Below, piece after piece: positions 1 through 64,000 of a DNA stretch of 64,000 nucleotides. The position numbers and the translations under genes were made by a program. The stretch's first letter is position 1; each line of letters opens with the position of its first letter. The stretch comes from Spiribacter salilacus. GTDB lineage: Bacteria > Pseudomonadota > Gammaproteobacteria > Nitrococcales > Nitrococcaceae. The notes under the pieces were generated by a model. The model was not told the origin of the DNA and did not search any database. It was given only the letters and a program-made list of their open reading frames with translations. The DNA lies in NCBI RefSeq assembly GCF_009649225.1, contig NZ_WJPP01000003.1, positions 186,001-250,000 on the forward strand, written 5' to 3'.

Positions 1-429
1 GATGCGCTCGCGCTGTTTGCGTTGCCGCGAGACATGGGTGAAACCCCCGATGGACTGCCCATGAGCGTAAACATTGGCCGGTTTGGCCCGTATGTTCGCT
101 TTGGTGATCAATTCGCATCGCTCAAAAAAGACGATGACCCTTACACGATTGATCGTGAAACCGCACTCGAGCGGGTTGAAGAGAAAAAGATCAACGAAGC
201 CAAGCGCACGATTCAAACGTTTGATGATGGCGCTATTAAAGTGATGCGCGGCCGGTTTGGCCCCTACATTACCGATGGGCGCAAGCGTGCCAAAATTCCA
301 AAAGATGAAGAAGCAGAAACGCTGACAGCCCCTCGTTGTCGTGAATTAATTGCTGAGGCACCCGAGCCAAAGGGTAAGGCAAAAAAAACCAAAGCAAAAC
401 CCAAGGCTCGTAAAACCACCAAGTCATGA
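1..429 (+). CDS. topA: DNA topoisomerase I, C-terminal end (partial)
   Basis: The open frame runs in from the left edge and ends at TGA 427-429, so only about 142 C-terminal residues are present. It holds two copies of the topoisomerase C-terminal repeat, each opening with GRFGPY (codons starting near 79 and 253), followed by a Lys/Ala/Pro-rich basic tail (KGKAKKTKAKPKARKTTKS). This region binds DNA and helps strand passage; the Toprim and active-site Tyr domains lie outside the window. The ATG of tsaC overlaps its stop (ATGA), so the two are probably translated together. The family call rests on the repeats and on the topA-tsaC order, which is common in gammaproteobacteria. Confidence 0.88.
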   Translation, partial: DALALFALPRDMGETPDGLPMSVNIGRFGPYVRFGDQFASLKKDDDPYTIDRETALERVEEKKINEAKRTIQTFDDGAIKVMRGRFGPYITDGRKRAKIPKDEEAETLTAPRCRELIAEAPEPKGKAKKTKAKPKARKTTKS

Positions 430-983
430 AACCCTCACCCATTGCTCTGCGCCGCATTGGCGCACTCATTCAGGCAGGAGGCATTGGTGCCTACCCTACC
501 GAAGGGGTTTATGGCTTGGGCTGTGATCCACTCAATGAACAGGCAATCGCACGCGTTATTGCGCTAAAAGGGCGCGCTGATGACAAAGGCCTCATCGTGA
601 TTGCGGCTAGCCAGCGTCAGCTTGACCCGTTTGTGGCATGGCCAGAAGGCTTTACTCTGCAGGCTGGTCCACGCCCAGTTACCTGGGTAGTGCCCGCCGC
701 AGAGGGGCTGCCGCCTTTATTAACCGGGGGGCGTGAAACCATTGCGGTTCGGGTAACGAACCACCCGCCGGTTATTGCCCTATGCAATGCCGCGGGCATG
801 CCCTTGGTATCCACCAGCGCCAATCGCAGTGGCCGCCCGGCCTGTCGTTACGATTGGCAAATCAGAAAGCAATTTCGGCACGGCGTAGAATGGATACTGC
901 CAGCTAAGCTTGGAAACCAACGCGGCCCCTCTGAGATCAGAGAGGCCGCGACGGGTCGAGTGCTACGCCCAGCTGGTGGCTAG
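426..983 (+). CDS. tsaC: Threonylcarbamoyl-AMP synthase TsaC (YrdC/Sua5 family)
   Basis: Makes threonylcarbamoyl-AMP from threonine, bicarbonate and ATP, the first step of the t6A37 modification of ANN-decoding tRNAs in the cytoplasm. The 185-aa protein is a single YrdC domain, the usual length for TsaC and without the Sua5 C-terminal extension. Visible family motifs are YPTEGVYGLGCDP near residue 24, the KGR...KGLI nucleotide-binding segment near residues 48-57, and the STSANRSG loop near 130. The start is the ATG overlapping the topA stop. A convergent gene ends 13 bp downstream. Confidence 0.93.
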   Translation: MKPSPIALRRIGALIQAGGIGAYPTEGVYGLGCDPLNEQAIARVIALKGRADDKGLIVIAASQRQLDPFVAWPEGFTLQAGPRPVTWVVPAAEGLPPLLTGGRETIAVRVTNHPPVIALCNAAGMPLVSTSANRSGRPACRYDWQIRKQFRHGVEWILPAKLGNQRGPSEIREAATGRVLRPAGG

Positions 984-996
984 ACGCTAAAAGGCG

Positions 997-2073
997 CTAG
1001 GCGGGTTTATCCCGTTGACTAACGGCAACCCCCGATTTAACACCCGCTTCACTGGCGTCTATTGCCTGATCTTTCACATCTTCATACCAAAGATCATGAT
1101 GCTGTTTGGCCCACTCAACACTGACATAGCCAGTTGCCATGCCGTCGATAGCGCCTTCGGTGCCCGCCGTACCAATATAGGCGTGCCCTAAGAATAGCCC
1201 AATCCACAGGATAGCTGCCACGGCGTGTACAAGCGAAGCCTGCTGCATGATTTCGCGCGTTTGACCCCAAATAGGGAAGTTCAAAACCACACCGGTAATG
1301 CAAACGATGCCACCCACGAGGACCACAAACCAAAACCAGACTTTCTCGCCGCCATTCATCCGGCCTGCGGATGGATGCTTGCCGCCAAAGATACCGCCAC
1401 CGGCCTTAAACCACTCCCAGTCGGTCTTATTCGGTACGTTATGCCAAACCCAGGCGAGTGCCATTGCCGCTACGCAAGCCGCAAAGAACGGCCCCGAATA
1501 GTTATGGCTCATCATGGCCACCTCGGCATACGCTGCAAAGCCCGCTGGCCCAAGAATCGGAATGAGCACAGCACGGCCAAACAACAGGCTTAGCCCGGTA
1601 ATCGATAAAACGATAAACAGGGTTGCCGTTGTCCAATGCAGCACGCGCTCCCACAACTTCCATCTCAATACCACTTGGCCGGTGGGGCGATGATCGAGGC
1701 GATTTCTGCCACCAATCAAATAAGCCAACGTAATCGCGATTACCGCGGCCGCAAGCACCCATGGCATCACGTTTGCTACTAAGCCATTACGAATCTGCCG
1801 CCAGTTTTCACCACCGTTATGAATCAGAACGCCAGCCTCCGGTGACTGCACGGTGGTTATGCCCGATACGCCCTCGCGAACAGAGCGCCAAGTGGTCTCT
1901 GAGCGCGGGTTTACCTCTTCAAATGAAGATCCTTGCGCCGAGGCCAGCTCAACAAACAAATAACCGCTCAGGGGCGCCACCATCGCGCCAACCGCAATCA
2001 GCAGGATGCTCCAGAGCATGATTTTAACGTGTACGCGCTTGGCCCTAGCCTTCGCATCACCTTGCTTTTTCAT
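997..2073 (-). CDS. fdhC: Formate dehydrogenase gamma subunit (cytochrome b556)
   Basis: Membrane anchor that takes electrons from the iron-sulfur beta subunit and passes them through haem b to the quinone pool. The 358-aa protein has an N-terminal hydrophobic segment, a periplasmic-looking stretch, then about four further membrane helices. Candidate haem-ligand His residues sit in WERVLHWTT, MSHNYSG, LVHAVAA and GHAYIGT, as in FdnI-type subunits. A longer frame could start at 2100, but the ATG at 2073 (MKKQGD) is preceded by GGAGG seven bases upstream, so I use it. The N-terminal extension before the conserved cytochrome core is typical of this longer gamma type. Last gene of the operon. Confidence 0.9.
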   Translation of the reverse strand: MKKQGDAKARAKRVHVKIMLWSILLIAVGAMVAPLSGYLFVELASAQGSSFEEVNPRSETTWRSVREGVSGITTVQSPEAGVLIHNGGENWRQIRNGLVANVMPWVLAAAVIAITLAYLIGGRNRLDHRPTGQVVLRWKLWERVLHWTTATLFIVLSITGLSLLFGRAVLIPILGPAGFAAYAEVAMMSHNYSGPFFAACVAAMALAWVWHNVPNKTDWEWFKAGGGIFGGKHPSAGRMNGGEKVWFWFVVLVGGIVCITGVVLNFPIWGQTREIMQQASLVHAVAAILWIGLFLGHAYIGTAGTEGAIDGMATGYVSVEWAKQHHDLWYEDVKDQAIDASEAGVKSGVAVSQRDKPA

Positions 2074-2102
2074 ATCAAATCCTCCTGTGCTGAGATGCAA
2101 TC

Positions 2103-2315
2103 TCAGCGATCCCGCTGTCCACCGAAGCGTTCGCGCAAAGCGTCCTCGCGTTCGGCTGAGCCGGCTTGATTCAGCAATGGATCATCACTGCCCTTGTAGA
2201 CACCGGGTTCATAGAGCGTGACATCACTCGCTGACTCATAACAGCCGGTGAGCGTGAACACGAGCAGACCGAGTGCCGCCATTTTGGCCAGTCGGGATCC
2301 GAAGACGGACACCAT
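2103..2315 (-). CDS. Small lipoprotein of the formate dehydrogenase operon
   Basis: A 70-aa protein beginning MVSVFGSRLAKMAAL with a lipoprotein signal peptide and lipobox LTGC (Cys at about residue 25), followed by a short hydrophilic tail rich in charged residues. It should be lipid-anchored and face the periplasm, where the catalytic subunit also acts. An earlier in-frame start at 2387 would overlap fdhB; the ATG at 2315 has GGAGG upstream. It lies between the beta and gamma subunit genes with gaps of 35 and 29 bp, so it is almost surely co-transcribed. I do not recognise a family. An assembly or tethering role is only inference. Confidence 0.72.
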   Translation of the reverse strand: MVSVFGSRLAKMAALGLLVFTLTGCYESASDVTLYEPGVYKGSDDPLLNQAGSAEREDALRERFGGQRDR

Positions 2316-2350
2316 TGAAGTTACCTCCAACATTGGGAGCGAAGGGCGCG

Positions 2351-2941
2351 TCACACGCCCGCTCCGTATGCTTGTTCCCAACCCCAAGTTTGGGGTCGTC
2401 CTGAACGACGCAATGTCCGCTCGCGGAAGATATCGGCCACCATGTCGCCATCACCAGCAAGCAACGCCTTGGTCGAGCACATCTCCGCACAGGCCGGTAA
2501 TTTGCCCTCGGCCACACGGTTGGCACCGTACTTGGCATACTCATCGTTACTGTTGTTAGCGGTAGGACCACCGGCACAGAACGTGCACTTGTCCATTTTT
2601 CCGCGCACCCCAAAGGCCTCTTGCTGCGGGTACTGCGGCGCGCCAAATGGGCAAGCATAAAAGCAGTAGCCACAACCGATGCAGAGATCTTTATCGTGCA
2701 AGACGATGCCGTCATCGGTGGTGTAGAAACAGTCCACCGGGCAGACCGCCGCACAAGGGGCATCCGTACAGTGCATGCAGGCAACAGAGATCGATTTCTC
2801 CCCTGGCACACCGTCATTGATGGTGACCACTCGGCGGCGATTAACGCCCCAAGGCACTTCGTTTTCGTTTTTACATGCGGTTACACAAGCGTTGCATTCA
2901 ATACACCGCTCGGCGTCACACAGGAATTTCATTCGGGCCAT
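2351..2941 (-). CDS. fdhB: Formate dehydrogenase beta subunit, 4x[4Fe-4S]
   Basis: Electron-transfer subunit linking the catalytic subunit to the cytochrome. The 196-aa protein carries four ferredoxin-type Cys groups: CIECNACVTAC near residue 13, CMHCTDAPCAAVCP near 55, CIGCGYCFYACP near 87 and the split CTFC...CAEMC pair near 119-155. It is far shorter than E. coli FdnH (about 294 aa) and has no C-terminal membrane helix. It therefore resembles the short beta subunits of the Wolinella type and must bind the membrane only through fdhC. The ATG at 2941 has GGAGGAG eight bases upstream, and the gap to fdhA is 29 bp. Confidence 0.93.
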   Translation of the reverse strand: MARMKFLCDAERCIECNACVTACKNENEVPWGVNRRRVVTINDGVPGEKSISVACMHCTDAPCAAVCPVDCFYTTDDGIVLHDKDLCIGCGYCFYACPFGAPQYPQQEAFGVRGKMDKCTFCAGGPTANNSNDEYAKYGANRVAEGKLPACAEMCSTKALLAGDGDMVADIFRERTLRRSGRPQTWGWEQAYGAGV

Positions 2942-2970
2942 TTTGGCTCTCCTCCAGAAAAGTTCCCGCC

Positions 2971-5952
2971 TTAGGCGGCGCGAATTTCACAAAGCGTTGA
3001 CTTGGTCTCTTGCATTTGCGTGACCCGGTCGTAGCCGTACGTTGTAGCCGTGTTACAGGCCTCACCTCGAACATAAGGCGCCGTGCCTTCCGGATAACGG
3101 TCTAACAGGTCTTCACCCTGATAATGACCACCGAAATGGAATGGCGTCCAAACGGTGCCACGCGGCACACGCTCCGTTACCATCGCCTTCACCCGAATGC
3201 TGCCGCCCTCAGGGCCATCAAGCCAGACGTCCTGACCATCGGCAATTTGCCGGTCATTAGCATCCGCTGGATGAATTTCGACAAACATCTCCTGCTGCAA
3301 CTCAGCCAGCCATGGGTTAGAGCGAGTTTCCTCACCGCCGCCTTCGTATTCAACGAGTCGGCCACTGGTAAAGATCAGCGGGAAGTCGCGTGAATAATCT
3401 TCGCTCTGCACCGAGGCATAACGGGTTGGCAACCGGTAAGAGGCCTTCACATCCTCATAGGTTGGGTACTCAGCCACCAAGTCGTAACGCGGTGTGTACA
3501 GCGGCTCACGGTGAACCGGAATCGGATCAGGGAACTGCCATACCTCACAACGTGCCTTGGCATTACCAAATGGCGCACAACCATGGGCAATGACCACACG
3601 CTGAATACCGCCAGACAGGTCAGTTTTCCAATTAACGCCGTCCAGCTTCTCCAGCACCTCAGTACTTGCGGTACGGATATTGCGTGGCAGATCACTTGAA
3701 TCGACGCCAGCAACGCGGGCACAAGCTTCAAGCTCTTCACGGGTAAGATCCACATGCCATCCCAGCTGACGCAGGGTGGCAAACGTGAACTCAGGATAAC
3801 CATCGCGCAGCTCAGAGCCTTCTGAGAAGGATCCATTGGCCAGCAGACTTTCGCCCTCACGCTCTACGCCAAAGCGGGCACGGAAGGTGAGGCCACCGTC
3901 TTTAACCGGCTGACTCGGATCGTAAAGCACATGCGTGCCAGGATGGTTCATCTCTGGCGTGCCCCAACATGGCCATGGCAGACCGTAGTAGTCGCCATCG
4001 CAAGGGCCACCCACTGCACGTAGCGTTGTGGTGTCAAACGTGTGCTTATTCTCAAGATGCAGCTTGAGACGCTCCGGGCTCTGACCGGTATAACCGATCG
4101 TCCAAGTGCCCCGGTTGATCTCACGCAGCGTATCTTCTGGGTTTGGCATGTCGTCGCCTTCGATCGAGATGTTTTTAAACATCTGATCTTCAAAGCCAAA
4201 CTTCTGAGCCAAACGATAGAGAATCTGTGCATCCGTTTTGGATTCAAACAGCGGATCGATCACCTGCTCACGCCACTGCAAAGAGCGGTTTGACGCCGTG
4301 GCCGAGCCGCGCTGCTCAAACTGCGTACAGGTTGGCAGCAGATACACACCATCGGTGCGCTCACTCATTACCGCCAGATGGGTTGGATAAGGATCAGAGA
4401 TCACGACCAAGTCGAGTTTCTCGACGGCCTCTTTCATATCCGGCCCACGTGTCTGCGAGTTAACGGCATGACCCTGGAAGAAGACCGCCCGGGTGTTATC
4501 TCGCTGGCTCAGGTTAGATGGATCTTCTAAGATCCCGTCAATCCAGCGTGACACAGGAATACCCACAATATTCATTGGGTGTGCCATGTTGCCGCCGCCG
4601 GCATCGTACTGGCCATCATCAAAGCGGCTCTTGATGTAGTCGAAGTCTACATCCCAAACCCGGCACCAATGGCGCCACGCGCCTTCGGCAAGGCCATAGT
4701 AGCCTGGCAGTGTGTGCGAGTTGGGGCCGACATCGGTGGCGCCCTGCACGTTGTCGTGACCGCGGAAGATATTGGCACCTCCGCCAGAAACGCCGATATT
4801 ACCCAAGGCCAACTGCAAAATGCAGTACGCACGGGTGTTGTTGTTGCCAACGTGATGCTGCGTACCCCCCATGCACCATACGATGGTGCCCGGGCGATGT
4901 TCAGCCATCGTTTTAGCGGCTTCGTAAACCTGTGCTTCTGGCACACCGGTTACATCTTCAACACGGGCTGGCGTCCAATGTGCAACTTCTTCGCGCACTT
5001 TATCTAGGCCATACACCCGCTGGTTGACGTACTCACGATCTTCCCAGCCATTCTCAAAGATATGCCAAAGCATGCCCCAAATCAGTGGCACGTCTGTACC
5101 GGCACGGAAGCTAATATGCTGATCGGCATGGGCAGCGGTTCGAGTAAACCGAGGATCTGCCACAATCATCTTCGCCCCGTTTTCCTTAGCGCGCAGGATA
5201 TGCTGCATGGAAACCGGATGCGCCTCAGCCGCATTACTACCGATAAAGAACATGCACTTGGCGTTATGCATGTCGTTGTAGCTGTTGGTCATGGCGCCGT
5301 AGCCCCATGTATTGGCCACGCCAGCAACCGTTGTGGAATGGCAGATACGCGCCTGATGGTCGATATTATTGGTGCCCCAGAACGCAACAAACTTACGTTG
5401 CAGGTAGCTGCCTTCGTTGTTGGACTTCGAAGACCCACACCACCAAACGGAATCTGGGCCACTTTCTTCACGGATCTTCATGAACTGATCGCCAATCTCG
5501 TTGATGGCGTCATCCCAGCTCATCCGCTTCCAGCGCCCGCCTTCCAGCTTCATGGGATATTTGATGCGCTTCTCGCCAATGCCGTGTTCACGCAACGAGG
5601 CGCCTTTGGCACAATGAGCGCCCAAGTTAAATGGCGAATCGAAATCCGGCTCTTGGCCCGTCCAAACGCCGTTTTGCACCTCGGCAACCACGCCACAACC
5701 CACGGAACAATGGGTACACACTGAACGTTTGATTTCAGCAGCAACACCCGCTTCACGCGTGTTCTTCTCGGCCGCATTGGCCCGTCGCATCATCGTGGGT
5801 GGCAGGGCAGCGCCAACGGCTGCGGCGCCTGCCGTCAAACCGGAGCGACGCAGGAACGTACGTCGATCCATCGCCGTGTAGAACATGCTAGGAAAGCCAC
5901 TGCGTGCGACTTGCTCGGCGCCTGCGCTGGTATTTTTCTTTATTAGTTTCAT
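2971..5952 (-). CDS. fdhA: Formate dehydrogenase catalytic subunit (Mo/W-bisPGD, Cys type)
   Basis: Oxidises formate to CO2 in the periplasm. The 993-aa protein starts with a Tat signal, DRRTFLRRSG at residues 29-38 followed by an Ala-rich hydrophobic stretch. Next comes the N-terminal [4Fe-4S] motif, with Cys79, Cys82, Cys86 and Cys114. The residue that coordinates the metal is Cys204 (ARICHS, codon TGC), where FdnG-type enzymes have selenocysteine, so the enzyme needs no selenium. The molybdopterin-binding core and the C-terminal dinucleotide-binding domain (LIFTSGRLVEYEGGGEET, near residue 860) follow. Tat export fits the small Tat protein and TorD-like chaperone genes just upstream. Whether Mo or W is used cannot be told. 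Confidence 0.96.
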   Translation of the reverse strand: MKLIKKNTSAGAEQVARSGFPSMFYTAMDRRTFLRRSGLTAGAAAVGAALPPTMMRRANAAEKNTREAGVAAEIKRSVCTHCSVGCGVVAEVQNGVWTGQEPDFDSPFNLGAHCAKGASLREHGIGEKRIKYPMKLEGGRWKRMSWDDAINEIGDQFMKIREESGPDSVWWCGSSKSNNEGSYLQRKFVAFWGTNNIDHQARICHSTTVAGVANTWGYGAMTNSYNDMHNAKCMFFIGSNAAEAHPVSMQHILRAKENGAKMIVADPRFTRTAAHADQHISFRAGTDVPLIWGMLWHIFENGWEDREYVNQRVYGLDKVREEVAHWTPARVEDVTGVPEAQVYEAAKTMAEHRPGTIVWCMGGTQHHVGNNNTRAYCILQLALGNIGVSGGGANIFRGHDNVQGATDVGPNSHTLPGYYGLAEGAWRHWCRVWDVDFDYIKSRFDDGQYDAGGGNMAHPMNIVGIPVSRWIDGILEDPSNLSQRDNTRAVFFQGHAVNSQTRGPDMKEAVEKLDLVVISDPYPTHLAVMSERTDGVYLLPTCTQFEQRGSATASNRSLQWREQVIDPLFESKTDAQILYRLAQKFGFEDQMFKNISIEGDDMPNPEDTLREINRGTWTIGYTGQSPERLKLHLENKHTFDTTTLRAVGGPCDGDYYGLPWPCWGTPEMNHPGTHVLYDPSQPVKDGGLTFRARFGVEREGESLLANGSFSEGSELRDGYPEFTFATLRQLGWHVDLTREELEACARVAGVDSSDLPRNIRTASTEVLEKLDGVNWKTDLSGGIQRVVIAHGCAPFGNAKARCEVWQFPDPIPVHREPLYTPRYDLVAEYPTYEDVKASYRLPTRYASVQSEDYSRDFPLIFTSGRLVEYEGGGEETRSNPWLAELQQEMFVEIHPADANDRQIADGQDVWLDGPEGGSIRVKAMVTERVPRGTVWTPFHFGGHYQGEDLLDRYPEGTAPYVRGEACNTATTYGYDRVTQMQETKSTLCEIRAA

Positions 5953-5967
5953 AACAAACGCTCCGAA

Positions 5968-6183
5968 TTAGCTACGAGCTAAGTCATAGAAGCGACGCAC
6001 ATGCGCCGTTTCCTGATAGCCCTTCACTTTAGATGAAGAGGATTCGGCATGATCAGCCGTTGGTGCTGGCTCAGAAGCCATCACCCCAGACCCCGCCGCT
6101 ACGCCAACGGCAGCGCCGCCAACAACCAAGCCTTTAAGAAAACTCCGCCGGCTTTCGTTACGCTCTGACTTTTCTGAACTCAT
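5968..6183 (-). CDS. Formate dehydrogenase region Tat-signal protein
   Basis: A 71-aa protein with a clear twin-arginine motif (RRSFLKG, about residues 13-19) and hydrophobic h-region, then a short polar tail ending near HVRRFYDLARS. It matches the small family of Tat-targeted proteins encoded directly before fdhA in many proteobacteria. Their exact function is not established; a role in maturation or export of the catalytic subunit is usually supposed. The frame could start at 6264, but the ATG at 6183 is preceded by AGGAGGAG and avoids overlapping the torD-like gene. The gap to fdhA is 15 bp. Confidence 0.85.
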   Translation of the reverse strand: MSSEKSERNESRRSFLKGLVVGGAAVGVAAGSGVMASEPAPTADHAESSSSKVKGYQETAHVRRFYDLARS

Positions 6184-6208
6184 GATGCTCTCCTCCTGAG
6201 CCTGGCCC

Positions 6209-6820
6209 TTAGGCCATTTCCAGATACTGCTTTTCAGCCACAATAAAGCGCTCTGCAAAAGCACCTACGGACCGGTAAAAAACTGCGGACTTCGCTTTTT
6301 GAAGATCCTGCATGAAACGCTCCACCCAGCTTGCCAGGTGATCATTAAAAAACACGCGCTGCCCCGCAACAGAAACACCGTCGGGGCCACTCAAAATGGC
6401 CATTGAATCGAACAATGCCGAAATGTGATCTTCTGGCTCGTACACTTCTGCTTCACGCTCTAAACCGAGCGCTTTCAAGTCATCACGCAACTTAACCAGA
6501 GGCCGACCCATCAGAAACCCGGTTTGATACCAAGATCCATAAGGCATGAGTTCGCCTCGGCCGATACCGATAAACAAATCGTGATACTCGATATCCAGCG
6601 CTTCAAGATCGTCTTGTTGGCAGCGTCCAGCCGCATCAGCCATCCCACGCCAGCCCTCGGCAAGCGGGCCTGCTTGTTCGTCAACATCAAGGGTAGCGAG
6701 CGGAGCGAGAAGATCAGGGGTGGGGGTGCGGGCAAACAGCGCTGAGAGCAGCGCATACGTGCGCGAACGAAGGTAATCCTCCGGTGCCTGCTGCTCATCC
6801 ATTAACGCATTAGCCTGCAT
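6209..6820 (-). CDS. TorD/DmsD-family molybdoenzyme chaperone
   Basis: Cytoplasmic chaperone expected to bind the Tat signal or apo-form of FdhA and to hold it until the cofactor is inserted. The 203-aa, helix-rich protein has the family signature EYHDLFIGIGRGELMPYGSWYQTGFLMG near residues 75-100 and EPEDHISALFDSM near 127-140. The ATG at 6820 has GGGGAG upstream; an upstream in-frame start at 6874 is less likely. It sits between the multi-cluster iron-sulfur gene and the small Tat gene, in the order expected for an fdh operon. An 82-bp gap upstream may hold a secondary promoter. Confidence 0.88.
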   Translation of the reverse strand: MQANALMDEQQAPEDYLRSRTYALLSALFARTPTPDLLAPLATLDVDEQAGPLAEGWRGMADAAGRCQQDDLEALDIEYHDLFIGIGRGELMPYGSWYQTGFLMGRPLVKLRDDLKALGLEREAEVYEPEDHISALFDSMAILSGPDGVSVAGQRVFFNDHLASWVERFMQDLQKAKSAVFYRSVGAFAERFIVAEKQYLEMA

Positions 6821-6844
6821 ACATTCTCCCCTCTTGTATCGTGC

Positions 6845-6874
6845 TTTATAGCCTGCGTGTCTGACAAATGGCAA
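6845..6874 (-). promoter_or_regulatory. Possible internal sigma-70 promoter before torD-fdhABC
   Basis: Reading the minus strand, TTGCCA (6869-6874) is followed after 18 bp by TATAAA (6845-6850), 24 bp before the torD-like start codon. This is the largest gap inside the fdh operon (82 bp), so a second promoter separating the accessory genes from the structural genes is reasonable. Spacing is one base longer than optimal. Inference only. Confidence 0.35.
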
Positions 6875-6902
6875 CTGGTTTTTATGTTGCGCTGCGCCAT
6901 TA

Positions 6903-8543
6903 CTAGCCGCCTAAGCGGCTACCTTCCTCATCAAACAAATCACGAATACGACAGTCTTCACACATCTTTAATCGCTCAAACGCCCGTGTATCGCCAAACA
7001 TCCAGTGGCCTGATAACTGCTCAGTGATCTTTGAAATCATTTTCTCTGTGGCAAATGCCTTGCCACAGCCAACGCAGTGAAACGGCTTTTCTTCATTCAG
7101 TACGCGCTGAGCTGGATTCGCAAACGCGGGCAGGTGCAAGCGCGCGTCAAGCTGGATGGCATCTTCAGGACAGGCCGTTTCACACAGCCCGCATTGCAAA
7201 CAGCGCGACTCATCAAATAATAATCGCGGCTCACCACCGCCTGTCGTAACAGCCTCTACCGGGCAAACCGCTGCGCAAGACATACACAAAGTACAGGTCT
7301 GCTGATTCACCACTATTTGTCCAAACGGTGACCCCTTTGGCAGCGCTGTGGTCGTATCGGCCCGCGCGGGCCGATACAAATGCGCAAAGGCACGCTGAAT
7401 TCGATCTCGTTTACTACCGCTTAAGCTGTACTTGGCGGCTGGCAGACCATGTCCGTCATGTAAGGGCAGCGATTGCAGAACGGCAACATCACGTAAAACC
7501 TGCACTCGGTCAGGCTCTAGCTGCAGCGCCTCAAGCACCGGCACAAATAACGCCCGCTGCGACTCGCTGGCCTCTGCCAATGAGGCCTCAGCCTGCTCTG
7601 GCAATAGCACCCAGACATCGCTGGCGCCCATCGCCAGTAACGTCAGCCAAATATCCGGGCCAATGCTGCCCGCATCTTCAACGGCAATGGTTAACACGCG
7701 TTCCGGCAAATCCGCTGCCACCGCTTCTATTGCCTGCACACCGGCATCGTCATCGTGAAATAGCACGGCCGGCGGGTTTTTCGTCTGCTCCGCCCAAATC
7801 TTGAGCGCACGTCGCAAGGCCCCCAGCAAATCAGCAGCGTGAGGGAAGGCATAACTGATCGCACCACTCGGGCAAACCACCGCACAACTTCCACAGCCTT
7901 GGCAAAGGTAGGGATCAACTTCGATTGTTTCGCCTTTCGAGAAGATTGCCCCGGTAGCACAAGCATCCATACAGCGCGTACAACCGGTTAGGCCACGAGC
8001 ACCGTGCGCACAAAGATTTTCATCGTAGGCAAAAAATCGGGGTTTTTGAAAATCGCCAATCAGCTCTGGCAATAAGGCAAGCGCATGCGCCAAGGCCTCT
8101 GGATCTGAGCCGGGGCGCGAATACCCCAGCGGCGGCTTTTCAACGGTAATAACCGGCTGCGCAGATAGATCAAGCACCAAATCAAAACTACCCAGGCTAA
8201 CTTCTCCGGCATCGCCATCTATCGAGGCCTCAAACGCCCCTAAATAACCGGTTAACCGAGGGCGACCCCGCGCCAGTAAAAACTGCTCACGCTCAAGCCC
8301 TTCAATCGGCGCATCATCATTGACCACGATGGCGCAAGTCAGCTGATCCGATAACCCGCGAGCTGCTTCTAAGGCGCGCGCCGTGGCGCCGATAATCAAC
8401 AAGCGGCCTGCCGAGCGATATTCCACAAACCCCGCAGTACCTAAGTTAGCTTCAGCTAAGCCTGCCAGCGCCATTGCCCGTGCGGCTCCGTCTGCTGTTA
8501 CAGCAGGCAGCTCACTGGCAGGGGCGTGTTTAATCTCTAACAA
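6903..8543 (-). CDS. Multi-cluster [4Fe-4S] protein of the fdh operon
   Basis: A 546-aa soluble iron-sulfur protein. In order: an N-terminal region of about 170 residues with a Rossmann-like stretch (GRLLIIGATARALEAARGL near 45); a Cys group CAHGARGLTGCTRCMDAC near 181; CQGCGSCAVVCP near 215; a middle domain without Cys clusters; CTLCMSCAAVCP and CLQCGLCETACP near 420-460. The C-terminal part has CVGCGK and CEDC pairs that look like a zinc or further metal site. That gives about four [4Fe-4S] clusters. It resembles the 4Fe-4S proteins found beside fdhABC in many proteobacteria. It may carry electrons or help assemble clusters, but its role is not known to me. No signal peptide is visible, so it is probably cytoplasmic. 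Confidence 0.85.
   Translation of the reverse strand: MLEIKHAPASELPAVTADGAARAMALAGLAEANLGTAGFVEYRSAGRLLIIGATARALEAARGLSDQLTCAIVVNDDAPIEGLEREQFLLARGRPRLTGYLGAFEASIDGDAGEVSLGSFDLVLDLSAQPVITVEKPPLGYSRPGSDPEALAHALALLPELIGDFQKPRFFAYDENLCAHGARGLTGCTRCMDACATGAIFSKGETIEVDPYLCQGCGSCAVVCPSGAISYAFPHAADLLGALRRALKIWAEQTKNPPAVLFHDDDAGVQAIEAVAADLPERVLTIAVEDAGSIGPDIWLTLLAMGASDVWVLLPEQAEASLAEASESQRALFVPVLEALQLEPDRVQVLRDVAVLQSLPLHDGHGLPAAKYSLSGSKRDRIQRAFAHLYRPARADTTTALPKGSPFGQIVVNQQTCTLCMSCAAVCPVEAVTTGGGEPRLLFDESRCLQCGLCETACPEDAIQLDARLHLPAFANPAQRVLNEEKPFHCVGCGKAFATEKMISKITEQLSGHWMFGDTRAFERLKMCEDCRIRDLFDEEGSRLGG
6904..6921. repeat. Perfect hairpin at the 3' end of the iron-sulfur gene
   Basis: TAGCCGC-CTAA-GCGGCTA, seven-base arms with a four-base loop, overlaps the stop codon of the iron-sulfur gene. 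No U-run follows in the direction of transcription, so it is not a typical terminator. It could protect the upstream message from 3' decay or slow read-through into torD-fdhABC. Confidence 0.5.
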
Positions 8544-8545
8544 GG

Positions 8546-9070
8546 CTATTTCTCCTCAGGTTGTTCTTCTAATTGATCAGCGTCATCGCGGCCTTCAGTG
8601 TCTTCTGGAGCTTCCAGCGGGGCTTCCTGAGCATCAAGCTCAGACGCCTTCTCTTCCTCTTCTTCTAAGCGCTTACGCTCACGTTCTTTTTCGCGCTCTA
8701 GCAAACGCTCGCGCTGCCGGCGCCACTCCCAGGTATCGGCATCCCCTAGGGGCTGCAGCAAGGTGAAGTCTTCGTCATAGTCATCAAGGCCATCTTTTAC
8801 GTTGTAGCGCGCAGAATGAAAAATCTTCCGCAGCGCTTTTTGCCGAAGCCGCTCACTCACGCCTGGCGAGAAAAAGGGACTGACATCGCTATCCGGCGCC
8901 AATGTCTCGATATCGGGCATATCTTCATCGGTTAAAACGGGTTCATCAGGCTCGGCTTGCTCCTCGGGCAGCGCAGCCGGCTCCTCTTGAGGCGCCTCTT
9001 TCGGCTCTTCCTCTGGCTGCTGCTTGCGCCGTGACCAGCGCTCTAAAAAGCCCTCGTTCTCAGAAGTCAT
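8546..9070 (-). CDS. DUF3306-type acidic protein of the fdh operon
   Basis: A 174-aa protein with very skewed composition. An acidic, Pro/Glu-rich N-terminal third follows FLERWSRRKQQ. A conserved-looking centre (SPFFSPGVSERLRQKALRKIFHSARYNVKDGLDDYDEDFTLL in pieces, about residues 63-105) comes next, then a long Arg/Glu/Lys charged helix and an acidic tail. The layout matches DUF3306 proteins found beside DUF3305 and formate dehydrogenase genes. No enzyme motif is visible and the function is unknown. The ATG at 9070 is preceded by GGGAG and overlaps the end of the upstream gene by 11 bp, which suggests coupled translation. Confidence 0.75.
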   Translation of the reverse strand: MTSENEGFLERWSRRKQQPEEEPKEAPQEEPAALPEEQAEPDEPVLTDEDMPDIETLAPDSDVSPFFSPGVSERLRQKALRKIFHSARYNVKDGLDDYDEDFTLLQPLGDADTWEWRRQRERLLEREKERERKRLEEEEEKASELDAQEAPLEAPEDTEGRDDADQLEEQPEEK

Positions 9071-9560
9071 CCATCTGCTCCCGTGGTTTACGGCGGCGTT
9101 TTTTGCCGCGCTTATCATCGGGTTGGTAATGCGCCATCACAAAGCGTTCCACTTCTTCAAGCAACCATGCCGGCGGATCCATTCGAAAAATCTCGGTCTC
9201 ACTTTCCTGCTGACGTGCCGACTCATCCTGATCCAGCGTGACCATCATTGGCATCAGTCCATACTGTGGATCTTCCTGACAAATCACAAACAGCGATGGC
9301 CGGGCGCTAGTCAGGTTGTACCAGAAGGTTTCGGCATTTGAACGCAGCAATACCACCGCAAGACCCGACCAGCGAAACTCACGAATACCCTCATCAATCC
9401 GAGTTTCGGTCATTTTTTCTTCGGCTGCGCCGCGCTCAATAGCCTGCAAGCTCCAGGCGGGAAACTGCCACTGCCCACGCTGGCGCATCTCTCGCCGCAA
9501 CACCACAATAATCGGCCAGCTCGTGCGCTCAGGCGGTTCGACCATCGAAGGCTGATTCAT
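9060..9560 (-). CDS. DUF3305-type protein of the fdh operon
   Basis: A 166-aa protein with a compact domain: IIVVLRREMRQRGQWQFPAW near the start, VLLRSNAETFWYNLTS and PSLFVIC in the middle, then PMMVTLDQDES, a WLLEEVERFVMAHYQP helix and a basic tail (KRGKKRRRK). This pattern fits DUF3305, a family of unknown function linked with formate dehydrogenase operons. Its ATG at 9560 overlaps the stop of the gene before it (ATGA), and its end overlaps the DUF3306 gene, so the three accessory genes form a coupled set. Confidence 0.75.
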   Translation of the reverse strand: MNQPSMVEPPERTSWPIIVVLRREMRQRGQWQFPAWSLQAIERGAAEEKMTETRIDEGIREFRWSGLAVVLLRSNAETFWYNLTSARPSLFVICQEDPQYGLMPMMVTLDQDESARQQESETEIFRMDPPAWLLEEVERFVMAHYQPDDKRGKKRRRKPREQMDDF

Positions 9561-10054
9561 GATGCTGGGTCCTTTTCGTCCGGTTCCATGCGAAAAACAG
9601 GGGCAGATTCCCACTCACTTTTGGGGCGGTGCACTCGAAACGCTTCACGAATTTCACCATCCACAAAATCGCGCTGCAGCGAGAGCACGGTGTTGATATC
9701 GGGGGTGCACAGCGACTCGCAAAACTCAAACTCCTGCCGCGCTTCGGTCATCGCAGCCGCCATATCAGGAGCGCCATATTGATCCACAAAATGATGCGCG
9801 AGGCGCTCTAAAACTTGGCGTTGCTCCGTGGTAGGCATTTCTACTACAACGGCTAGGGTGCTCCAGCCAAACGAGGTTAGCCCCAAAAACCCGTGACGAA
9901 ATGCCGACCGCTCGCCCCCATCTAAATGGGTAGGGTCACGTTCGCCAAAATTAAAAACAAAGGTGCCGGGCACAACCCACTCGCCGGCCTCCGCTGCCCG
10001 TGGGTAAACGGATTCATCGCTATCATCAAGACGTAACGCGCGCAAAAACCGCAA
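9557..10054 (-). CDS. Uncharacterised first gene of the fdh operon (probably DUF6505)
   Basis: A 165-aa protein starting MRFLRALRLDDSDESVYPRAA, with a WVVPGTFVF segment, GFLGLTSFGWSTLAVV in the middle and an acidic C-terminus. It resembles short proteins annotated as DUF6505 that accompany formate dehydrogenase genes; I hold that assignment loosely. The start is a TTG at 10054 with GGGGAGG eight bases upstream, and no better ATG exists. It is the first gene of the fdh operon and overlaps the DUF3305 gene by ATGA. The 69-bp gap to the divergent propeller gene must hold both promoters. Confidence 0.65.
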   Translation of the reverse strand: MRFLRALRLDDSDESVYPRAAEAGEWVVPGTFVFNFGERDPTHLDGGERSAFRHGFLGLTSFGWSTLAVVVEMPTTEQRQVLERLAHHFVDQYGAPDMAAAMTEARQEFEFCESLCTPDINTVLSLQRDFVDGEIREAFRVHRPKSEWESAPVFRMEPDEKDPAS

Positions 10055-10123
10055 AGTGCTGTCCTCCCCTGATCACTCTCTACGGTATATTAGCCGATCG
10101 GTAAACAGAAGATGGAGGATAAT

Positions 10124-11215
10124 ATGGGGGCTGTTGCCGTGCTGGTTGGCACCCGCAAGGGGCTATTTATTGCGCGCAGTACTGCGGAACGCGCTGAATG
10201 GCAATTAGAAGGCCCGCATCTGGCTGGCTACGAAATTCAATCGGCCTTTCTGGATCCTCGCCAGCCGCTTGTGGGCTATGCGGCTGGGCATCACCCCGTA
10301 TGGGGCATTCATATTTATCGCACACACGATGGCGGACGAAGCTGGCAGAGCTTAGCCGAAGTGCCTCGGCATCGTGAGGATGATGACCCAGATAGCCTAA
10401 CGATGATTTGGTCGCTCGCCCCTGGGCGCCCCAATCACCCCGATGAAATTTTAGCGGGCATTGAGCCACCGGGCGTTTTTCGTAGCAGCGATGCTGGGCA
10501 GAGTTGGCAGCCACTCAATGGCTTTAATCAACACCCTGATCGTACTCAATGGAGCCCCGCCAAAGGCGGGTTAGCCGTGCATTCGGTGCAAGTTGATCCC
10601 AACCATCCCGAGCAGATCTATGCCGCACTCTCAGCCGGTGGCATTTATCGCTCATCAGACAATGGTGCCACTTGGCAGGCCGCTAACCATGGCATACGCG
10701 CACCCTATTTGGCGCAAAAAAACGCCCCCTGCGGGCAATGTGTGCATCGTTTATTAGTGCATCCGGCAAAGCCGGGCCGCGCCTATCAACAAAGTCATCA
10801 TGGCACCTATGTTAGTGATGACTATGGCGATCACTGGCAGGCCATAGATCAAGGTTTGCCGAGCGATTTTGGTTATGCGCTGGCCACTGACCCTGTCAAC
10901 CCTGACGTCATTTACTGTGTGCCCGAAGAGAGCAGCCAGTTTCGGGCCACGGTAGATGGTCGGCTGCGGGTTTATCGCAGCCGCGATGTCGGCAAACACT
11001 GGGAAGCACTGGGCGATGGGCTGCCGCAGGAGAATGTCTTCGTCACGATTTTGCGCGACGGTCTAGCAAGCGACGGCGCAAGCCCACTTGGATTGTACTT
11101 AGGTACCTCTAGCGGGCATCTTTTTGCCAGTCGCGATGGCGGTGATCACTGGGCCCTACTTGCTGGTTTTTTACCGGGCATTCTCAGTGTTAGGGCCACT
11201 CAGGATTTGGCATGA
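10124..11215 (+). CDS. Asp-box (BNR) beta-propeller protein in a Moco operon
   Basis: A 363-aa protein built from Asp-box repeats. Six SxDxGxxW-type turns are visible: THDGGRSW (about 67), SSDAGQSW (120), SSDNGATW (178), SDDYGDHW (230), SRDVGKHW (288) and SRDGGDHW (338). Their regular spacing indicates a six- or seven-bladed propeller like the sialidase/Ycf48-type folds. No signal peptide is present, so it should be cytoplasmic. Such proteins are often called glycosyl hydrolases, but nothing here shows that activity. The ATG at 10124 follows GGAGGA; an ATG at 10112 lacks such a site. It overlaps yqeC by ATGA, which points to a role near molybdenum-cofactor or formate dehydrogenase maturation. 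Confidence 0.82.
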   Translation: MGAVAVLVGTRKGLFIARSTAERAEWQLEGPHLAGYEIQSAFLDPRQPLVGYAAGHHPVWGIHIYRTHDGGRSWQSLAEVPRHREDDDPDSLTMIWSLAPGRPNHPDEILAGIEPPGVFRSSDAGQSWQPLNGFNQHPDRTQWSPAKGGLAVHSVQVDPNHPEQIYAALSAGGIYRSSDNGATWQAANHGIRAPYLAQKNAPCGQCVHRLLVHPAKPGRAYQQSHHGTYVSDDYGDHWQAIDQGLPSDFGYALATDPVNPDVIYCVPEESSQFRATVDGRLRVYRSRDVGKHWEALGDGLPQENVFVTILRDGLASDGASPLGLYLGTSSGHLFASRDGGDHWALLAGFLPGILSVRATQDLA

Positions 11216-12015
11216 GCCAGGGAATAAACCAGACACCCACGGCACTTGCTGAGGCATTGCTGGCCACCCATGGCATTATTTGCGCGGTGGGTGCTGGTGG
11301 CAAAAAGAGCACGCTTTATCAGCTGCTGGCTCATGCATCGGGGCGCGTGGGCTTTACCGCCACGGCCATGACCACCACACCACCACGGCGGCGGTTTGAT
11401 GCGCGCTTTTTTGCAGAGCCTGAAGCGCTAGAAGCAGAGATCCCCCTTGCAGCGCAAACACATCAGCGCATCGCTTATGCCTGCCCCAGTCAAAAATCGG
11501 GGCGCGTAGCAGGCCTACCCCCGGCGCTCATTGCAGACCTACATAAAAAGAGCGGGTTTAATCTGACTTTGGTAAAAGCTGATGGCGCCCGCATGCGCGG
11601 TATTAAGGCGCCACGCCCCGATGAGCCACTGATCGTGCCGGGCTGCACCACCGTGATCTTTGTCGTTTCCGCGCACGTTATTGGACAGCCACTCTCAGAA
11701 GAGATTGCCCATCGCGTGCCGCTCCTCGAGGAGCGTCTTGGCATCCAAGCGGGCGCATCCTTGACACCCACACATATCGGCCGCTTACTCAGTCACCCAC
11801 AAGGCGCTTGGCAGGGCGTGGGCAAAAGCCGGTTAGTCACGCTGATTAATCAAGTTGATAATGCCGAGCGGTATAACTTAGCGATGGCCGCCGCACAAGC
11901 AGCGCTGCAGGGCGAAAACCCACCGGCTCGGGTTGTTCTTGGCTCGATGACCGCCGCGCAACCGCTGATTGATATTGTGGAAGCCACCCCGAAAAAGGCA
12001 GACTCATTAGTATGA
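11212..12015 (+). CDS. yqeC: YqeC-family putative selenium/molybdenum cofactor protein
   Basis: A 267-aa protein with a P-loop-like motif near the N-terminus (CAVGAGGKKSTL, about residues 24-35), then TATAMTTTPP and a central KADGARMRGIKAP segment characteristic of the YqeC family. In other bacteria YqeC travels with labile-selenium molybdenum hydroxylases; its chemistry is unresolved. Here the linked formate dehydrogenase uses Cys. No selenium gene is visible in the window. A role in molybdenum-cofactor maturation is therefore a reasonable alternative. It is coupled by ATGA on both sides, to the propeller gene and to the moaD-like gene. Confidence 0.82.
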   Translation: MSQGINQTPTALAEALLATHGIICAVGAGGKKSTLYQLLAHASGRVGFTATAMTTTPPRRRFDARFFAEPEALEAEIPLAAQTHQRIAYACPSQKSGRVAGLPPALIADLHKKSGFNLTLVKADGARMRGIKAPRPDEPLIVPGCTTVIFVVSAHVIGQPLSEEIAHRVPLLEERLGIQAGASLTPTHIGRLLSHPQGAWQGVGKSRLVTLINQVDNAERYNLAMAAAQAALQGENPPARVVLGSMTAAQPLIDIVEATPKKADSLV

Positions 12016-12290
12016 CACCCATCATTATCACCCTGCCTGCAGCCCTTCAGAGCTTGGCAGACGATCAGGCGCAACTCAGGCTGAACGCGCAAACAGTCAA
12101 TGAGGCGTTTGTGCAAATTGCACAGGAACACGACTTATTGGCAAAGCGCATTCTCACGCGCGGCGGCCAGCTACGCCCCTTTGTGAACGTCTTTCTTGAT
12201 GAGCAAGACATTCGACATCTCAACGGGCTTGAAACCCCACTAGATGGCTATCAAGAAATGACCATCGTCGCATCCGTGGCGGGCGGGTAG
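12012..12290 (+). CDS. MoaD/ThiS-like sulfur carrier protein
   Basis: A 92-aa beta-grasp (ubiquitin-like) protein ending in the Gly-Gly that is thiocarboxylated to donate sulfur (SVAGG at the C-terminus). Family features include PFVNVFLDEQDIRHLNG and DGYQEMTIVASVAGG. With MoaE it could form molybdopterin synthase; moaE lies 3 kb away on the other strand. It could instead be a dedicated carrier for another sulfur transfer, since canonical MoaD (about 81 aa) usually sits beside moaE. The ATG overlaps the yqeC stop. Confidence 0.8.
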   Translation: MTPIIITLPAALQSLADDQAQLRLNAQTVNEAFVQIAQEHDLLAKRILTRGGQLRPFVNVFLDEQDIRHLNGLETPLDGYQEMTIVASVAGG

Positions 12291-12295
12291 TACCC

Positions 12296-14110
12296 ATGGC
12301 GCATTCTGTCAGCGCAATGATTCTGGCGGGCGGGCGGGCAACGCGCATGGGCGGCCAAGACAAAGGGCTTATCGCCCTCGCAGGCCAGCCGATGATTCAG
12401 CATGTGATCAATACCATTGCCCCGCAGGTAGACCACCTTGCCATTAATGCCAATCGCAACCAGGCGGACTATGCTGCGCTGGGGTATCCGGTGATTGGCG
12501 ATAATATTAGCGGCTATCAGGGCCCGCTTGCCGGCATGGCAGCCGGGTTGGCCTGGAGCCCGAGCGAAAGATTACTGATGCTGCCTTGCGATGGGCCGCT
12601 GGTCCCTAATGACCTAGTGGCGCGGCTGCTGGCTGCGCTAGGTGATGGCGATGTAGCCGTTGCCCATGATGGCAAGCGGTTGCAGCCGGTGCATGTGCTA
12701 CTGCATCGGCGCTGCCTGCCGAGTCTGCAGCGATTTATTGCGGAGGGCGGGCGTAAAATTGATCGCTGGTATGCCGAGCTTGATCAACGTACCGCTGATT
12801 TATCGGATCAACAGGATCTGTTTGTTAACGTCAATACGCCAATGGAGCGCGATGCGATGGAGCAACGACTCAACCCAACAGCCAATAACTGCGGCCATGA
12901 TGCACCTTCATTACCCGTTGAAGAGGCACTGGCGCGCATGCTGAATGCGGTTACCCCCATTACCGGGCGCCGTCAGCTTGCGTTGCGCAGCGCACTGGGC
13001 CAAGTCCTCGCCGAACCCATAACCGCACCTGCCCCCGTGCCGGCGCATGATAACTCTGCCATGGATGGTTATGCCCTGCGCACCATCGATGCCAAGCAAA
13101 AAAGCCTACAACTCGTGGGCAGCGCCTTTGCCGGACACCCATTTACCGGCACGCTTAGCGCTGGCGAATGCGTGCGCATCATGACCGGCGGTGTCGTGCC
13201 CGCAGGCGCCGACGCGGTGGTTATGCAAGAGCGCGCAGAACGCGACGGCAATACCGTCGTTATCAATCAATGGCCCGAGCTAAGCGAGAACATCCGCCGC
13301 GCGGGTGAGGATTTACAAACCGGCGATATCATCCTGCCGGCAGGGCGTCGTATTACGGCTGCTGACTTAGGCCTGATCGCGTCAACTGGCCAAGCCGAGG
13401 TCACCACCTGGCGGCCCTTGCGCGTGGCCTTTTTCTCCACCGGCGACGAGCTGCGCAGTCTGGGAGAGGTGCTGGAAGCGGGGCAAATTTACGACAGCAA
13501 TCGCTATACGATCTACGGCATGCTCAACAATTTGCATATCGAGATCATCGACCGTGGTGTGGTGAAAGATGATGAAGCGGCGCTAACCCAAGCACTCGAT
13601 GAATGCGCGGCAGACGCCGATGTTGTGCTCACCTCAGGGGGTGTCTCTGTGGGCGAAGCCGATTATATGGTCAAACTGCTGCGCGCCCATGGTGAGCCGC
13701 ATTTTTGGAGCATCGCAATGAAGCCCGGACGCCCGCTAACCTTCGGCCGCTACCGTGAGGCTTGGTATTTTGGTTTGCCGGGCAACCCCGTCTCGGTTAT
13801 GGCAACCTTTGCGCAAATGGTGGCGCCCGCACTGCGCAAGCTGGCCGGAGAAAACCCGCCATACCAAGCGCCACGCTTTCAACTGCCTTGCCTGTCTGAT
13901 TTAAGGAAAAAACCCGGCCGACAAGAATTTCAACGCGGCCGTATTATTACCACTGAATCAGGACAGCGAGCCGTAGAAAGCGTAGGCCGCCAGGGCTCTG
14001 GCATTTTACGCTCCATGAGTGACGCTAACTGTTTTATCGTGCTGCCGGCAGACGCAGAAGACATGCCAGCAGGCAGCCAAGTTGAGGTAGAACCGTTTAC
14101 CTTAACCTGA
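12296..14110 (+). CDS. MobA-MoeA fusion: Mo cofactor guanylyltransferase / molybdopterin molybdotransferase
   Basis: A 604-aa bifunctional protein. Residues 1 to about 190 are MobA: the GTP-binding signature ILAGGRATRMGGQDKGL, QGPLAGMAAGL and LMLPCDGPLVP. Residues from about 205 to the end are MoeA: DNSAMDGYALR, RIMTGGVVPAGADAVVMQE, FSTGDEL, DSNRYT, TSGGVSVGEADYM and GLPGNPVSVM. MoeA inserts molybdate into adenylated molybdopterin and MobA attaches GMP, so the fusion joins the last two steps that make bis-MGD, the cofactor of the formate dehydrogenase next door. Both halves keep their signature motifs and look active. Starts five bp after the moaD-like stop. Confidence 0.94.
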   Translation: MAHSVSAMILAGGRATRMGGQDKGLIALAGQPMIQHVINTIAPQVDHLAINANRNQADYAALGYPVIGDNISGYQGPLAGMAAGLAWSPSERLLMLPCDGPLVPNDLVARLLAALGDGDVAVAHDGKRLQPVHVLLHRRCLPSLQRFIAEGGRKIDRWYAELDQRTADLSDQQDLFVNVNTPMERDAMEQRLNPTANNCGHDAPSLPVEEALARMLNAVTPITGRRQLALRSALGQVLAEPITAPAPVPAHDNSAMDGYALRTIDAKQKSLQLVGSAFAGHPFTGTLSAGECVRIMTGGVVPAGADAVVMQERAERDGNTVVINQWPELSENIRRAGEDLQTGDIILPAGRRITAADLGLIASTGQAEVTTWRPLRVAFFSTGDELRSLGEVLEAGQIYDSNRYTIYGMLNNLHIEIIDRGVVKDDEAALTQALDECAADADVVLTSGGVSVGEADYMVKLLRAHGEPHFWSIAMKPGRPLTFGRYREAWYFGLPGNPVSVMATFAQMVAPALRKLAGENPPYQAPRFQLPCLSDLRKKPGRQEFQRGRIITTESGQRAVESVGRQGSGILRSMSDANCFIVLPADAEDMPAGSQVEVEPFTLT

Positions 14111-14111
14111 T

Positions 14112-14318
14112 CTACTCTAGGGTGATTTCGCCATCAATTTGATGGGCAACATCAACGCCTTCCACCTCAAGCTTAACCACGGCTTTAAGCGACTCATTAC
14201 CCGTCAGTTTGCCGCTTTCGATGCCTTCGCGCACCGCAGCTTCAATTTCTCGCTGTGCGGTAATGCCCACTTTTTTTAAAAATTTCCGCACACTTAAGTT
14301 CAGCGCTTCTTCGTTCAT
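14112..14318 (-). CDS. Small conserved protein, DUF6494 type
   Basis: A 68-aa protein beginning MNEEALNLSVRKFLKKVG, with IEAAVREGIESGKLTG in the middle and a beta-rich end (VVKLEVEGVDVAHQIDGEI). It matches the small family annotated as DUF6494, with no known function. It starts three bases after the moaA stop codon and is surely co-transcribed with moaE-moaA. It ends one base from the convergent mobA-moeA gene. Confidence 0.78.
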   Translation of the reverse strand: MNEEALNLSVRKFLKKVGITAQREIEAAVREGIESGKLTGNESLKAVVKLEVEGVDVAHQIDGEITLE

Positions 14319-14321
14319 TGT

Positions 14322-15347
14322 TTATCCACCAATGTAAGACATTTCAATTTTTCGCGTATCGATCGGTTTGGTGTCATGCGTGCGCACTTCTGAATATCGA
14401 TCAACGCGTTTTGACCAAATTTGCCGAAGGGCATCTTCGATTTCGTTTTCTGATGCACCCGCGCGCAGCCGATCGCGTAAATCATGCCCGGCACTGGCAA
14501 ACAAACAGGTATACAGCTTACCTTCAGCCGACAGCCGCGCTCGGCTACAATCACCACAGAATGGTTGGGTAACTGAGCTAATCATGCCCACCTCGCCACT
14601 GCCATCGGTATAGCGATAACGCTCTGCAACCTCGCCCCGATAGTTGGGTGCGACGGGCTCAATAGCCCACTTAGCGGCAATGCGCTCAACCACCTCTTTC
14701 GATGGCACCACCTGATCAAGACGCCAGCCATTGCTATTGCCAACATCCATATATTCAATAAAGCGCACGATATGCCCGCTACCCCGAAAATGCGCGGCCA
14801 TTGGCACGATGTCTTGATCGTTCACACCACGCTGCACCACCATATTAATCTTAATGGGTGCTAGGCCGGCCGCCTCGGCATTGGCAATGCCCTCAAGCAC
14901 CTGCGCCACCGGAAAGCCCACATCATTCATCGCCTTAAACACGGCATCATCAATACCATCAAGGCTGACCGTAATCCGATTGAGCCCGGCATCTTTCATT
15001 CGCTGCGCTTTCTCAAGAGTGAGCAGCGAGGCGTTAGTGGTCAGGCTGATGTCTTCCACCCCCTCAATGCCCGCCAACTGTTCGATCAGCAGCTCAATGT
15101 CTCGCCGAATCAGTGGCTCACCGCCCGTCAAACGTAATTTGCGCACGCCTAAGCGCACAAAAACCCGCGCCAGCTGCGTAATTTCTTCAAAACTCAACAG
15201 CTCACGCCGCGGCATAAACGCATGGTTCGCGCCAAATAACGCCTTGGGCATGCAATAACTACAGCGGAAATTGCACCGGTCAGTTAACGAGATACGCAAA
15301 TCCCGCAGCGGGCGATCTAATCGATCTACGATAAGCTCGTCTGTCAT
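14322..15347 (-). CDS. moaA: GTP 3',8-cyclase MoaA (radical SAM)
   Basis: First enzyme of molybdenum-cofactor synthesis: with SAM it rearranges GTP to the precursor that MoaC turns into cyclic pyranopterin. The 341-aa protein has the radical-SAM CNFRCSYC motif near residues 26-33, TGGEPL, a C-terminal second cluster ([10 protein letters not shown]...LYTC) and the family's C-terminal Gly-Gly. All expected residues are present. It lies two bases after moaE. No moaC is seen in the window, so it must be elsewhere. Confidence 0.97.
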
Positions 15348-15349
15348 TA

Positions 15350-15790
15350 TTACTCCCCCGCGCCAGGCAGTGTTTCGCCCTGCAAATAGACTTCACTGCC
15401 ATCGCTATAGCGCTCCCGTTTCCACACCGGGGCGGTCTTTTTTAACGTATCGATGGCATAACGACCTGCCGCAAATGCATCACCCCGATGCGCGGCTCGC
15501 ACAACCACCACCACACTGAGCTCACCCACCTGCAGCCGTCCTGTGCGATGACGGATAACACAAGAGATCACATCAAACTGCGCTAGAGTCTCAGCCTCAA
15601 CCTCAGCCAGCGCTTTTTCAGCGAGCGGCTCATACGCGGAATACTCAATTGCGCTCACCGACTTACCATCATGATGACGCCTTACCGTACCGCCGAACAC
15701 CACAAATGCACCGGCATCTGGCGAGTCCGTTTCCGCAAGCAGCTGCTCGATATCGATGACATCTGCACCGATGTGATCCATTATTGCCAT
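15350..15790 (-). CDS. moaE: Molybdopterin synthase catalytic subunit MoaE
   Basis: Large subunit of molybdopterin synthase, which adds two sulfurs from MoaD thiocarboxylate to cyclic pyranopterin monophosphate. The 146-aa protein has [16 protein letters not shown], the [12 protein letters not shown] helix, [31 protein letters not shown] and the active-site lysines in [11 protein letters not shown]. The start is uncertain: ATG at 15790 or an in-frame ATG three codons later; neither has a strong Shine-Dalgarno. It is divergent from the ATPase/TPR gene with only about 29 bp between, so promoters must overlap the coding ends. Confidence 0.95.
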
Positions 15791-15819
15791 CCATTAATTG
15801 ACCATTCAGGATGATCAAG

Positions 15820-18177
15820 ATGCCGTTGAGAGACCCTGTCTGTCCAGTCTTTAACAGCCAAATTTTTGATGCCGAGCTCGTTTCGCCGGCAGAAAATGTG
15901 ATTGAGCACCTCAATCATAGTGCGCGCGGTGGACGGCGAATTGTCTTGACGGGGCCTACCTTTAGCGGCCGCAGCAGTACCTTACGGGCCTGGCTTAACC
16001 AAACCCAAAAGCCTCAATTTGCCTATTTTCATGCCACCGGTTTAAACCCAGATCGCGATCATCCGGCCGGGGTTATTTACGGGTTGATTGCTGCTATTCG
16101 CGAACAGTTAGGTGTACTTGATGCCATACCACTGGATGAATCGGGCCTGCGAGAATCCCTGCCCAACTGGCTGGCAAGGCTCGGCACCCAACCCTCGGTG
16201 ATTATCATTGATGATATCGACCAAATATCCGGCAGCGATCTGACGGGCGAGCCTGACTGGCTGCCACCCTACCTACCGCCCGAGCTGACCCTGATTGTAA
16301 GCGCTGAGCGTGGCCTGCTGGCTGAACGCCTGCGCAGCTCGGGCTGGGAAGGGGTGGATATGAATCGTAGCGCCCAGCACGATCTTACCCAAACCCAGGC
16401 GCTAATTGAGCAAGCAGCACAAACCCCCGCTCTGCGCGAGGCACTACGCCTACTGGCCGTGACCCCGCAAGGCCTTGAGCCCGCACAGCTCGAGGCGCTC
16501 GGTGCGCGTCAGCCCGATTTTCCGGATCAACGGCTGGTTATTACGCACCCCGCTATTCGCAAAGCGGTGCAGCGACTGCTGATTAGCGGCAGTGCTGAGG
16601 CGCGTCGCCTACATGCGCTACTCGCCAACGAAATGCCCACCCCGCTTTTACAAGCCCGTGAATTGGCAAACGCCGCTGAATGGGCAGCATTGCTGGAAAT
16701 GCTGGCAGAAACCGACCAACTCCTGCTGTGGCGCGATGACCCCTTTGCCTGGCAATCGCTTTGGGTTGAGTTACCGGCACGCGACACCGCCATCAGCCAT
16801 TTGCTGCGCCAACTCGACACCCTACGCAAGACCGAACCCGCAGATACTGCCGAGCGCCTTGCCATGGCACATACCAATGCCGCGCGCATTCTTGATCAGC
16901 TCGATGCAACAGACGCCGCGGCCAGCATCCGGCTTGCCGCGCACAAACAGCTCACGCGCATTGCGCCGAATACCTTGGCCAGCGCGCATGCCACACACCA
17001 CTACGCGGCCGTTGATCTATCAGAATCAAACCCAGAGCAAGCCGCCGCCTTACTGCAACAAGCGCTTAGCGTGCGCCAACAAGCCTTGGGCGATGACCAT
17101 CCCGACACCCGATCCACTCGGCACGCTCTTGCCGCCGCGTGGGAAGCCGCCGGCCAGCTTGAGCAGGCCATTGCCGAATACTCCGCGCTGGTCGCCACGC
17201 GTGAGGCCCATTTGGGTCGAGAGCATCCGGCCTTAATTCCGCTGCTCGGCAATTTAGGCGCCGCACAACGGGCCGCCAATCAGATTGAGCGCGCACGCGG
17301 GCCATTCGAGCGGGCTGTCAAATTGGCTGAAGCCGCCAGCAGCGGACCCAGCCCCGCCCTTGCTGTGGCGCTCGATAACCTCGCCAGTCTGCTTTACGCC
17401 GGGCAAGACCATGCGGGCGCGGAAGCGCGCTATCGCCAAGCACTCGACGTAACGCAAACGTTATTTGGCCCTGGGCATCCAGCCACCGCGGCGGCCATCC
17501 ATAACTTAGGGACGGTGCTAGATGCCCAAGAGCAATTTAACGAGGCGGCACGCTGCTTCCGGCAGGCAGTAGACATCCGAACCCAAGCGCTCGGGCGCGA
17601 GCATGCCGAAACGGCAACCAGTCTGCACAATCTAGCCGGCATACTAGATGTAACCGGGCAGCGCGAAGAGGCCGAAACCCTCTATCGCGAGGCCATCGCC
17701 ATTTGGCAGGCGGTAGTGGGTGATGAACACCCGGCCACCGCCACTAGCATTAATAACCTGGCAGATTTGCTACGCGAAAATGGCCGCTTAGACGAAGCCC
17801 AACCCCTGTATGAAGAAAATCTACAGCGCTGGCGCAATTTGTATGGAGACGAACATCCCAACACGGCCATGACCGCTGCCGAACTCGGCGGCCTACATGC
17901 CGATGCCAGCCGACCTCAGCAGGCCGAGCCCATGTTGCGTGAGGCAGTGCAAAGACTCGAGCGCATCATGGGGGTTGATAGCACCCTACATATTGATAGC
18001 CTCTGCCGACTTGCCGCACTGCTTCGCACGCAGGGTCGCGCTGCCGAGGGGGTCGCGCTGCTTGAAGCCGCCTATGACAAAGCCGCCGGAACAACACGTA
18101 TTTTATCTCCCCGTTTACAAAAACTCCGCCGTCACCTCGATGGCTTACGCAAAGCGGTGAAAGGAACTGACACATGA
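15820..18177 (+). CDS. STAND-like P-loop ATPase with kinesin-light-chain-type TPRs
   Basis: A protein of about 785 aa. The N-terminal third looks like an AAA/STAND NTPase: a P-loop variant GPTFSGRSS near residues 45-53, in which the usual Lys is Arg, and a Walker B-like SVIIIDDIDQI near 127. A winged-helix-like link follows. The C-terminal half (about 400-760) has 42-residue TPRs of the kinesin-light-chain class, each with an LG.EHP.T...L.NLA pattern. No signal peptide, membrane segment or effector domain is seen. TPR/STAND proteins often sense a partner, but no target is evident. An ATG at 15811 exists; the one at 15820 has AGGA at better spacing. Coupled by ATGA to the next gene. Confidence 0.8.
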   Translation: MPLRDPVCPVFNSQIFDAELVSPAENVIEHLNHSARGGRRIVLTGPTFSGRSSTLRAWLNQTQKPQFAYFHATGLNPDRDHPAGVIYGLIAAIREQLGVLDAIPLDESGLRESLPNWLARLGTQPSVIIIDDIDQISGSDLTGEPDWLPPYLPPELTLIVSAERGLLAERLRSSGWEGVDMNRSAQHDLTQTQALIEQAAQTPALREALRLLAVTPQGLEPAQLEALGARQPDFPDQRLVITHPAIRKAVQRLLISGSAEARRLHALLANEMPTPLLQARELANAAEWAALLEMLAETDQLLLWRDDPFAWQSLWVELPARDTAISHLLRQLDTLRKTEPADTAERLAMAHTNAARILDQLDATDAAASIRLAAHKQLTRIAPNTLASAHATHHYAAVDLSESNPEQAAALLQQALSVRQQALGDDHPDTRSTRHALAAAWEAAGQLEQAIAEYSALVATREAHLGREHPALIPLLGNLGAAQRAANQIERARGPFERAVKLAEAASSGPSPALAVALDNLASLLYAGQDHAGAEARYRQALDVTQTLFGPGHPATAAAIHNLGTVLDAQEQFNEAARCFRQAVDIRTQALGREHAETATSLHNLAGILDVTGQREEAETLYREAIAIWQAVVGDEHPATATSINNLADLLRENGRLDEAQPLYEENLQRWRNLYGDEHPNTAMTAAELGGLHADASRPQQAEPMLREAVQRLERIMGVDSTLHIDSLCRLAALLRTQGRAAEGVALLEAAYDKAAGTTRILSPRLQKLRRHLDGLRKAVKGTDT

Positions 18178-18836
18178 ACATCTCACTGCCACCGGTATTT
18201 GATGTGATTTATTTAGACGCGGTCGATAGCGTGACCGCCGAATTACAACGTCGCGCTGCTGAGGGTGCAGAAGAGGGCACCCTGATTTGGGCAGGCGAAC
18301 AAACCCAAGGCAAAGGCCAGCATGGCCCATGGGTTTCTCCGCCCGGTGGGCTGTATTGCGCGGTATTGCTACGCCCTGACTTTGCCAAGGCGCACTGGCC
18401 TGAAATTGGGCCGGTGGCATTGCTGGCACTCGGCACCGCTGTGGCCGAGCTTCTGCCACCCATGACCGGGCTGGATTTTGCCTGGCCTAACGATGTTTTA
18501 GTGAATGGCTACAAAGTGGGCGGTATTAGCCTGCAGCAAGCCGCGCCCGATGGATTAATCATTACCGCGCAGCTCAATGTTGCCCCCCCAGTGGAGGCAT
18601 GGGAGTACGCCTCTTTACTGGCAGATGGTGCCGCAGAGACCACACCGGGTGAGGCACTTGAGCGCTATGCCCGGTATTTGCTCGATAATCTGCAGCGCTG
18701 GCATGACGAAGGCATCGCCTCTATTTATCGCTCAATGCGTGCCCGAGGCATGCCCGGCATTGAACGCGACGGCAGCCTGGCTGAGCCTAGTCAATTTACC
18801 CCCCTAAGCGATTTCTTTGCCGAGGTCACTCAATGA
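18174..18836 (+). CDS. Biotin/lipoate protein ligase-like protein
   Basis: A 220-aa member of the biotin/lipoate A/B ligase superfamily. It has [15 protein letters not shown] near residues 104-118, matching the WPND...K.GGI core of BirA with the catalytic-type Lys. The adenylate loop is unusual: [19 protein letters not shown] near 41-59 in place of the GRGRRGR-type loop. It lacks an N-terminal DNA-binding domain and the usual C-terminal domain. The changed loop leaves its substrate open; it may not be the cell's main biotin ligase. The start overlaps the TPR gene (ATGA) and the end overlaps hemF, so the three are translated as a set. Confidence 0.78.
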
Positions 18837-19744
18837 GCGAAGTGGTTGATACGCCGGCCGTTAAACATTACCTCCTCGATTTGCAGACGCGTATCTGCGA
18901 GGGGCTAGCCGATTTAGAACCCGAGCAAGATTTTCATGAAGATCGCTGGGAGCGCTCACAAGGCGGCGGTGGGCAAAGCCGGGTGCTGACCGACGGCCAA
19001 GTCTTTGAGCAGGCCGGCGTAAACTTCTCGCATGTGCATGGCGATCATCTGCCCGCCACAGCCACTGAGCGCCGCCCCGAGCTAGCAGGCCGATCTTTTC
19101 AAGCGCTTGGGGTGTCGTTAGTCATTCACCCCCGCAACCCCTACGTGCCAACCTCACATGCCAATGTGCGCTTTTTTGTTGCTGATGCACCCAATGCACC
19201 GCCGATTTGGTGGTTTGGCGGCGGTTTTGATTTAACCCCCTTTTACCCGTTTAAAACCGACTGCCAGCATTGGCATCGTATTGCCAAAGAGGCGGTCACG
19301 CCGTTTGGAGAAACGCTTTACCCGCGCTTTAAAAAATGGTGCGACGACTACTTCTACCTACCCCATCGCAACGAAGCGCGTGGCATTGGCGGATTGTTTT
19401 TTGATGACTACGATGAAGGCGGTTTTGATGCGGCTTTTGGCTTAATGCAGGCTGTTGGCAATGCCTACCTACCCGCTTATCTGCCGATTGTTCATGCCCG
19501 CCAGGCAACACCATTTACCGAGCACGAACGCGCCTTTCAGCTCTACCGACGCGGTCGTTACGTTGAGTTTAACCTGCTCTATGACCGCGGCACTCGCTTT
19601 GGGATTCAATCGGGAGGGCGCACCGAATCCATCCTGATGTCCATGCCACCATTGGCTCGATGGGAGTATGGATACACGGCCGAGGAGGGCTCAGCAGAGG
19701 CGGAACTGACGGATTATTATCTCGTCCCACGACAGTGGGTTTGA
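18833..19744 (+). CDS. hemF: Oxygen-dependent coproporphyrinogen III oxidase HemF
   Basis: Converts coproporphyrinogen III to protoporphyrinogen IX with O2 in haem synthesis. The 303-aa protein is full length. Family signatures include [55 protein letters not shown], the [15 protein letters not shown] block and the C-terminal [25 protein letters not shown] region. It is the third gene of a coupled trio with the TPR protein and the ligase-like protein. This is an odd setting, because hemF often stands with aroE or tsaC in other gammaproteobacteria. Confidence 0.97.
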
Positions 19745-19767
19745 GCCTCCGCCTGCAGCCTTTATCA

Positions 19768-19798
19768 CATCATTTGTTCCCCACAGTCTTAAATGATG
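19768..19798. repeat. Perfect 8-bp inverted repeat upstream of aceE
   Basis: CATCATTT (19768-19775) and AAATGATG (19791-19798) are exact reverse complements separated by 15 bases, with CCCCA/TGGGG adding an alternative pairing. It lies 24 bp after the hemF stop in the 207-bp gap before aceE. No U-run follows, so an operator or mRNA structure is more likely than a terminator. It does not match the PdhR box. The rest of this gap shows no convincing promoter to me. Confidence 0.35.
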
Positions 19799-19951
19799 GG
19801 GTTACATCGCTAACAGACTCGGGTACTTTGGCGGGATGCTTAACGCGGAATTTTCCGCACTGCAACAATAGCCTACGTCACTTTAAGCGCTAGCCAGAAG
19901 CAAAATGGGGCGTTAATCTGATGCGGCGAGATAGTAAAAAAGAGGTAATCG

Positions 19952-22633
19952 ATGGCAGCAATAATCAAGCCGATGCCGACGCCGGGTGACCCGGATCCGC
20001 AAGAGACTCGGGAGTGGCTCGAAGCCATTCAATCCGTTCTTGAATATGACGGGCCAGAACGTGCGCAGTTTTTGCTCGAACGCTTGGTTGATGCGGCCCG
20101 ACGCAGCGGTGGCCAGCTTCCTTTTAAGGCCACAACTGCCTACCAAAACACCATTCCAACGCATCTCGAAGCGCCCATGCCCGGCGATGGCGCGCTCGAA
20201 AAACGAATTCGCTCGATCATTCGCTGGAACGCCATGGCGATGGTCGTGCAGGCAAACCGTGATCGCGATGGCATTGGTGGGCATATTGCCTCGTTTGCCT
20301 CATCTGCCACGCTCTACGAAGTCGGCTTTAACCACTTCTGGCATGCCGCCACCGAAGATCATGGTGGCGATCTGATTTTTATACAGGGTCATTCGGCACC
20401 CGGTATTTACGCCCGCGCCTTCTTAGAGGGCCGCTTGAGCGAAGAAGACTTACATAACTTTAGGGCTGATCTTGCTAAAACCGGCAAGCCGCTGTCCTCT
20501 TACCCACACCCCTGGCTGATGCCTGACTTTTGGCAGCTGCCCACAGTCTCCATGGGCTTAGGCCCCATCATGGGCGTTTATCAGGCGCGCTTTCTAAAAT
20601 ACCTCCACAATCGCGGCATTGTTGATACCAGCAACCGCAAGGTGTGGGTGTTTTGTGGCGATGGCGAAATGGATGAGCCCGAGAGCTTGGGCGCCATCGG
20701 CGTTGCCGCCCGTGAGGAACTCGACAACCTTATCTTTGTGGTCAACTGCAACCTGCAGCGCCTCGATGGCCCGGTCCGTGGCAACGGCAAAATCATTCAA
20801 GAGCTTGAAGGCGAATTCCGCGGTGCCGGGTGGAATGTGCTTAAAGTCATTTGGGGTTCGGCTTGGGACAAGCTGCTTGCGCAGGATCATGCTGGCCTGC
20901 TGCGGCAGCGCATGGAAGAAGCCGTTGATGGCGAATACCAAAACTTTAAAGCAAAAGGCGGTGCCTACACGCGAGAGCACTTCTTTGGTAAGTATCCTGA
21001 GCTTAAAGAAATGGTGGCCAACCTATCGGATGACGACATTTACCGTTTAAATCGCGGTGGCCACGACCCCTCTAAGGTGTATAACGCCTACAAAACCGCC
21101 ACCGAGCATACCGGCCAACCCACCGTTATTCTTGCCAAAACCGTCAAAGGCTATGGCATGGGCGAAGCGGGCGAAGGCCAAAACATTACCCATCAACAAA
21201 AGAAGATGGCCGAGCAAGCACTTAAAGAATTTCGGGATCGTTTCCAAATTCCAGTGCCAGACGACAAAGTGGCCGATGCTCCCTTTTACCGCCCCCCTGA
21301 AGACTCACCAGAGATTAAATATCTCAGAGAGCGGCGTGATGAACTCGGTGGGCATCTGCCGGCGCGCAACGTTACCGCCGAGCCATTAAAAGCGCCCGAT
21401 CTTTCGGCTTTTGATGTACTGCTCAAAGACAGTGGCGAGCGGGAAATGTCGACCACCATGGCCTATGTGCGGGCCTTGTCTGTAATTGCGCGTGATAAAA
21501 CACTCGCACCGCGTTTAGTGCCCATCGTGCCCGATGAGGCACGCACCTTTGGTATGGAAGGGCTGTTTCGGCAAATTGGTATTTATGCACCCAAGGGGCA
21601 GCTCTACGAGCCCCAAGATGCCGACCAGCTCATGTACTATCGCGAAGACCAAAAGGGCCAAATTCTGCAGGAAGGCATTAACGAAGCGGGCGCCATGTCC
21701 AGCTGGATTGCAGCGGCCACCGCGTATGCCAATCACGGCGTCGAGATGATCCCGTTTTATGCGTACTACTCGATGTTTGGTTTCCAGCGGATTGGTGATT
21801 TGGCGTGGGCGGCCGGCGACATGCAGGCTAAAGGTTTTCTGATGGGTGGCACTGCTGGCCGCACAACACTCAACGGTGAAGGCCTGCAGCATGAAGACGG
21901 TCATAGCCACTTAATGAGTGCCACTATTCCGAACTGCATTTCCTACGACCCCACCTTTGCTTACGAAATGGCCGTTATCATTCAGGATGGAATGCGGCGG
22001 ATGTATGAAGACCAAGAGCCGGTTTTCTACTACATCACGATGATGAACGAAAACTATCATCAGCCCGCCATGCCAAAAGGCGCTGAAGAAGGCATTCGCC
22101 GCGGTATGTACCTGTTGCAAAAGGGCGGTCGTGGCAAAAAGCGTGTGCAGCTGATGGGCTCGGGCACCATCTTAATTGAGGTGATGGCCGCCGCCGAGCT
22201 GCTCAAAGCAGACTGGGGTGTTGATTCAGATATCTGGAGCTGTCCATCGTTTACTGAACTACGCCGTGATGGCATTGATTGTGAGCGCTGGAACTTGCTG
22301 CATCCCGAGCAAAAACCACGTACCCCGTATGTTCGTGAGTGCCTTGAGAAGTACGAAGGGCCAATCGTGGCGTCTACCGATTACATGCGCAGCTTCCCTG
22401 ATCAAATTCGCCCCTATTTAGATCGGCATTTCGTGACCCTCGGCACCGATGGCTATGGCCGCTCAGACACCCGAGAGAACCTACGCCGGTTCTTTGAAGT
22501 CGATCGCTACTACGTGACCGTGGCAGCGCTCAAAGCGCTGGCCGATGAAGGGGTTATCAAAGCAGATCAGGTAACCAAGGCGATCAAAAAATACGATATC
22601 GATACCGAAGCACCTAACCCCAGCACTGTCTGA
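19952..22633 (+). CDS. aceE: Pyruvate dehydrogenase E1 component (homodimeric)
   Basis: Thiamine-diphosphate-dependent decarboxylation of pyruvate and acetylation of E2 lipoyl groups. The 893-aa protein has the length of the homodimeric E1. The ThDP/Mg motif GDGEMDEPES...NCNLQRLDGPVRGN is near residues 232-275, with the GHSAPGIYARAF and HEDGHSHL segments also present. The ATG is preceded by GAGGT at seven bases. It is the first gene of an aceE-aceF-lpdA operon, 26 bp before aceF. No pdhR-like regulator is adjacent. Confidence 0.98.
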   Translation: MAAIIKPMPTPGDPDPQETREWLEAIQSVLEYDGPERAQFLLERLVDAARRSGGQLPFKATTAYQNTIPTHLEAPMPGDGALEKRIRSIIRWNAMAMVVQANRDRDGIGGHIASFASSATLYEVGFNHFWHAATEDHGGDLIFIQGHSAPGIYARAFLEGRLSEEDLHNFRADLAKTGKPLSSYPHPWLMPDFWQLPTVSMGLGPIMGVYQARFLKYLHNRGIVDTSNRKVWVFCGDGEMDEPESLGAIGVAAREELDNLIFVVNCNLQRLDGPVRGNGKIIQELEGEFRGAGWNVLKVIWGSAWDKLLAQDHAGLLRQRMEEAVDGEYQNFKAKGGAYTREHFFGKYPELKEMVANLSDDDIYRLNRGGHDPSKVYNAYKTATEHTGQPTVILAKTVKGYGMGEAGEGQNITHQQKKMAEQALKEFRDRFQIPVPDDKVADAPFYRPPEDSPEIKYLRERRDELGGHLPARNVTAEPLKAPDLSAFDVLLKDSGEREMSTTMAYVRALSVIARDKTLAPRLVPIVPDEARTFGMEGLFRQIGIYAPKGQLYEPQDADQLMYYREDQKGQILQEGINEAGAMSSWIAAATAYANHGVEMIPFYAYYSMFGFQRIGDLAWAAGDMQAKGFLMGGTAGRTTLNGEGLQHEDGHSHLMSATIPNCISYDPTFAYEMAVIIQDGMRRMYEDQEPVFYYITMMNENYHQPAMPKGAEEGIRRGMYLLQKGGRGKKRVQLMGSGTILIEVMAAAELLKADWGVDSDIWSCPSFTELRRDGIDCERWNLLHPEQKPRTPYVRECLEKYEGPIVASTDYMRSFPDQIRPYLDRHFVTLGTDGYGRSDTRENLRRFFEVDRYYVTVAALKALADEGVIKADQVTKAIKKYDIDTEAPNPSTV

Positions 22634-22659
22634 GGGTTTTCGGTTAAAGGAGAGTTTGC

Positions 22660-23964
22660 GTGGCAGAGGTCAAGGAAATTACCGTTCCCGACATTGGCGA
22701 TTTCGATGCCGTTGATGTCATTGAGATTTTGGTGGGTCCCGGCGATACCGTCGCCGCTGAAGATTCACTCATTACCTTAGAGAGTGACAAGGCAACCATG
22801 GAGGTGCCCTCCCCCTTTAGCGGCACCATTAAGGAGATTTTAATCAGCGCGGGCGATCAGGTTTCTGAAGGCACCGCCGTGGCTAAAATCGAAGTGGCCG
22901 AAGCGGCCGCTGAACCTGAATCTAAATCTGAGCCTGAGCCTGAGCCCGAACCGGCACCCGAGCCAGAGTCAAAACCTGAGCCGGCGGCTAAAGCTGAGCC
23001 CAAGGCTGAACCTGCCCCAGAACCTGCGCCCGCCGCAGCGCCATCAGATGGCAAACTGGCACATGCCAGCCCGTCAGTACGGCGTTTTGCCCGTGAGCTC
23101 GGTGTTCCGCTGGGTGAAGTCAAAGGGACGGGCCGCAAGGGCCGAATCACTCGCGAAGATGTGCAAAGTTTTGTTAAGAGCGCGCTGAGCGGTGGCGGCA
23201 GTGCTGGCGCTGCGCCCAGCGGTGGCAGCGGTATTCCGCCTATTCCAGCGGTCGACTTTGCCAAATTTGGTGAAATTGAAGAAGTACCGCTATCACGGAT
23301 TAAAAAGCTCTCTGGGCCACATTTACATCGCAGTTGGCTGAACATTCCTCATGTCACGCAATTTGACGATGCAGATATCACGGAACTAGAAGCATTCCGC
23401 CAGCGTGAAAAAGCGGCGGCCGAAAAAGCCGGCGTTAAACTCACGCCACTGGCCTTTTTAGTGAAAGCAGCCGCCTCAGCCCTAGGTGAGCACCCCACCC
23501 TGAACAGCTCGCTCAACCCTGATGGCTCCGCGCTCATCATGAAGCACTACATCAACATTGGGGTTGCGGTAGATACCCCTAATGGGCTGGTCGTACCCGT
23601 CATTAAAGACGCAGACAAAAAAGGCATCTATGCCATTGCGGCCGATTTAGGCGAACTATCGGTTAAAGCGCGTGATGGCAAACTCGGCCCTGGCGACATG
23701 CAAGGCGGCACCTTTAGCATCTCTAGCCTTGGCGGTATTGGCGGCACGGCGTTTACACCGATTGTTAACGCGCCAGAGGTGGCTATTCTGGGTGTTTCTA
23801 AGTCTTCCACACAGCCGGTGTGGGATGGCCAGGCCTTCCAGCCGCGGTTGATGCTGCCGCTAAGCCTGTCCTACGACCACCGCGTGATTGACGGTGCTGC
23901 CGCTGCGCGCTTTACCACTTACCTCTCAAGCCTGCTGGGCGACCTCCGTCGTCTTATCCTATAA
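22660..23964 (+). CDS. aceF: Pyruvate dehydrogenase E2, dihydrolipoamide acetyltransferase
   Basis: Transfers acetyl from lipoyl-lysine to CoA and forms the core of the complex. The 434-aa protein has one lipoyl domain (residues 1-80, lipoyl-Lys in [11 protein letters not shown]). A flexible linker of Glu-Pro and Ala-Pro repeats (about 84-125) follows, then an E1/E3-binding domain ([28 protein letters not shown]) and the catalytic domain with [13 protein letters not shown] near the C-terminus. E. coli AceF has three lipoyl domains; here there is one, and E3 carries another. The start is GTG with GGAGAG upstream. Confidence 0.97.
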
Positions 23965-23986
23965 GCCGGCCAAGGAGCTTGCATTT

Positions 23987-25762
23987 ATGTCAGAAGAAAA
24001 GGAAATCCGCGTCCCCGATATTGGCGATTTTGATGCGGTTGAAATCATCGAAATCTTGGTTGCGCCGGGGGATAGCGTTGAGGCAGAAGCTTCACTGATT
24101 ACGCTGGAAAGCGACAAAGCCACCATGGAGGTGCCGGCACCGTTTGATTGCACCATCACCACACTAAAAGTGAACGTTGGCGATAGCGTGGCTAAAGGCG
24201 ATCTGATTGCCTTGGCCACAGCGGCCGACGCAGAGGCAGATGACGCGCCCGCTAACACGCCAACTGAGGCGCCAGCCGCTGACAAGCCAGCACCAGCCGC
24301 TGAAAAACCTGCGCCCGCACCGGCACCGACACCAGCCGCTGCTGCCCCAGATGATGCCGACTGCGACTTAGTCGTGATTGGAGCCGGCCCAGGCGGTTAT
24401 TCAGCGGCATTTCGCGCCGCCGATCTGGGTTTAAAAGTGATTTTGGTAGAGCGCTATGCCGCACTAGGCGGTGTTTGCTTAAATGTGGGCTGCATTCCGT
24501 CCAAAGCACTGCTGCATGCCGCTAAGGTGATTGATGACGCGGAGTTTTTTGCCGATCACGGCATTAAATTCAGCAAGCCCAAAATTGACCTGAAAAAGCT
24601 TGAGGCCTGGAAATCAAGCGTTGTCGGTAAACTCACCGGCGGCCTGCAAGGCCTTGCTAAGCAACGCAAAGTAGAAGTGGTAACGGGCAAGGCGGGCTTT
24701 ACTGACCCACATACCCTGAATGTGGAAACCGACGACGGTAGCCGTGCCATTCGCTTTCGTCACTGCATTATCGCGGCTGGCTCGCGCCCGGTGGCCCCGC
24801 CCGGTTTTGACCTCAAACACCCTCGCATCATGGACTCTACCGATGCGCTGGAGCTTGAAGAGATCCCCAAACGGCTGCTGATTGTTGGCGGCGGCATCAT
24901 TGGTCTTGAAATGGCCTCGGTTTATCATGCTCTGGGCAGCGAAATCACGGTGGTTGAGCTGGCTGATCGCCTCATGACCGGCGCCGATGCGGATATCGTT
25001 AAACCGTTCCGCAAAATCATCGATAAGCGCTATGCCAACATCTACTTAAAAACTCGCGTGGTCTCGCTAAGCGCTGATGATAAAGGCGTTGATGTTGAGT
25101 TTGAGGGCGATAAAGCACCGGCCAAAGATCGCTTTGACCGGGTTCTAGTCTCGGTCGGCCGCCGCCCCAACACCGATGGGTTAAATATTGAGGCCAGCGG
25201 GCTATCGCTGCAGGATAACGGCTGCATTGCGGCAGATGATCAAATGCGCACCGCCGTTGAACATATCTTTGCCATTGGTGATGTGATTGGCCAGCCCATG
25301 CTTGCGCATAAAGCCGTGCACGAAGGCAAGGTGGCAGCCGAGGTAATCGGCGGTGAGAAAAGCGGCTTTGATGGCCGTGTTATTCCTTCTGTGGCTTACA
25401 CCGACCCTGAAGTGGCCTGGGTGGGCGTTACCCAAGAGCAAGCCAAGGCAGAAGGGCTGGCCGTTGAAGTGGGCACCTTCCCCTGGGCGGCCAATGGCCG
25501 GTCACTCTCGTTAGGGCGGGATGAGGGCGTGACTAAACTCATTTTTGAAAAAGACACCGAGCGAGTGATTGGCGCGGGCATTGTCGGCACCAACGCCGGC
25601 GATCTTATTGCCGAAGTGGCGCTTGCCATTGAGATGGGTGCCGATATGCACGACATCGGGCTTACCATTCATCCGCATCCGACGCTGTCTGAGTCGGTGG
25701 CGATGGCAGCCGAGGCCGCCGCGGGAACGTTAACGGATCTTTATATGCCACGGAAACGCTAG
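23987..25762 (+). CDS. lpdA: Dihydrolipoamide dehydrogenase (E3) with N-terminal lipoyl domain
   Basis: Reoxidises the lipoyl groups of the pyruvate dehydrogenase complex with FAD and NAD+. The 591-aa protein begins with a lipoyl domain (lipoyl-Lys in [11 protein letters not shown]) very similar to that of aceF, then an Ala-Pro linker (about 90-120). The E3 body follows: FAD site [17 protein letters not shown], redox disulfide [16 protein letters not shown] site [17 protein letters not shown] and the C-terminal HPHPTLSES with the catalytic His-Glu. The start is ATG 23987 after AAGGAG; an upstream in-frame start would overlap aceF. Lipoyl-E3 fusions are known in several proteobacteria. Confidence 0.97.
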
Positions 25763-25768
25763 TTCGGT

Positions 25769-26782
25769 ATGGCCAGAAGCGCCAGCATCGTTGCCACAGG
25801 GCGGCATTTGCCGGGTCGCTGTGTGACCAACGATGAACTGCGCGCGCATTTTGAACGCCATGGCAAGGGCGAGGTTATCGACCAGTTTGCTGAACGCTCA
25901 GGCATCCGTCAGCGCTGGTGGGCCGAGCCGCAAGAAGCCACCTCGGATCTTGCCCTGCATGCGGCACGTCAGGCCCTAGCGCGCGCTGGCCGAAAGGCCA
26001 AAGAGGTGGATCTGATTATTTTGGGCACCGACACCCCCGATCAAACCACCCCGGCCACTAGCGTGATCCTGCAAGCCAAGCTCGGCGCCAGTCGTGCCGG
26101 CACGTTTGATGTGGGCTGCGCCTGCGCTTCCTTTCCCACCGCCTTGGCCATTGCTGCCGGCCTCATCGCCACCAACCCACAGCTGCGCTGCGTACTGGTA
26201 GTGGGGGCTTATCTGATGCAGCGTTTAGCGGACCCTGATGATCCGATGATCTTTTTTTACGGAGACGGTGCCGGCGCGGCTGTGGTGGAACCCAGCGAAA
26301 CCGATGGCATTTGCGCCAGCGCTTTTCTGGCCGACGGGCAGTACGCCGATCATTGGGGCATCGCAGCGGGGGGCACACGAGAGCCGGCCAGTAGCAGTGC
26401 GCTGGCACAAGGGCACCACCAAGTACGGCTTAAAGAACGCTACCCACCTGAAATTAACCAAGTGGGGTGGTCGCAGCTATTTCATGAGCTTGCTGCCGGT
26501 GCACAATTTCAGGCTACCGATGTGGATTGGGCGATTTTCACGCAAGTAAACGCTGACACCATTACCACCACCAGCGCCGAGTTAGGTATACCGCTTGAAA
26601 AAGCGCCTCGATTAATGGACTACTACGGGTACACCGGATCAGCCTGCATACCGATCACGCTTGATCATTTGCTGGAATCTCAGCCGAGCACCGATGATCA
26701 ACTCATCACGCTGATTGGCTCGGGCGTTGGCTATAACATGGCAGGCGTGGCGGTGCGGCTTGCAGGAGGCATGGCAACATGA
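25769..26782 (+). CDS. Ketoacyl synthase III-like protein lacking catalytic His and Asn
   Basis: A 337-aa thiolase-fold protein of the FabH family. The nucleophile is kept as Cys119 (DVGCACASF). The position of the FabH HQAN His is Thr258 (IFTQVNADT), and the Asn of the GNTS motif is Tyr288 (YYGYTGSACIP). YGDGAGAAV and the C-terminal GSGVGYNM glycine loop are present. With only Cys left it probably does not carry out normal decarboxylative condensation; acyl transfer, hydrolysis or OleA/HMG-like chemistry are options. It lies six bp after lpdA and overlaps the glutamate dehydrogenase gene by ATGA. The Shine-Dalgarno is weak, so it may depend on coupling to lpdA. Confidence 0.82.
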   Translation: MARSASIVATGRHLPGRCVTNDELRAHFERHGKGEVIDQFAERSGIRQRWWAEPQEATSDLALHAARQALARAGRKAKEVDLIILGTDTPDQTTPATSVILQAKLGASRAGTFDVGCACASFPTALAIAAGLIATNPQLRCVLVVGAYLMQRLADPDDPMIFFYGDGAGAAVVEPSETDGICASAFLADGQYADHWGIAAGGTREPASSSALAQGHHQVRLKERYPPEINQVGWSQLFHELAAGAQFQATDVDWAIFTQVNADTITTTSAELGIPLEKAPRLMDYYGYTGSACIPITLDHLLESQPSTDDQLITLIGSGVGYNMAGVAVRLAGGMAT

Positions 26783-29700
26783 AGACTGACGCCCTCATTA
26801 AGTACGCAAAAGAGCGCTGGCCGGCTGCACGTTTTGCAGTGATCCGCGATTTTCTTACGCACTACTACTCTGCCGTTGCCCCGGATGATTTAGCATCCCG
26901 AGAAACTCCCAGTCTTTATGGGGCGGCTCTCTCGCATTGGGCGATGGGAGAAAAGCGTCCACGCGGCAAAACGCAGCTGCATGTCTATAACCCTGATGCC
27001 GAGCGTAACGCGTGGGAATCAACCCATACGGTTATCCAACTCGTTACCGACGATCAGCCCTTTTTAATCGACTCCTTAACGATGGCCATTAATGAATATG
27101 GGCTGATGATCCACATGATTGTGCATCCGGTTCTCGAGGTCTCGCGCGATGCTGCGCATCGGATTACCCGCGTCGATGCCGATGAGCTGGGCCGCAAAGA
27201 AACGGAAGCCTGGATTCATATTGAGGTAGACCGCCAAGCCGAAACCAGCCAGCTCAACGCCCTTAAAAAAGTCCTTGAGTCTGCCATTGCCGATGTAAAC
27301 GCAGCGGTTGAAGACTGGAAGCCAATGCGCCAAGCCGCCCAACGCGCACTGCGCGGATTACAAAGACACCCACTGCCCATTGGAGAGCGTAATCGAGACG
27401 AGGTGGTCGCGTTTTTGGAATGGATGCTGGACGATCACTTCACCTTTTTAGGTTATCGCCGCTATGACCTGCGTCAGCGCAACGGCAAGATGACGCTTAA
27501 AGCCACGGCAGGCTCGGGGTTGGGGCTGCTGCGCGAGCCATCCCATCAGGGCCAACCATCAGCAAGTTTTGATGCGCTGCCCACCGCATTGCGCGAGCAA
27601 GCGCGCAACCCTGACCCCCTAATTATCACCAAATCAAGCCGCCGTTCGACGGTACATCGGCGTGGCTATATGGATTACATTGGGGTAAAGCGCTTTAATC
27701 AGACGGGCGAGGTGATTGGTGAACATCGCTTCTTAGGCCTGTACACCTCGGCCGCATACAGTCGTAACCCACGCCAAATTCCCCTGCTCAGACGCAAAGT
27801 AGAGGCCGTGTTAACGCGGGCCGGCCTGCGCCGCCATAGCCATGCGGGCAAGGCGCTGGCGCATATTCTTGAGACCTTCCCCCGCGATGAGCTCTTTCAA
27901 ATTGAGCCACCCACATTACACCGTATTGCCGTGGGTATTTTGCATCTTCAAGAGCGCCAACGGGTGCGGCTGTTTGTACGCCACGATACGTTTGGCCGCT
28001 TTGTCTCCTGCCTAATTTATGCACCGCGTGATCGCTATGACACCGCCGTGCGCAAGCGCATGCAGGATATTTTAATGACCGCGTTCGGCGGGGCGCATTC
28101 AGAGTTTACCGTGCAGCTCTCTGAAGCCGTTTTAGCGCGCATCCACTTTGTTATTCACCTTGGCGAAGGCGCACCGGATACCGTTGATCATGCGGCGGTT
28201 GAAGATCAACTGGCGCAGACCACTCGCGCCTGGTCCGATGATCTTGATACCGCATTGCTTGAGCACTTTGGCGAAGCGCGCGGCACAGCATTAGCACAAA
28301 CCTACACGGGGGCCTTTAGCGCCGCCTATCGTGAAGACACCAGTCCTCGGACGGCCGCGCAAGATATTGCACGCCTTGAGCCACTCACCTCCGAGCAGCC
28401 GCTTGCCATTAGCCTGTATCGCCCGCTCGAAGCGCCAGAAAATATTGTTCGCCTCAAGCTCTATCATGTGGGTGAGCCGATTGGCTTATCAGAGGTTTTA
28501 CCCGTACTCGAACAGTTGGGCATGCGGGTGATCGATGAACGGCCCTATGGCATCCATCGCCGTGACCAAGCGGTGGCCTGGATTCATGATTTTGGCCTAT
28601 CCCATGAGTCCGCCATTGCGCTAGATAGTGGCGAGCTGCGCGACACCTTTCAAACCGCATTCGCGGCCATTTGGCATAATAAAGCCGATAGCGATGGCTT
28701 TAACCGCTTAATCCTGTTGGCGGGCCTAGATTGGCGAGAAGTCTTAATCATGCGCAGTTATGCGCAGTATCTGCGTCAAGCTGGCACTAGCTACAGCCAG
28801 CCCTACATCGAAGACACCCTCGCGACACATCCTGATATTACCCGCAAGCTGATTGCGCTGTTTCATGCGCAATTTGCGCCGGATACTGCCGATGAAGCTG
28901 TGGCAAACACGCTGAGCGCGGAAATCGAAGCACAGCTTGATGACGTCGAAAGCCTTGATGATGACCGCATCCTGCGGCGCTTTTTAGCGGCCATTAACGC
29001 CACACTGCGCACAAACTACTACCGCGTTAATGAAACAACCGGTGAGCACCGCGAATTTCTGTCATTTAAGCTGCAACCCTCAGCCATTCCCGATATTCCC
29101 AAGCCCGTGCCGGCGTTTGAGATTTTTGTGACCTCCCCACGCATGGAAGGGGTTCATCTTCGCGGGGGCAAAGTGGCCCGTGGGGGGCTACGCTGGTCAG
29201 ACCGACGCGAAGACTATCGCACCGAAGTGCTCGGTCTAATGAAAGCGCAAATGGTCAAAAATGCCGTGATTGTGCCGGTGGGCGCCAAGGGCGGATTTGT
29301 CTGCAAGCAACTGCCCAAACAAAGACAAGACCAGCCCGCAGAAGTACTTGCCTGCTACCGGCTGTTTATTCAAGGCCTGCTCGATATTACCGATAACATT
29401 ATCGATGCCTGCATCGTGCCACCACCACAAGTCACTCGACGCGATGAAGATGACCCCTACTTGGTGGTGGCCGCCGATAAAGGGACAGCCACTTTTTCAG
29501 ATGAGGCCAACGCACTGGCCGAAGCCTATAATTTTTGGCTACATGATGCGTTCGCATCGGGTGGCTCAACCGGGTATGACCACAAGGGCATGGCCATTAC
29601 GGCACGGGGGGCCTGGGTGGCGGTGCAGCGGCATTTCCGTGAGCTTGGGCGAGATATTCAAACCACGCCCGTCTCAGTCGTCGGCATTGGGGATATGTCG

Positions 29701-31584
29701 GGGGATGTCTTTGGGAATGGCATGCTGCAATCGCGCACCATTCGCCTCATTGCCGCATTCGATCATCGGCATATCTTTATCGACCCCGACCCCGACCCAG
29801 CAACCACCTATGCTGAGCGCGAGCGTCTATTCCAATTGCCACGCTCAAGCTGGGAAGATTATGACGAATCACTAATCTCTCCGGGCGGTGGGGTCTGGCC
29901 ACGTACCGCCAAATCCATTCGCCTGTCTGCCGCTGTCCGTGCCGCGTTAGCGATTGATGCCGAACGCCTAACACCGAATGAACTGATTAGCGCCATCCTA
30001 AAAGCGCCGGTTGATTTGCTGTGGAATGGCGGTATTGGCACTTACATTAAATCTAGCGACGAAAGCCATGCCGATGTGGGCGATAAAGCCAACGATGCCG
30101 TGCGAGTCGATGCCGATGCGCTGCGCTGTCAGGTCATCGGCGAAGGCGGTAATTTAGGTATCACCGCACTTGGCCGTGTGGCTTTTGCGGCCAATGGCGG
30201 ATTGATTAATAGTGATGCCATCGATAACTCGGGCGGCGTTGACTGCTCAGATCACGAGGTCAACATTAAAATCTTGCTCAACGGTGTGGTGGATGATGGC
30301 GACCTGACCGTTAAGCAACGCAATCGCCTGCTTGTTGATATGACAGATGAGGTTGCGCAGCTCGTCTTAGCCAATAACTACCGGCAAACCCAAGCCATCA
30401 GCCTGATGTTTGAGCGCGCCAGCGTGCGGCTTGATGAACAGGCCCGTTACCTGCGGGCGCTCGAGCGGGAAGGGCAGCTTGATCGAGCGGTCGAGCAACT
30501 CCCCGATGATGAAATACTGGCCGAACGCCAGCAACAGGGCCGCGGGCTAACGCGGCCCGAGCTCTCCATTTTGCTGGCTTATGCCAAAATCCAAGGCTAC
30601 GAGGCGTTGCTCGAATCAGATTTAGTCACGGGCACAGAAAACTTAGAAGCGCTGCTGCATTACTTCCCTAGCCCGTTGCGCGAGCGCTTTGCCAAGCGGA
30701 TTGACGAACATCCGCTGCGCCAAGAGATTATTGCCAGCGATCTGATCAATCATGTGCTCAACCGCATGGGCGCCACCTTTTTAATGCGTATCAGCGATAG
30801 CACGGGTGTAAGCTTAACCGAGGCCATTCGGGCGTATTTAGCCACCCGAGACATCCATGGCTTACGCGGGCTATGGCATGAGGTTGATGCCCTCGATAAC
30901 CATATTCCGGCGCAAGCGCAGCATGCCTTGTTGCATGAAATGGGAGATCTGCAGGAGCGTGGCACACTTTGGCTGCTGCGCCACTGCCCGCAGCCAATTG
31001 AGCAAACCCAACTGGTTAACCGCATGCAGCCGCCGATTGCGCAGCTGGCTGAAAGATTGCCTGAATTTGTGGCCGAAACCGATCTTGCCTGGCTGGAAGA
31101 GCGATATGCGCGCTTGAGTGAACTTGGGCTGTCTAAATCACTCGCCACCCGACTAGCAAGGCTGCCCATGATGGCAACCGCGTTTGATGTACACGAAGCA
31201 TCGCAAACCGCTGCTGCTAGCCTTGAAACCACCGCCCGCGTGCATTTTGGTGCGGCAAACGCGCTCGATTTAAACCGCCTGCGCGAAGCGCTGGGTGACT
31301 TCACACCGGCCGATAACTGGCAAACCCGGCATCGCCGCGGACTATTAGAGGCACTGTTTAGTGAGCATCGCCGACTGACTGAGTCGATCCTAACGGGCAG
31401 TCAAAAGAAAAACCCAGCTGAGCGTATTGCCGATTGGATGGAAGCCAACCAAGACCGTGTGGAGTTTTTCAAACAAACCACAGAGCAAATCGCCAGCGCG
31501 GCACAACCTGACCTCACTATGCTCAGTGTGGCGGTGGAAGAACTTCGCCAATTAACCGCCGGTGGGCTGGAGATCAGCCCATGA
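26779..31584 (+). CDS. gdhB: NAD-specific glutamate dehydrogenase, large (about 180 kDa) type
   Basis: Oxidative deamination of glutamate to 2-oxoglutarate with NAD+, a catabolic role. At 1601 aa it belongs to the L-180 class, as in Pseudomonas and Caulobacter. The N-terminal 700 residues are the regulatory ACT-like region; the catalytic domain runs from about 770 to 1250. Visible there are HLRGGKVARGGLRWSDR, TEVLGLMKAQMVKNA, the substrate-Lys loop VGAKGGF, IGDMSGDVFGNGM and QVIGEGGNLGITALGR. The ATG overlaps the KAS III-like stop and its own stop overlaps the next gene by ATGA. Confidence 0.96.
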   Translation: MKTDALIKYAKERWPAARFAVIRDFLTHYYSAVAPDDLASRETPSLYGAALSHWAMGEKRPRGKTQLHVYNPDAERNAWESTHTVIQLVTDDQPFLIDSLTMAINEYGLMIHMIVHPVLEVSRDAAHRITRVDADELGRKETEAWIHIEVDRQAETSQLNALKKVLESAIADVNAAVEDWKPMRQAAQRALRGLQRHPLPIGERNRDEVVAFLEWMLDDHFTFLGYRRYDLRQRNGKMTLKATAGSGLGLLREPSHQGQPSASFDALPTALREQARNPDPLIITKSSRRSTVHRRGYMDYIGVKRFNQTGEVIGEHRFLGLYTSAAYSRNPRQIPLLRRKVEAVLTRAGLRRHSHAGKALAHILETFPRDELFQIEPPTLHRIAVGILHLQERQRVRLFVRHDTFGRFVSCLIYAPRDRYDTAVRKRMQDILMTAFGGAHSEFTVQLSEAVLARIHFVIHLGEGAPDTVDHAAVEDQLAQTTRAWSDDLDTALLEHFGEARGTALAQTYTGAFSAAYREDTSPRTAAQDIARLEPLTSEQPLAISLYRPLEAPENIVRLKLYHVGEPIGLSEVLPVLEQLGMRVIDERPYGIHRRDQAVAWIHDFGLSHESAIALDSGELRDTFQTAFAAIWHNKADSDGFNRLILLAGLDWREVLIMRSYAQYLRQAGTSYSQPYIEDTLATHPDITRKLIALFHAQFAPDTADEAVANTLSAEIEAQLDDVESLDDDRILRRFLAAINATLRTNYYRVNETTGEHREFLSFKLQPSAIPDIPKPVPAFEIFVTSPRMEGVHLRGGKVARGGLRWSDRREDYRTEVLGLMKAQMVKNAVIVPVGAKGGFVCKQLPKQRQDQPAEVLACYRLFIQGLLDITDNIIDACIVPPPQVTRRDEDDPYLVVAADKGTATFSDEANALAEAYNFWLHDAFASGGSTGYDHKGMAITARGAWVAVQRHFRELGRDIQTTPVSVVGIGDMSGDVFGNGMLQSRTIRLIAAFDHRHIFIDPDPDPATTYAERERLFQLPRSSWEDYDESLISPGGGVWPRTAKSIRLSAAVRAALAIDAERLTPNELISAILKAPVDLLWNGGIGTYIKSSDESHADVGDKANDAVRVDADALRCQVIGEGGNLGITALGRVAFAANGGLINSDAIDNSGGVDCSDHEVNIKILLNGVVDDGDLTVKQRNRLLVDMTDEVAQLVLANNYRQTQAISLMFERASVRLDEQARYLRALEREGQLDRAVEQLPDDEILAERQQQGRGLTRPELSILLAYAKIQGYEALLESDLVTGTENLEALLHYFPSPLRERFAKRIDEHPLRQEIIASDLINHVLNRMGATFLMRISDSTGVSLTEAIRAYLATRDIHGLRGLWHEVDALDNHIPAQAQHALLHEMGDLQERGTLWLLRHCPQPIEQTQLVNRMQPPIAQLAERLPEFVAETDLAWLEERYARLSELGLSKSLATRLARLPMMATAFDVHEASQTAAASLETTARVHFGAANALDLNRLREALGDFTPADNWQTRHRRGLLEALFSEHRRLTESILTGSQKKNPAERIADWMEANQDRVEFFKQTTEQIASAAQPDLTMLSVAVEELRQLTAGGLEISP

Positions 31585-32348
31585 GTCAGCCGGCCATTTT
31601 ATTACATGGGCTATACGGCTCAGGCAACAACTGGCGCAGCATCGCTCGGCGGTTTGAGAAGGATTACACCCTTTACACACCGGATTTGCGTTGTCATGGC
31701 CGCGCACCCCATCACCCTGATATGCGCTACACCACGCTAGCAGCGGATATCATTGATCTGCTCGATAAAGAGAATATCGATCAGGCCAAGCTGGTGGGCC
31801 ATAGCATGGGCGGAAAAGTGGCCATGGCCACGGCTTTGCTCGAGCCGACTCGCGTTAGCGGCTTAATGGTGGTGGATATCGCACCCGTTACTTATGACCA
31901 TAGCCGCGAGCATGGCAGCCTAATTAACGCCATGCAGGCTCTCGATCTAACCGCGGTAAATTCGCGTGAAGATGCCGACCAAGCACTCAGTAAATCCATA
32001 CCCAATACGCCCGTGCGTCAGTTTTTACTCACCAACCTCGTGCGGCAGGACAACCAATGGGCCTGGCGCCTACCGCTCGATATTCTTGCTGATCAGTTAC
32101 CCGAGCTTCAGGATTGGCCTGCCTCGCTAAGCGGCCGGCAATGGGATGGGCCGGCTCATTTTGTCTACGGCGGACAATCCGACTATGTACTGCCATCAAG
32201 CCATGCAACGATCCGGCAGTTTTTCCCCGCAGCAACTCTGCATTGCATCGATGGCGTTGGGCATTGGGTTCATGCCGAAAAGCCCGACGCCTTTGCCACA
32301 GAACTTCATTCATTTTTGACAGGAAAACATCATGTCCGAGGACTTTAA
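31581..32348 (+). CDS. Alpha/beta-hydrolase, YbfF-like esterase
   Basis: A 255-aa cytoplasmic alpha/beta-hydrolase with all catalytic parts visible: oxyanion HGLYGSGNNW near residue 9, nucleophile elbow GHSMGG near 73, an acid in GGQSDYV and the His in GVGHWVHAEKP. It resembles YbfF-type acyl esterases; the physiological substrate is not known. Coupled to gdhB by ATGA. Its last 17 bases overlap the start of maeB in another frame, so the C-terminal tail HHVRGL is encoded by the maeB ribosome-binding and start region. Confidence 0.88.
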   Translation: MSQPAILLHGLYGSGNNWRSIARRFEKDYTLYTPDLRCHGRAPHHPDMRYTTLAADIIDLLDKENIDQAKLVGHSMGGKVAMATALLEPTRVSGLMVVDIAPVTYDHSREHGSLINAMQALDLTAVNSREDADQALSKSIPNTPVRQFLLTNLVRQDNQWAWRLPLDILADQLPELQDWPASLSGRQWDGPAHFVYGGQSDYVLPSSHATIRQFFPAATLHCIDGVGHWVHAEKPDAFATELHSFLTGKHHVRGL

Positions 32349-34617
32349 AAAAAGCGCACTTGAATACCATCGCTACCCCACGCCGGGAAAAATAGAGGTG
32401 ACTCCGACCAAGCCACTGGCCAACCAACGCGACTTAGCGCTGGCCTATAGTCCTGGCGTGGCAGCAGCTTGTGAAGCGATTGTTGAAGACCCGAAAGAAG
32501 CCGCCAATATGACCGCACGGGGTAACCTTGTGGGTGTGATCACCAACGGCACGGCCGTACTCGGGCTTGGCGCAATTGGCCCACTGGCGTCTAAGCCGGT
32601 CATGGAAGGTAAAGGGGTTTTATTTAAAAAGTTCGCCGGCATTGATGTCTTTGATATTGAAGTAGACGAAAAAGACCCCGAGCGACTGATTGAAATTATC
32701 GCCAGCCTTGAGCCCACGTTTGGCGGCATTAACCTAGAAGACATTAAAGCGCCTGAGTGCTTTGAGGTGGAAGAGAAGCTGCGCGAGCGCATGAACATCC
32801 CCGTGTTTCATGATGATCAGCATGGCACCGCCATTACGGCCGCTGCCGCGATCTACAACGGCTTACGCCTAGTGGGTAAGGAATTTGATGATGTTCGCTT
32901 AGTCACCTCGGGTGCCGGCGCATCAGCCATCGCCTGCCTTGATTTGCTTGTCTCCATGGGCTTGCGCCGCGAGAATATTATTGCAACCGATCGCAAAGGC
33001 GTGATTTATGCGGGGCGCAAGGAATACATGGACCCGCGCAAAGCCGTGTACGCCAACGACACCGAGTGCCGCACACTGGCTGAGGCCATTCGCGGCGCTG
33101 ATATTTTTCTTGGCCTCTCTGCACCGGGCGTACTAACCGCCGAGATGGTGGCAGAAATGGCCGATAAGCCGATGATTATGGCCTTGGCCAACCCAACCCC
33201 TGAAATTTGGCCGGAAGAAGTCTTAAAAGTGCGGCCCGATGCCATTATCTCAACCGGACGTTCGGATTATCCCAACCAGGTGAACAACGTCCTTTGTTTT
33301 CCTTTTATTTTCCGCGGCGCACTGGATGTTGGCGCCACGACCATTAACGATGAAATGAAAAAAGCCTGCGTGCGCGCTATTGCCGACATTGCGACGATGG
33401 AGTCGTCTGATGTGGTGGTTGCCGCCTATGGCGGACAGCCACTTTCATTTGGTCCGGAATATTTGATTCCTAAGCCCTTTGACCCGCGCCTAATCACACG
33501 GATTGCTCCCGAGGTGGCCAAGGCCGCCATGGCAAGTGGTGTGGCCACACGGCCAATTGACGATTTCACGGCTTATCGTCGGCGTTTATCCGATTACGTC
33601 TTCCAGTCAGGGCTACTCATGAAGCCCATGTTTGAGCGGGCAAGCCAAAACACCAAACGCGTTGTGTACGGTGATGGTGAAGACGAGCGGGTGCTCCAGG
33701 CCGTGCAGGTTGTCGTTGATGATGGCTTAGCGAAACCCATTCTTATTGGCCGTCGCCGCGTGGTTGAAATGCGCATCGAACGGCTGGGTTTACGTCTTAA
33801 GCTGGATGAACATGTCGAGCTGGTCGACCCCGAAGATGATCCTCGCTTCCGCGAGTACTGGCAGCTTTACCATTCACTCATGGAGCGCCGGGGTATCTCG
33901 CCCGATCGGGCGCGGCAAATCGTGCGCACCCGCAACACCGTGATTGCTGCGTTGATGATCAAGCGGGGTGAGGCCGATGCCATGCTGGCTGGCATGGTTG
34001 GTAAGTACCATCGCCAGCTGGATTATGTGAATGAGGTTGTTGGACGGCGCAAAGGTGTACGCAACCTTGCTGCCATGAATGCCATCATCACCCCTAAAGG
34101 AACGCTATTCCTGTGCGATACCTATATCAATCAGAACCCAACGGCTGAGCAAATTGCTGAAATGACCGTACTGGCTGCCGATGAGATTCGTCGCTTTGGC
34201 ATCACGCCCAAAGTGGCGTTGCTTTCGCATTCGAACTTTGGCACCTCAGAGGACCCACAAGCACTCAAAATGCGCCAGGCACTCAGCCTAATCGAAGATC
34301 GCGATGATCAGCTGCAAGTGGAAGGGGAAATGCACGGCGATGCGGCATTGAGTGAAGCCGTTCGTGAGCGGATTTTCCCGAACTCCCGATTGGAAGGCCA
34401 GGCCAATTTGCTCATCATGCCAACCTTGGATGCCGCCAATATTGCGTTTAACTTATTAAAAACCGTAACCGATGCGGTCTCGATTGGGCCAATTATTTTA
34501 GGCATGGCGCAGCCTGCCCATATCTTGACGCCATCGGTGACCGTACGCGGTATTGTAAATATGACGGCATTGGCCGCCGTTGAAGCGGCGATCGCCGCCG
34601 AGGAGGATGCTAAATGA
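32332..34617 (+). CDS. maeB: NADP-dependent malic enzyme, MaeB type
   Basis: Oxidative decarboxylation of malate to pyruvate, yielding NADPH. The 761-aa protein has the two-part MaeB layout. The malic enzyme domain covers residues 1 to about 420 ([56 protein letters not shown]). A phosphotransacetylase-like domain covers about 430-761 ([41 protein letters not shown]). The second domain is usually regulatory rather than catalytic. It begins 17 bp inside the esterase gene, with AGGAAA upstream, and overlaps the next gene by ATGA. Confidence 0.97.
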
Positions 34618-35591
34618 GTCAAGCCATTCGCATTCACGCCCACGGTGGGCCCGAGCAGTTGCAACTAGAATCGGTCGATACGCCCACGCCCAATACTGGC
34701 GAGGTATTGCTAAAGCAAACCCATATTGGCGTGAACTTTATCGATGTGTACTTTCGCACAGGCCTCTACCCGCCCCCGGCACTGCCATTTACCCCTGGTA
34801 TGGAAGCGGCCGGAGAGGTAATTGCCGTTGGGCCCGGGGTAGATACGCTACGCGCCGGTCAGCGCGTTGCCTACGCCACACCGCCAGTAGGTGCCTATGC
34901 CAGCGAGCGGGTTATGCCCGCCGATCGGCTCGTTCCATTGCCCGATGACATCGATAACGCCACGGCAGCCGCCATGATGTTGCGGGGCATGACGGCCCAC
35001 ATGCTGTTGCAACGGGTTATCAACATTCAAGCGGGTGATCACATTTTAGTGCATGCCGCCGCCGGCGGGGTTGGGCTTATCCTGTGTCAATGGGCGGCCG
35101 CCATCGGTGCAAACGTGATCGGTACGGTAGGTAATGCAGAAAAAGCCGCACTGGCAAAAGCCCATGGCTGTACCCATACCGTGCTTTACGATGCCGAGGA
35201 TGTTGCCAGCCAAGTCCGTGATCTAACAGGCGGGCAGGGTGTGCGTGCGGTATACGACTCCGTTGGTGCTAGCACGCTGGCCAGCTCACTGGATTCATTG
35301 GCCAAACGCGGGTTGTTAGTGAGCTTTGGTCAGTCCTCCGGCCCACCGCCTGCTATCGAGGTTGGGGTTCTGGCCCGCAAAGGCTCGTTGTTTTTAACGC
35401 GCCCCACCTTGTTTGACTACATCGATACCCGAGAATCACTGCTCGAGGCGGCAGAGGCGCTATTTGCCCGCGTTCGGCAGGGAGAAATTCATATTCATGC
35501 GGCACATCAATACCCGCTCAAAGATGCGGGGGCTGCACATACCGCGCTAGAGAGCCGTCAGACCACCGGCTCAACCACGCTGGTGGTCTAG
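34614..35591 (+). CDS. qor: NADPH:quinone oxidoreductase (zinc-independent MDR)
   Basis: A 325-aa medium-chain reductase of the quinone oxidoreductase group. It has GVNFIDVYFRTGLYP and PFTPGMEAAGEV near the start and the nucleotide-binding AAAGGVGLILCQWAAAIGANVIGT near 145-170. It lacks the Cys and His zinc ligands of alcohol dehydrogenases. It likely reduces quinones by one or two electrons with NADPH; the true substrate is uncertain. It is the last gene of a run of coupled genes that begins after lpdA. Its 3' end overlaps the convergent hemY by 21 bp. Confidence 0.9.
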   Translation: MSQAIRIHAHGGPEQLQLESVDTPTPNTGEVLLKQTHIGVNFIDVYFRTGLYPPPALPFTPGMEAAGEVIAVGPGVDTLRAGQRVAYATPPVGAYASERVMPADRLVPLPDDIDNATAAAMMLRGMTAHMLLQRVINIQAGDHILVHAAAGGVGLILCQWAAAIGANVIGTVGNAEKAALAKAHGCTHTVLYDAEDVASQVRDLTGGQGVRAVYDSVGASTLASSLDSLAKRGLLVSFGQSSGPPPAIEVGVLARKGSLFLTRPTLFDYIDTRESLLEAAEALFARVRQGEIHIHAAHQYPLKDAGAAHTALESRQTTGSTTLVV

Positions 35592-36755
35592 CGCGCTGCG
35601 GTAAGCAAGCCGTGCCTGATCACTCTCGCCGAGCTGCTCATAAAGCTCGGCGAGGGCTTGATCGATATCAGAGCGATCGCTACGCGCTGCGGCTGCCTCT
35701 AAGTAGCTGCGTGCCTGTCCCCATAACTCACAATGCATCGCCTGCCGCGCCGCGGCAAAAAGCAAATCGGCATCTTCGGGGCGTTCATTAAGCCATTGCT
35801 GCGCCTGCTCATACGCTTGATGGGGCGGGTCAGAGACGATCTCACCAAACACATCCACCAACACGGCATCCCAACGCGCCTTAAGCCACCGCTTGAGTAA
35901 CTGCAGTGCATGCGCTGGGCAACCGGCGGCCATTAAGGCCCGCAAATAGCGCGCACGCAGCAGGCTGTCGGCCTGGCGGTTGCGCGGCAAGCGCTTCCAA
36001 ACCGCCTCAAGATCACGGGCGGTTGCATCCGGCCCTAAGTCCAGCAATGCCTGCTCAAAAGCATGCGCTTCGATGCGCACAATACGCTCCTCAGGTAAGG
36101 CTTTTTCTCGTCGCAACTCGGGCAGCAGATTCGCCAGGCCCTCATCATCACCCACGGCCTCTAAGGCTTGGGCATATAGTGTGAGTACGCGATGGTTTCT
36201 TGGTGCCTGCTCACGCAACCAGCCCAGCGTTGCAATGGCCTCTTCCCACTGTCTAACCTCGGCCTGCAGCTGAGCTTGCAGCAGCCCCACCGCCACTCTT
36301 GCCCGCGGCTCTGCTTGATCGGCAAGCGCTAAGGCTTCATCTCGCGCCTGCCAGTCGTCTTCTCGCTGCGCTGCCACTGCAGAAAGCAAATGACTAAACA
36401 GCGGTAATTCTGATTTTTCCGCGGTGCCCGATAAATGCCGGCGGGCATCGCTATAGCGCCCCTCTGCTAACTCAATTAACGCGTCAACCAAATGCTCGCG
36501 TGAGCGCACTAGCTGACGATTATCCCAGCGCTCCTTTAGCCCGGATGGCGTACGCGATATTCCTCGTATAATCCATAGCACCAGCGTGACGGCTGCCCAT
36601 GCCACTGCCAGGCCTAAAACGGCAATAAACAGGCTAGCCTGCACCGTCAATTCACCCAGTCGAATGAGCACAAATCCGTTTTGGCGATCAAACCACAGTG
36701 CCGCCGCAACACTGCCAACGAGAACGACCACCATAAGCAGCAGCCGACGCATCAT
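35571..36755 (-). CDS. hemY: HemY protein, membrane-anchored TPR protein of haem synthesis operon
   Basis: A 394-aa inner-membrane protein with two N-terminal membrane segments (MRRLLLMVVVLVGSVAAALWF and LFIAVLGLAVAWAAVTLVLWII in pieces, residues 2-60). A HemY N-terminal domain and TPR-like helices follow to the end. It is encoded after hemX as in E. coli hemCDXY; its biochemical role in haem synthesis is not settled. It is unrelated to the Bacillus protoporphyrinogen oxidase of the same name. The start overlaps the hemX stop by ATGA; a second ATG directly follows and could be used instead. Confidence 0.92.
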   Translation of the reverse strand: MMRRLLLMVVVLVGSVAAALWFDRQNGFVLIRLGELTVQASLFIAVLGLAVAWAAVTLVLWIIRGISRTPSGLKERWDNRQLVRSREHLVDALIELAEGRYSDARRHLSGTAEKSELPLFSHLLSAVAAQREDDWQARDEALALADQAEPRARVAVGLLQAQLQAEVRQWEEAIATLGWLREQAPRNHRVLTLYAQALEAVGDDEGLANLLPELRREKALPEERIVRIEAHAFEQALLDLGPDATARDLEAVWKRLPRNRQADSLLRARYLRALMAAGCPAHALQLLKRWLKARWDAVLVDVFGEIVSDPPHQAYEQAQQWLNERPEDADLLFAAARQAMHCELWGQARSYLEAAAARSDRSDIDQALAELYEQLGESDQARLAYRSALDHQRG

Positions 36756-37843
36756 TCGTCTCCTATCGCATTAACAAGGCCTTGCAATGGCCCTTGAATG
36801 TTGGGCGGCTCAGCAACCACGATGCGCTCACGCAACTCGCTAATCCGCTCACGCACATCAACCACCTCAGGCGCTAGCGTATCGAAGTACGCGCCAACCC
36901 AGCCATCAATCTGCACTAGGGCTGCGTCATAAACTTCGGCATCACCCACTAAAGCGGCAAGCCGTGCTGACTCCACCTTCATTTGCAGGGTTTGCTGCAG
37001 CAAAAATCGCTCTTCTGGATCTGGCAATGGCACAACTGTACGGTCTCGGCTTACCACCACCAGCCCTTCTAAACCGGCCACAAACCGGCTCCAAGCGCGC
37101 TGTACTCGTTCCCAAGCACCCGTGGGTGTTGGCTCTGTTTCTGCTAAAGGCTCTGCGCTGCCAGCGGTTGGCTCAATGTCTTGGGCCAGCGGTAATGCAT
37201 CCAAGCGCTCGGCCAGTGCCGTTAAGCCTTGCGTAATTAGCGGTGTTTCTGGGCGATCAGCCTGCAGTACCCGATCTACCGCCTCAGCAATGGCGGCGCG
37301 CCCATCAATGCCTGCGCCTCCCATCTCAGCCAGCAACCCATCGGCCGTCTTTAAGGCCTCTAGCGCCCCTTCGTAATCGGCATTAAACCGCAGGCGATTA
37401 ATGGCCAACCTTGCCAGCCAAGCGGCCTCTGCCTCTTGCCAGTTGGTTTCCTCAGACTCTTCTGCCTGTTGGCTTAAGGCATCGCGCAGATCATCCACGC
37501 GATTTTCAAGCCGCGCCACCCCCTCAAGGCGGGACTCCAGCGCTTGGTTAAGCACCGTGACTCGTCCGGCCATTTCGCCCAACTGCTGCTGCACGTCAGA
37601 AACAAGGTTTTGTTGAACAACAGCCTGCTCATTTAAGCGCTGATCAAAATACCAACCGGCACCACCACCCGCAGCCGCAATCAAACCAATCAAAAGAAAG
37701 GCCATCACGGGCCATAGGCGACTGGGCTTTGCCGGCTTATCAACCGGCTCTGAAGAGCCCGGGGTTACCGAGGTGTCCGGGGTGTCCGGTGTCTTCGGGT
37801 CTTCCGGCGTTGGTTCCGCTTCAAGGTCTTTTTTATCGCTCAT
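36752..37843 (-). CDS. hemX: HemX-like membrane protein
   Basis: A 363-aa protein with an acidic, Pro/Thr-rich cytoplasmic N-terminus (about 40 residues). One membrane helix follows (WPVMAFLLIGLIAAAGGGAGWYF, split near 44-66), then a coiled-coil region (VQQNLVSDVQQQLGEMAGRV onward) and a helical periplasmic domain. It matches HemX, often mislabelled uroporphyrinogen-III methyltransferase; no SAM-binding motif is present. It is coupled to hemD and to hemY by ATGA overlaps. Confidence 0.9.
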   Translation of the reverse strand: MSDKKDLEAEPTPEDPKTPDTPDTSVTPGSSEPVDKPAKPSRLWPVMAFLLIGLIAAAGGGAGWYFDQRLNEQAVVQQNLVSDVQQQLGEMAGRVTVLNQALESRLEGVARLENRVDDLRDALSQQAEESEETNWQEAEAAWLARLAINRLRFNADYEGALEALKTADGLLAEMGGAGIDGRAAIAEAVDRVLQADRPETPLITQGLTALAERLDALPLAQDIEPTAGSAEPLAETEPTPTGAWERVQRAWSRFVAGLEGLVVVSRDRTVVPLPDPEERFLLQQTLQMKVESARLAALVGDAEVYDAALVQIDGWVGAYFDTLAPEVVDVRERISELRERIVVAEPPNIQGPLQGLVNAIGDE

Positions 37844-38592
37844 TTCGTACTCCCTACGCGAGCAGACAGGGCTGCCAGCAAGGCTGCATCATCAGCGCCA
37901 GCGGCAACAACAGGGTCGGCAAACCCCGCCATCACGGCTGCCTGCGCCAGCCGTTCACTTACCGTAACCAAACGGCCTTGTTTAAGCCACTGTAGCGCGG
38001 ATGGCCCTGCCATGCCGAGTAAATATTCCAATCCCGCAGCACTTGTGACAATCAAAAAATCCAGCGCGCTTTGCTGCCAGCCCTCAGGCACGTTCAACTG
38101 CGCAGCCGCGGGTTGTCGATCGTAAACCACCGCTTCTACAACCTGCACACCTTGCGCGCGCAGCGTTTGTTGTAGCTGCTGCCGGCCGCCTGTGCCACAC
38201 ACAAGCAACACGGTTTGCCCGGCCTGCGGGGCAAATTCGGGCGCTGCCAGCAACGCCTCAGCGCCCCCACCTTGTGGTGGCGCTATCACCGATAACGCCC
38301 CGTGCGCGATCATCGCGCTAGCAGTCCCGGGCCCTACCGCGGCCAAACGCGCGGTTTGCTGCCACGCAAGGGGTAGCCGCGGCCAACCGGTGTCTACCGC
38401 AAAGGGGCTGACAAACACAATCCAATCTGGGGGCAAATCCAGCACCGGCAGAGGCGCCTGATTGGGAACTAAAGCCAATGTGGGGCGATGGAGCACCTGC
38501 GCACCGGCGTTTTCCAGCGTTGATACGAGACTATCGCCATGCCCGGCAGGGCGGGTGACAAGCACGCGCTGGCCTTCCAGGGGCAGGCTCAC
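37840..38592 (-). CDS. hemD: Uroporphyrinogen-III synthase HemD
   Basis: Cyclises and inverts ring D of hydroxymethylbilane to give uroporphyrinogen III. The 250-aa protein begins SLPLEGQRVLVTRPAGHGDSL and carries the weak family features DWIVFVSPFAVD, LAAVGPGTASAM and LDFLIVTSAAGLEYLL. The open frame extends to 38829 but that would run deep into hemC. I place the start at the GTG at 38592, four bases after the hemC stop, with GGAG eight bases upstream. It overlaps hemX by ATGA. Confidence 0.92.
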   Translation of the reverse strand: MSLPLEGQRVLVTRPAGHGDSLVSTLENAGAQVLHRPTLALVPNQAPLPVLDLPPDWIVFVSPFAVDTGWPRLPLAWQQTARLAAVGPGTASAMIAHGALSVIAPPQGGGAEALLAAPEFAPQAGQTVLLVCGTGGRQQLQQTLRAQGVQVVEAVVYDRQPAAAQLNVPEGWQQSALDFLIVTSAAGLEYLLGMAGPSALQWLKQGRLVTVSERLAQAAVMAGFADPVVAAGADDAALLAALSARVGSTK

Positions 38593-38596
38593 GGTC

Positions 38597-39526
38597 TTAC
38601 TCCACCGCCGCCAGCAACTCAGCGGCACCCTGAGCAAGCAGCGCTTGGGCAACTGCCTCACCGATCGCTTCGGCATCGCTGCGGCTACCCCGCTGTTCCG
38701 CACGTAAAACCTGCGTTCCATCACGGCTGGCCACCAGCGCTCGAAGCCATAATCCATCTTGCCCCTCAAGCTCGGCATAAGCGGCCAATGGCACATGACA
38801 GCTGCCCTCAAGCCGCGCATTAACGGCACGCTCGGCAGTTACTCGATCGTGCGTATCCGGATCATTCAGGCCCGCCAGCAGGGCCATCACCGTGTCATCT
38901 TCAGCACGGCATTCAATACCCAGCGCACCCTGGCCCACCGCTGGAAGGCTTTCTTCTGGCGGGATGGCGGCACGAATCCGATCAGCCATGCCAAGGCGCT
39001 TAAGCCCCGAAGCGGCCAAAATAATGGCATCAAATTCTCCAGACTCAAGCTTACTCAGCCGCGTTTGCACATTGCCGCGCAGCGACTCAACCTGCAGATC
39101 GGGGCGACGTGCCCGCAACTGACACTCGCGGCGCAAGCTTGCGGTACCCACCCGCGCGCCGGCGGGTAGGGCATCCACCGTGTCATATTTCTCTGAAACA
39201 AATGCATCGCGTGGATCATCACGATCTAAAATAACGGGTAAGCGAAAGGCACCGGGCACCACCGCCGGCACATCTTTCATCGAATGCACCGCAATATCAG
39301 CCCGCCCAGCTAGCATGCCTTCTTCTAATGCCTTAACAAATAATGCTTTACCGCCCACGGCCATGAGTGGGCGATCGGTAATTTCATCACCTCGGGTGGA
39401 CATTCCGACCAGTTCAACTTCCAACCCCGGGTGCAGGTGCTTTAAGCGGGCGGCCACATGCTCTGCCTGCCACATAGCAAGGGGGCTACGACGGGTTGCA
39501 ATTTTAATACTGGTTGGTCTGGACAT
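38597..39526 (-). CDS. hemC: Hydroxymethylbilane synthase HemC
   Basis: Polymerises four porphobilinogens using a dipyrromethane cofactor bound to Cys. The 309-aa protein shows [38 protein letters not shown], the [13 protein letters not shown] region, [11 protein letters not shown] and the cofactor Cys in [13 protein letters not shown] (near residue 241). Most homologues have EGGCQVP at this site; the change to EGSCHVP leaves the Cys intact. First gene of hemCDXY; its own Shine-Dalgarno is weak. Confidence 0.97.
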
Positions 39527-39596
39527 TCAGGGCTCTCGGCGGTGGTTACGTGCGCAAACCATACCGCCTGATGGGCCCTGAGCAAAATAAAAACGT

Positions 39597-40346
39597 CTAA
39601 TGTGGCGGCGATGCAGCGTCCTTTAACCAACGCCTAACCCGGGGCAAATGCCGCCGACTAATCGGCAAGCGCTGCTGCGTTCCCGCCACAAGCGCATGCA
39701 CACGGCCGTCGAGGTCTTTTTCGATACCGCGCAGCGAATCACGTGCCACCAACGCACTCCGATGCAACCGTAAAAACCGCCCGCCAAACTCTGCCTCCAA
39801 CTGCACCAATGAGTCTTCGATTAAATCCTCACCCGCCTCATGCTCGACCGTGACGTACTTATGATCGGCCACAAAGCACCGCACCGCCGATACCGGAATG
39901 AGCCCTAGGCCCGTGCGCCGGCGGCATAATAAATGCGCCCGTGAATCGCCGCCCTCAACATCGGTTTGCAACCGCTCGATTTGCGCAGCTGACATTGGTC
40001 GCGCCAGGCGCAGACGATTCACAATATCGAGGGTTGCCATGGGGTGATACAAAAAGGGCAGCGCTGCTTGGCGATACACGCTAATAAGCGGATCCTGCGC
40101 CTCTGCCACAAACACAATAGCCGGTGCACCCGGTTGCTGGCCCACCATAACGGCGGTTTGCAGATAATCATGCGTTGCCGATGCCGCGTGTAATAAGACG
40201 ACGTCTACGGCCTGCTGCTGGCAGTAATCCCATAGTTCCGCCGGATCCTTAAGTAAGGCCTGCACAGTAATTTCTGCACTCGGCATCAGCTGCCGCACCA
40301 AAGCCTGACGAACATTTAAACTTTCACTTGCGATGATAATATCCAT
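39597..40346 (-). CDS. LytTR transcriptional regulator with degenerate receiver (AlgR-like)
   Basis: A 249-aa protein in the place of algR, next to hemC and divergent from argH as in Pseudomonas. The C-terminal LytTR DNA-binding domain (about 140-245) looks intact: VRCFVADHKYVTVEH, SLVQLEAEFGGRFLRLHRSALVA and LPISRRHLPRVRRWL. The N-terminal half has a receiver fold but not its chemistry. The acidic pair is Ala-Ser (IIIASES), the phospho-Asp position is His53 (DVVLLHAAS), and the switch Lys-Pro is HP (FLYHP). It should not be phosphorylated by the usual route. The ATG at 40346 has GGAGG seven bases upstream; a longer frame reaches 40418. Confidence 0.88.
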   Translation of the reverse strand: MDIIIASESLNVRQALVRQLMPSAEITVQALLKDPAELWDYCQQQAVDVVLLHAASATHDYLQTAVMVGQQPGAPAIVFVAEAQDPLISVYRQAALPFLYHPMATLDIVNRLRLARPMSAAQIERLQTDVEGGDSRAHLLCRRRTGLGLIPVSAVRCFVADHKYVTVEHEAGEDLIEDSLVQLEAEFGGRFLRLHRSALVARDSLRGIEKDLDGRVHALVAGTQQRLPISRRHLPRVRRWLKDAASPPH

Positions 40347-40476
40347 CGATTTGCCTCCAATGTTTTCGCAATGCCGGCACAGATAGCCGGTAACACAGAG
40401 GATGGATGAAGCCGACAACCGGTAACGCCGACTGGTTCACAGGTTGCGCAAATTATTCGGTAGTTATAACGGCTGA

Positions 40477-40482
40477 TATACT
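40477..40482 (+). promoter_or_regulatory. Candidate -10 element for a leaderless argH mRNA
   Basis: TATACT ends seven bases before the argH ATG at 40490, the same spacing as at glyQ. Transcription would then begin at or next to the start codon. No good -35 is seen at 16-18 bp, and argH has no Shine-Dalgarno in the preceding bases. An alternative pair, TTGCGC with TATAAC, lies upstream at 40444-40470 with 15 bp spacing. Confidence 0.42.
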
Positions 40483-40489
40483 GGCGTTT

Positions 40490-41884
40490 ATGAACAAAAA
40501 AGATAAAAAAGGGCTGTGGAGCGGGCGTTTTACTGAAGCCACAGACGCATTTGTTGCGCAATTTACCGCTTCAGAACACTACGACCGTCGACTCTATCGC
40601 GAAGATATTCGCGGCTCACGCGCACATGCACGCATGCTTGCGGATGTTGGAGTGCTCACACAAGCCGATGCCGAGCAAATTATCGAAGGCCTGAATGCCA
40701 TCGAGCAAGAAATTGAGGCGGGGCAGTTTCCGTGGGATCCAGCGCTCGAAGATGTGCATATGAACATCGAAGCACGCCTAACCGAGCGCATTGGCGAGGC
40801 GGGCAAGCGACTACACACGGGGCGCTCACGCAACGACCAAATTGCAACCGATATTCGGCTGTGGTTGCGTGCGGCCACCGATGAGACTGTTGCGCTGCTG
40901 CGTCATTTCCAAAAAGGCCTAGTTGATTTAGCCGAGCAAGAAGCCGATACCATCATGCCGGGCTTTACCCATTTGCAGGTGGCCCAACCCGTAAGCTTTG
41001 GCCACCATATGCTGGCCTGGTATGAAATGCTGGTGCGCGATGAGGGGCGGTTTATTGACGCCCGTCAGCGTATGAATCAAATGCCACTTGGCTCGGCGGC
41101 CTTAGCAGGCACCACCTTTCCAATCGATCGGCAACAAACCTGTGCTGAGCTCGGTTTTGACCACCCCACACGCAATTCGCTTGATGCGGTGTCCGATCGT
41201 GATTTTGCCATTGAATTTACTTCGGCCGCGGCACTAACGATGACGCATCTCTCGCGTATGGCAGAGGAATTAGTGCTCTGGGCCTCGCCCATGTTTGGTT
41301 TTATTGAGCTGCCTGATCGATTTTGCACCGGCAGCTCAATCATGCCGCAAAAGAAAAACCCAGATGTTGCAGAGCTTGTGCGGGGTAAAAGTGCGCGCGT
41401 GCAGGGCGCCCTGCACACATTACTTACCCTAATGAAGGGGCAGCCCCTGGCCTATAACCGTGACAATCAAGAAGACAAAGAACCGCTCTTTGACGCCGCT
41501 GATGCACTCAGAGATAGCCTGCGCGCCTTTGCCGATATGATCCCAGCAATGAGTGTGAATCGCGATCACACCCGCAATGCGGCTAAAGCGGGGTTTGCCA
41601 CCGCTACTGATCTAGCCGATTACCTCGTACGCCGAGGCGTTGCCTTTCGTGATGCGCATGCCATTGTGGGCCAAGCCGTTGCTCTAGGCGTTACCCAACA
41701 ATGTGATTTGGCTGACCTATCACTAGAAACACTACAGCGCTTTTCCGATGCAATTGAACAAGACGTCTTTGAAGTGCTTACGCTGGAAGGCTCCGTTGCC
41801 GCACGCAACCATTTTGGTGGCACGGCACCGGCTCAAGTGCGTAGCCAAGTGGCGGCCGCGCGCGATCGGCTGGCCAACGACTAG
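40490..41884 (+). CDS. argH: Argininosuccinate lyase ArgH
   Basis: Splits argininosuccinate into arginine and fumarate, the last step of arginine synthesis. The 464-aa protein has the superfamily signature [16 protein letters not shown] near 285-300, with the catalytic-loop Ser. It also has [12 protein letters not shown] and [16 protein letters not shown], and begins with LWSGRF, all expected in ArgH. The open frame begins at 40406, but the conserved N-terminus begins at the ATG at 40490. There is no visible Shine-Dalgarno, which fits a leaderless message. Its stop codon overlaps that of the convergent esterase (CTAG). Confidence 0.97.
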
Positions 41885-42558
41885 CGGGCCAGCCCCAAGC
41901 GCTCGGTCAGCCACTGACCCACCGCACGAATCTCTTCAAGGCACACCTGATGCGCCATGGGGTATTCATGCCATGCCACGGGATAGCCAAGCGCTTCAAG
42001 CGCATCGCGTGCGGTCTGACCCATTTCAAAAGACAGCACCGGGTCTTGATGGCCATGGGCAAGAAAAATTGGCGTCTGCCGATTGGCACTTGCCCGCGCC
42101 TGCGCTAAATGATCGCGCAGCGGCAAATAGGTAGAAAGCCCCATCACGCCAGCTAAGCCATCGGTATAACGCAACCCGGTATGCAGCGCTAAGGCACCGC
42201 CTTGCGAAAACCCAGCCAGCACCAAGCGAGAGGCGGGCACACCACGGTTTGCCTCGCGCGCAATTAATGCCTCAACCCAGCCGGCGGCTCGATCTAGGCC
42301 TGGCTCATCTACCGGTGTACCTGCTGTTAGGCCATAAACGTCATACCAGGCCGGCATTACCATGCCGCCGTTCACCGTCACCGCTTGCTCAGGAGCATGC
42401 GGGAAGACAAACCGCACCGACGCATCGGCAGGTAGCTGAAGCTCAGGCACAATCGGTTCAAAATCGTGGCCGTTGGCACCTAAGCCATGCAACCAAATCA
42501 CACTGGCCTTGGCATCAGCCGGGCCGACTTCCACGGTTTCGAGCAACGCTTCGCTCAT
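41881..42558 (-). CDS. Phospholipase/carboxylesterase family hydrolase
   Basis: A 225-aa alpha/beta-hydrolase of the acyl-protein-thioesterase/carboxylesterase group. [17 protein letters not shown] marks the oxyanion region near residue 24, GFSQGGAL the nucleophile near 115, [10 protein letters not shown] the acid and [11 protein letters not shown] the His. The substrate is unknown; esters of short acyl chains or acylated proteins are likely. The start could be GTG 42570 or ATG 42558; AGGAG lies upstream of both and I use the ATG. The gene is convergent with argH and shares four bases with it. Confidence 0.88.
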
Positions 42559-42611
42559 TGCTAGGATCACTCCTGTCAGAACACGATAAACCGCAAGCCT
42601 GCCACAGCAGG

Positions 42612-42617
42612 TATACT
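42612..42617 (+). promoter_or_regulatory. Candidate -10 for the lptM-lysA-dapF operon
   Basis: TATACT lies 26 bases before the lptM start, with AGGAG between (42631-42635). No clear -35 is visible at the right distance. It sits in the 85-bp gap between the divergent esterase and lptM. Confidence 0.35.
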
Positions 42618-42643
42618 ACGCGCCAATAAAAGGAGACTGCCCC

Positions 42644-42775
42644 ATGTCGCGACCGACACAGCTGCTTGCATTAGTACTCAGCCTCTTCATCCTCACCGGC
42701 TGCGGTGTGAAAGGGGGGCTAACGATGCCACCGGATGCACCACCCAGTGAAGGTGAAGCAACGAGCGAATCATGA
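42644..42775 (+). CDS. lptM: LPS assembly lipoprotein LptM (YifL-like)
   Basis: A 43-aa lipoprotein: MSRPTQLLALVLSLFILTGC with lipobox LTGC (Cys20), followed by GVKGGLTMPP and an acidic tail. The LTGCG.KG.L..P pattern is that of LptM/YifL, which in E. coli binds the LptD-LptE translocon at the outer membrane and helps its oxidative maturation. The place directly before lysA is the usual one. AGGAG lies ahead of the ATG, and the stop overlaps the lysA start (ATGA). Confidence 0.88.
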   Translation: MSRPTQLLALVLSLFILTGCGVKGGLTMPPDAPPSEGEATSES

Positions 42776-44016
42776 GTTTTAGTCGCCAGCAAGGTGAGCT
42801 AAACATTGAGGGCTGCGCGGTCTCTGCGTTAGCCGAGCGTTTTGGTACGCCGCTTTATCTGTATTCTCGCGCCGCAATTGAGCAGGCATGGCGCGCCTAC
42901 GATGCCGCCTTTGCCGACCGCGAACACCTCATCTGTTATGCGGTAAAAGCCAACGCCAATCTGGCCATTTTGCAGTTGCTCGCCAAGCTTGGCAGCGGCT
43001 TTGACATTGTTTCAGGTGGCGAGCTTGAGCGGGTATTAAAAGCCGGCGGGCAGCCGCAAAAGATTGTTTTCTCAGGCGTTGGCAAAAGCCGCGCTGAAAT
43101 TACCCGTGCATTAGAAGTGGGTATTTTGGCCTTTAATGTCGAATCAGAAGCCGAGCTTGAGCGCATCTCAGAAATTGCTCAGGCGCTTGGAAAAACAGCG
43201 GCCATATCGCTGCGCGTCAACCCCGATGTCGACGCCCGCACGCATCCCTACATCTCAACCGGGCTTAAAGATAATAAGTTTGGCATCGATATCCATCGTG
43301 CCGGGGCGGTGTATGCGCACGCCGCTCAATTACCCGGGCTAAATATTACCGGGCTGGATTTTCATATTGGCTCGCAGCTCACCGAAATCGAGCCATTAGT
43401 GGATGCGCTATCGCGCAGCTTGGCGCTGGTCGACCGGTTGGCCGAACAGGGCATTATTCTGGAGCACTTAGATATTGGCGGCGGCCTGGGAATAGCGTAT
43501 CAAGATGAGACCCCGCCCACACCCGCGGCCTTAGCAACGGCCATCAAACCACTGCTGGCCAATCGCCCACAGCGGATACTCATGGAGCCGGGGCGCGCCA
43601 TTGTTGGTGAAGCCGGGCTATTAGTCACCCAGGTGGAATACATCAAAACCGGGCATCGTGATTTTGCGATTGTGGATGCGGCGATGACCGATTTGCTTCG
43701 CCCCGCGCTTTACGATGCCTGGCAGCGGATTGAAACTGTCGATGCCGGGCAGGGCGAAGCACGCTTTTATGACATCGTTGGCCCGGTTTGCGAAACTGCT
43801 GATGTATTAGGGCGTGAGCGGCATCTGGCTTTAGCGCCCCATAGCCTGCTGGCAGTTTTTGATGCGGGCGCCTACGGCTTTGCAATGGCCTCACAGTACA
43901 ACGCGCGTCCGCGTGCCGCCGAGGTATTAGTGGATGGCAATCAAGCGCATATTATTCGGCATCGTGAATCGCTAGAGTCACTCTGGCAGGGCGAAGTGCT
44001 GCTGGAGCCCTCATGA
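42772..44016 (+). CDS. lysA: Diaminopimelate decarboxylase LysA
   Basis: PLP enzyme that makes lysine from meso-diaminopimelate. The 414-aa protein has the PLP-lysine in YAVKANANLAIL near residue 60, SGGELERVLKAG, FHIGSQLTE, the phosphate-binding GGGLGIAY and EPGRAIVGEAG, and the substrate Cys in GPVCETADVLGRER. It is full length. The ATGA overlaps at both ends, with lptM and dapF, place it inside the lptM-lysA-dapF-DUF484-xerC operon. Confidence 0.97.
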   Translation: MSFSRQQGELNIEGCAVSALAERFGTPLYLYSRAAIEQAWRAYDAAFADREHLICYAVKANANLAILQLLAKLGSGFDIVSGGELERVLKAGGQPQKIVFSGVGKSRAEITRALEVGILAFNVESEAELERISEIAQALGKTAAISLRVNPDVDARTHPYISTGLKDNKFGIDIHRAGAVYAHAAQLPGLNITGLDFHIGSQLTEIEPLVDALSRSLALVDRLAEQGIILEHLDIGGGLGIAYQDETPPTPAALATAIKPLLANRPQRILMEPGRAIVGEAGLLVTQVEYIKTGHRDFAIVDAAMTDLLRPALYDAWQRIETVDAGQGEARFYDIVGPVCETADVLGRERHLALAPHSLLAVFDAGAYGFAMASQYNARPRAAEVLVDGNQAHIIRHRESLESLWQGEVLLEPS

Positions 44017-44852
44017 GCCTGTCTTTTACCAAAATGCAGGGCCTAGGCAATGATTTTGTTGTGCTCGACGGTGTTAACGCGTCTATCCACTTAACACCCG
44101 AGCAAATCCGTACCATTGCCGATCGCAGGCTAGGGGTGGGCTGCGATCAACTCTTGCTTGTTGAGCCCGCCACCCACGCCGATGCCGATTTTCGGTATCG
44201 CATTTGGAATGCGGATGGCGGAGAGGTTGAGCACTGCGGCAACGGTGTGCGCTGTGTGGCCCGCTTTATTGTAGAGCGCGGCTTAAGTGATGCCACCCAA
44301 CTTACCTTCCAGACCCAACGTGGTCTTACCCGAACAGAGCGGTTGGCTGACGGGTTAGTGCGCGTTGATATGGGCGCCCCCGTGCTCAAGCCTGCCGATA
44401 TTCCGTTTTTAGCGGATGCCCAAGCCAACCAATATCCACTAACGGTAGACAACACCACCTGGCAAATCGCCGCTGTTTCAATGGGTAATCCACATGCGGT
44501 GTTGCGCGTTGATAATGTCGATCAAGCGCCCGTTAGCACGCTTGGGCCGCTGATCGAGCATCACCCCTGCTTTCCTGAGCGAGTGAATGTGGGTTTTATG
44601 CAAATTATCGATCCAAAGCGCATACGGCTGCGTGTTTTTGAGCGTGCGGTGGGTGAGACGCCCGCCTGCGGCACGGGTGCCTGTGCTGCCGTAGTGGCCA
44701 GCATTTTAAATGGCTGGACGGAGGCTCAAGTAGAAGTTAGCGTACCAGGCGGTCAGCTAATGATAGACTGGCAGGGATTAAATACGCCGGTTTGGATGAC
44801 CGGCCCGGCAGTCAGTGTCTTTGAAGGAAGACTAGCAGCAGGCATGGCATGA
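44013..44852 (+). CDS. dapF: Diaminopimelate epimerase DapF
   Basis: Converts LL- to meso-diaminopimelate for lysine and peptidoglycan. The 279-aa protein has both active-site Cys motifs: EHCGNGVRCVARF near 72-84 and PACGTGACAAVVAS near 215-228, plus KMQGLGNDFVVLD at the N-terminus. It is coupled to lysA and to the DUF484 gene by ATGA. Confidence 0.97.
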   Translation: MSLSFTKMQGLGNDFVVLDGVNASIHLTPEQIRTIADRRLGVGCDQLLLVEPATHADADFRYRIWNADGGEVEHCGNGVRCVARFIVERGLSDATQLTFQTQRGLTRTERLADGLVRVDMGAPVLKPADIPFLADAQANQYPLTVDNTTWQIAAVSMGNPHAVLRVDNVDQAPVSTLGPLIEHHPCFPERVNVGFMQIIDPKRIRLRVFERAVGETPACGTGACAAVVASILNGWTEAQVEVSVPGGQLMIDWQGLNTPVWMTGPAVSVFEGRLAAGMA

Positions 44853-45547
44853 CGCGACAAACCACAAAATCCGCGCCCATTGAGGCCAGCATTACCGAGG
44901 AACAAGTCCTCGACTTTCTGCGTACACATCCTGATTTACTGCGTCGGCATGACGAGGTACTCAGCGCACTCGACATTCCACATGACAGTGGCGATGCCAT
45001 CTCTTTAGTGGAGTACCAAGCCCGCGTATTGCAGAACAAAACCCGCGAGCTCTCCACCCGGCTTGAACATTTGCTTTGGATTGCGCGCGATAATGATCGG
45101 TTGGCCGAGCAAATGCATCGCTTTACACTCGAAATGCTCAGCGCCAATGATCTTGAAGAAGCCCTCGTGGCATTGCGCGATGGCCTGCGCCAAGACTTTA
45201 AAGCCGATGTGGTGCAAGTTATCTTAATTGCAGACAAAGCCCCCACCAGCACCATTCCTGTGCTGGCACCAGATGATGCTGCCACCGAGGCGCTGCAGGC
45301 TCACTTCTCGCATGAAACTCCAGTACTGGGTGAGCTAGATACCGAGCGCCTGCAACTTGTGTTTGGTGAACAAGCAGCAGACATCCGCTCAGCCGCCGTT
45401 GTGCCTTTAGACGAACCACCCATACTGGGCTTTATCGCCATTGGCAGCCGTGACCCCGATCGCTATCACATCGAGCAAGGGACGGTCTTTCTCAGCCACC
45501 TCGGTGCGCTGGTTAGCCGTATTTTGCACCGTGCCATCGAGCCCTGA
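44849..45547 (+). CDS. DUF484 family protein
   Basis: A 232-aa protein between dapF and xerC, the usual site of DUF484 genes. It has an N-terminal helical part (VLDFLRTHPDLLRRHDEVLSAL and LVEYQARVLQNKTRELSTRL in pieces), a short coiled coil and a GAF-like C-terminal domain (FGEQAADIRSAAVVPL and GFIAIGSRDPDRYH). The function is not established. The xerC start lies 17 bp inside its 3' end. Confidence 0.9.
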   Translation: MTRQTTKSAPIEASITEEQVLDFLRTHPDLLRRHDEVLSALDIPHDSGDAISLVEYQARVLQNKTRELSTRLEHLLWIARDNDRLAEQMHRFTLEMLSANDLEEALVALRDGLRQDFKADVVQVILIADKAPTSTIPVLAPDDAATEALQAHFSHETPVLGELDTERLQLVFGEQAADIRSAAVVPLDEPPILGFIAIGSRDPDRYHIEQGTVFLSHLGALVSRILHRAIEP

Positions 45548-46451
45548 TTACCTAGCTGAGGGCCTTGAGTGCTACCTCAGCTATCTTCGCCACGAGCGCC
45601 GCTTAGCAACGCTAACCTGCGAGCATTACGCCCGCGATTTAACGCACTTTCTAGCGCACTGCCGTGAGGCGGGCATCACCCAATGGTCGGCTATTGATGA
45701 AGGGCAGGTGCGTACTTGGGTGGCACAGCGGCATCGCCGCGGCCTTGGCTCACGCTCTTTGCAGCGCGGCTTAAGCGCACTGCGCAGCCTCTTTCGGTTT
45801 TTACAACGCGAACAACTGGCCTCGCACAATCCGGCAACGAGCGTGCAGGCACCTAAACAACGCCGCACTCTGCCGCATACCCTAGATGCCGATAGCATGG
45901 CGCAGTTACTTGATAACCAAGCTGGGCCCGCGGGCGATGACCCCCTTGCCATTCGCGACCGGGCCGTCTACGAGCTAATCTACAGCGCAGGCCTGCGTCT
46001 TGCCGAAGTGGCCGCATTAAACCTTGCCGATATGGATGGCAGCACCACCGAGCTACGCATTACCGGCAAAGGCGCAAAAACGCGCATTGTGCCGGTGGGC
46101 CGCATGGCCCAAGAGGCCGTCGCCGACTGGCTTAAAGTAAGAGCTCAACTGGCCACCCCACAACAATCGGCGCTGTTCGTCAGCCGCCGCGGTACGCGCT
46201 TATCACACCGCGCCATTCAGCAACGCCTGCAGGATCGTGCCCAACAACAAGGCTTGGGTCAGCAGGTTCACCCGCACATGCTTCGCCATGCCTTTGCCAC
46301 CCATCTGCTGGAATCAAGCGGTGATTTACGCGCCGTCCAAGAGCTACTGGGGCATGCCGACATCAGCACCACCCAAATCTATACCCATCTAGATTTTCAA
46401 CGGCTAGCCGCGGTTTATGATCAAGCGCATCCGCGCGCACGCCGCAAGTAA
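45531..46451 (+). CDS. xerC: Tyrosine recombinase XerC
   Basis: Resolves chromosome dimers at dif with XerD and FtsK. The 306-aa protein has an N-terminal SAM-like DNA-binding domain (YLSYLRHERRLATLT) and a complete catalytic set: Arg in YSAGLRLAEVAAL, Lys in TGKGAKTRIVPV, HMLRHAFATHLLE, GHADISTTQIY and the following Tyr. Upstream in-frame starts would lie deep in DUF484. I place the start at GTG 45531, which overlaps DUF484 by 17 bp; the Shine-Dalgarno is weak, so coupling is likely. The genome position beside dapF shows it is the housekeeping recombinase and not a mobile-element integrase. Confidence 0.94.
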   Translation: MPSSPDYLAEGLECYLSYLRHERRLATLTCEHYARDLTHFLAHCREAGITQWSAIDEGQVRTWVAQRHRRGLGSRSLQRGLSALRSLFRFLQREQLASHNPATSVQAPKQRRTLPHTLDADSMAQLLDNQAGPAGDDPLAIRDRAVYELIYSAGLRLAEVAALNLADMDGSTTELRITGKGAKTRIVPVGRMAQEAVADWLKVRAQLATPQQSALFVSRRGTRLSHRAIQQRLQDRAQQQGLGQQVHPHMLRHAFATHLLESSGDLRAVQELLGHADISTTQIYTHLDFQRLAAVYDQAHPRARRK

Positions 46452-46474
46452 CCGCAGACGCCTCAGGCTGCGTT

Positions 46475-46488
46475 AGAATGTACGTTCT
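46475..46488. repeat. Imperfect palindrome upstream of hslV
   Basis: AGAATGTACGTTCT is a 14-base near-palindrome with one mismatched pair (T/G) in each half-site, located 20 bp before the hslV GTG. It could be an operator or chance. No sigma-32 pattern was found in this 57-bp gap. Confidence 0.25.
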
Positions 46489-46508
46489 ATTTAATTGGGA
46501 GCTCCTTT

Positions 46509-47060
46509 GTGCAGCAATATCAGGGCACAACCATTCTCGCCGTTCGGCGCCACGGCCAAATCGCACTCGGTGGCGATGGGCAGGTCACGCTGGGCGATAC
46601 GGTGATGAAGGGCAACGCAAAAAAGGTCCGCCGCCTTTTTCATAATCAGGTCCTTGCCGGTTTTGCCGGGGGCACAGCCGATGCCTTTACACTTTTTGAG
46701 CGTTTTGAAAGCCAGCTGGAGCAGCAGCGCGGCAACCTTACGCGCGCCGCGGTTGAAATGGCCAAAGACTGGCGCTCAGATCGCGCCCTGCGCCGGCTTG
46801 AAGCGCTACTGATGGTGGCTAACCAAGATGCCCTACTCATGATTTCGGGTAATGGCGATGTGGTGGAACCTGAACGTGACTTTATGGCAATTGGCTCGGG
46901 CGCAGGCTTTGCGCGCGCGGCTGCGCATGCGTTAGTAGATTCCACCACGCTCAGTGCCGAAGACATTGTGCGCCAGTCATTGAACATTGCGGCCGATATT
47001 TGTATCTACACTAATCATTCGCTCACCATTGAAACGCTGGGAGATAAAACGCCGTCATGA
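46509..47060 (+). CDS. hslV: ATP-dependent protease subunit HslV
   Basis: Proteasome-like peptidase that forms a double hexamer with HslU and degrades unfolded or regulatory proteins. The 183-aa protein has a short propeptide before the catalytic Thr (GTTILAVRR, Thr near residue 7 instead of the usual 2), [19 protein letters not shown] and [14 protein letters not shown]. The start is GTG with GGGAG upstream. A few extra N-terminal residues must be removed to expose the Thr. It is coupled to hslU by ATGA. Confidence 0.96.
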
Positions 47061-48385
47061 CGCAAATGACCCCGCGGGAAATCGTCGAAGCACTCGATAA
47101 ACACATCATCGGCCAAGCCGATGCCAAGCGCGCAGTGGCCAATGCCTTGCGTAATCGCTGGCGTCGTCTGCAGGTCGATCAATCGCTACGTGCCGACATT
47201 ACGCCAAAAAATATTCTCATGATTGGCCCGACCGGCGTGGGCAAAACGGAAATTGCCCGGCGCCTTGCACGGCTTGCCAATGCACCTTTTATTAAAGTGG
47301 AAGCCACAAAGTTTACCGAAGTGGGCTATGTGGGCCGCGATGTCGAGTCGATCGTTCGCGATCTTGTCGATAACGCAATCAAAATGGTGCGTCAGCAAGA
47401 AATGGCACGCCAAGCCAATCGCGCTGAAGATGCAGCCGAAGATCGCATTCTCGATGCCTTGCTGCCGCAGGCCCGCAGCAGCACGGGCGAGGTAGACAAC
47501 AGTCTAGAAACCACGCGCCAGAAAATGCGCAAAAAACTGCGTGAGGGCGATTTAGACGATAAAGAAATTGAGATTGAAGTGCGCGCCAGCCAACCGGGCA
47601 TGGAATTTATGACGCCCCCGGGCATGGAGCAGCTGGGCAGCCAGCTACAGGGCATGTTCCAAAACCTCACAGGGCAGCGCAGCGAGCATCAGCGCCTGCG
47701 TATTCGTGATGCTTGGAAGGTGCTGCGTGACGAAGAGGCCAGCAAGCTCGTTAATGATGAAGAAATTAAAAGCAAAGCGGTGCAGTTAGTAGAGCAAAGC
47801 GGCATCGTCTTTTTAGATGAAATAGACAAAGTGGCTCGTCGCGCCGAATCCGGCAGTGGCGGCGATATCTCCCGTGAAGGCGTTCAGCGTGACCTACTGC
47901 CCTTGGTCGAGGGCAGTACCGTGTCGACCCGGCATGGCATGGTGAACACCGATCATATTTTATTTATTGCCTCTGGCGCGTTTCATGTCTCTAAGCCATC
48001 GGATCTGATCCCCGAGCTTCAGGGTCGCCTGCCCATTCGGGTTGAGCTCGACTCGCTAGGGGCGGAAGACTTTGTGCGCATCCTTACCGAACCCGATGCC
48101 TCACTGGTGCGGCAGTACACCGCGCTAATGGCCACAGAAGGGGTCACCCTCACCTTTACCGATGAGGCCATTGAACGCCTAGCCACCATTGCCTGTGAGG
48201 TGAATGATCTCACTGAAAACATTGGCGCAAGACGGCTACATACCATCATGGAGCGTCTGTTAGAGGCCGCTTCGTTTGCTGCGCCCGATCGCCAAGGCGA
48301 AACGTTGCACATTGATGCTGAGTATGTCGACGCACAGCTTGCCGACCTTGCGCATAATGAAGATCTAAGCCGCTATATTCTATGA
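47057..48385 (+). CDS. hslU: ATP-dependent protease ATPase subunit HslU
   Basis: AAA+ unfoldase that feeds substrates to HslV. The 442-aa protein has Walker [16 protein letters not shown] near residue 56, the pore loop GYVGRD near 88, the inserted I domain (about 110-240), Walker [11 protein letters not shown] near 250, sensor region [15 protein letters not shown] and the C-terminal SRYIL that docks on HslV. It is full length. A DUF971 gene follows after seven bp. Confidence 0.97.
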
Positions 48386-48392
48386 GGCCATC

Positions 48393-48797
48393 ATGAAAAG
48401 ACCCGAGCGCAAAAACACCGGCGTGATCCCCACCGATATCCGCTTACATCGGCGCTCTCGCACCCTTGAGCTCGAATTTGACGGCGAACAAACCTACTCG
48501 CTCAGCGCAGAGTATTTGCGCGTGTACTCTCCTTCGGCCGAGGTGAGAGGCCATGGCCCCGGTCAGGCCATCTTGCAGGTTGGCAAAGAAGCAGTTGGCA
48601 TTACCGATCTTGAGCCTGTTGGACAATATGCCATTCGCATTGTCTTTGACGATGGCCATAGCACTGGGCTGTATTCTTGGGATTTACTGTATGACTTAGC
48701 CACCCATCAGGCCGAATACTGGCGTGATTATTTGGCTGAGCTTGAAGCAGCAGGCTATCAACGGCGCAGCGATGATAATAGCGGAGACGCAGTATGA
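48393..48797 (+). CDS. DUF971 (gamma-butyrobetaine hydroxylase-like N-terminal) protein
   Basis: A 134-aa protein made of a single DUF971 domain: PTDIRLHRRSRTLELEFDG, LSAEYLRVYSPSAEVRGHG, VGQYAIRIVFDDGHSTGLYSWDLLYDLA. This domain occurs alone and at the N-terminus of gamma-butyrobetaine hydroxylase; its own role is unknown, possibly in iron-sulfur or metal handling. It sits between hslU and ubiE, a conserved position. It overlaps ubiE by ATGA. Confidence 0.92.
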   Translation: MKRPERKNTGVIPTDIRLHRRSRTLELEFDGEQTYSLSAEYLRVYSPSAEVRGHGPGQAILQVGKEAVGITDLEPVGQYAIRIVFDDGHSTGLYSWDLLYDLATHQAEYWRDYLAELEAAGYQRRSDDNSGDAV

Positions 48798-49537
48798 AAG
48801 ATCTGGCTGATTTTGGCTTTGAGCAAGTGCCTGCCGAAGAAAAGGCCAGCCGCGTGGGCGAGGTTTTTAGCTCGGTAGCCGAACGCTACGATGTGATGAA
48901 CGATTTAATGTCGGTGGGCCTGCATCGGCTTTGGAAGCAACAGGCCCTACGGCTTATTAATGCCCGACCGGGCCAGCAGGTTCTCGATTTAGCGGCAGGT
49001 ACCGGTGACTTAAGCATTGGTCTTGCCCATCAGGTTGGCAAGCAAGGCCATGTGGTAATGAGCGATATCAATGCCGATATGCTCTCACGGGGGCGTGATC
49101 GGCTACTCAACGCGGGCGTAGTCGGCAATGTTGACTACACCTTGGCCAATGCCGAGCAGCTGCCTTTTCTGCCGCGCCAATTTGATCGAATTAGCATTGG
49201 CTTTGGCTTGCGTAACGTCACCCGTATTCCACGGGCTTTGGCCGCTATGCGTGAAGCACTGCGCCCGGGCGGTAAGCTTGTCATTTTGGAGTTCTCCAAA
49301 CTGTATCTGCAGTCTTTACAACCGATGTACGATCTTTATTCTTTTCGTTTGCTGCCCCTCATGGGGCGGTTAGTTGCCAACGACGCCGATAGCTATCGCT
49401 ACCTGGCCGAATCCATTCGCATGCACCCCGATCAGCCCACGCTGCAACAAATTATGGAAGATGTGGGGTTTGAAGACTGCGGCTACACCAACCTAAGCGG
49501 CGGTATCGTTGCCCTGCATTATGGCTATGTTTACTGA
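48794..49537 (+). CDS. ubiE: Ubiquinone/menaquinone C-methyltransferase UbiE
   Basis: SAM-dependent C-methylation in ubiquinone (and, where present, menaquinone) synthesis. The 247-aa protein shows RYDVMNDLMSVGLHRLWK, SAM motif I VLDLAAGTGDLSIGLA, FDRISIGFGLRNVT and the C-terminal [12 protein letters not shown]. It is full length. Part of ubiE-ubiJ-ubiB, encoding a methylase, an accessory lipid carrier and the atypical kinase. Confidence 0.97.
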   Translation: MKDLADFGFEQVPAEEKASRVGEVFSSVAERYDVMNDLMSVGLHRLWKQQALRLINARPGQQVLDLAAGTGDLSIGLAHQVGKQGHVVMSDINADMLSRGRDRLLNAGVVGNVDYTLANAEQLPFLPRQFDRISIGFGLRNVTRIPRALAAMREALRPGGKLVILEFSKLYLQSLQPMYDLYSFRLLPLMGRLVANDADSYRYLAESIRMHPDQPTLQQIMEDVGFEDCGYTNLSGGIVALHYGYVY

Positions 49538-50063
49538 GCGCGCCATTAACCAACTACTGGCAAGAGACCCGTTACTCAACGAACGTCTCGAGCCGTTGCT
49601 AGGCAAAACCCTAGGCCTTCGCTTAAGCGAGCCCGAAATCAGTTTGCGTATCAGCTTTCATGTGGGTGGCGTGCATTTATCTCGAGAAGCTGGCGATTTA
49701 GATAGCTGTGATGCGGTGCTAGAGGCAACACCCGCGGGCCTTGCCAGCCTTGCGCTATCTGGCGGGCAGCGCAGCCGCAATGTGCAGTTACGCGGTGATA
49801 TCGGCACAATTCAGGAGGTCCGGCAGCTGTTCTCTGGGCTTAACTTAGACCCTAACGGTACGCTGGGTGCCGGGCGCGAGGGAGCCGAAACATTACTCCG
49901 CAACCTTGCTGAGCTGGCAACTGAAGAGCGCGGCTGGCTACCCACCGCCCCCGAAGCCAATGAATTTATTGCCGGCGTTGATGCCCTACGTGAAGCCGCC
50001 GATCGCCTTGAGGCACGCCTGCGCCGTTTAGAGCAGCAGCGTCAGTCGGAGCAAACCCCTTGA
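49527..50063 (+). CDS. ubiJ: Ubiquinone biosynthesis accessory factor UbiJ (SCP2-like)
   Basis: A lipid-binding accessory factor expected to hold ubiquinone intermediates for the Ubi enzyme complex. The 178-aa protein has an SCP2-type domain ([38 protein letters not shown] in pieces, residues 30-90). A C-terminal helical coiled coil ([19 protein letters not shown]) fits the UbiJ layout. I place the start at ATG 49527 ([11 protein letters not shown]); ATG 49521 and TTG 49509 are also in frame. All lie inside the ubiE 3' end, so translation is probably coupled. Confidence 0.88.
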
Positions 50064-51724
50064 TTCCTAACCCCCGCATCGTATTGCGCCTTGCGCAAAT
50101 CAACTGGGTCCTCCTTCGGCATGGGCTTGATGAGGTTTTGTTTGCCACACGGCTTTTTCGACCTGTGCGCTTCTTGCGGCTGTTTATGCCATGGATGTGG
50201 CTGCGCCGCCACAAACAATCACAGGGCGAGCGTATTCGGCTTGCCTTAGAAGATCTTGGCCCAATATTTGTTAAATTTGGCCAAATTCTCTCTACCCGGC
50301 GCGACCTGTTGCCCGCCGACATCATTAACGAGCTCTCACGCTTACAAGATCGCGTGCCGCCGTTTCCTAGCTCAGCAGCCAGAGAAATTATCGAGCAGGC
50401 CTATCAGCAACCGCTCGACGCCTGGTTTGCGCATTTCTCAGACACGCCGCTGGCCTCGGCCTCCATCGCGCAGGTGCATGCTGCCCGCCTGCATGATGGC
50501 CAAGATGTGATCGTTAAAGTGGTTCGCCCTGGCATTGAACAAGCCATTCAGCGCGACCTCCGCGTTCTGCATACCTTTGCCCGCTTAGCCGAGCGCTACT
50601 GGAGCGAAGGCCCTCGGTTACGCCCCGTTGAGGTGGTTCAGGAGTTTGATAAAACCCTGCATGATGAGCTCGATTTAATGCGCGAAGCGGCCAATGCTTC
50701 GCAACTGCGGCGCAATTTTAAAGACTCTGACCTGCTGTATGTGCCCGACGTCTACTGGCCTGCCACACGCCATAACGTAATGGTGATGGAGCGTATTTAC
50801 GGCCTGCAAATCAGCGATATTGAGGGAATTCGTAACGCCGGGGTCGATATGCGCCGACTGGCCGAGCGGGGTACTGAGATCTTTTTCACTCAGGTCTTTC
50901 GCGATAGCTTTTTTCATGCCGACATGCACCCTGGCAATATCTTTGTAGATGTTAGCAACCCCGACGACCCGCACTATATTGCCGTCGATTTTGGCATTAT
51001 GGGGTCTTTAAGCCCGGTTGATCATCGCTATTTAGCCGATAACTTTATTGCGTTTTTCAACCGGGATTATCGCCGCGTGGCTGAGCTGCATGTGGCCTCG
51101 GGCTGGGTGCCGGCAGATACCCGCGTCGATGAGTTTGAAGCGGCCATGCGCACCGTATGCGAGCCGATTTTTGAACGCCCGCTGGGTGAAATCTCGCTGG
51201 GTGCGCTGTTAATGCGCCTGTTCCAAACAGGCCGGCGCTTTAATATGGAAGTCCAGCCACAGCTGGTCTTGCTGCAAAAAACCCTGCTTGCCATCGAAGG
51301 GCTTGGCCGCGAGCTCTACCCCGAGCTTGATCTATGGGATACCGGCAAACCCTACCTTGAAGGCTGGATGAAAGAGCAGGTGGGGCCAAAGGCACTGCTT
51401 AAACAGTTCAGCCAAGAACTGCCCCGTTTGGCAGAAACGCTACCCGCGCTGCCGCGCCGACTCGATCATGCATTGCAGGAAACCGCGCTATTGCGTGACA
51501 CGCTAAACGAGCAACAACAAAGCTTAAATGCATTAAGACAAGAAATCAGACGGGATAGTCAGCGCCGCCTCGGCGGCCTTCTCGGCACAACCCTCATTAT
51601 TGCGGCGGTTTTACTTGCTAATATGCCACTGCCAGATGCGTGGCGCTATCTGCCTTTTGTGGCTGCCGGCACTGGCGTTGTTGCTTGGGCTTGGGTGCTA
51701 CTCAGCCGGCAAATCACTGAGTAA
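50060..51724 (+). CDS. ubiB: UbiB, atypical kinase-like ATPase for ubiquinone synthesis
   Basis: A membrane-bound ADCK/UbiB-family protein needed for ubiquinone synthesis, probably by extracting lipid precursors with ATP hydrolysis. The 554-aa protein has the KxGQ motif [13 protein letters not shown] near residue 70, the Ala-rich loop [21 protein letters not shown] with the kinase Lys, HADMHPGN and AVDFGIMG. Two C-terminal membrane helices follow (about 500-550). The start is TTG overlapping the ubiJ stop; no other in-frame start fits the conserved N-terminus. Its 3' end overlaps convergent ctpA by 11 bp. Confidence 0.95.
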
Positions 51725-53000
51725 AAATAGTTAAACCTTTTAGCAAATTGAGCGCTTCGGCCAACACATAATCTTGTGTAGCCAGTGCCGATGCCGGCGC
51801 TTGAGATTCTGAGTCAGCCTCAGCATCTCCGCGCAAATGGCGTGGTAAATCCGACTCGCGCGTTTGTCTTGCCACGGCCTCGCGCTCACTCACCCGCAGG
51901 TCATCAACACGCACATCCGGCACAATCCCTTCCGCCTGAATCGAACGACCATTCGGCGTGTAATACCGTGCTGTGGTCAGCTTAATTGCTGTGGCATTGC
52001 GCAGCGGCATAATCGATTGCACCGACCCCTTGCCAAAAGTGGGCTCACCCATTACCACGGCACGACGATGATCTTGCAAAGCGCCCGCCACAATCTCTGA
52101 TGCCGAGGCCGAGCCGGCATTCACCAAAACCACAAGCGGTGCCCCCTCCATCACATCACTTGGGGTGGCACTAAAACTATCCTTTGCCCGCTCTACCCGG
52201 CCATCGGTGCTCACCAGCACACCGCTGGTAATAAAGGCATCGGCCACGGCCACGGCAGATTCAAGTAACCCACCGGGGTTGTTGCGCAAATCCATCACCA
52301 ATCCTTTAAGCGGGCCATCATTCTCGGTCATTAACTCATCTACCGCATCGAGCACCGCCTCTCCTGTGCGGTCTTGGAACTGGCTGATACGCAAATAGCC
52401 ATACCCCGGCTCTAGCAACTGGGTTCGCACACTGCGCACTTCAATAATCGCGCGCTCTATTACCACCTCAAATGGCCGATCATCATTGCCACGCAGCACC
52501 GTCAGCGTGACCTCAGTGCCCGGCTCGCCACGCAAAAGATTTAAGCTCTCCTCAAGCCCCAAACCCTTAACCGAGGCGCCATCGATCCGAATAATCAAAT
52601 CTTCAGGCTGAATGCCGGCCGCCTCTGCCGGCGTGCCATCGATGGGAGCGATGACACGAATAAAACCATCCTCCATACCCACTTCCATACCCAAACCGCC
52701 GAACTCGCCACGCGTGCCATCGCGCAGCCGCTGATAGTCATCGGCATCTAAATAACCGGAATGCGGGTCCAAGCCTTCCAACATGCCGCGAATGGCATTA
52801 CGAATCAGCGTAGATTCATCAATCGACTCGACATACTCCTCGCGAATTCGCTCATAAGCTTCGGTAAAGGTGCGTAGCTCCTCCAATGGCAGAGCACTGT
52901 CTGTTGCTGGCGACTCGGCGCTTAAGGGGCTGGCTGGTAGCAATAGGGCCGTTAAAAAAAGCGCACTACAAACCACGCCAGACTGTTTTAACCACTGCAT
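51714..53000 (-). CDS. Carboxy-terminal processing serine protease (S41, Ctp)
   Basis: A 428-aa periplasmic protease with a signal peptide ending near PLSAES. It has a helical N-terminal segment ([13 protein letters not shown]), a PDZ domain ([22 protein letters not shown], about 125-190) and the S41 domain. Catalytic Ser is in [10 protein letters not shown] and Lys in PTFGKGSVQ. It may trim or mature envelope proteins or peptidoglycan enzymes. It directly follows envC on the same strand, the usual order in gammaproteobacteria, which suggests a shared role in cell-wall control. Confidence 0.94.
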
Positions 53001-53003
53001 GTT

Positions 53004-54122
53004 CTATCTTCCTTCGTACCAGGCGACCGGATTAACGGGCTCACCATTTGCGCGCACCTCAAAATACAGAGCGGCCTCTGCGCCACCCCCCGTCCGGCCC
53101 ACCGCGGCAACCACATCGCCGGCATTTACCCTTTGTCCGACCTCAACATAAAGCGCTTGGTTGCGTCCATAAAGACTAATTAGACCATTTCCATGATCAA
53201 TAATGAGCAGCAGACCCAAGCCACGCAACCACTCCGCAAAAACGACCGTCCCCGCGGCAACCGATTGAATAGGGGCGCCCTCTTCGCCGCCAATTAGCAA
53301 TCCCGTCCACTGCAAGCCGGCGGCACTGCGGCTGGCACCAAATTGCTCAAGCACAGGGCCATTCAGCGGCCAACTGCCAGATTTATCCACTCGGGTGGGC
53401 GCACTCGCACTGGGCGCCGGCACTGGTGGAGGTGTTGCTGCCGCTTTTGCGCGTTGGGTTAGCGCGCGCACCAGCGCTTCCTGCTCGGCCACTTGGGCTT
53501 GATCATTATCGATTTCGTTGGCTAGGCGCTCGGCCACTGCGGCTCGCTCCTTAGCTGATGCTTCTAACGCAGCCAACACTTCTACTTGGGCCGCGCGCGC
53601 TGCTTGTTGCTCACGTTGCACCTCCGCTAATGCCTGCCGCTGCTTAGCCAATGCCGCCAAAGTGGCACGTGCACTTTGCAGCCGCTCGGCAACCGCCTCA
53701 CCTAAATAACGGTCATAAATAATCAGCCGATCGCGCTCAGCCGGGGGCTCATCGGCAAGCAGTAACGCCATTTGAGGCGCCTCGCCACGGCGAAATGCGG
53801 CCCGCAAGGCGGCTTCTAAAAAGGCCTGATCGGCAGCCGCATCTTGGGCCTGCGCCTCAACCGCCGCTTCTAGCTCTGTTAGCTCTGCCTGCCGGGCGGC
53901 AATTTGCTGATCTAAATCGCGCAGCTCAACCTGCTGCTGGCCCATACGCTGCTCAAGCTCTGCCAGTTCAGCGGCCACACCCCCGGCCTTTTCTCGCTGC
54001 GCCTCAAGCTCGCTACTTAAGGCCTGCAGGCGCGCCCGCTGCTCGGCAAGCTCTGCCTGATTGGCATGCGCTGTTGCTGCCAGCATTAGGCATAAAAAAA
54101 CCAAACACCCAATGTGTTTCAT
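53004..54122 (-). CDS. envC: EnvC-type murein hydrolase activator
   Basis: A periplasmic activator of cell-division amidases. The 372-aa protein has a signal peptide (CLVFLCLMLAATAHA), then about 220 residues of Ala/Glu/Gln-rich coiled coil and a C-terminal LytM/M23 domain (LNGPVLEQFGASRS to PVNPVAWYEGR). The metal-binding His and Asp of active M23 enzymes are not at the expected places: FGASRSAAG replaces the H...D loop. It is therefore a non-enzymatic activator, as in E. coli EnvC. No gpmI lies beside it. It is divergent from yibN. Confidence 0.92.
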   Translation of the reverse strand: MKHIGCLVFLCLMLAATAHANQAELAEQRARLQALSSELEAQREKAGGVAAELAELEQRMGQQQVELRDLDQQIAARQAELTELEAAVEAQAQDAAADQAFLEAALRAAFRRGEAPQMALLLADEPPAERDRLIIYDRYLGEAVAERLQSARATLAALAKQRQALAEVQREQQAARAAQVEVLAALEASAKERAAVAERLANEIDNDQAQVAEQEALVRALTQRAKAAATPPPVPAPSASAPTRVDKSGSWPLNGPVLEQFGASRSAAGLQWTGLLIGGEEGAPIQSVAAGTVVFAEWLRGLGLLLIIDHGNGLISLYGRNQALYVEVGQRVNAGDVVAAVGRTGGGAEAALYFEVRANGEPVNPVAWYEGR

Positions 54123-54142
54123 CAGACTGCCATCTCCGCTGG

Positions 54143-54148
54143 TATACT
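54143..54148 (+). promoter_or_regulatory. Candidate -10 for yibN-secB-gpsA
   Basis: TATACT lies 36 bases before the yibN start in the 62-bp divergent gap with envC. No convincing -35 is seen. The yibN start has only a weak Shine-Dalgarno. Confidence 0.35.
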
Positions 54149-54184
54149 CCCTGTCACTTCATTCATCCTAACAGCGCATGAGTT

Positions 54185-54613
54185 ATGGAAAGAGTTATTG
54201 AATTTGCCGTAAACAATCTTTTGCTGACCGCCGCCTTTTTTATTGTGGTCTCAGCAATCATTACTAATGAGATAATGACCTTTCGCAAAGGCCGATTTGC
54301 GATCGATACCACCGATGCCACGCGCTTGTTTAATCGCGATCAAGCGGTCTTTGTCGATATTCGCAACGAAAATGCGTATCAAAAAAGCCATCTGCCCGGT
54401 GCGATCAATATCCCACTCGAACACATCGATAAACGCAAGGATAAACTACAACGCTTTAGCGGCCAGACCATGATTGCCTACTGCGATACCGGCAGCAGCA
54501 CACTCAAAGCCGTAAAAGCCCTGCAGGCACAAGGATGGGATAAGGTGCATCAGCTACGTGGTGGCATTAATGCCTGGCGGGATGCCGGCCTACCCATTGA
54601 TGGACGTAAATAA
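54185..54613 (+). CDS. yibN: Membrane-anchored rhodanese YibN
   Basis: A 142-aa inner-membrane protein with one N-terminal helix (LLLTAAFFIVVSAIITNEIM, residues 12-31) and a cytoplasmic rhodanese domain (VDIRNENAYQKSHLPGAINI). The active-site loop is YCDTGSST, with the Cys near residue 99. Sulfur transfer is the expected chemistry; the substrate is unknown. The order yibN-secB-gpsA matches E. coli. Confidence 0.92.
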   Translation: MERVIEFAVNNLLLTAAFFIVVSAIITNEIMTFRKGRFAIDTTDATRLFNRDQAVFVDIRNENAYQKSHLPGAINIPLEHIDKRKDKLQRFSGQTMIAYCDTGSSTLKAVKALQAQGWDKVHQLRGGINAWRDAGLPIDGRK

Positions 54614-54631
54614 CCCAATAGAGGAGTTCCC

Positions 54632-55063
54632 ATGGCCGACGAGCCAACACAACAATTTGCCATTCAAAAGCTCTACCTCAAGGACTGTTCCTTAGAAAAC
54701 CCGGCAGCGCCCGCGGTTTTTCGTGAAACCTGGAAGCCTGAGGCCCGCGTTGAGCTCAACACCAAACACGAAGATTTAGGCGAGAATCTGTTTGAAGTCG
54801 TTTTAACCGTGACTGTCACGGCCACCAAAGACGAGCAGACCATCTATCTGTGTGAAATCCATCAAGCGGGGGTATTTACGCTAAGCGGTTTTACCGAGGA
54901 AGCCACCGATCAGCTACTCGGCGCATACTGCCCCGGCGTGCTTTTTGCGTATGCCAGAGAAGCCGTGTCTGATTTAACAACCAAGGCGGGCTACCCACCG
55001 ATGCTACTGTCACCGGTCAATTTCGACGCCTTGTACGCACGGAAAAAGCAAAACCAGCAATGA
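54632..55063 (+). CDS. secB: Protein-export chaperone SecB
   Basis: A tetrameric cytoplasmic chaperone that holds preproteins unfolded and delivers them to SecA. The 143-aa protein shows FAIQKLYLKDCSLENP, FEVVLTVTVTA, YLCEIHQAGVFTLSGF and CPGVLFAYAREAVSDLTTKAGYPPMLLSPVNFD in pieces, all SecB signatures. GAGGAG precedes the ATG. It overlaps gpsA by ATGA. Confidence 0.97.
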   Translation: MADEPTQQFAIQKLYLKDCSLENPAAPAVFRETWKPEARVELNTKHEDLGENLFEVVLTVTVTATKDEQTIYLCEIHQAGVFTLSGFTEEATDQLLGAYCPGVLFAYAREAVSDLTTKAGYPPMLLSPVNFDALYARKKQNQQ

Positions 55064-56055
55064 AACGGATCGCGGTGTTGGGCGCTGGCTCTTGGGGCAC
55101 TGCCCTTGCGCTGGTACTTGCACGCAATGGCCATGAGATATGTCTTTGGGGTCGCAGCGAAGACACCATGGCCATTATGCGCGAAAACCGCGTTAATGCT
55201 CGCTATTTGCCCGATCAGGTGTTGCCCCCCGCCATTACCCCAATGGCAGACCTAACCGCGGCCGTTAAAAACGCGGATGTCGTGCTCATTGCCGTGCCCA
55301 GTGCCACATTTGCTGAGCTCTGCCAAACATTGGCCACCACCTTAGTAACACCGGTGCCCATTGTTTGGGCCACTAAAGGCTTAGCCGCCAACGGGCATGG
55401 GCTGCTTCATGAAGTGGCTCAAGCCGCTCTGCCCGGCGCACCACTCGCCGTGCTTTCAGGCCCTAGCTTTGCGGCCGAGGTGGCCGCCGGGCTGCCAACC
55501 GCTATTGTATTGGCAAGCCATGATGCAAAGACGGCCAATCAGCTAACCGCCCTTTTTCATGACGAACGATTTCGGGTTTACACCAGCAACGATATGGTCG
55601 GGGTACAGCTTGGCGGCGCTGTTAAAAACGTGCTCGCCATTGCAACGGGTATCGCCGATGGCTTGGGTTTTGGTGCCAATGCAAGGGCCGGTTTAATCAC
55701 CCGTGGTTTGGCTGAAGTGCGGCGGCTAGGCGCCCATCTTGGCGCGCAAGATGCCACCCTCACCGGGCTCGCTGGCATGGGAGATTTAATTCTCACCTGT
55801 ACCGATGACCAATCTCGAAACCGACGCTTTGGCATTGCCCTGGGGCGTGGCGAGTCAGCAAACGATGCGGCTGAGCAAATCGGTCAAGTGGTGGAAGGGG
55901 CGTTTACCGCCGCAGAAGTGGCTGAAATGGCGCATCGATTAGCGGTTGAAATGCCGATCTGCCAACAGGTGCATGCGGTGTTATCGCAGAGGGTGGCTCC
56001 GCATACGGCAGCCCAACTTTTAATGGATCGTGCGCCTCGCGCTGAGTTTAATTAA
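55060..56055 (+). CDS. gpsA: Glycerol-3-phosphate dehydrogenase [NAD(P)+] GpsA
   Basis: Reduces dihydroxyacetone phosphate to glycerol-3-phosphate for phospholipid synthesis. The 331-aa protein has the nucleotide-binding [18 protein letters not shown], the active-site Lys in [13 protein letters not shown] near residue 190, and [13 protein letters not shown]. It is full length. The stop TAA shares four bases (TTAA) with the stop of convergent trmL. Confidence 0.97.
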
Positions 56056-56519
56056 CATCCGCCGCTATAGCCCTGCTGCCGCCAGGCTTCAAAAACTGTT
56101 ACCGCCACACTATTTGACAAATTTAAACTGCGATTACCGGGGCGCATTGGTAGCCGAAGCCGCTGCTCTGGCGCAAATAAGCTCAACACCTCGGCCGGTA
56201 ATCCAGACGTTTCACTACCAAACACCAGCGCATCATTACTACCAAAGCTCGGCTGATCAAAGCGCCGCGTTGCGCGCGTGGTTAATGCCCATAACCGCTC
56301 AGGCTGCACCGCTGTAATAAAGGCCTGCAAATCCGCATGCACCTGCAAGGCAGCTAGCTCATGGTAATCGAGCCCGGCTCGACGCATCCGTCGGTCATCC
56401 AGTACAAAACCGAGCGGTTCAATGAGGTGCAAACGCGCGCCCGTATTCGCACACAAACGAATCACGTTACCGGTGTTGGGCGGAATCTCCGGTCGATGCA
56501 GTACAACATGGCAGGGCAT
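56052..56519 (-). CDS. trmL: tRNA (cytidine/uridine-2'-O-)-methyltransferase TrmL
   Basis: A SPOUT methylase for the 2'-O position of wobble nucleotide 34 in tRNALeu isoacceptors. The 155-aa protein begins [24 protein letters not shown] and has FGSETSGLP and the C-terminal knot [16 protein letters not shown], the full TrmL signature. It lies on the minus strand between gpsA and ntrC, 19 bp after ntrC, and could share the ntrBC message. Confidence 0.95.
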
Positions 56520-56538
56520 GGGCGTAGATCATACCTGC

Positions 56539-57936
56539 TCACAGCGGCAATCGCAGATCTCTAATTTTGCGCGTTAAGGTATTGCGGCCCCAGCCAAGTA
56601 GGCGAGCGGCATCTTGGCGTCTTCCGCCTGTTCGGCGCAGCGCTGCTTCAATTAAAATCCGCTCTAAACGAGTCTGTGCATCGGCTAATGATCCCTCACC
56701 GCGCTCGGCTGTTTGTTGGTCTGCCCAACGAGCCAGCGCACTTTCCCAGTCCATTGCTGGCTCGGCAACCGCTCGCTCTTTAAGCAGTTCAGACGGCAGG
56801 TCTTCCATTTGCACTTCGCGCCCACTGGCCATCACGGTCAACCATCGGCAGGTATTTTCTAATTCACGCACATTACCTGGCCACGGCAATTGCTGAAGGC
56901 TTTGTGCCACCGCTGGGGTGAGCTGCTTTGCTTCAACATTGAGCTCTTTGGCTGCCCGCTGCAAAAAATGCGCAGCCAACGCCGGAATATCCGCCTGACG
57001 CTGACGTAAAGCGGGCACCTGAATACGAATTACATTTAAGCGATGAAACAGATCCTCACGAAACCGCCCCGCCTGTACCAACTCCTCTAAGTTTTGATGG
57101 GTGGCGGCAACAATGCGAACATCCACCCGCATCGGGGTATGTGCGCCCACCCGATAAAACTCACCATCCGCCAACACCCGCAGTAATCGGGTCTGTAACT
57201 CGGCCGGCATATCGCCGATTTCATCTAAAAACAACGTGCCGCCATCGGCCTGCTCAAAGCGCCCCCGGCGAACTTGGTGGGCCCCAGTAAAAGCGCCTTT
57301 TTCATGGCCAAACAGCTCTGATTCCATTAAATCACGTGGTATTGCCGCCATATTTAACGCAATGAACGGGGCGTTTGCCCGGGGGCTGTGTCGGTGCAGC
57401 GCTCGGGCCACAAGCTCTTTACCGGTGCCGGATTCTCCATTAATTAACACGGTAATATTTGAGCGAGACAACCGCCCAATGGCACGAAACACCTCCTGCA
57501 TGGCCGGGGCTTCGCCAATAATTTCGGGCATATCTTCACGCCCAGCCGAGGGCGCGGCCGTGCTCCGAGCCGCCGCCGCGGCACGGCGCACCAGCTCAAC
57601 CGCCTCTTCCATATCAAAGGGCTTTGGCAGGTACTCAAATGCCCCCCCTTCATAAGCCGACACGGCGGCATCCAAATCTGAGTGCGCCGTCATAATAATG
57701 ATGGGTAAGTCTGGGTACGTTGAATGCACCCGCTCCATTAAATGCAGGCCATCAAAACGCGGCATCCGAATATCGCTAATTAAAACATCCGGTTGTTGGC
57801 GCTCTAGCTGCGCTAACGCCTCTTCTGCCGTTTCAAAATCAACCGCGTCAATACCTGCCCGCTCAAGGGCTTTTTTTAGCACCCAGCGAATCGATCGATC
57901 GTCATCCACAATCCAGGCTGTGATTTGATCACTCAT
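56539..57936 (-). CDS. ntrC: Nitrogen regulator NtrC (sigma-54 activator)
   Basis: A response regulator that activates sigma-54 promoters under nitrogen limitation. The 465-aa protein has a receiver with intact VDDDRSIRW, phospho-Asp in LISDIRMP and Lys in LPKPFD. The AAA+ domain follows, with Walker A GESGTGKE, the sigma-54 contact loop GAFTGA and Walker B GGTLFLDEIGD. The Fis-type helix-turn-helix at the end is RRQDAARLLGWGRNTLTRKI. It overlaps ntrB by eight bp. The targets include, by inference, the dyads upstream of glnA in this window. Confidence 0.97.
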   Translation of the reverse strand: MSDQITAWIVDDDRSIRWVLKKALERAGIDAVDFETAEEALAQLERQQPDVLISDIRMPRFDGLHLMERVHSTYPDLPIIIMTAHSDLDAAVSAYEGGAFEYLPKPFDMEEAVELVRRAAAAARSTAAPSAGREDMPEIIGEAPAMQEVFRAIGRLSRSNITVLINGESGTGKELVARALHRHSPRANAPFIALNMAAIPRDLMESELFGHEKGAFTGAHQVRRGRFEQADGGTLFLDEIGDMPAELQTRLLRVLADGEFYRVGAHTPMRVDVRIVAATHQNLEELVQAGRFREDLFHRLNVIRIQVPALRQRQADIPALAAHFLQRAAKELNVEAKQLTPAVAQSLQQLPWPGNVRELENTCRWLTVMASGREVQMEDLPSELLKERAVAEPAMDWESALARWADQQTAERGEGSLADAQTRLERILIEAALRRTGGRRQDAARLLGWGRNTLTRKIRDLRLPL

Positions 57937-58987
57937 CGGTTTCCTCCAGCGGTAACCAGACGGTAAAAAGCGTATGCCCGGGTTCGCTATTGCACTCGAT
58001 TAACCCGCCATGCCGGTCTACCAAATTTTGTGCAATCGGCAAACCAATGCCTGTCCCTTCTGGGCGACCGGTCACCATGGGGTAGAAAATTCGATCTTGT
58101 AGTGCCAGCGGTATCCCTGGACCGTTATCAACAATATCGATGCGCAAGACGAGTCGGTGCTGACGGTTACCAATCGTAAATCGCCGCTGGCTGCGGGTAC
58201 GCAACAGGATTTCACCCTCACCATCCAGCGCCTGTAGCGCATTACGCACAATATTCAGCAGCGCTTGTATGAGCTGATCACCCGCAGCGGGCAGGGGCGG
58301 TAAACTGGGGTCGTAGTCCCGCCGAATCACTACCCCTTCTGGCGCTTCAGCCACCGCCAAATGACGCACTCGCTCTAAAATTTCATGCACATTCGTGGGC
58401 TGTTTTTCTAGCCGACTCTCTGGCCCCAGCAGGCCATCTACCAATGCCCGCAGACGATCTGCTTCGTTAATAATGATTCGCGTATATTCTTGTAGCTCTT
58501 CGCGACCGAGCTCTGACTCCAACAGCTGTGCTGCACCACGCAAGCCCCCAAGGGGGTTTTTAATTTCATGCGCTAACCCGCGCACCAATTCTCGAATGGC
58601 CGCATTTTGCGCAATCATGCGATTTTCTCTTGAAATGCGCAGATGCCGATCAATATGTTCTAGCTCCAACAGTAAACGCCCACCCGGCAGGGGCGTGACG
58701 GCACAATCCAGCGTTACGGTTCTCTCACCACTCAACGCCACACGAATTTCACGCTCGGCATAACTCGCGCCCTGATCTTGTGCATGCGCGATGGCCGCAT
58801 TTAAGACAGCCAACCCGGGGGCAACGCTTAATAGCGACTCCCCAATGGCCTGCCGCGCGCTGAGTTGCAACAACGCCTCACCCACCGCATTGAGCCACTG
58901 CACATTGAGTGCTTGGTCCAGCACGATCACCGCGCTACTGAGATTATCGAGGATCTCGCTAGTGGCATTTTGAGGTGGTTTAATCAT
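57929..58987 (-). CDS. ntrB: Nitrogen sensor histidine kinase NtrB
   Basis: A cytoplasmic kinase/phosphatase that controls NtrC phosphorylation in response to PII. The 352-aa protein has an N-terminal PAS domain (LDNLSSAVIVLDQALNVQWLN), the HisKA site GLAHEIKNPLGGLRGAAQLLE with the phospho-His, an N box (NIVRNALQAL), G1 DNGPGIP and G2 GTGIGLPIAQNL. It has no membrane segments, as expected. The gene follows glnA after a hairpin terminator. Confidence 0.97.
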   Translation of the reverse strand: MIKPPQNATSEILDNLSSAVIVLDQALNVQWLNAVGEALLQLSARQAIGESLLSVAPGLAVLNAAIAHAQDQGASYAEREIRVALSGERTVTLDCAVTPLPGGRLLLELEHIDRHLRISRENRMIAQNAAIRELVRGLAHEIKNPLGGLRGAAQLLESELGREELQEYTRIIINEADRLRALVDGLLGPESRLEKQPTNVHEILERVRHLAVAEAPEGVVIRRDYDPSLPPLPAAGDQLIQALLNIVRNALQALDGEGEILLRTRSQRRFTIGNRQHRLVLRIDIVDNGPGIPLALQDRIFYPMVTGRPEGTGIGLPIAQNLVDRHGGLIECNSEPGHTLFTVWLPLEETDE

Positions 58988-58991
58988 GGTA

Positions 58992-59019
58992 AAAGCCCCT
59001 GCCGTATCACAGGGGCTTT
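58992..59019 (-). terminator. Hairpin terminator between glnA and ntrB
   Basis: On the minus strand, AAAGCCCCTG and CAGGGGCTTT form a perfect ten-base stem with an eight-base loop, followed by a short T-run. It lies between the glnA stop and the ntrB start. As in enteric bacteria it should separate abundant glnA message from lower ntrBC expression. Confidence 0.8.
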
Positions 59020-59029
59020 GCGCTATCGC

Positions 59030-60445
59030 TTAAACGCTGTAGTACAGGTCAAATTCCAGTGGATGCGTTGTCATACGCAGCTGCTGGACTTCCTCTCGCT
59101 TAAGCGCCAAGTAGCCATCGATGGAATCATCGGTAAAGACACCACCCGCTTTCAGGAACTCACGATCCTGATCGAGGGCATCAAGGGCCTCTTCCAACGA
59201 GAAGGCAACCTTGGGAATATCCGCCTCTTCCTCAGGCGGCAAATCGTAGAGATCCTTATCCATGGCATCGCCAGGGTGAATCTTATTCTGAATGCCATCA
59301 AGGCCTGCCATCAGCATGGCGGCAAAGCAGAGATACGGATTAGCGGTGCTATCGCCAAAGCGTAACTCAACCCGACGCGCCTTAGGATTGGACACCCACG
59401 GAATACGCACCGAAGCCGACCGATTACGTGCGGAGTAGGCCAGCAGAACCGGCGCTTCAAAACCCGGCACCAAACGCTTGTAGCTGTTGGTAGATGCGTT
59501 GGCAAACGCGTTCAGCGCTTTGGCATGCTTAATGATGCCGCCAATGTAGTACAGCGCGGTTTCAGACAGTCCGCCGTACTGATCACCGGCAAACAGCATT
59601 TCACCCGTCTTACCAATTGACTGATGCACGTGCATACCGCTGCCGTTATCGCCAACAACTGGCTTTGGCATAAAGGTAGCCGTCTTACCGTAAGCGGCGG
59701 CAACGTTGTGAACCACATATTTTAGGGTCTGCACTTCGTCGGCCTTTTTCACCAACGTATTAAAGCCCACACCAATTTCACACTGCCCCGCGGTGGCTAC
59801 CTCATGATGATGCACCTCGGTTTCTTGGCCCATATCGGTCAGTGCTTCGCACATGGCCGAGCGCATATCATGCAGGCTATCTACCGGTGGTACCGGAAAG
59901 TAGCCGCCCTTCACACCGGGGCGATGGCCCATGTTGCCATCGGGATAAACCCGCTCAGCATTCCAGTGTGCTTCTTCAGAGTCGATCTTAAAGAAACAAC
60001 CGCTCATGTCGTTGCCCCAGCGGACATCGTCAAAAACAAAGAATTCGTTTTCTGGGCCAAAGTAGGCAACATCGCCCACACCCGTAGACTGCAGGTAGGC
60101 CTCGGCACGGCGCGCAATAGAACGCGGATCACGCTCATAGCCCTGCATCGTGTTTGGCTCAATAATGTCGCAGACCAAAATCAGGGTCGAATCATCAAAA
60201 AACGGATCGAGAACAGCCGTTTCCGGATCCGGCATCAAAATCATGTCAGACTCATTAATGCCTTTCCAACCCGCAATCGAAGAACCATCAAACATCTTAC
60301 CTTCGGTAAAGAAATCGGCATCGACGGTATGGGCCGGCATGGTGACATGCTGCTGCTTGCCCTTGGTATCGGTAAACCGTAAGTCAACGAAGCGCACCTC
60401 GTTTTCTTCGATCATTTTGAGAACGTCATCAGCGCTCATCGTCAT
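59030..60445 (-). CDS. glnA: Glutamine synthetase type I (adenylylated class)
   Basis: Makes glutamine from glutamate, ammonia and ATP. The 471-aa protein has FDGSSIAGW, the metal-site [32 protein letters not shown], the Pro-rich [13 protein letters not shown] and the adenylylation-site motif DLYDLPPEE with Tyr near residue 398. That motif places it in the GSI-beta class controlled by GlnE. The ATG at 60445 has GGAGG seven bases upstream; an earlier start at 60469 is less likely. Confidence 0.97.
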
Positions 60446-60493
60446 TGTTAAACCTCCAATAGGATTCAAAAAAGGGTTATCCGTCTAATAGCA

Positions 60494-60510
60494 AGCATTT
60501 TTCATGCCAA
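60494..60510 (-). promoter_or_regulatory. Sigma-54 promoter of glnA
   Basis: Minus-strand TTGGCATG-N4-ATGCT matches the consensus TTGGCAYR-N4-TTGCW with one mismatch at the first base of the -12 part. Transcription should begin near 60484, giving a leader of about 40 bases before the glnA ATG. Two NtrC-type dyads lie upstream at fitting distances. Confidence 0.82.
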
Positions 60511-60549
60511 CCGCAGAAACGCACCAAAAAAAGACATACACGACAAAAA

Positions 60550-60566
60550 CGCACTGTTTTTGTGCG
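60550..60566. promoter_or_regulatory. NtrC-binding dyad (proximal)
   Basis: CGCACTGTTTTTGTGCG has five-base arms with a seven-base spacer, the layout of the enteric NtrC site (TGCAC-N7-GTGCA) but with C/G at the outer ends. Its centre is about 74 bases upstream of the predicted glnA start. Confidence 0.65.
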
Positions 60567-60580
60567 GCGGCGGTTTATCG

Positions 60581-60597
60581 TGCACCATAACAGTGCG
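60581..60597. promoter_or_regulatory. NtrC-binding dyad (distal)
   Basis: TGCACCATAACAGTGCG matches TGCAC-N7-GTGCA except for the last base. Its centre is 31 bp from the proximal dyad, about three helical turns, similar to the spacing of the two strong NtrC sites of the enteric glnA promoter. It also lies between glnA and the divergent glyQ promoter. Confidence 0.72.
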
Positions 60598-60624
60598 AGG
60601 TGAGAATGGCTAGCCGTTACCAGA

Positions 60625-60653
60625 CTGACAGCCCGTTATGAGCCGGCTATACT
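60625..60653 (+). promoter_or_regulatory. Sigma-70 promoter of glyQ (leaderless)
   Basis: CTGACA (60625-60630), exactly 17 bp, then TATACT (60648-60653). The ATG at 60661 lies seven bases after the -10, where transcription normally begins, so the mRNA should have no or almost no leader. No Shine-Dalgarno precedes the start. Confidence 0.7.
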
Positions 60654-60660
60654 CGTGACT

Positions 60661-61560
60661 ATGACTTTTCAGCAATTAATTCTCTCGCTCCAAACCTATT
60701 GGGCGCAGCATGGCTGCGTTGTCATGCAGCCGCTTGATATGGAGGTTGGAGCAGGCACCTTTCACCCGGCCACCTTTTTGCGGGCCATTGGCCCAGAGCC
60801 CTGGCGCGCCGCTTACGTTCAGCCCTCGCGCCGGCCAACCGATGGTCGCTACGGTGAAAACCCCAATCGCCTGCAACATTATTACCAGTTCCAGGTGGTT
60901 TTAAAGCCCTCGCCAAAAGATTTCCAAGCCCTTTATTTAGGCTCCCTTGAAGCACTTGGCATCAACCCGCTAGTGCATGACATTCGATTTGTCGAAGACA
61001 ACTGGGAGTCTCCCACTCTCGGTGCTTGGGGGCTCGGCTGGGAGGTATGGCTGAATGGCATGGAAATTACTCAGGTCACCTATTTCCAGCAAGTTGGGGG
61101 TATTGACTGCCATCCCGTGATGGGCGAGCTGACCTATGGGTTAGAGCGCATTGCCATGTATTTGCAGGAAAAAGAAAGCGTGTATGACCTGATTTGGACC
61201 GATGGCCCTGATGGCCCGGTTACCTACGGTGATGTGTATCTCCAAAACGAAAAAGAACAATCTCGCTATAACTTTGAATTGGCCGACGTTGAAACTTTAT
61301 TTGCGGCCTTCGATGGCTATGAGCGAGATGCTCAGCGATTAATCGAGCTAGAGCTACCGCTGCCAGCTTATGAAATGACGCTAAAAGCCTCGCACACCTT
61401 TAACCTGCTCGACGCTCGGCATGCTATTTCGGTAACCGAGCGGCAGGCGTACATTTTGCGGGTGCGCAGCTTAGCGCGTGGTGTTGCGGCGGCTTACTAT
61501 GCATCGCGCGAAGCACTCGGTTTTCCATTGGCCGGGTTACCTAAGGCAGGCGCTGCATGA
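60661..61560 (+). CDS. glyQ: Glycine--tRNA ligase alpha subunit
   Basis: Catalytic subunit of the tetrameric glycyl-tRNA synthetase. The 299-aa protein begins [19 protein letters not shown] and has [52 protein letters not shown] and [15 protein letters not shown], all family signatures. A GTG two codons earlier (60655) is possible, but the promoter placement favours the ATG at 60661 on a leaderless message. It overlaps glyS by ATGA. Confidence 0.97.
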
Positions 61561-63662
61561 GTCAAAACACCGCCCCCCTATTATTTGAGCTGGGTACCGA
61601 AGAACTGCCCCCCGGCGCGTTAAAATCACTTCAAACGGCGTTGGTTGAAAAGATACGCGACGGGCTGGATCGTGCCGAACTGACGCATGGCGCCTTAACC
61701 GGCTATGCCGCCCCCCGACGGCTGGCTGTGCAAGTCAGCGAAGTCATTATTGAGCAAGCAGACCGGTCGTTTGAGCGACGCGGCCCCGCATTGGCAAGCG
61801 CGTTTGACGACGCCGGTAATCCGACCCGCGCGGCCGAAGGGTTTGCCCGCTCCTGCGGTGTCAGCGTTAATGCGCTAGAGCGCCTCGAAACCGACGAGGG
61901 CGCCTGGCTAGTCCATCGTGGCATAGAACCTGGGCAACCCACAGCCAGCCTTTTACCGGGCATTATCGAACAGGCCCTCAACCACTTACCCATTCCCAAA
62001 CGAATGCGTTGGGGCAGCGAAACCCTGGAGTTTGTCCGCCCGGTGCATTGGGTGGTGTTACTGCTGGGCGATCAAGTGGTACCCGCAAGCTTTTTTGGCG
62101 TAACCGCTGATCGCAACAGCCAGGGGCATCGCTTTCATCACCCTGATCCCATAGCGATTACCTCGGCATCGACCTATGTCGAGCAACTTCATCGTGGCCA
62201 TGTCATGGTCGATTTTGCTGCGCGGCGCGCCTCGATTCGTGAGCAGGTGATGGCAGAAGGCGAGCGTTTAGGCGGACAGGCAATGATTGAGGATGGATTG
62301 CTTGATGAGGTCACCGCCTTGGTGGAATGGCCCGTCGCGCTATCGGGCAGTTTTGCGAAAGACTTTTTGCGCGTGCCCGCAGAAGCCCTAATCTCGAGCA
62401 TGCAGGAGCATCAACGGTATTTTCCGGTAAAAGATCAGCAGGGCGCGTTGCTACCGCATTTTATCACCGTGGCCAATATTGATAGCCAAGCGCCTGAACA
62501 AGTAATTGCCGGTAATGAACGTGTGATTCGGCCAAGGCTTGCCGATGCCGCGTTCTTTTGGGATCAAGATCGCCATCAAGCACTGGGCGATCGGCTCAGT
62601 TCACTCGAGCAAGTGGTTTTTCAAAAATCACTGGGTAGCGTTGCCGATAAGTCACAGCGTGTGGCACAGCTTGCCGAGGGATTAGCCGATACCTTTGGGG
62701 TCAGCGCCACTGATGCTAAACGCGCCGGGCAGCTCTCACGCGCTGATTTAGTCACCGAAATGGTGGGCGAGTTCCCTGATCTGCAAGGCATCATGGGCCG
62801 GTACTACGCACTAGAAAGTGGTGAAAACCCGGCCGTAGCCGCGGCACTTGATGAGGGGTATCAACCGCGCTTCTCGGGTGATGCCATCGCGCCATCGGCC
62901 TTAGGCCAGTTGCTTGCCGTTGCCGAGCGGATCGACACCCTCACGGGTATCTTCGCCATTGGCAAAGCACCCACTGGCGCCAAAGACCCCTTCGCCCTGC
63001 GCCGTGCTGCACTGGGCTTGCTCCGCACGTTAATCGAAGCCGAGCGCGATATGGATCTAACCGCGCAATTTACCGCGGCGGCCAGTAGCCAGCCAGCCGC
63101 GGTAGAGGCTTCTAAGCAGGTTTCGGCTCTGGTTGATTTTTGCTTAGAAAGACTACGTGCGCTGTATCACGAACAAGGCTTTGCGGCTGAGTTGTTTGAA
63201 GCCGTGCGCACCGTCATCGATCCTAATGCCTTTTCACCATTAGACTTTGACCGGCGGCTTCGCGCCTGTCAGGCCTTTGCGCAGCTGCCTGCTGCCGCCA
63301 GTTTAGCCAGTGCTAACAAGCGTATCCGCAACTTACTCAGAAAAGCGGAAAGCGATGCGGCCGCAGCGGTTACCCAAACAACCGTCAATCCGGCGCAATT
63401 CGAGCAGACTGCGGAATCTGACCTGTTTGAGGCAGTTACCCACCGTCAGGCAACGCTGCAATCACACATCGACCAGGCACAATACGCCCAAGCATTAGCG
63501 TTGCTTGCCGAGCTAAAAGAGCCAGTGGATCAATTTTTTGATCAGGTTATGGTGATGGCAGAGGATCCTGCCATTCAGAAAAACCGTTTGGCGTTGCTGC
63601 ATCTATTGCAACAGCAGTTTCTGGCCATTGCCGATGTCTCGGCATTAACTGAATCAGGTTAA
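61557..63662 (+). CDS. glyS: Glycine--tRNA ligase beta subunit
   Basis: The tRNA-binding and structural subunit of glycyl-tRNA synthetase. The 701-aa protein starts with [18 protein letters not shown] and shows [43 protein letters not shown] and [15 protein letters not shown]. The anticodon-binding DALR-like domain lies at the C-terminus. It is full length. gmhB follows after three bp. Confidence 0.97.
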
Positions 63663-63665
63663 CCC

Positions 63666-64000
63666 ATGGGTCCACGAGCCATCTTATTGGATCGTGACGG
63701 CGTCATTAACGCAGATTCTCCAAATTACATCCTTAGCCCCGAGCAATGGGAGGCACTTCCCGGCAGCTTGGCGGCCATTGCCCAGTTAAACCAGGCCGGT
63801 ATGTTGGTGGGTGTTTGCTCTAATCAATCCGCCGTGGGGCGCGGGATGATGAGCCAACAAACGCTCAATGCCATTCACCAGCGTATGCAGGCGCAACTAA
63901 AAGCCAACGGGGCGCATCTTGATGCCATTGCCGTCTGCCCCCATGCACCGGAAAGTCAGTGTGATTGCCGAAAACCCAAGCCGGGGCTGATTTTACAAAT
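63666..64000 (+). CDS. gmhB: D-glycero-beta-D-manno-heptose 1,7-bisphosphate 7-phosphatase (partial)
   Basis: A HAD-superfamily phosphatase of heptose (LPS core) synthesis, cut by the right edge of the window after about 111 residues. The visible part has the nucleophile motif LLDRDGVIN near residue 8, SNQSAVGRG near 52 and the zinc-binding Cys/His loop CPHAPESQCDCRKPKPG near 90-107, which separates GmhB from other HAD enzymes. The glyS-gmhB order is common in gammaproteobacteria. Confidence 0.92.
   Translation, partial: MGPRAILLDRDGVINADSPNYILSPEQWEALPGSLAAIAQLNQAGMLVGVCSNQSAVGRGMMSQQTLNAIHQRMQAQLKANGAHLDAIAVCPHAPESQCDCRKPKPGLILQ

Follow-up and report, generated by a model that had tools for sequence, protein, structure and literature searches.

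An AlgR-type LytTR regulator with a pseudo-receiver, probably independent of phosphorylation, beside the haem genes of Spiribacter salilacus and its genus

AlgR is among the best-studied of the LytTR regulators, and the control it exerts has both phosphorylation-dependent and phosphorylation-independent branches. The AlgR of Pseudomonas aeruginosa, which acts with the kinase AlgZ (AlgZ/AlgR, or FimS/AlgR), is described as a protein of 249 amino acids in which a receiver domain precedes the LytTR domain, with Asp7, Asp8, Asp54, Thr82 and Lys102 in the receiver (PMC4064291). Phosphorylated AlgR drives the pilus operon fimU-pilVWXY1Y2E, fimU depending on the phosphorylation; the unphosphorylated protein is reported to regulate algC and algD, and Vfr to activate algZ itself (PMC8787478). 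The gene lies between argH and hemC (PMC5790918, PMC8787478); it shares a transcript with hemCD, and hemC falls when algZR is disrupted (PMC5790918), an effect of which polarity could be the cause. Receivers that lack the phospho-acceptor, known as aspartate-less receivers (ALR) or pseudo-receivers (PsR), are an accepted class (PMC4395418, PMC12632262).

The window analysed here is a stretch of 64,000 nucleotides of Spiribacter salilacus DNA. It carries on its minus strand an algR-type gene (39597..40346), also of 249 codons and of the same receiver-LytTR order as its P. aeruginosa counterpart, with an ATG at 40346 and GGAGG immediately 5' of the start. The LytTR DNA-binding domain (residues 149-241; 39624..39902, minus strand) scores 54 bits in Pfam against a cut-off of 22.6, and had been called well kept in the earlier note; the Response_reg profile reaches 15.2 bits, under its cut-off of 30.2, although a receiver fold is present in the predicted structure. 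In an alignment of the window protein with 51 AlgR relatives, P. aeruginosa AlgR itself lying outside that set, the LytTR residues K163, Y164, H195, R196, S230, R231 and R232 are invariant, and the domain is conserved in the genus. The genomic position is also that given in the earlier note: hemC, named by similarity and position (38597..39526, minus strand), is the next gene downstream on the same strand and the first of a series hemC-hemD-hemX-hemY, the remainder of this presumed operon occupying 35571..38600 on the minus strand with a provisional hemD start, and argH is divergent (40490..41884, plus strand). The sister genera have algZ in the interval from argH to algR. Among 14 genomes of the genus, hemC adjoins algR with argH on the other side in every case, one genome (G008) having a single inserted gene, and hemC, hemD, hemX and hemY follow algR in all 14; hemD was seen in every one of the 14 genus stretches and in four of seven from sister genera. 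Each of the 14 genomes yielded a single AlgR match, and a paralogue standing next to a normal AlgR was therefore rejected; 13 have one LytTR match in all, and G009 has a second, weaker one.

The receiver (residues 1-112; 40011..40346, minus strand) is degenerate. When aligned, Val6-Asp7-Asp8-Glu9 of canonical AlgR falls on Ala6-Ser7-Glu8-Ser9 of the window protein, so that the earlier note, in reading the acidic pair as Ala-Ser, had placed it one residue too early; the pair is Ser7-Glu8. Its identification of His53 at the phospho-acceptor position was confirmed by alignment with intact relatives, as was the absence of the switch Lys, replaced by His101, and to these the present alignment adds the loss of the switch Thr. 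The window protein thus reads Ser7, Glu8, His53, Ala81 and His101 where intact relatives read Asp, Asp, Asp, Thr and Lys, and none of the five residues of a phosphorylatable receiver (D7, D8, D53, T81, K101) is present.

This degeneracy is a property of the whole genus. D7, D53 and K101 are absent from all 14 genomes; at position 8, 11 have Glu and three have Ala, Ser or Arg, and at position 81, four keep Thr and the others have Ala, Ser, Gly or Cys. Two sub-clades differ in what they carry instead. The first, comprising the window protein and that of G008 (90% identical), has Ser7/His53/His101, and the second, comprising the other twelve, has Cys7/Gly53 with Glu or Asp at 101 and a loop after residue 53 that is two residues shorter. 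Outside the genus, D-D-E-D-T-K was read in 75 of 75 distinct AlgR relatives, these coming from loci L015-L030 and L057-L130 after removal of repeated genus genomes and of copies that share an identical 140-residue stretch, and with the AlgZ-centred loci L031-L050 left out of the count. The genus sequences form one clade beside the AlgR of sister genera in a tree of 30 sequences, with support of 100. Given loss in all 14 and a single clade, the residues were most likely lost on the stem of the genus, the sites then being filled differently by the two sub-clades. Strain decay or sequencing error was rejected, since the same loss recurs in 14 of 14 genomes and no homologue within the genus has the normal DD/D/K receiver that the earlier note had named as the sign of such an artefact.

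The partner kinase is missing on the same scale. A profile search for PF06580, the AlgZ kinase family, across whole genomes, as the earlier note had proposed, found it in none of the 14 genus genomes, including none of the nine that are at least 90% complete, and in eight of nine genomes from other genera of the family, where it adjoins algR in all eight. Within a set of 59 genomes, AlgR was found in 43 and PF06580 in 29 of those, and the 14 with AlgR but without PF06580 are exactly the genus. The order argH|algZ-algR-hemC is found in six of seven sister-genus stretches, the seventh having algZ-algR-hemC with argH out of view, whereas all 14 genus stretches have argH|algR-hemC, with one foreign gene after argH in G008. 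At 21 loci outside the genus (between L071 and L129; 19 of the 21 assigned to Lysobacterales genera), the receiver is canonical, hemC is present in 20, and AlgZ was not found within the locus in view, which in 17 of them reaches upstream by more than 2.8 kb; these loci may depend on a kinase encoded elsewhere or of another type, and a missing adjacent algZ is thus not enough by itself for receiver decay.

Two features of neighbouring loci were noted in passing. The insert between argH and algR of G008, the closest relative of the window genome, contains a Vgb/SMP-30-like propeller gene (L051:586-1554, the same DNA in L143), scoring 168.8 bits against streptogramin lyase Vgb, far under the cut-off of 600; an algZ remnant in this wide gap is unsupported, AlgZ queries giving E values of 0.17 or worse. 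In Nitrococcus (genus g2; L159, L160, L161), approximately 1.1-1.8 kb of extra sequence separates algR from hemC, and nearby, in several frames, are fragments similar to the AlgR C terminus, which could be what is left of a second, decayed algR.

Comparison of the genomes thus places D7, D53 and K101, AlgZ-type kinases and algZ at the locus demonstrably among the losses of the genus, with the LytTR domain kept, and the phosphorylation-independent regulator suggested by the earlier note is well supported by this combination; from it we infer activity without phosphorylation. The protein is probably a phosphorylation-independent LytTR factor with a pseudo-receiver, encoded in an algR-hemCDXY operon, in a genus whose ancestor lost both AlgZ and the receiver chemistry. 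As proposed here, loss of the AlgZ kinase in the common ancestor of this genome-reduced, salt-loving genus would have taken the receiver chemistry with it, such that AlgR would no longer accept a phosphoryl group. It would bind DNA as made, with the receiver serving as a structural or dimerisation scaffold, and its output would be set by the amount transcribed from one promoter with a conserved 16-bp element. The job retained would be the phosphorylation-independent branch of AlgR control, the likeliest target being the algR-hemCDXY operon.

A receiver kept as a scaffold after its pocket lost function fits what is seen of its evolution, namely purifying selection together with drift and a kept fold. 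Over six genus pairs, the receiver had a dN/dS of 0.08-0.19 and LytTR one of 0.02-0.12, and in the pair L007/L008 the receiver value equalled, and did not exceed, that of LytTR. Within the genus, receivers share a mean pairwise identity of 0.49 and LytTR domains one of 0.79, compared with 0.74 for both in sister genera; the ratio of receiver to LytTR distance is 3.8 in the genus vs 0.96 in eight sister-genus sequences, and the former ratio over the latter is 3.98 (bootstrap 2.8-6.0). The algR frame is nevertheless open at full length in all 14 genomes. The structure predicted for the window protein (pLDDT 92.3) keeps both folds, the receiver as (beta-alpha)5, and is stronger than that for the canonical AlgR of Arhodomonas (pLDDT 80.9). 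Compared with solved structures, the modelled receiver gave Z scores of 13.5-15.2 and LytTR 15.6 (3d6w), and the top full-length Foldseek match was ComE (4cbv); a PDB search with the sequence of the window protein returned E values of only 0.099 and 0.15.

The same receiver, with its fold intact in the model, might instead sense another signal, as the earlier note had also suggested, be it a thiol or redox state, haem, a metal or a small ligand held in the old pocket, or be modified at a new residue. Redox-switched pseudo-receivers such as RitR and others are known (PMC12632262), the conserved neighbourhood is that of haem synthesis, and the old Asp7 position holds Cys in 12 of the 14 proteins, the other two having His53 and His101. 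However, the alignment yielded no residue set of the old pocket common to both sub-clades, with Ser7/His53/His101 in two proteins and Cys7/Gly53 and Glu or Asp at 101 in twelve, and no regulatory Cys of the RitR type is conserved, the window protein and its closest relative having Ser7. The cysteines of the window protein are confined to positions 42, 141 and 157, with no Cys-Pro haem motif in its sequence. A haem or thiol sensor is unsupported because there is neither a shared pocket set nor a Cys-Pro in the window protein, and the drift of the receiver, approximately fourfold faster relative to LytTR than in sister genera, argues against a newly constrained pocket. Sensing of another signal is hence an unlikely account of this domain.

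More doubtful still is the idea that AlgR is controlled as before, whether through phosphorylation by a non-cognate kinase or through direct binding of another partner protein. Each genus genome contains 8-16 receiver-domain matches, so that phosphorelay systems presumably exist in the genus, and the kinase search covered PF06580 alone. Yet no member retains Asp53, Asp7 or the switch Lys; the place of Asp8 is taken by Glu in 11 and by a non-acidic residue in three, and in P. aeruginosa AlgR phosphotransfer requires Asp54 (PMC4064291). A partner protein may nevertheless bind.

A 16-bp element, TGTGAAC-N3-T[TC]-N-GCG, was found in 14 of 14 genus algR promoters, 57-96 bp 5' of the start codon, and takes the form TGTGAACCAGTCGGCG in the window (40426..40441, minus strand), where it is a candidate operator. 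The window and G008 carry the TC form; the remaining 12 genomes have the TT form, TGTGAACNNNTTNGCG, always at algR and, in G013, at one further site as well. A weak -10-like hexamer of algR, CA[TA]NNT, follows the element after 21 bp in 13 of 14 genomes and after 22 in one; in the window it reads CATCCT (40399..40404, minus strand, 21 bp past the element), a putative promoter part. Were this hexamer the -10, the element would lie at about -49 to -34, an activator position. A place for the element in the argH promoter is unlikely because its distance to the -10-like TATA of argH varies (31-41 bp in the 13 genomes with that TATA), whereas the distance to the algR hexamer is near-fixed.

Allowing up to two mismatches to TGTGAACCGGTTGGCG, the genus gave, among the matches listed, 34 sites, with 13 at algR and 21 elsewhere, the last figure comparing with 10 for the reversed control, again among the matches listed; the algR site of G004 has three mismatches. 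Such sites may point to a wider regulon. G017, which has the best-scoring AlgR outside the genus and possesses AlgZ, carries a close variant of the element upstream of algZ, and no exact match was found in the six other sister-genus stretches. Part of the element, read on the opposite strand, resembles the P. aeruginosa AlgR box CCGTTCGTC, the match being partial only, and TGTGA is a CRP/Vfr half-site. Genome G000 encodes a CRP-like protein scoring 259.6 bits, just below the cut-off of 266; a consensus CRP regulon was rejected, TGTGA-N6-TCACA occurring in 7 of 14 genus genomes at one or two sites each. By these comparisons, a CRP/Vfr-type factor and AlgR itself are about equally likely as binders of the element, which is the best candidate for an operator. 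Whichever protein binds, a single conserved promoter probably governs how much AlgR is made. This agrees with a suggestion in a review of pseudo-receivers, by which members that are always active are regulated through their availability (PMC12632262).

The element and the pocket could be combined by supposing that AlgR has become a one-component regulator devoted to the algR-hemCDXY operon in which it is encoded, with the 16-bp site as its operator. Its pocket would then have been rebuilt, around Cys7 in 12 genomes and around His in two, as an input through which haem synthesis follows redox or haem state. The haem or redox link drawn from gene position in the earlier note stands as far as the algR-hemCDXY linkage is concerned, and goes no further in the window protein, which gave no sign of haem or redox sensing; this combined account is improbable.

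On the phosphorylation-dependent side, the pilus branch of the genus looks, from its gene content, reduced rather than cleanly gone, a reduction that could have made the kinase dispensable. PilY1 was found in none of the 14 genus genomes vs nine of nine from sister genera, and canonical PilM (E<1e-60) in 29 of 29 PF06580 genomes and in none of the 14. In its stead, 13 of these give a distant PilM-like hit at E 1e-13 to 1e-38, and the incomplete G008 gives one at 8e-5 only. The branch is regarded as reduced because a PilT-family ATPase scores above cut-off in six of the 14, G000 not among them, and PilY1 went unseen in seven of the 29 PF06580 genomes as well. In G000, a pil-like row (L229:6710-10298, contig C11) runs from the PilM-like gene, its product under the family cut-off, to a PilQ-type secretin of 367 amino acids, above its cut-off, followed by aroK- and aroB-like frames; of two scanned proteins between them, one had no match and one a weak GspM match. 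The row may serve in DNA uptake or be a relic.

In a different family, f5, eleven genomes (genera g12 and g17; several incomplete) lack all three of AlgR, PF06580 and canonical PilM, eight of them having a PilT-family match above cut-off. That AlgR is likewise on its way out in the genus, its receiver decaying before loss of the gene as in these lineages without AlgR and AlgZ, is the least probable account, for fast receiver drift is there set against a full-length frame in all 14 genomes despite streamlining, dN/dS well under 1 in both domains, a LytTR identity not below that of sister genera, and a conserved promoter element.

The preferred reading, that of a phosphorylation-independent AlgR, sets the window protein apart from P. 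aeruginosa AlgR by the lack of an AlgZ-type kinase, of D7/D54/T82/K102 and of PilY1. In the LytTR Regulatory Systems, a LytTR factor also works outside the kinase scheme, having no known receiver and a membrane inhibitor encoded alongside. Compared with these systems, the subject of PMC6193735, the window algR has argH and the hem genes as neighbours instead. With a predicted receiver fold and neither the acceptor Asp nor the other catalytic residues, the window protein appears to belong among the ALR/PsR proteins. Two such proteins, ChxR and HP1043, have an OmpR-type output. Together with RitR, they are described as combining, as here, a receiver fold without phospho-acceptor, a DNA-binding output and no known kinase partner (PMC4395418, PMC12632262); the output of RitR is OmpR-type (PMC4395418), whereas that of the window AlgR is LytTR, with no Cys switch conserved in the protein. 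No description of a LytTR-output or AlgR-lineage pseudo-receiver was found in the literature, most matches having been judged from listings, and the words LytTR, LytR and AlgR are absent from the main text of the ALR survey (PMC4395418). The pseudo-receiver class is already known; what appears to be new here is a pseudo-receiver in the AlgR lineage with a LytTR output.

The switching mechanisms of pseudo-receivers were termed a mystery in a 2025 review (PMC12632262), and the genus offers a clean natural experiment in which a two-part signalling system has shrunk to one part: kinase, acceptor chemistry and PilY1 are missing together, and what persists is the DNA-binding domain and the association with haem genes. 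Comparison with the intact sister genera would provide a direct test of the role of AlgR without phosphorylation and of the purpose of a pseudo-receiver. By analogy, the closest evolutionary parallel appears to be CosS/CosR of Campylobacter, in which one group is described as having the kinase and a normal Asp, and a thermotolerant sister group as having no kinase and the Asp replaced (PMC3938529). CosR differs in having an OmpR-type output and in that only the Asp is reported as replaced (PMC3938529), whereas three to five active-site residues differ in the AlgR of this genus.
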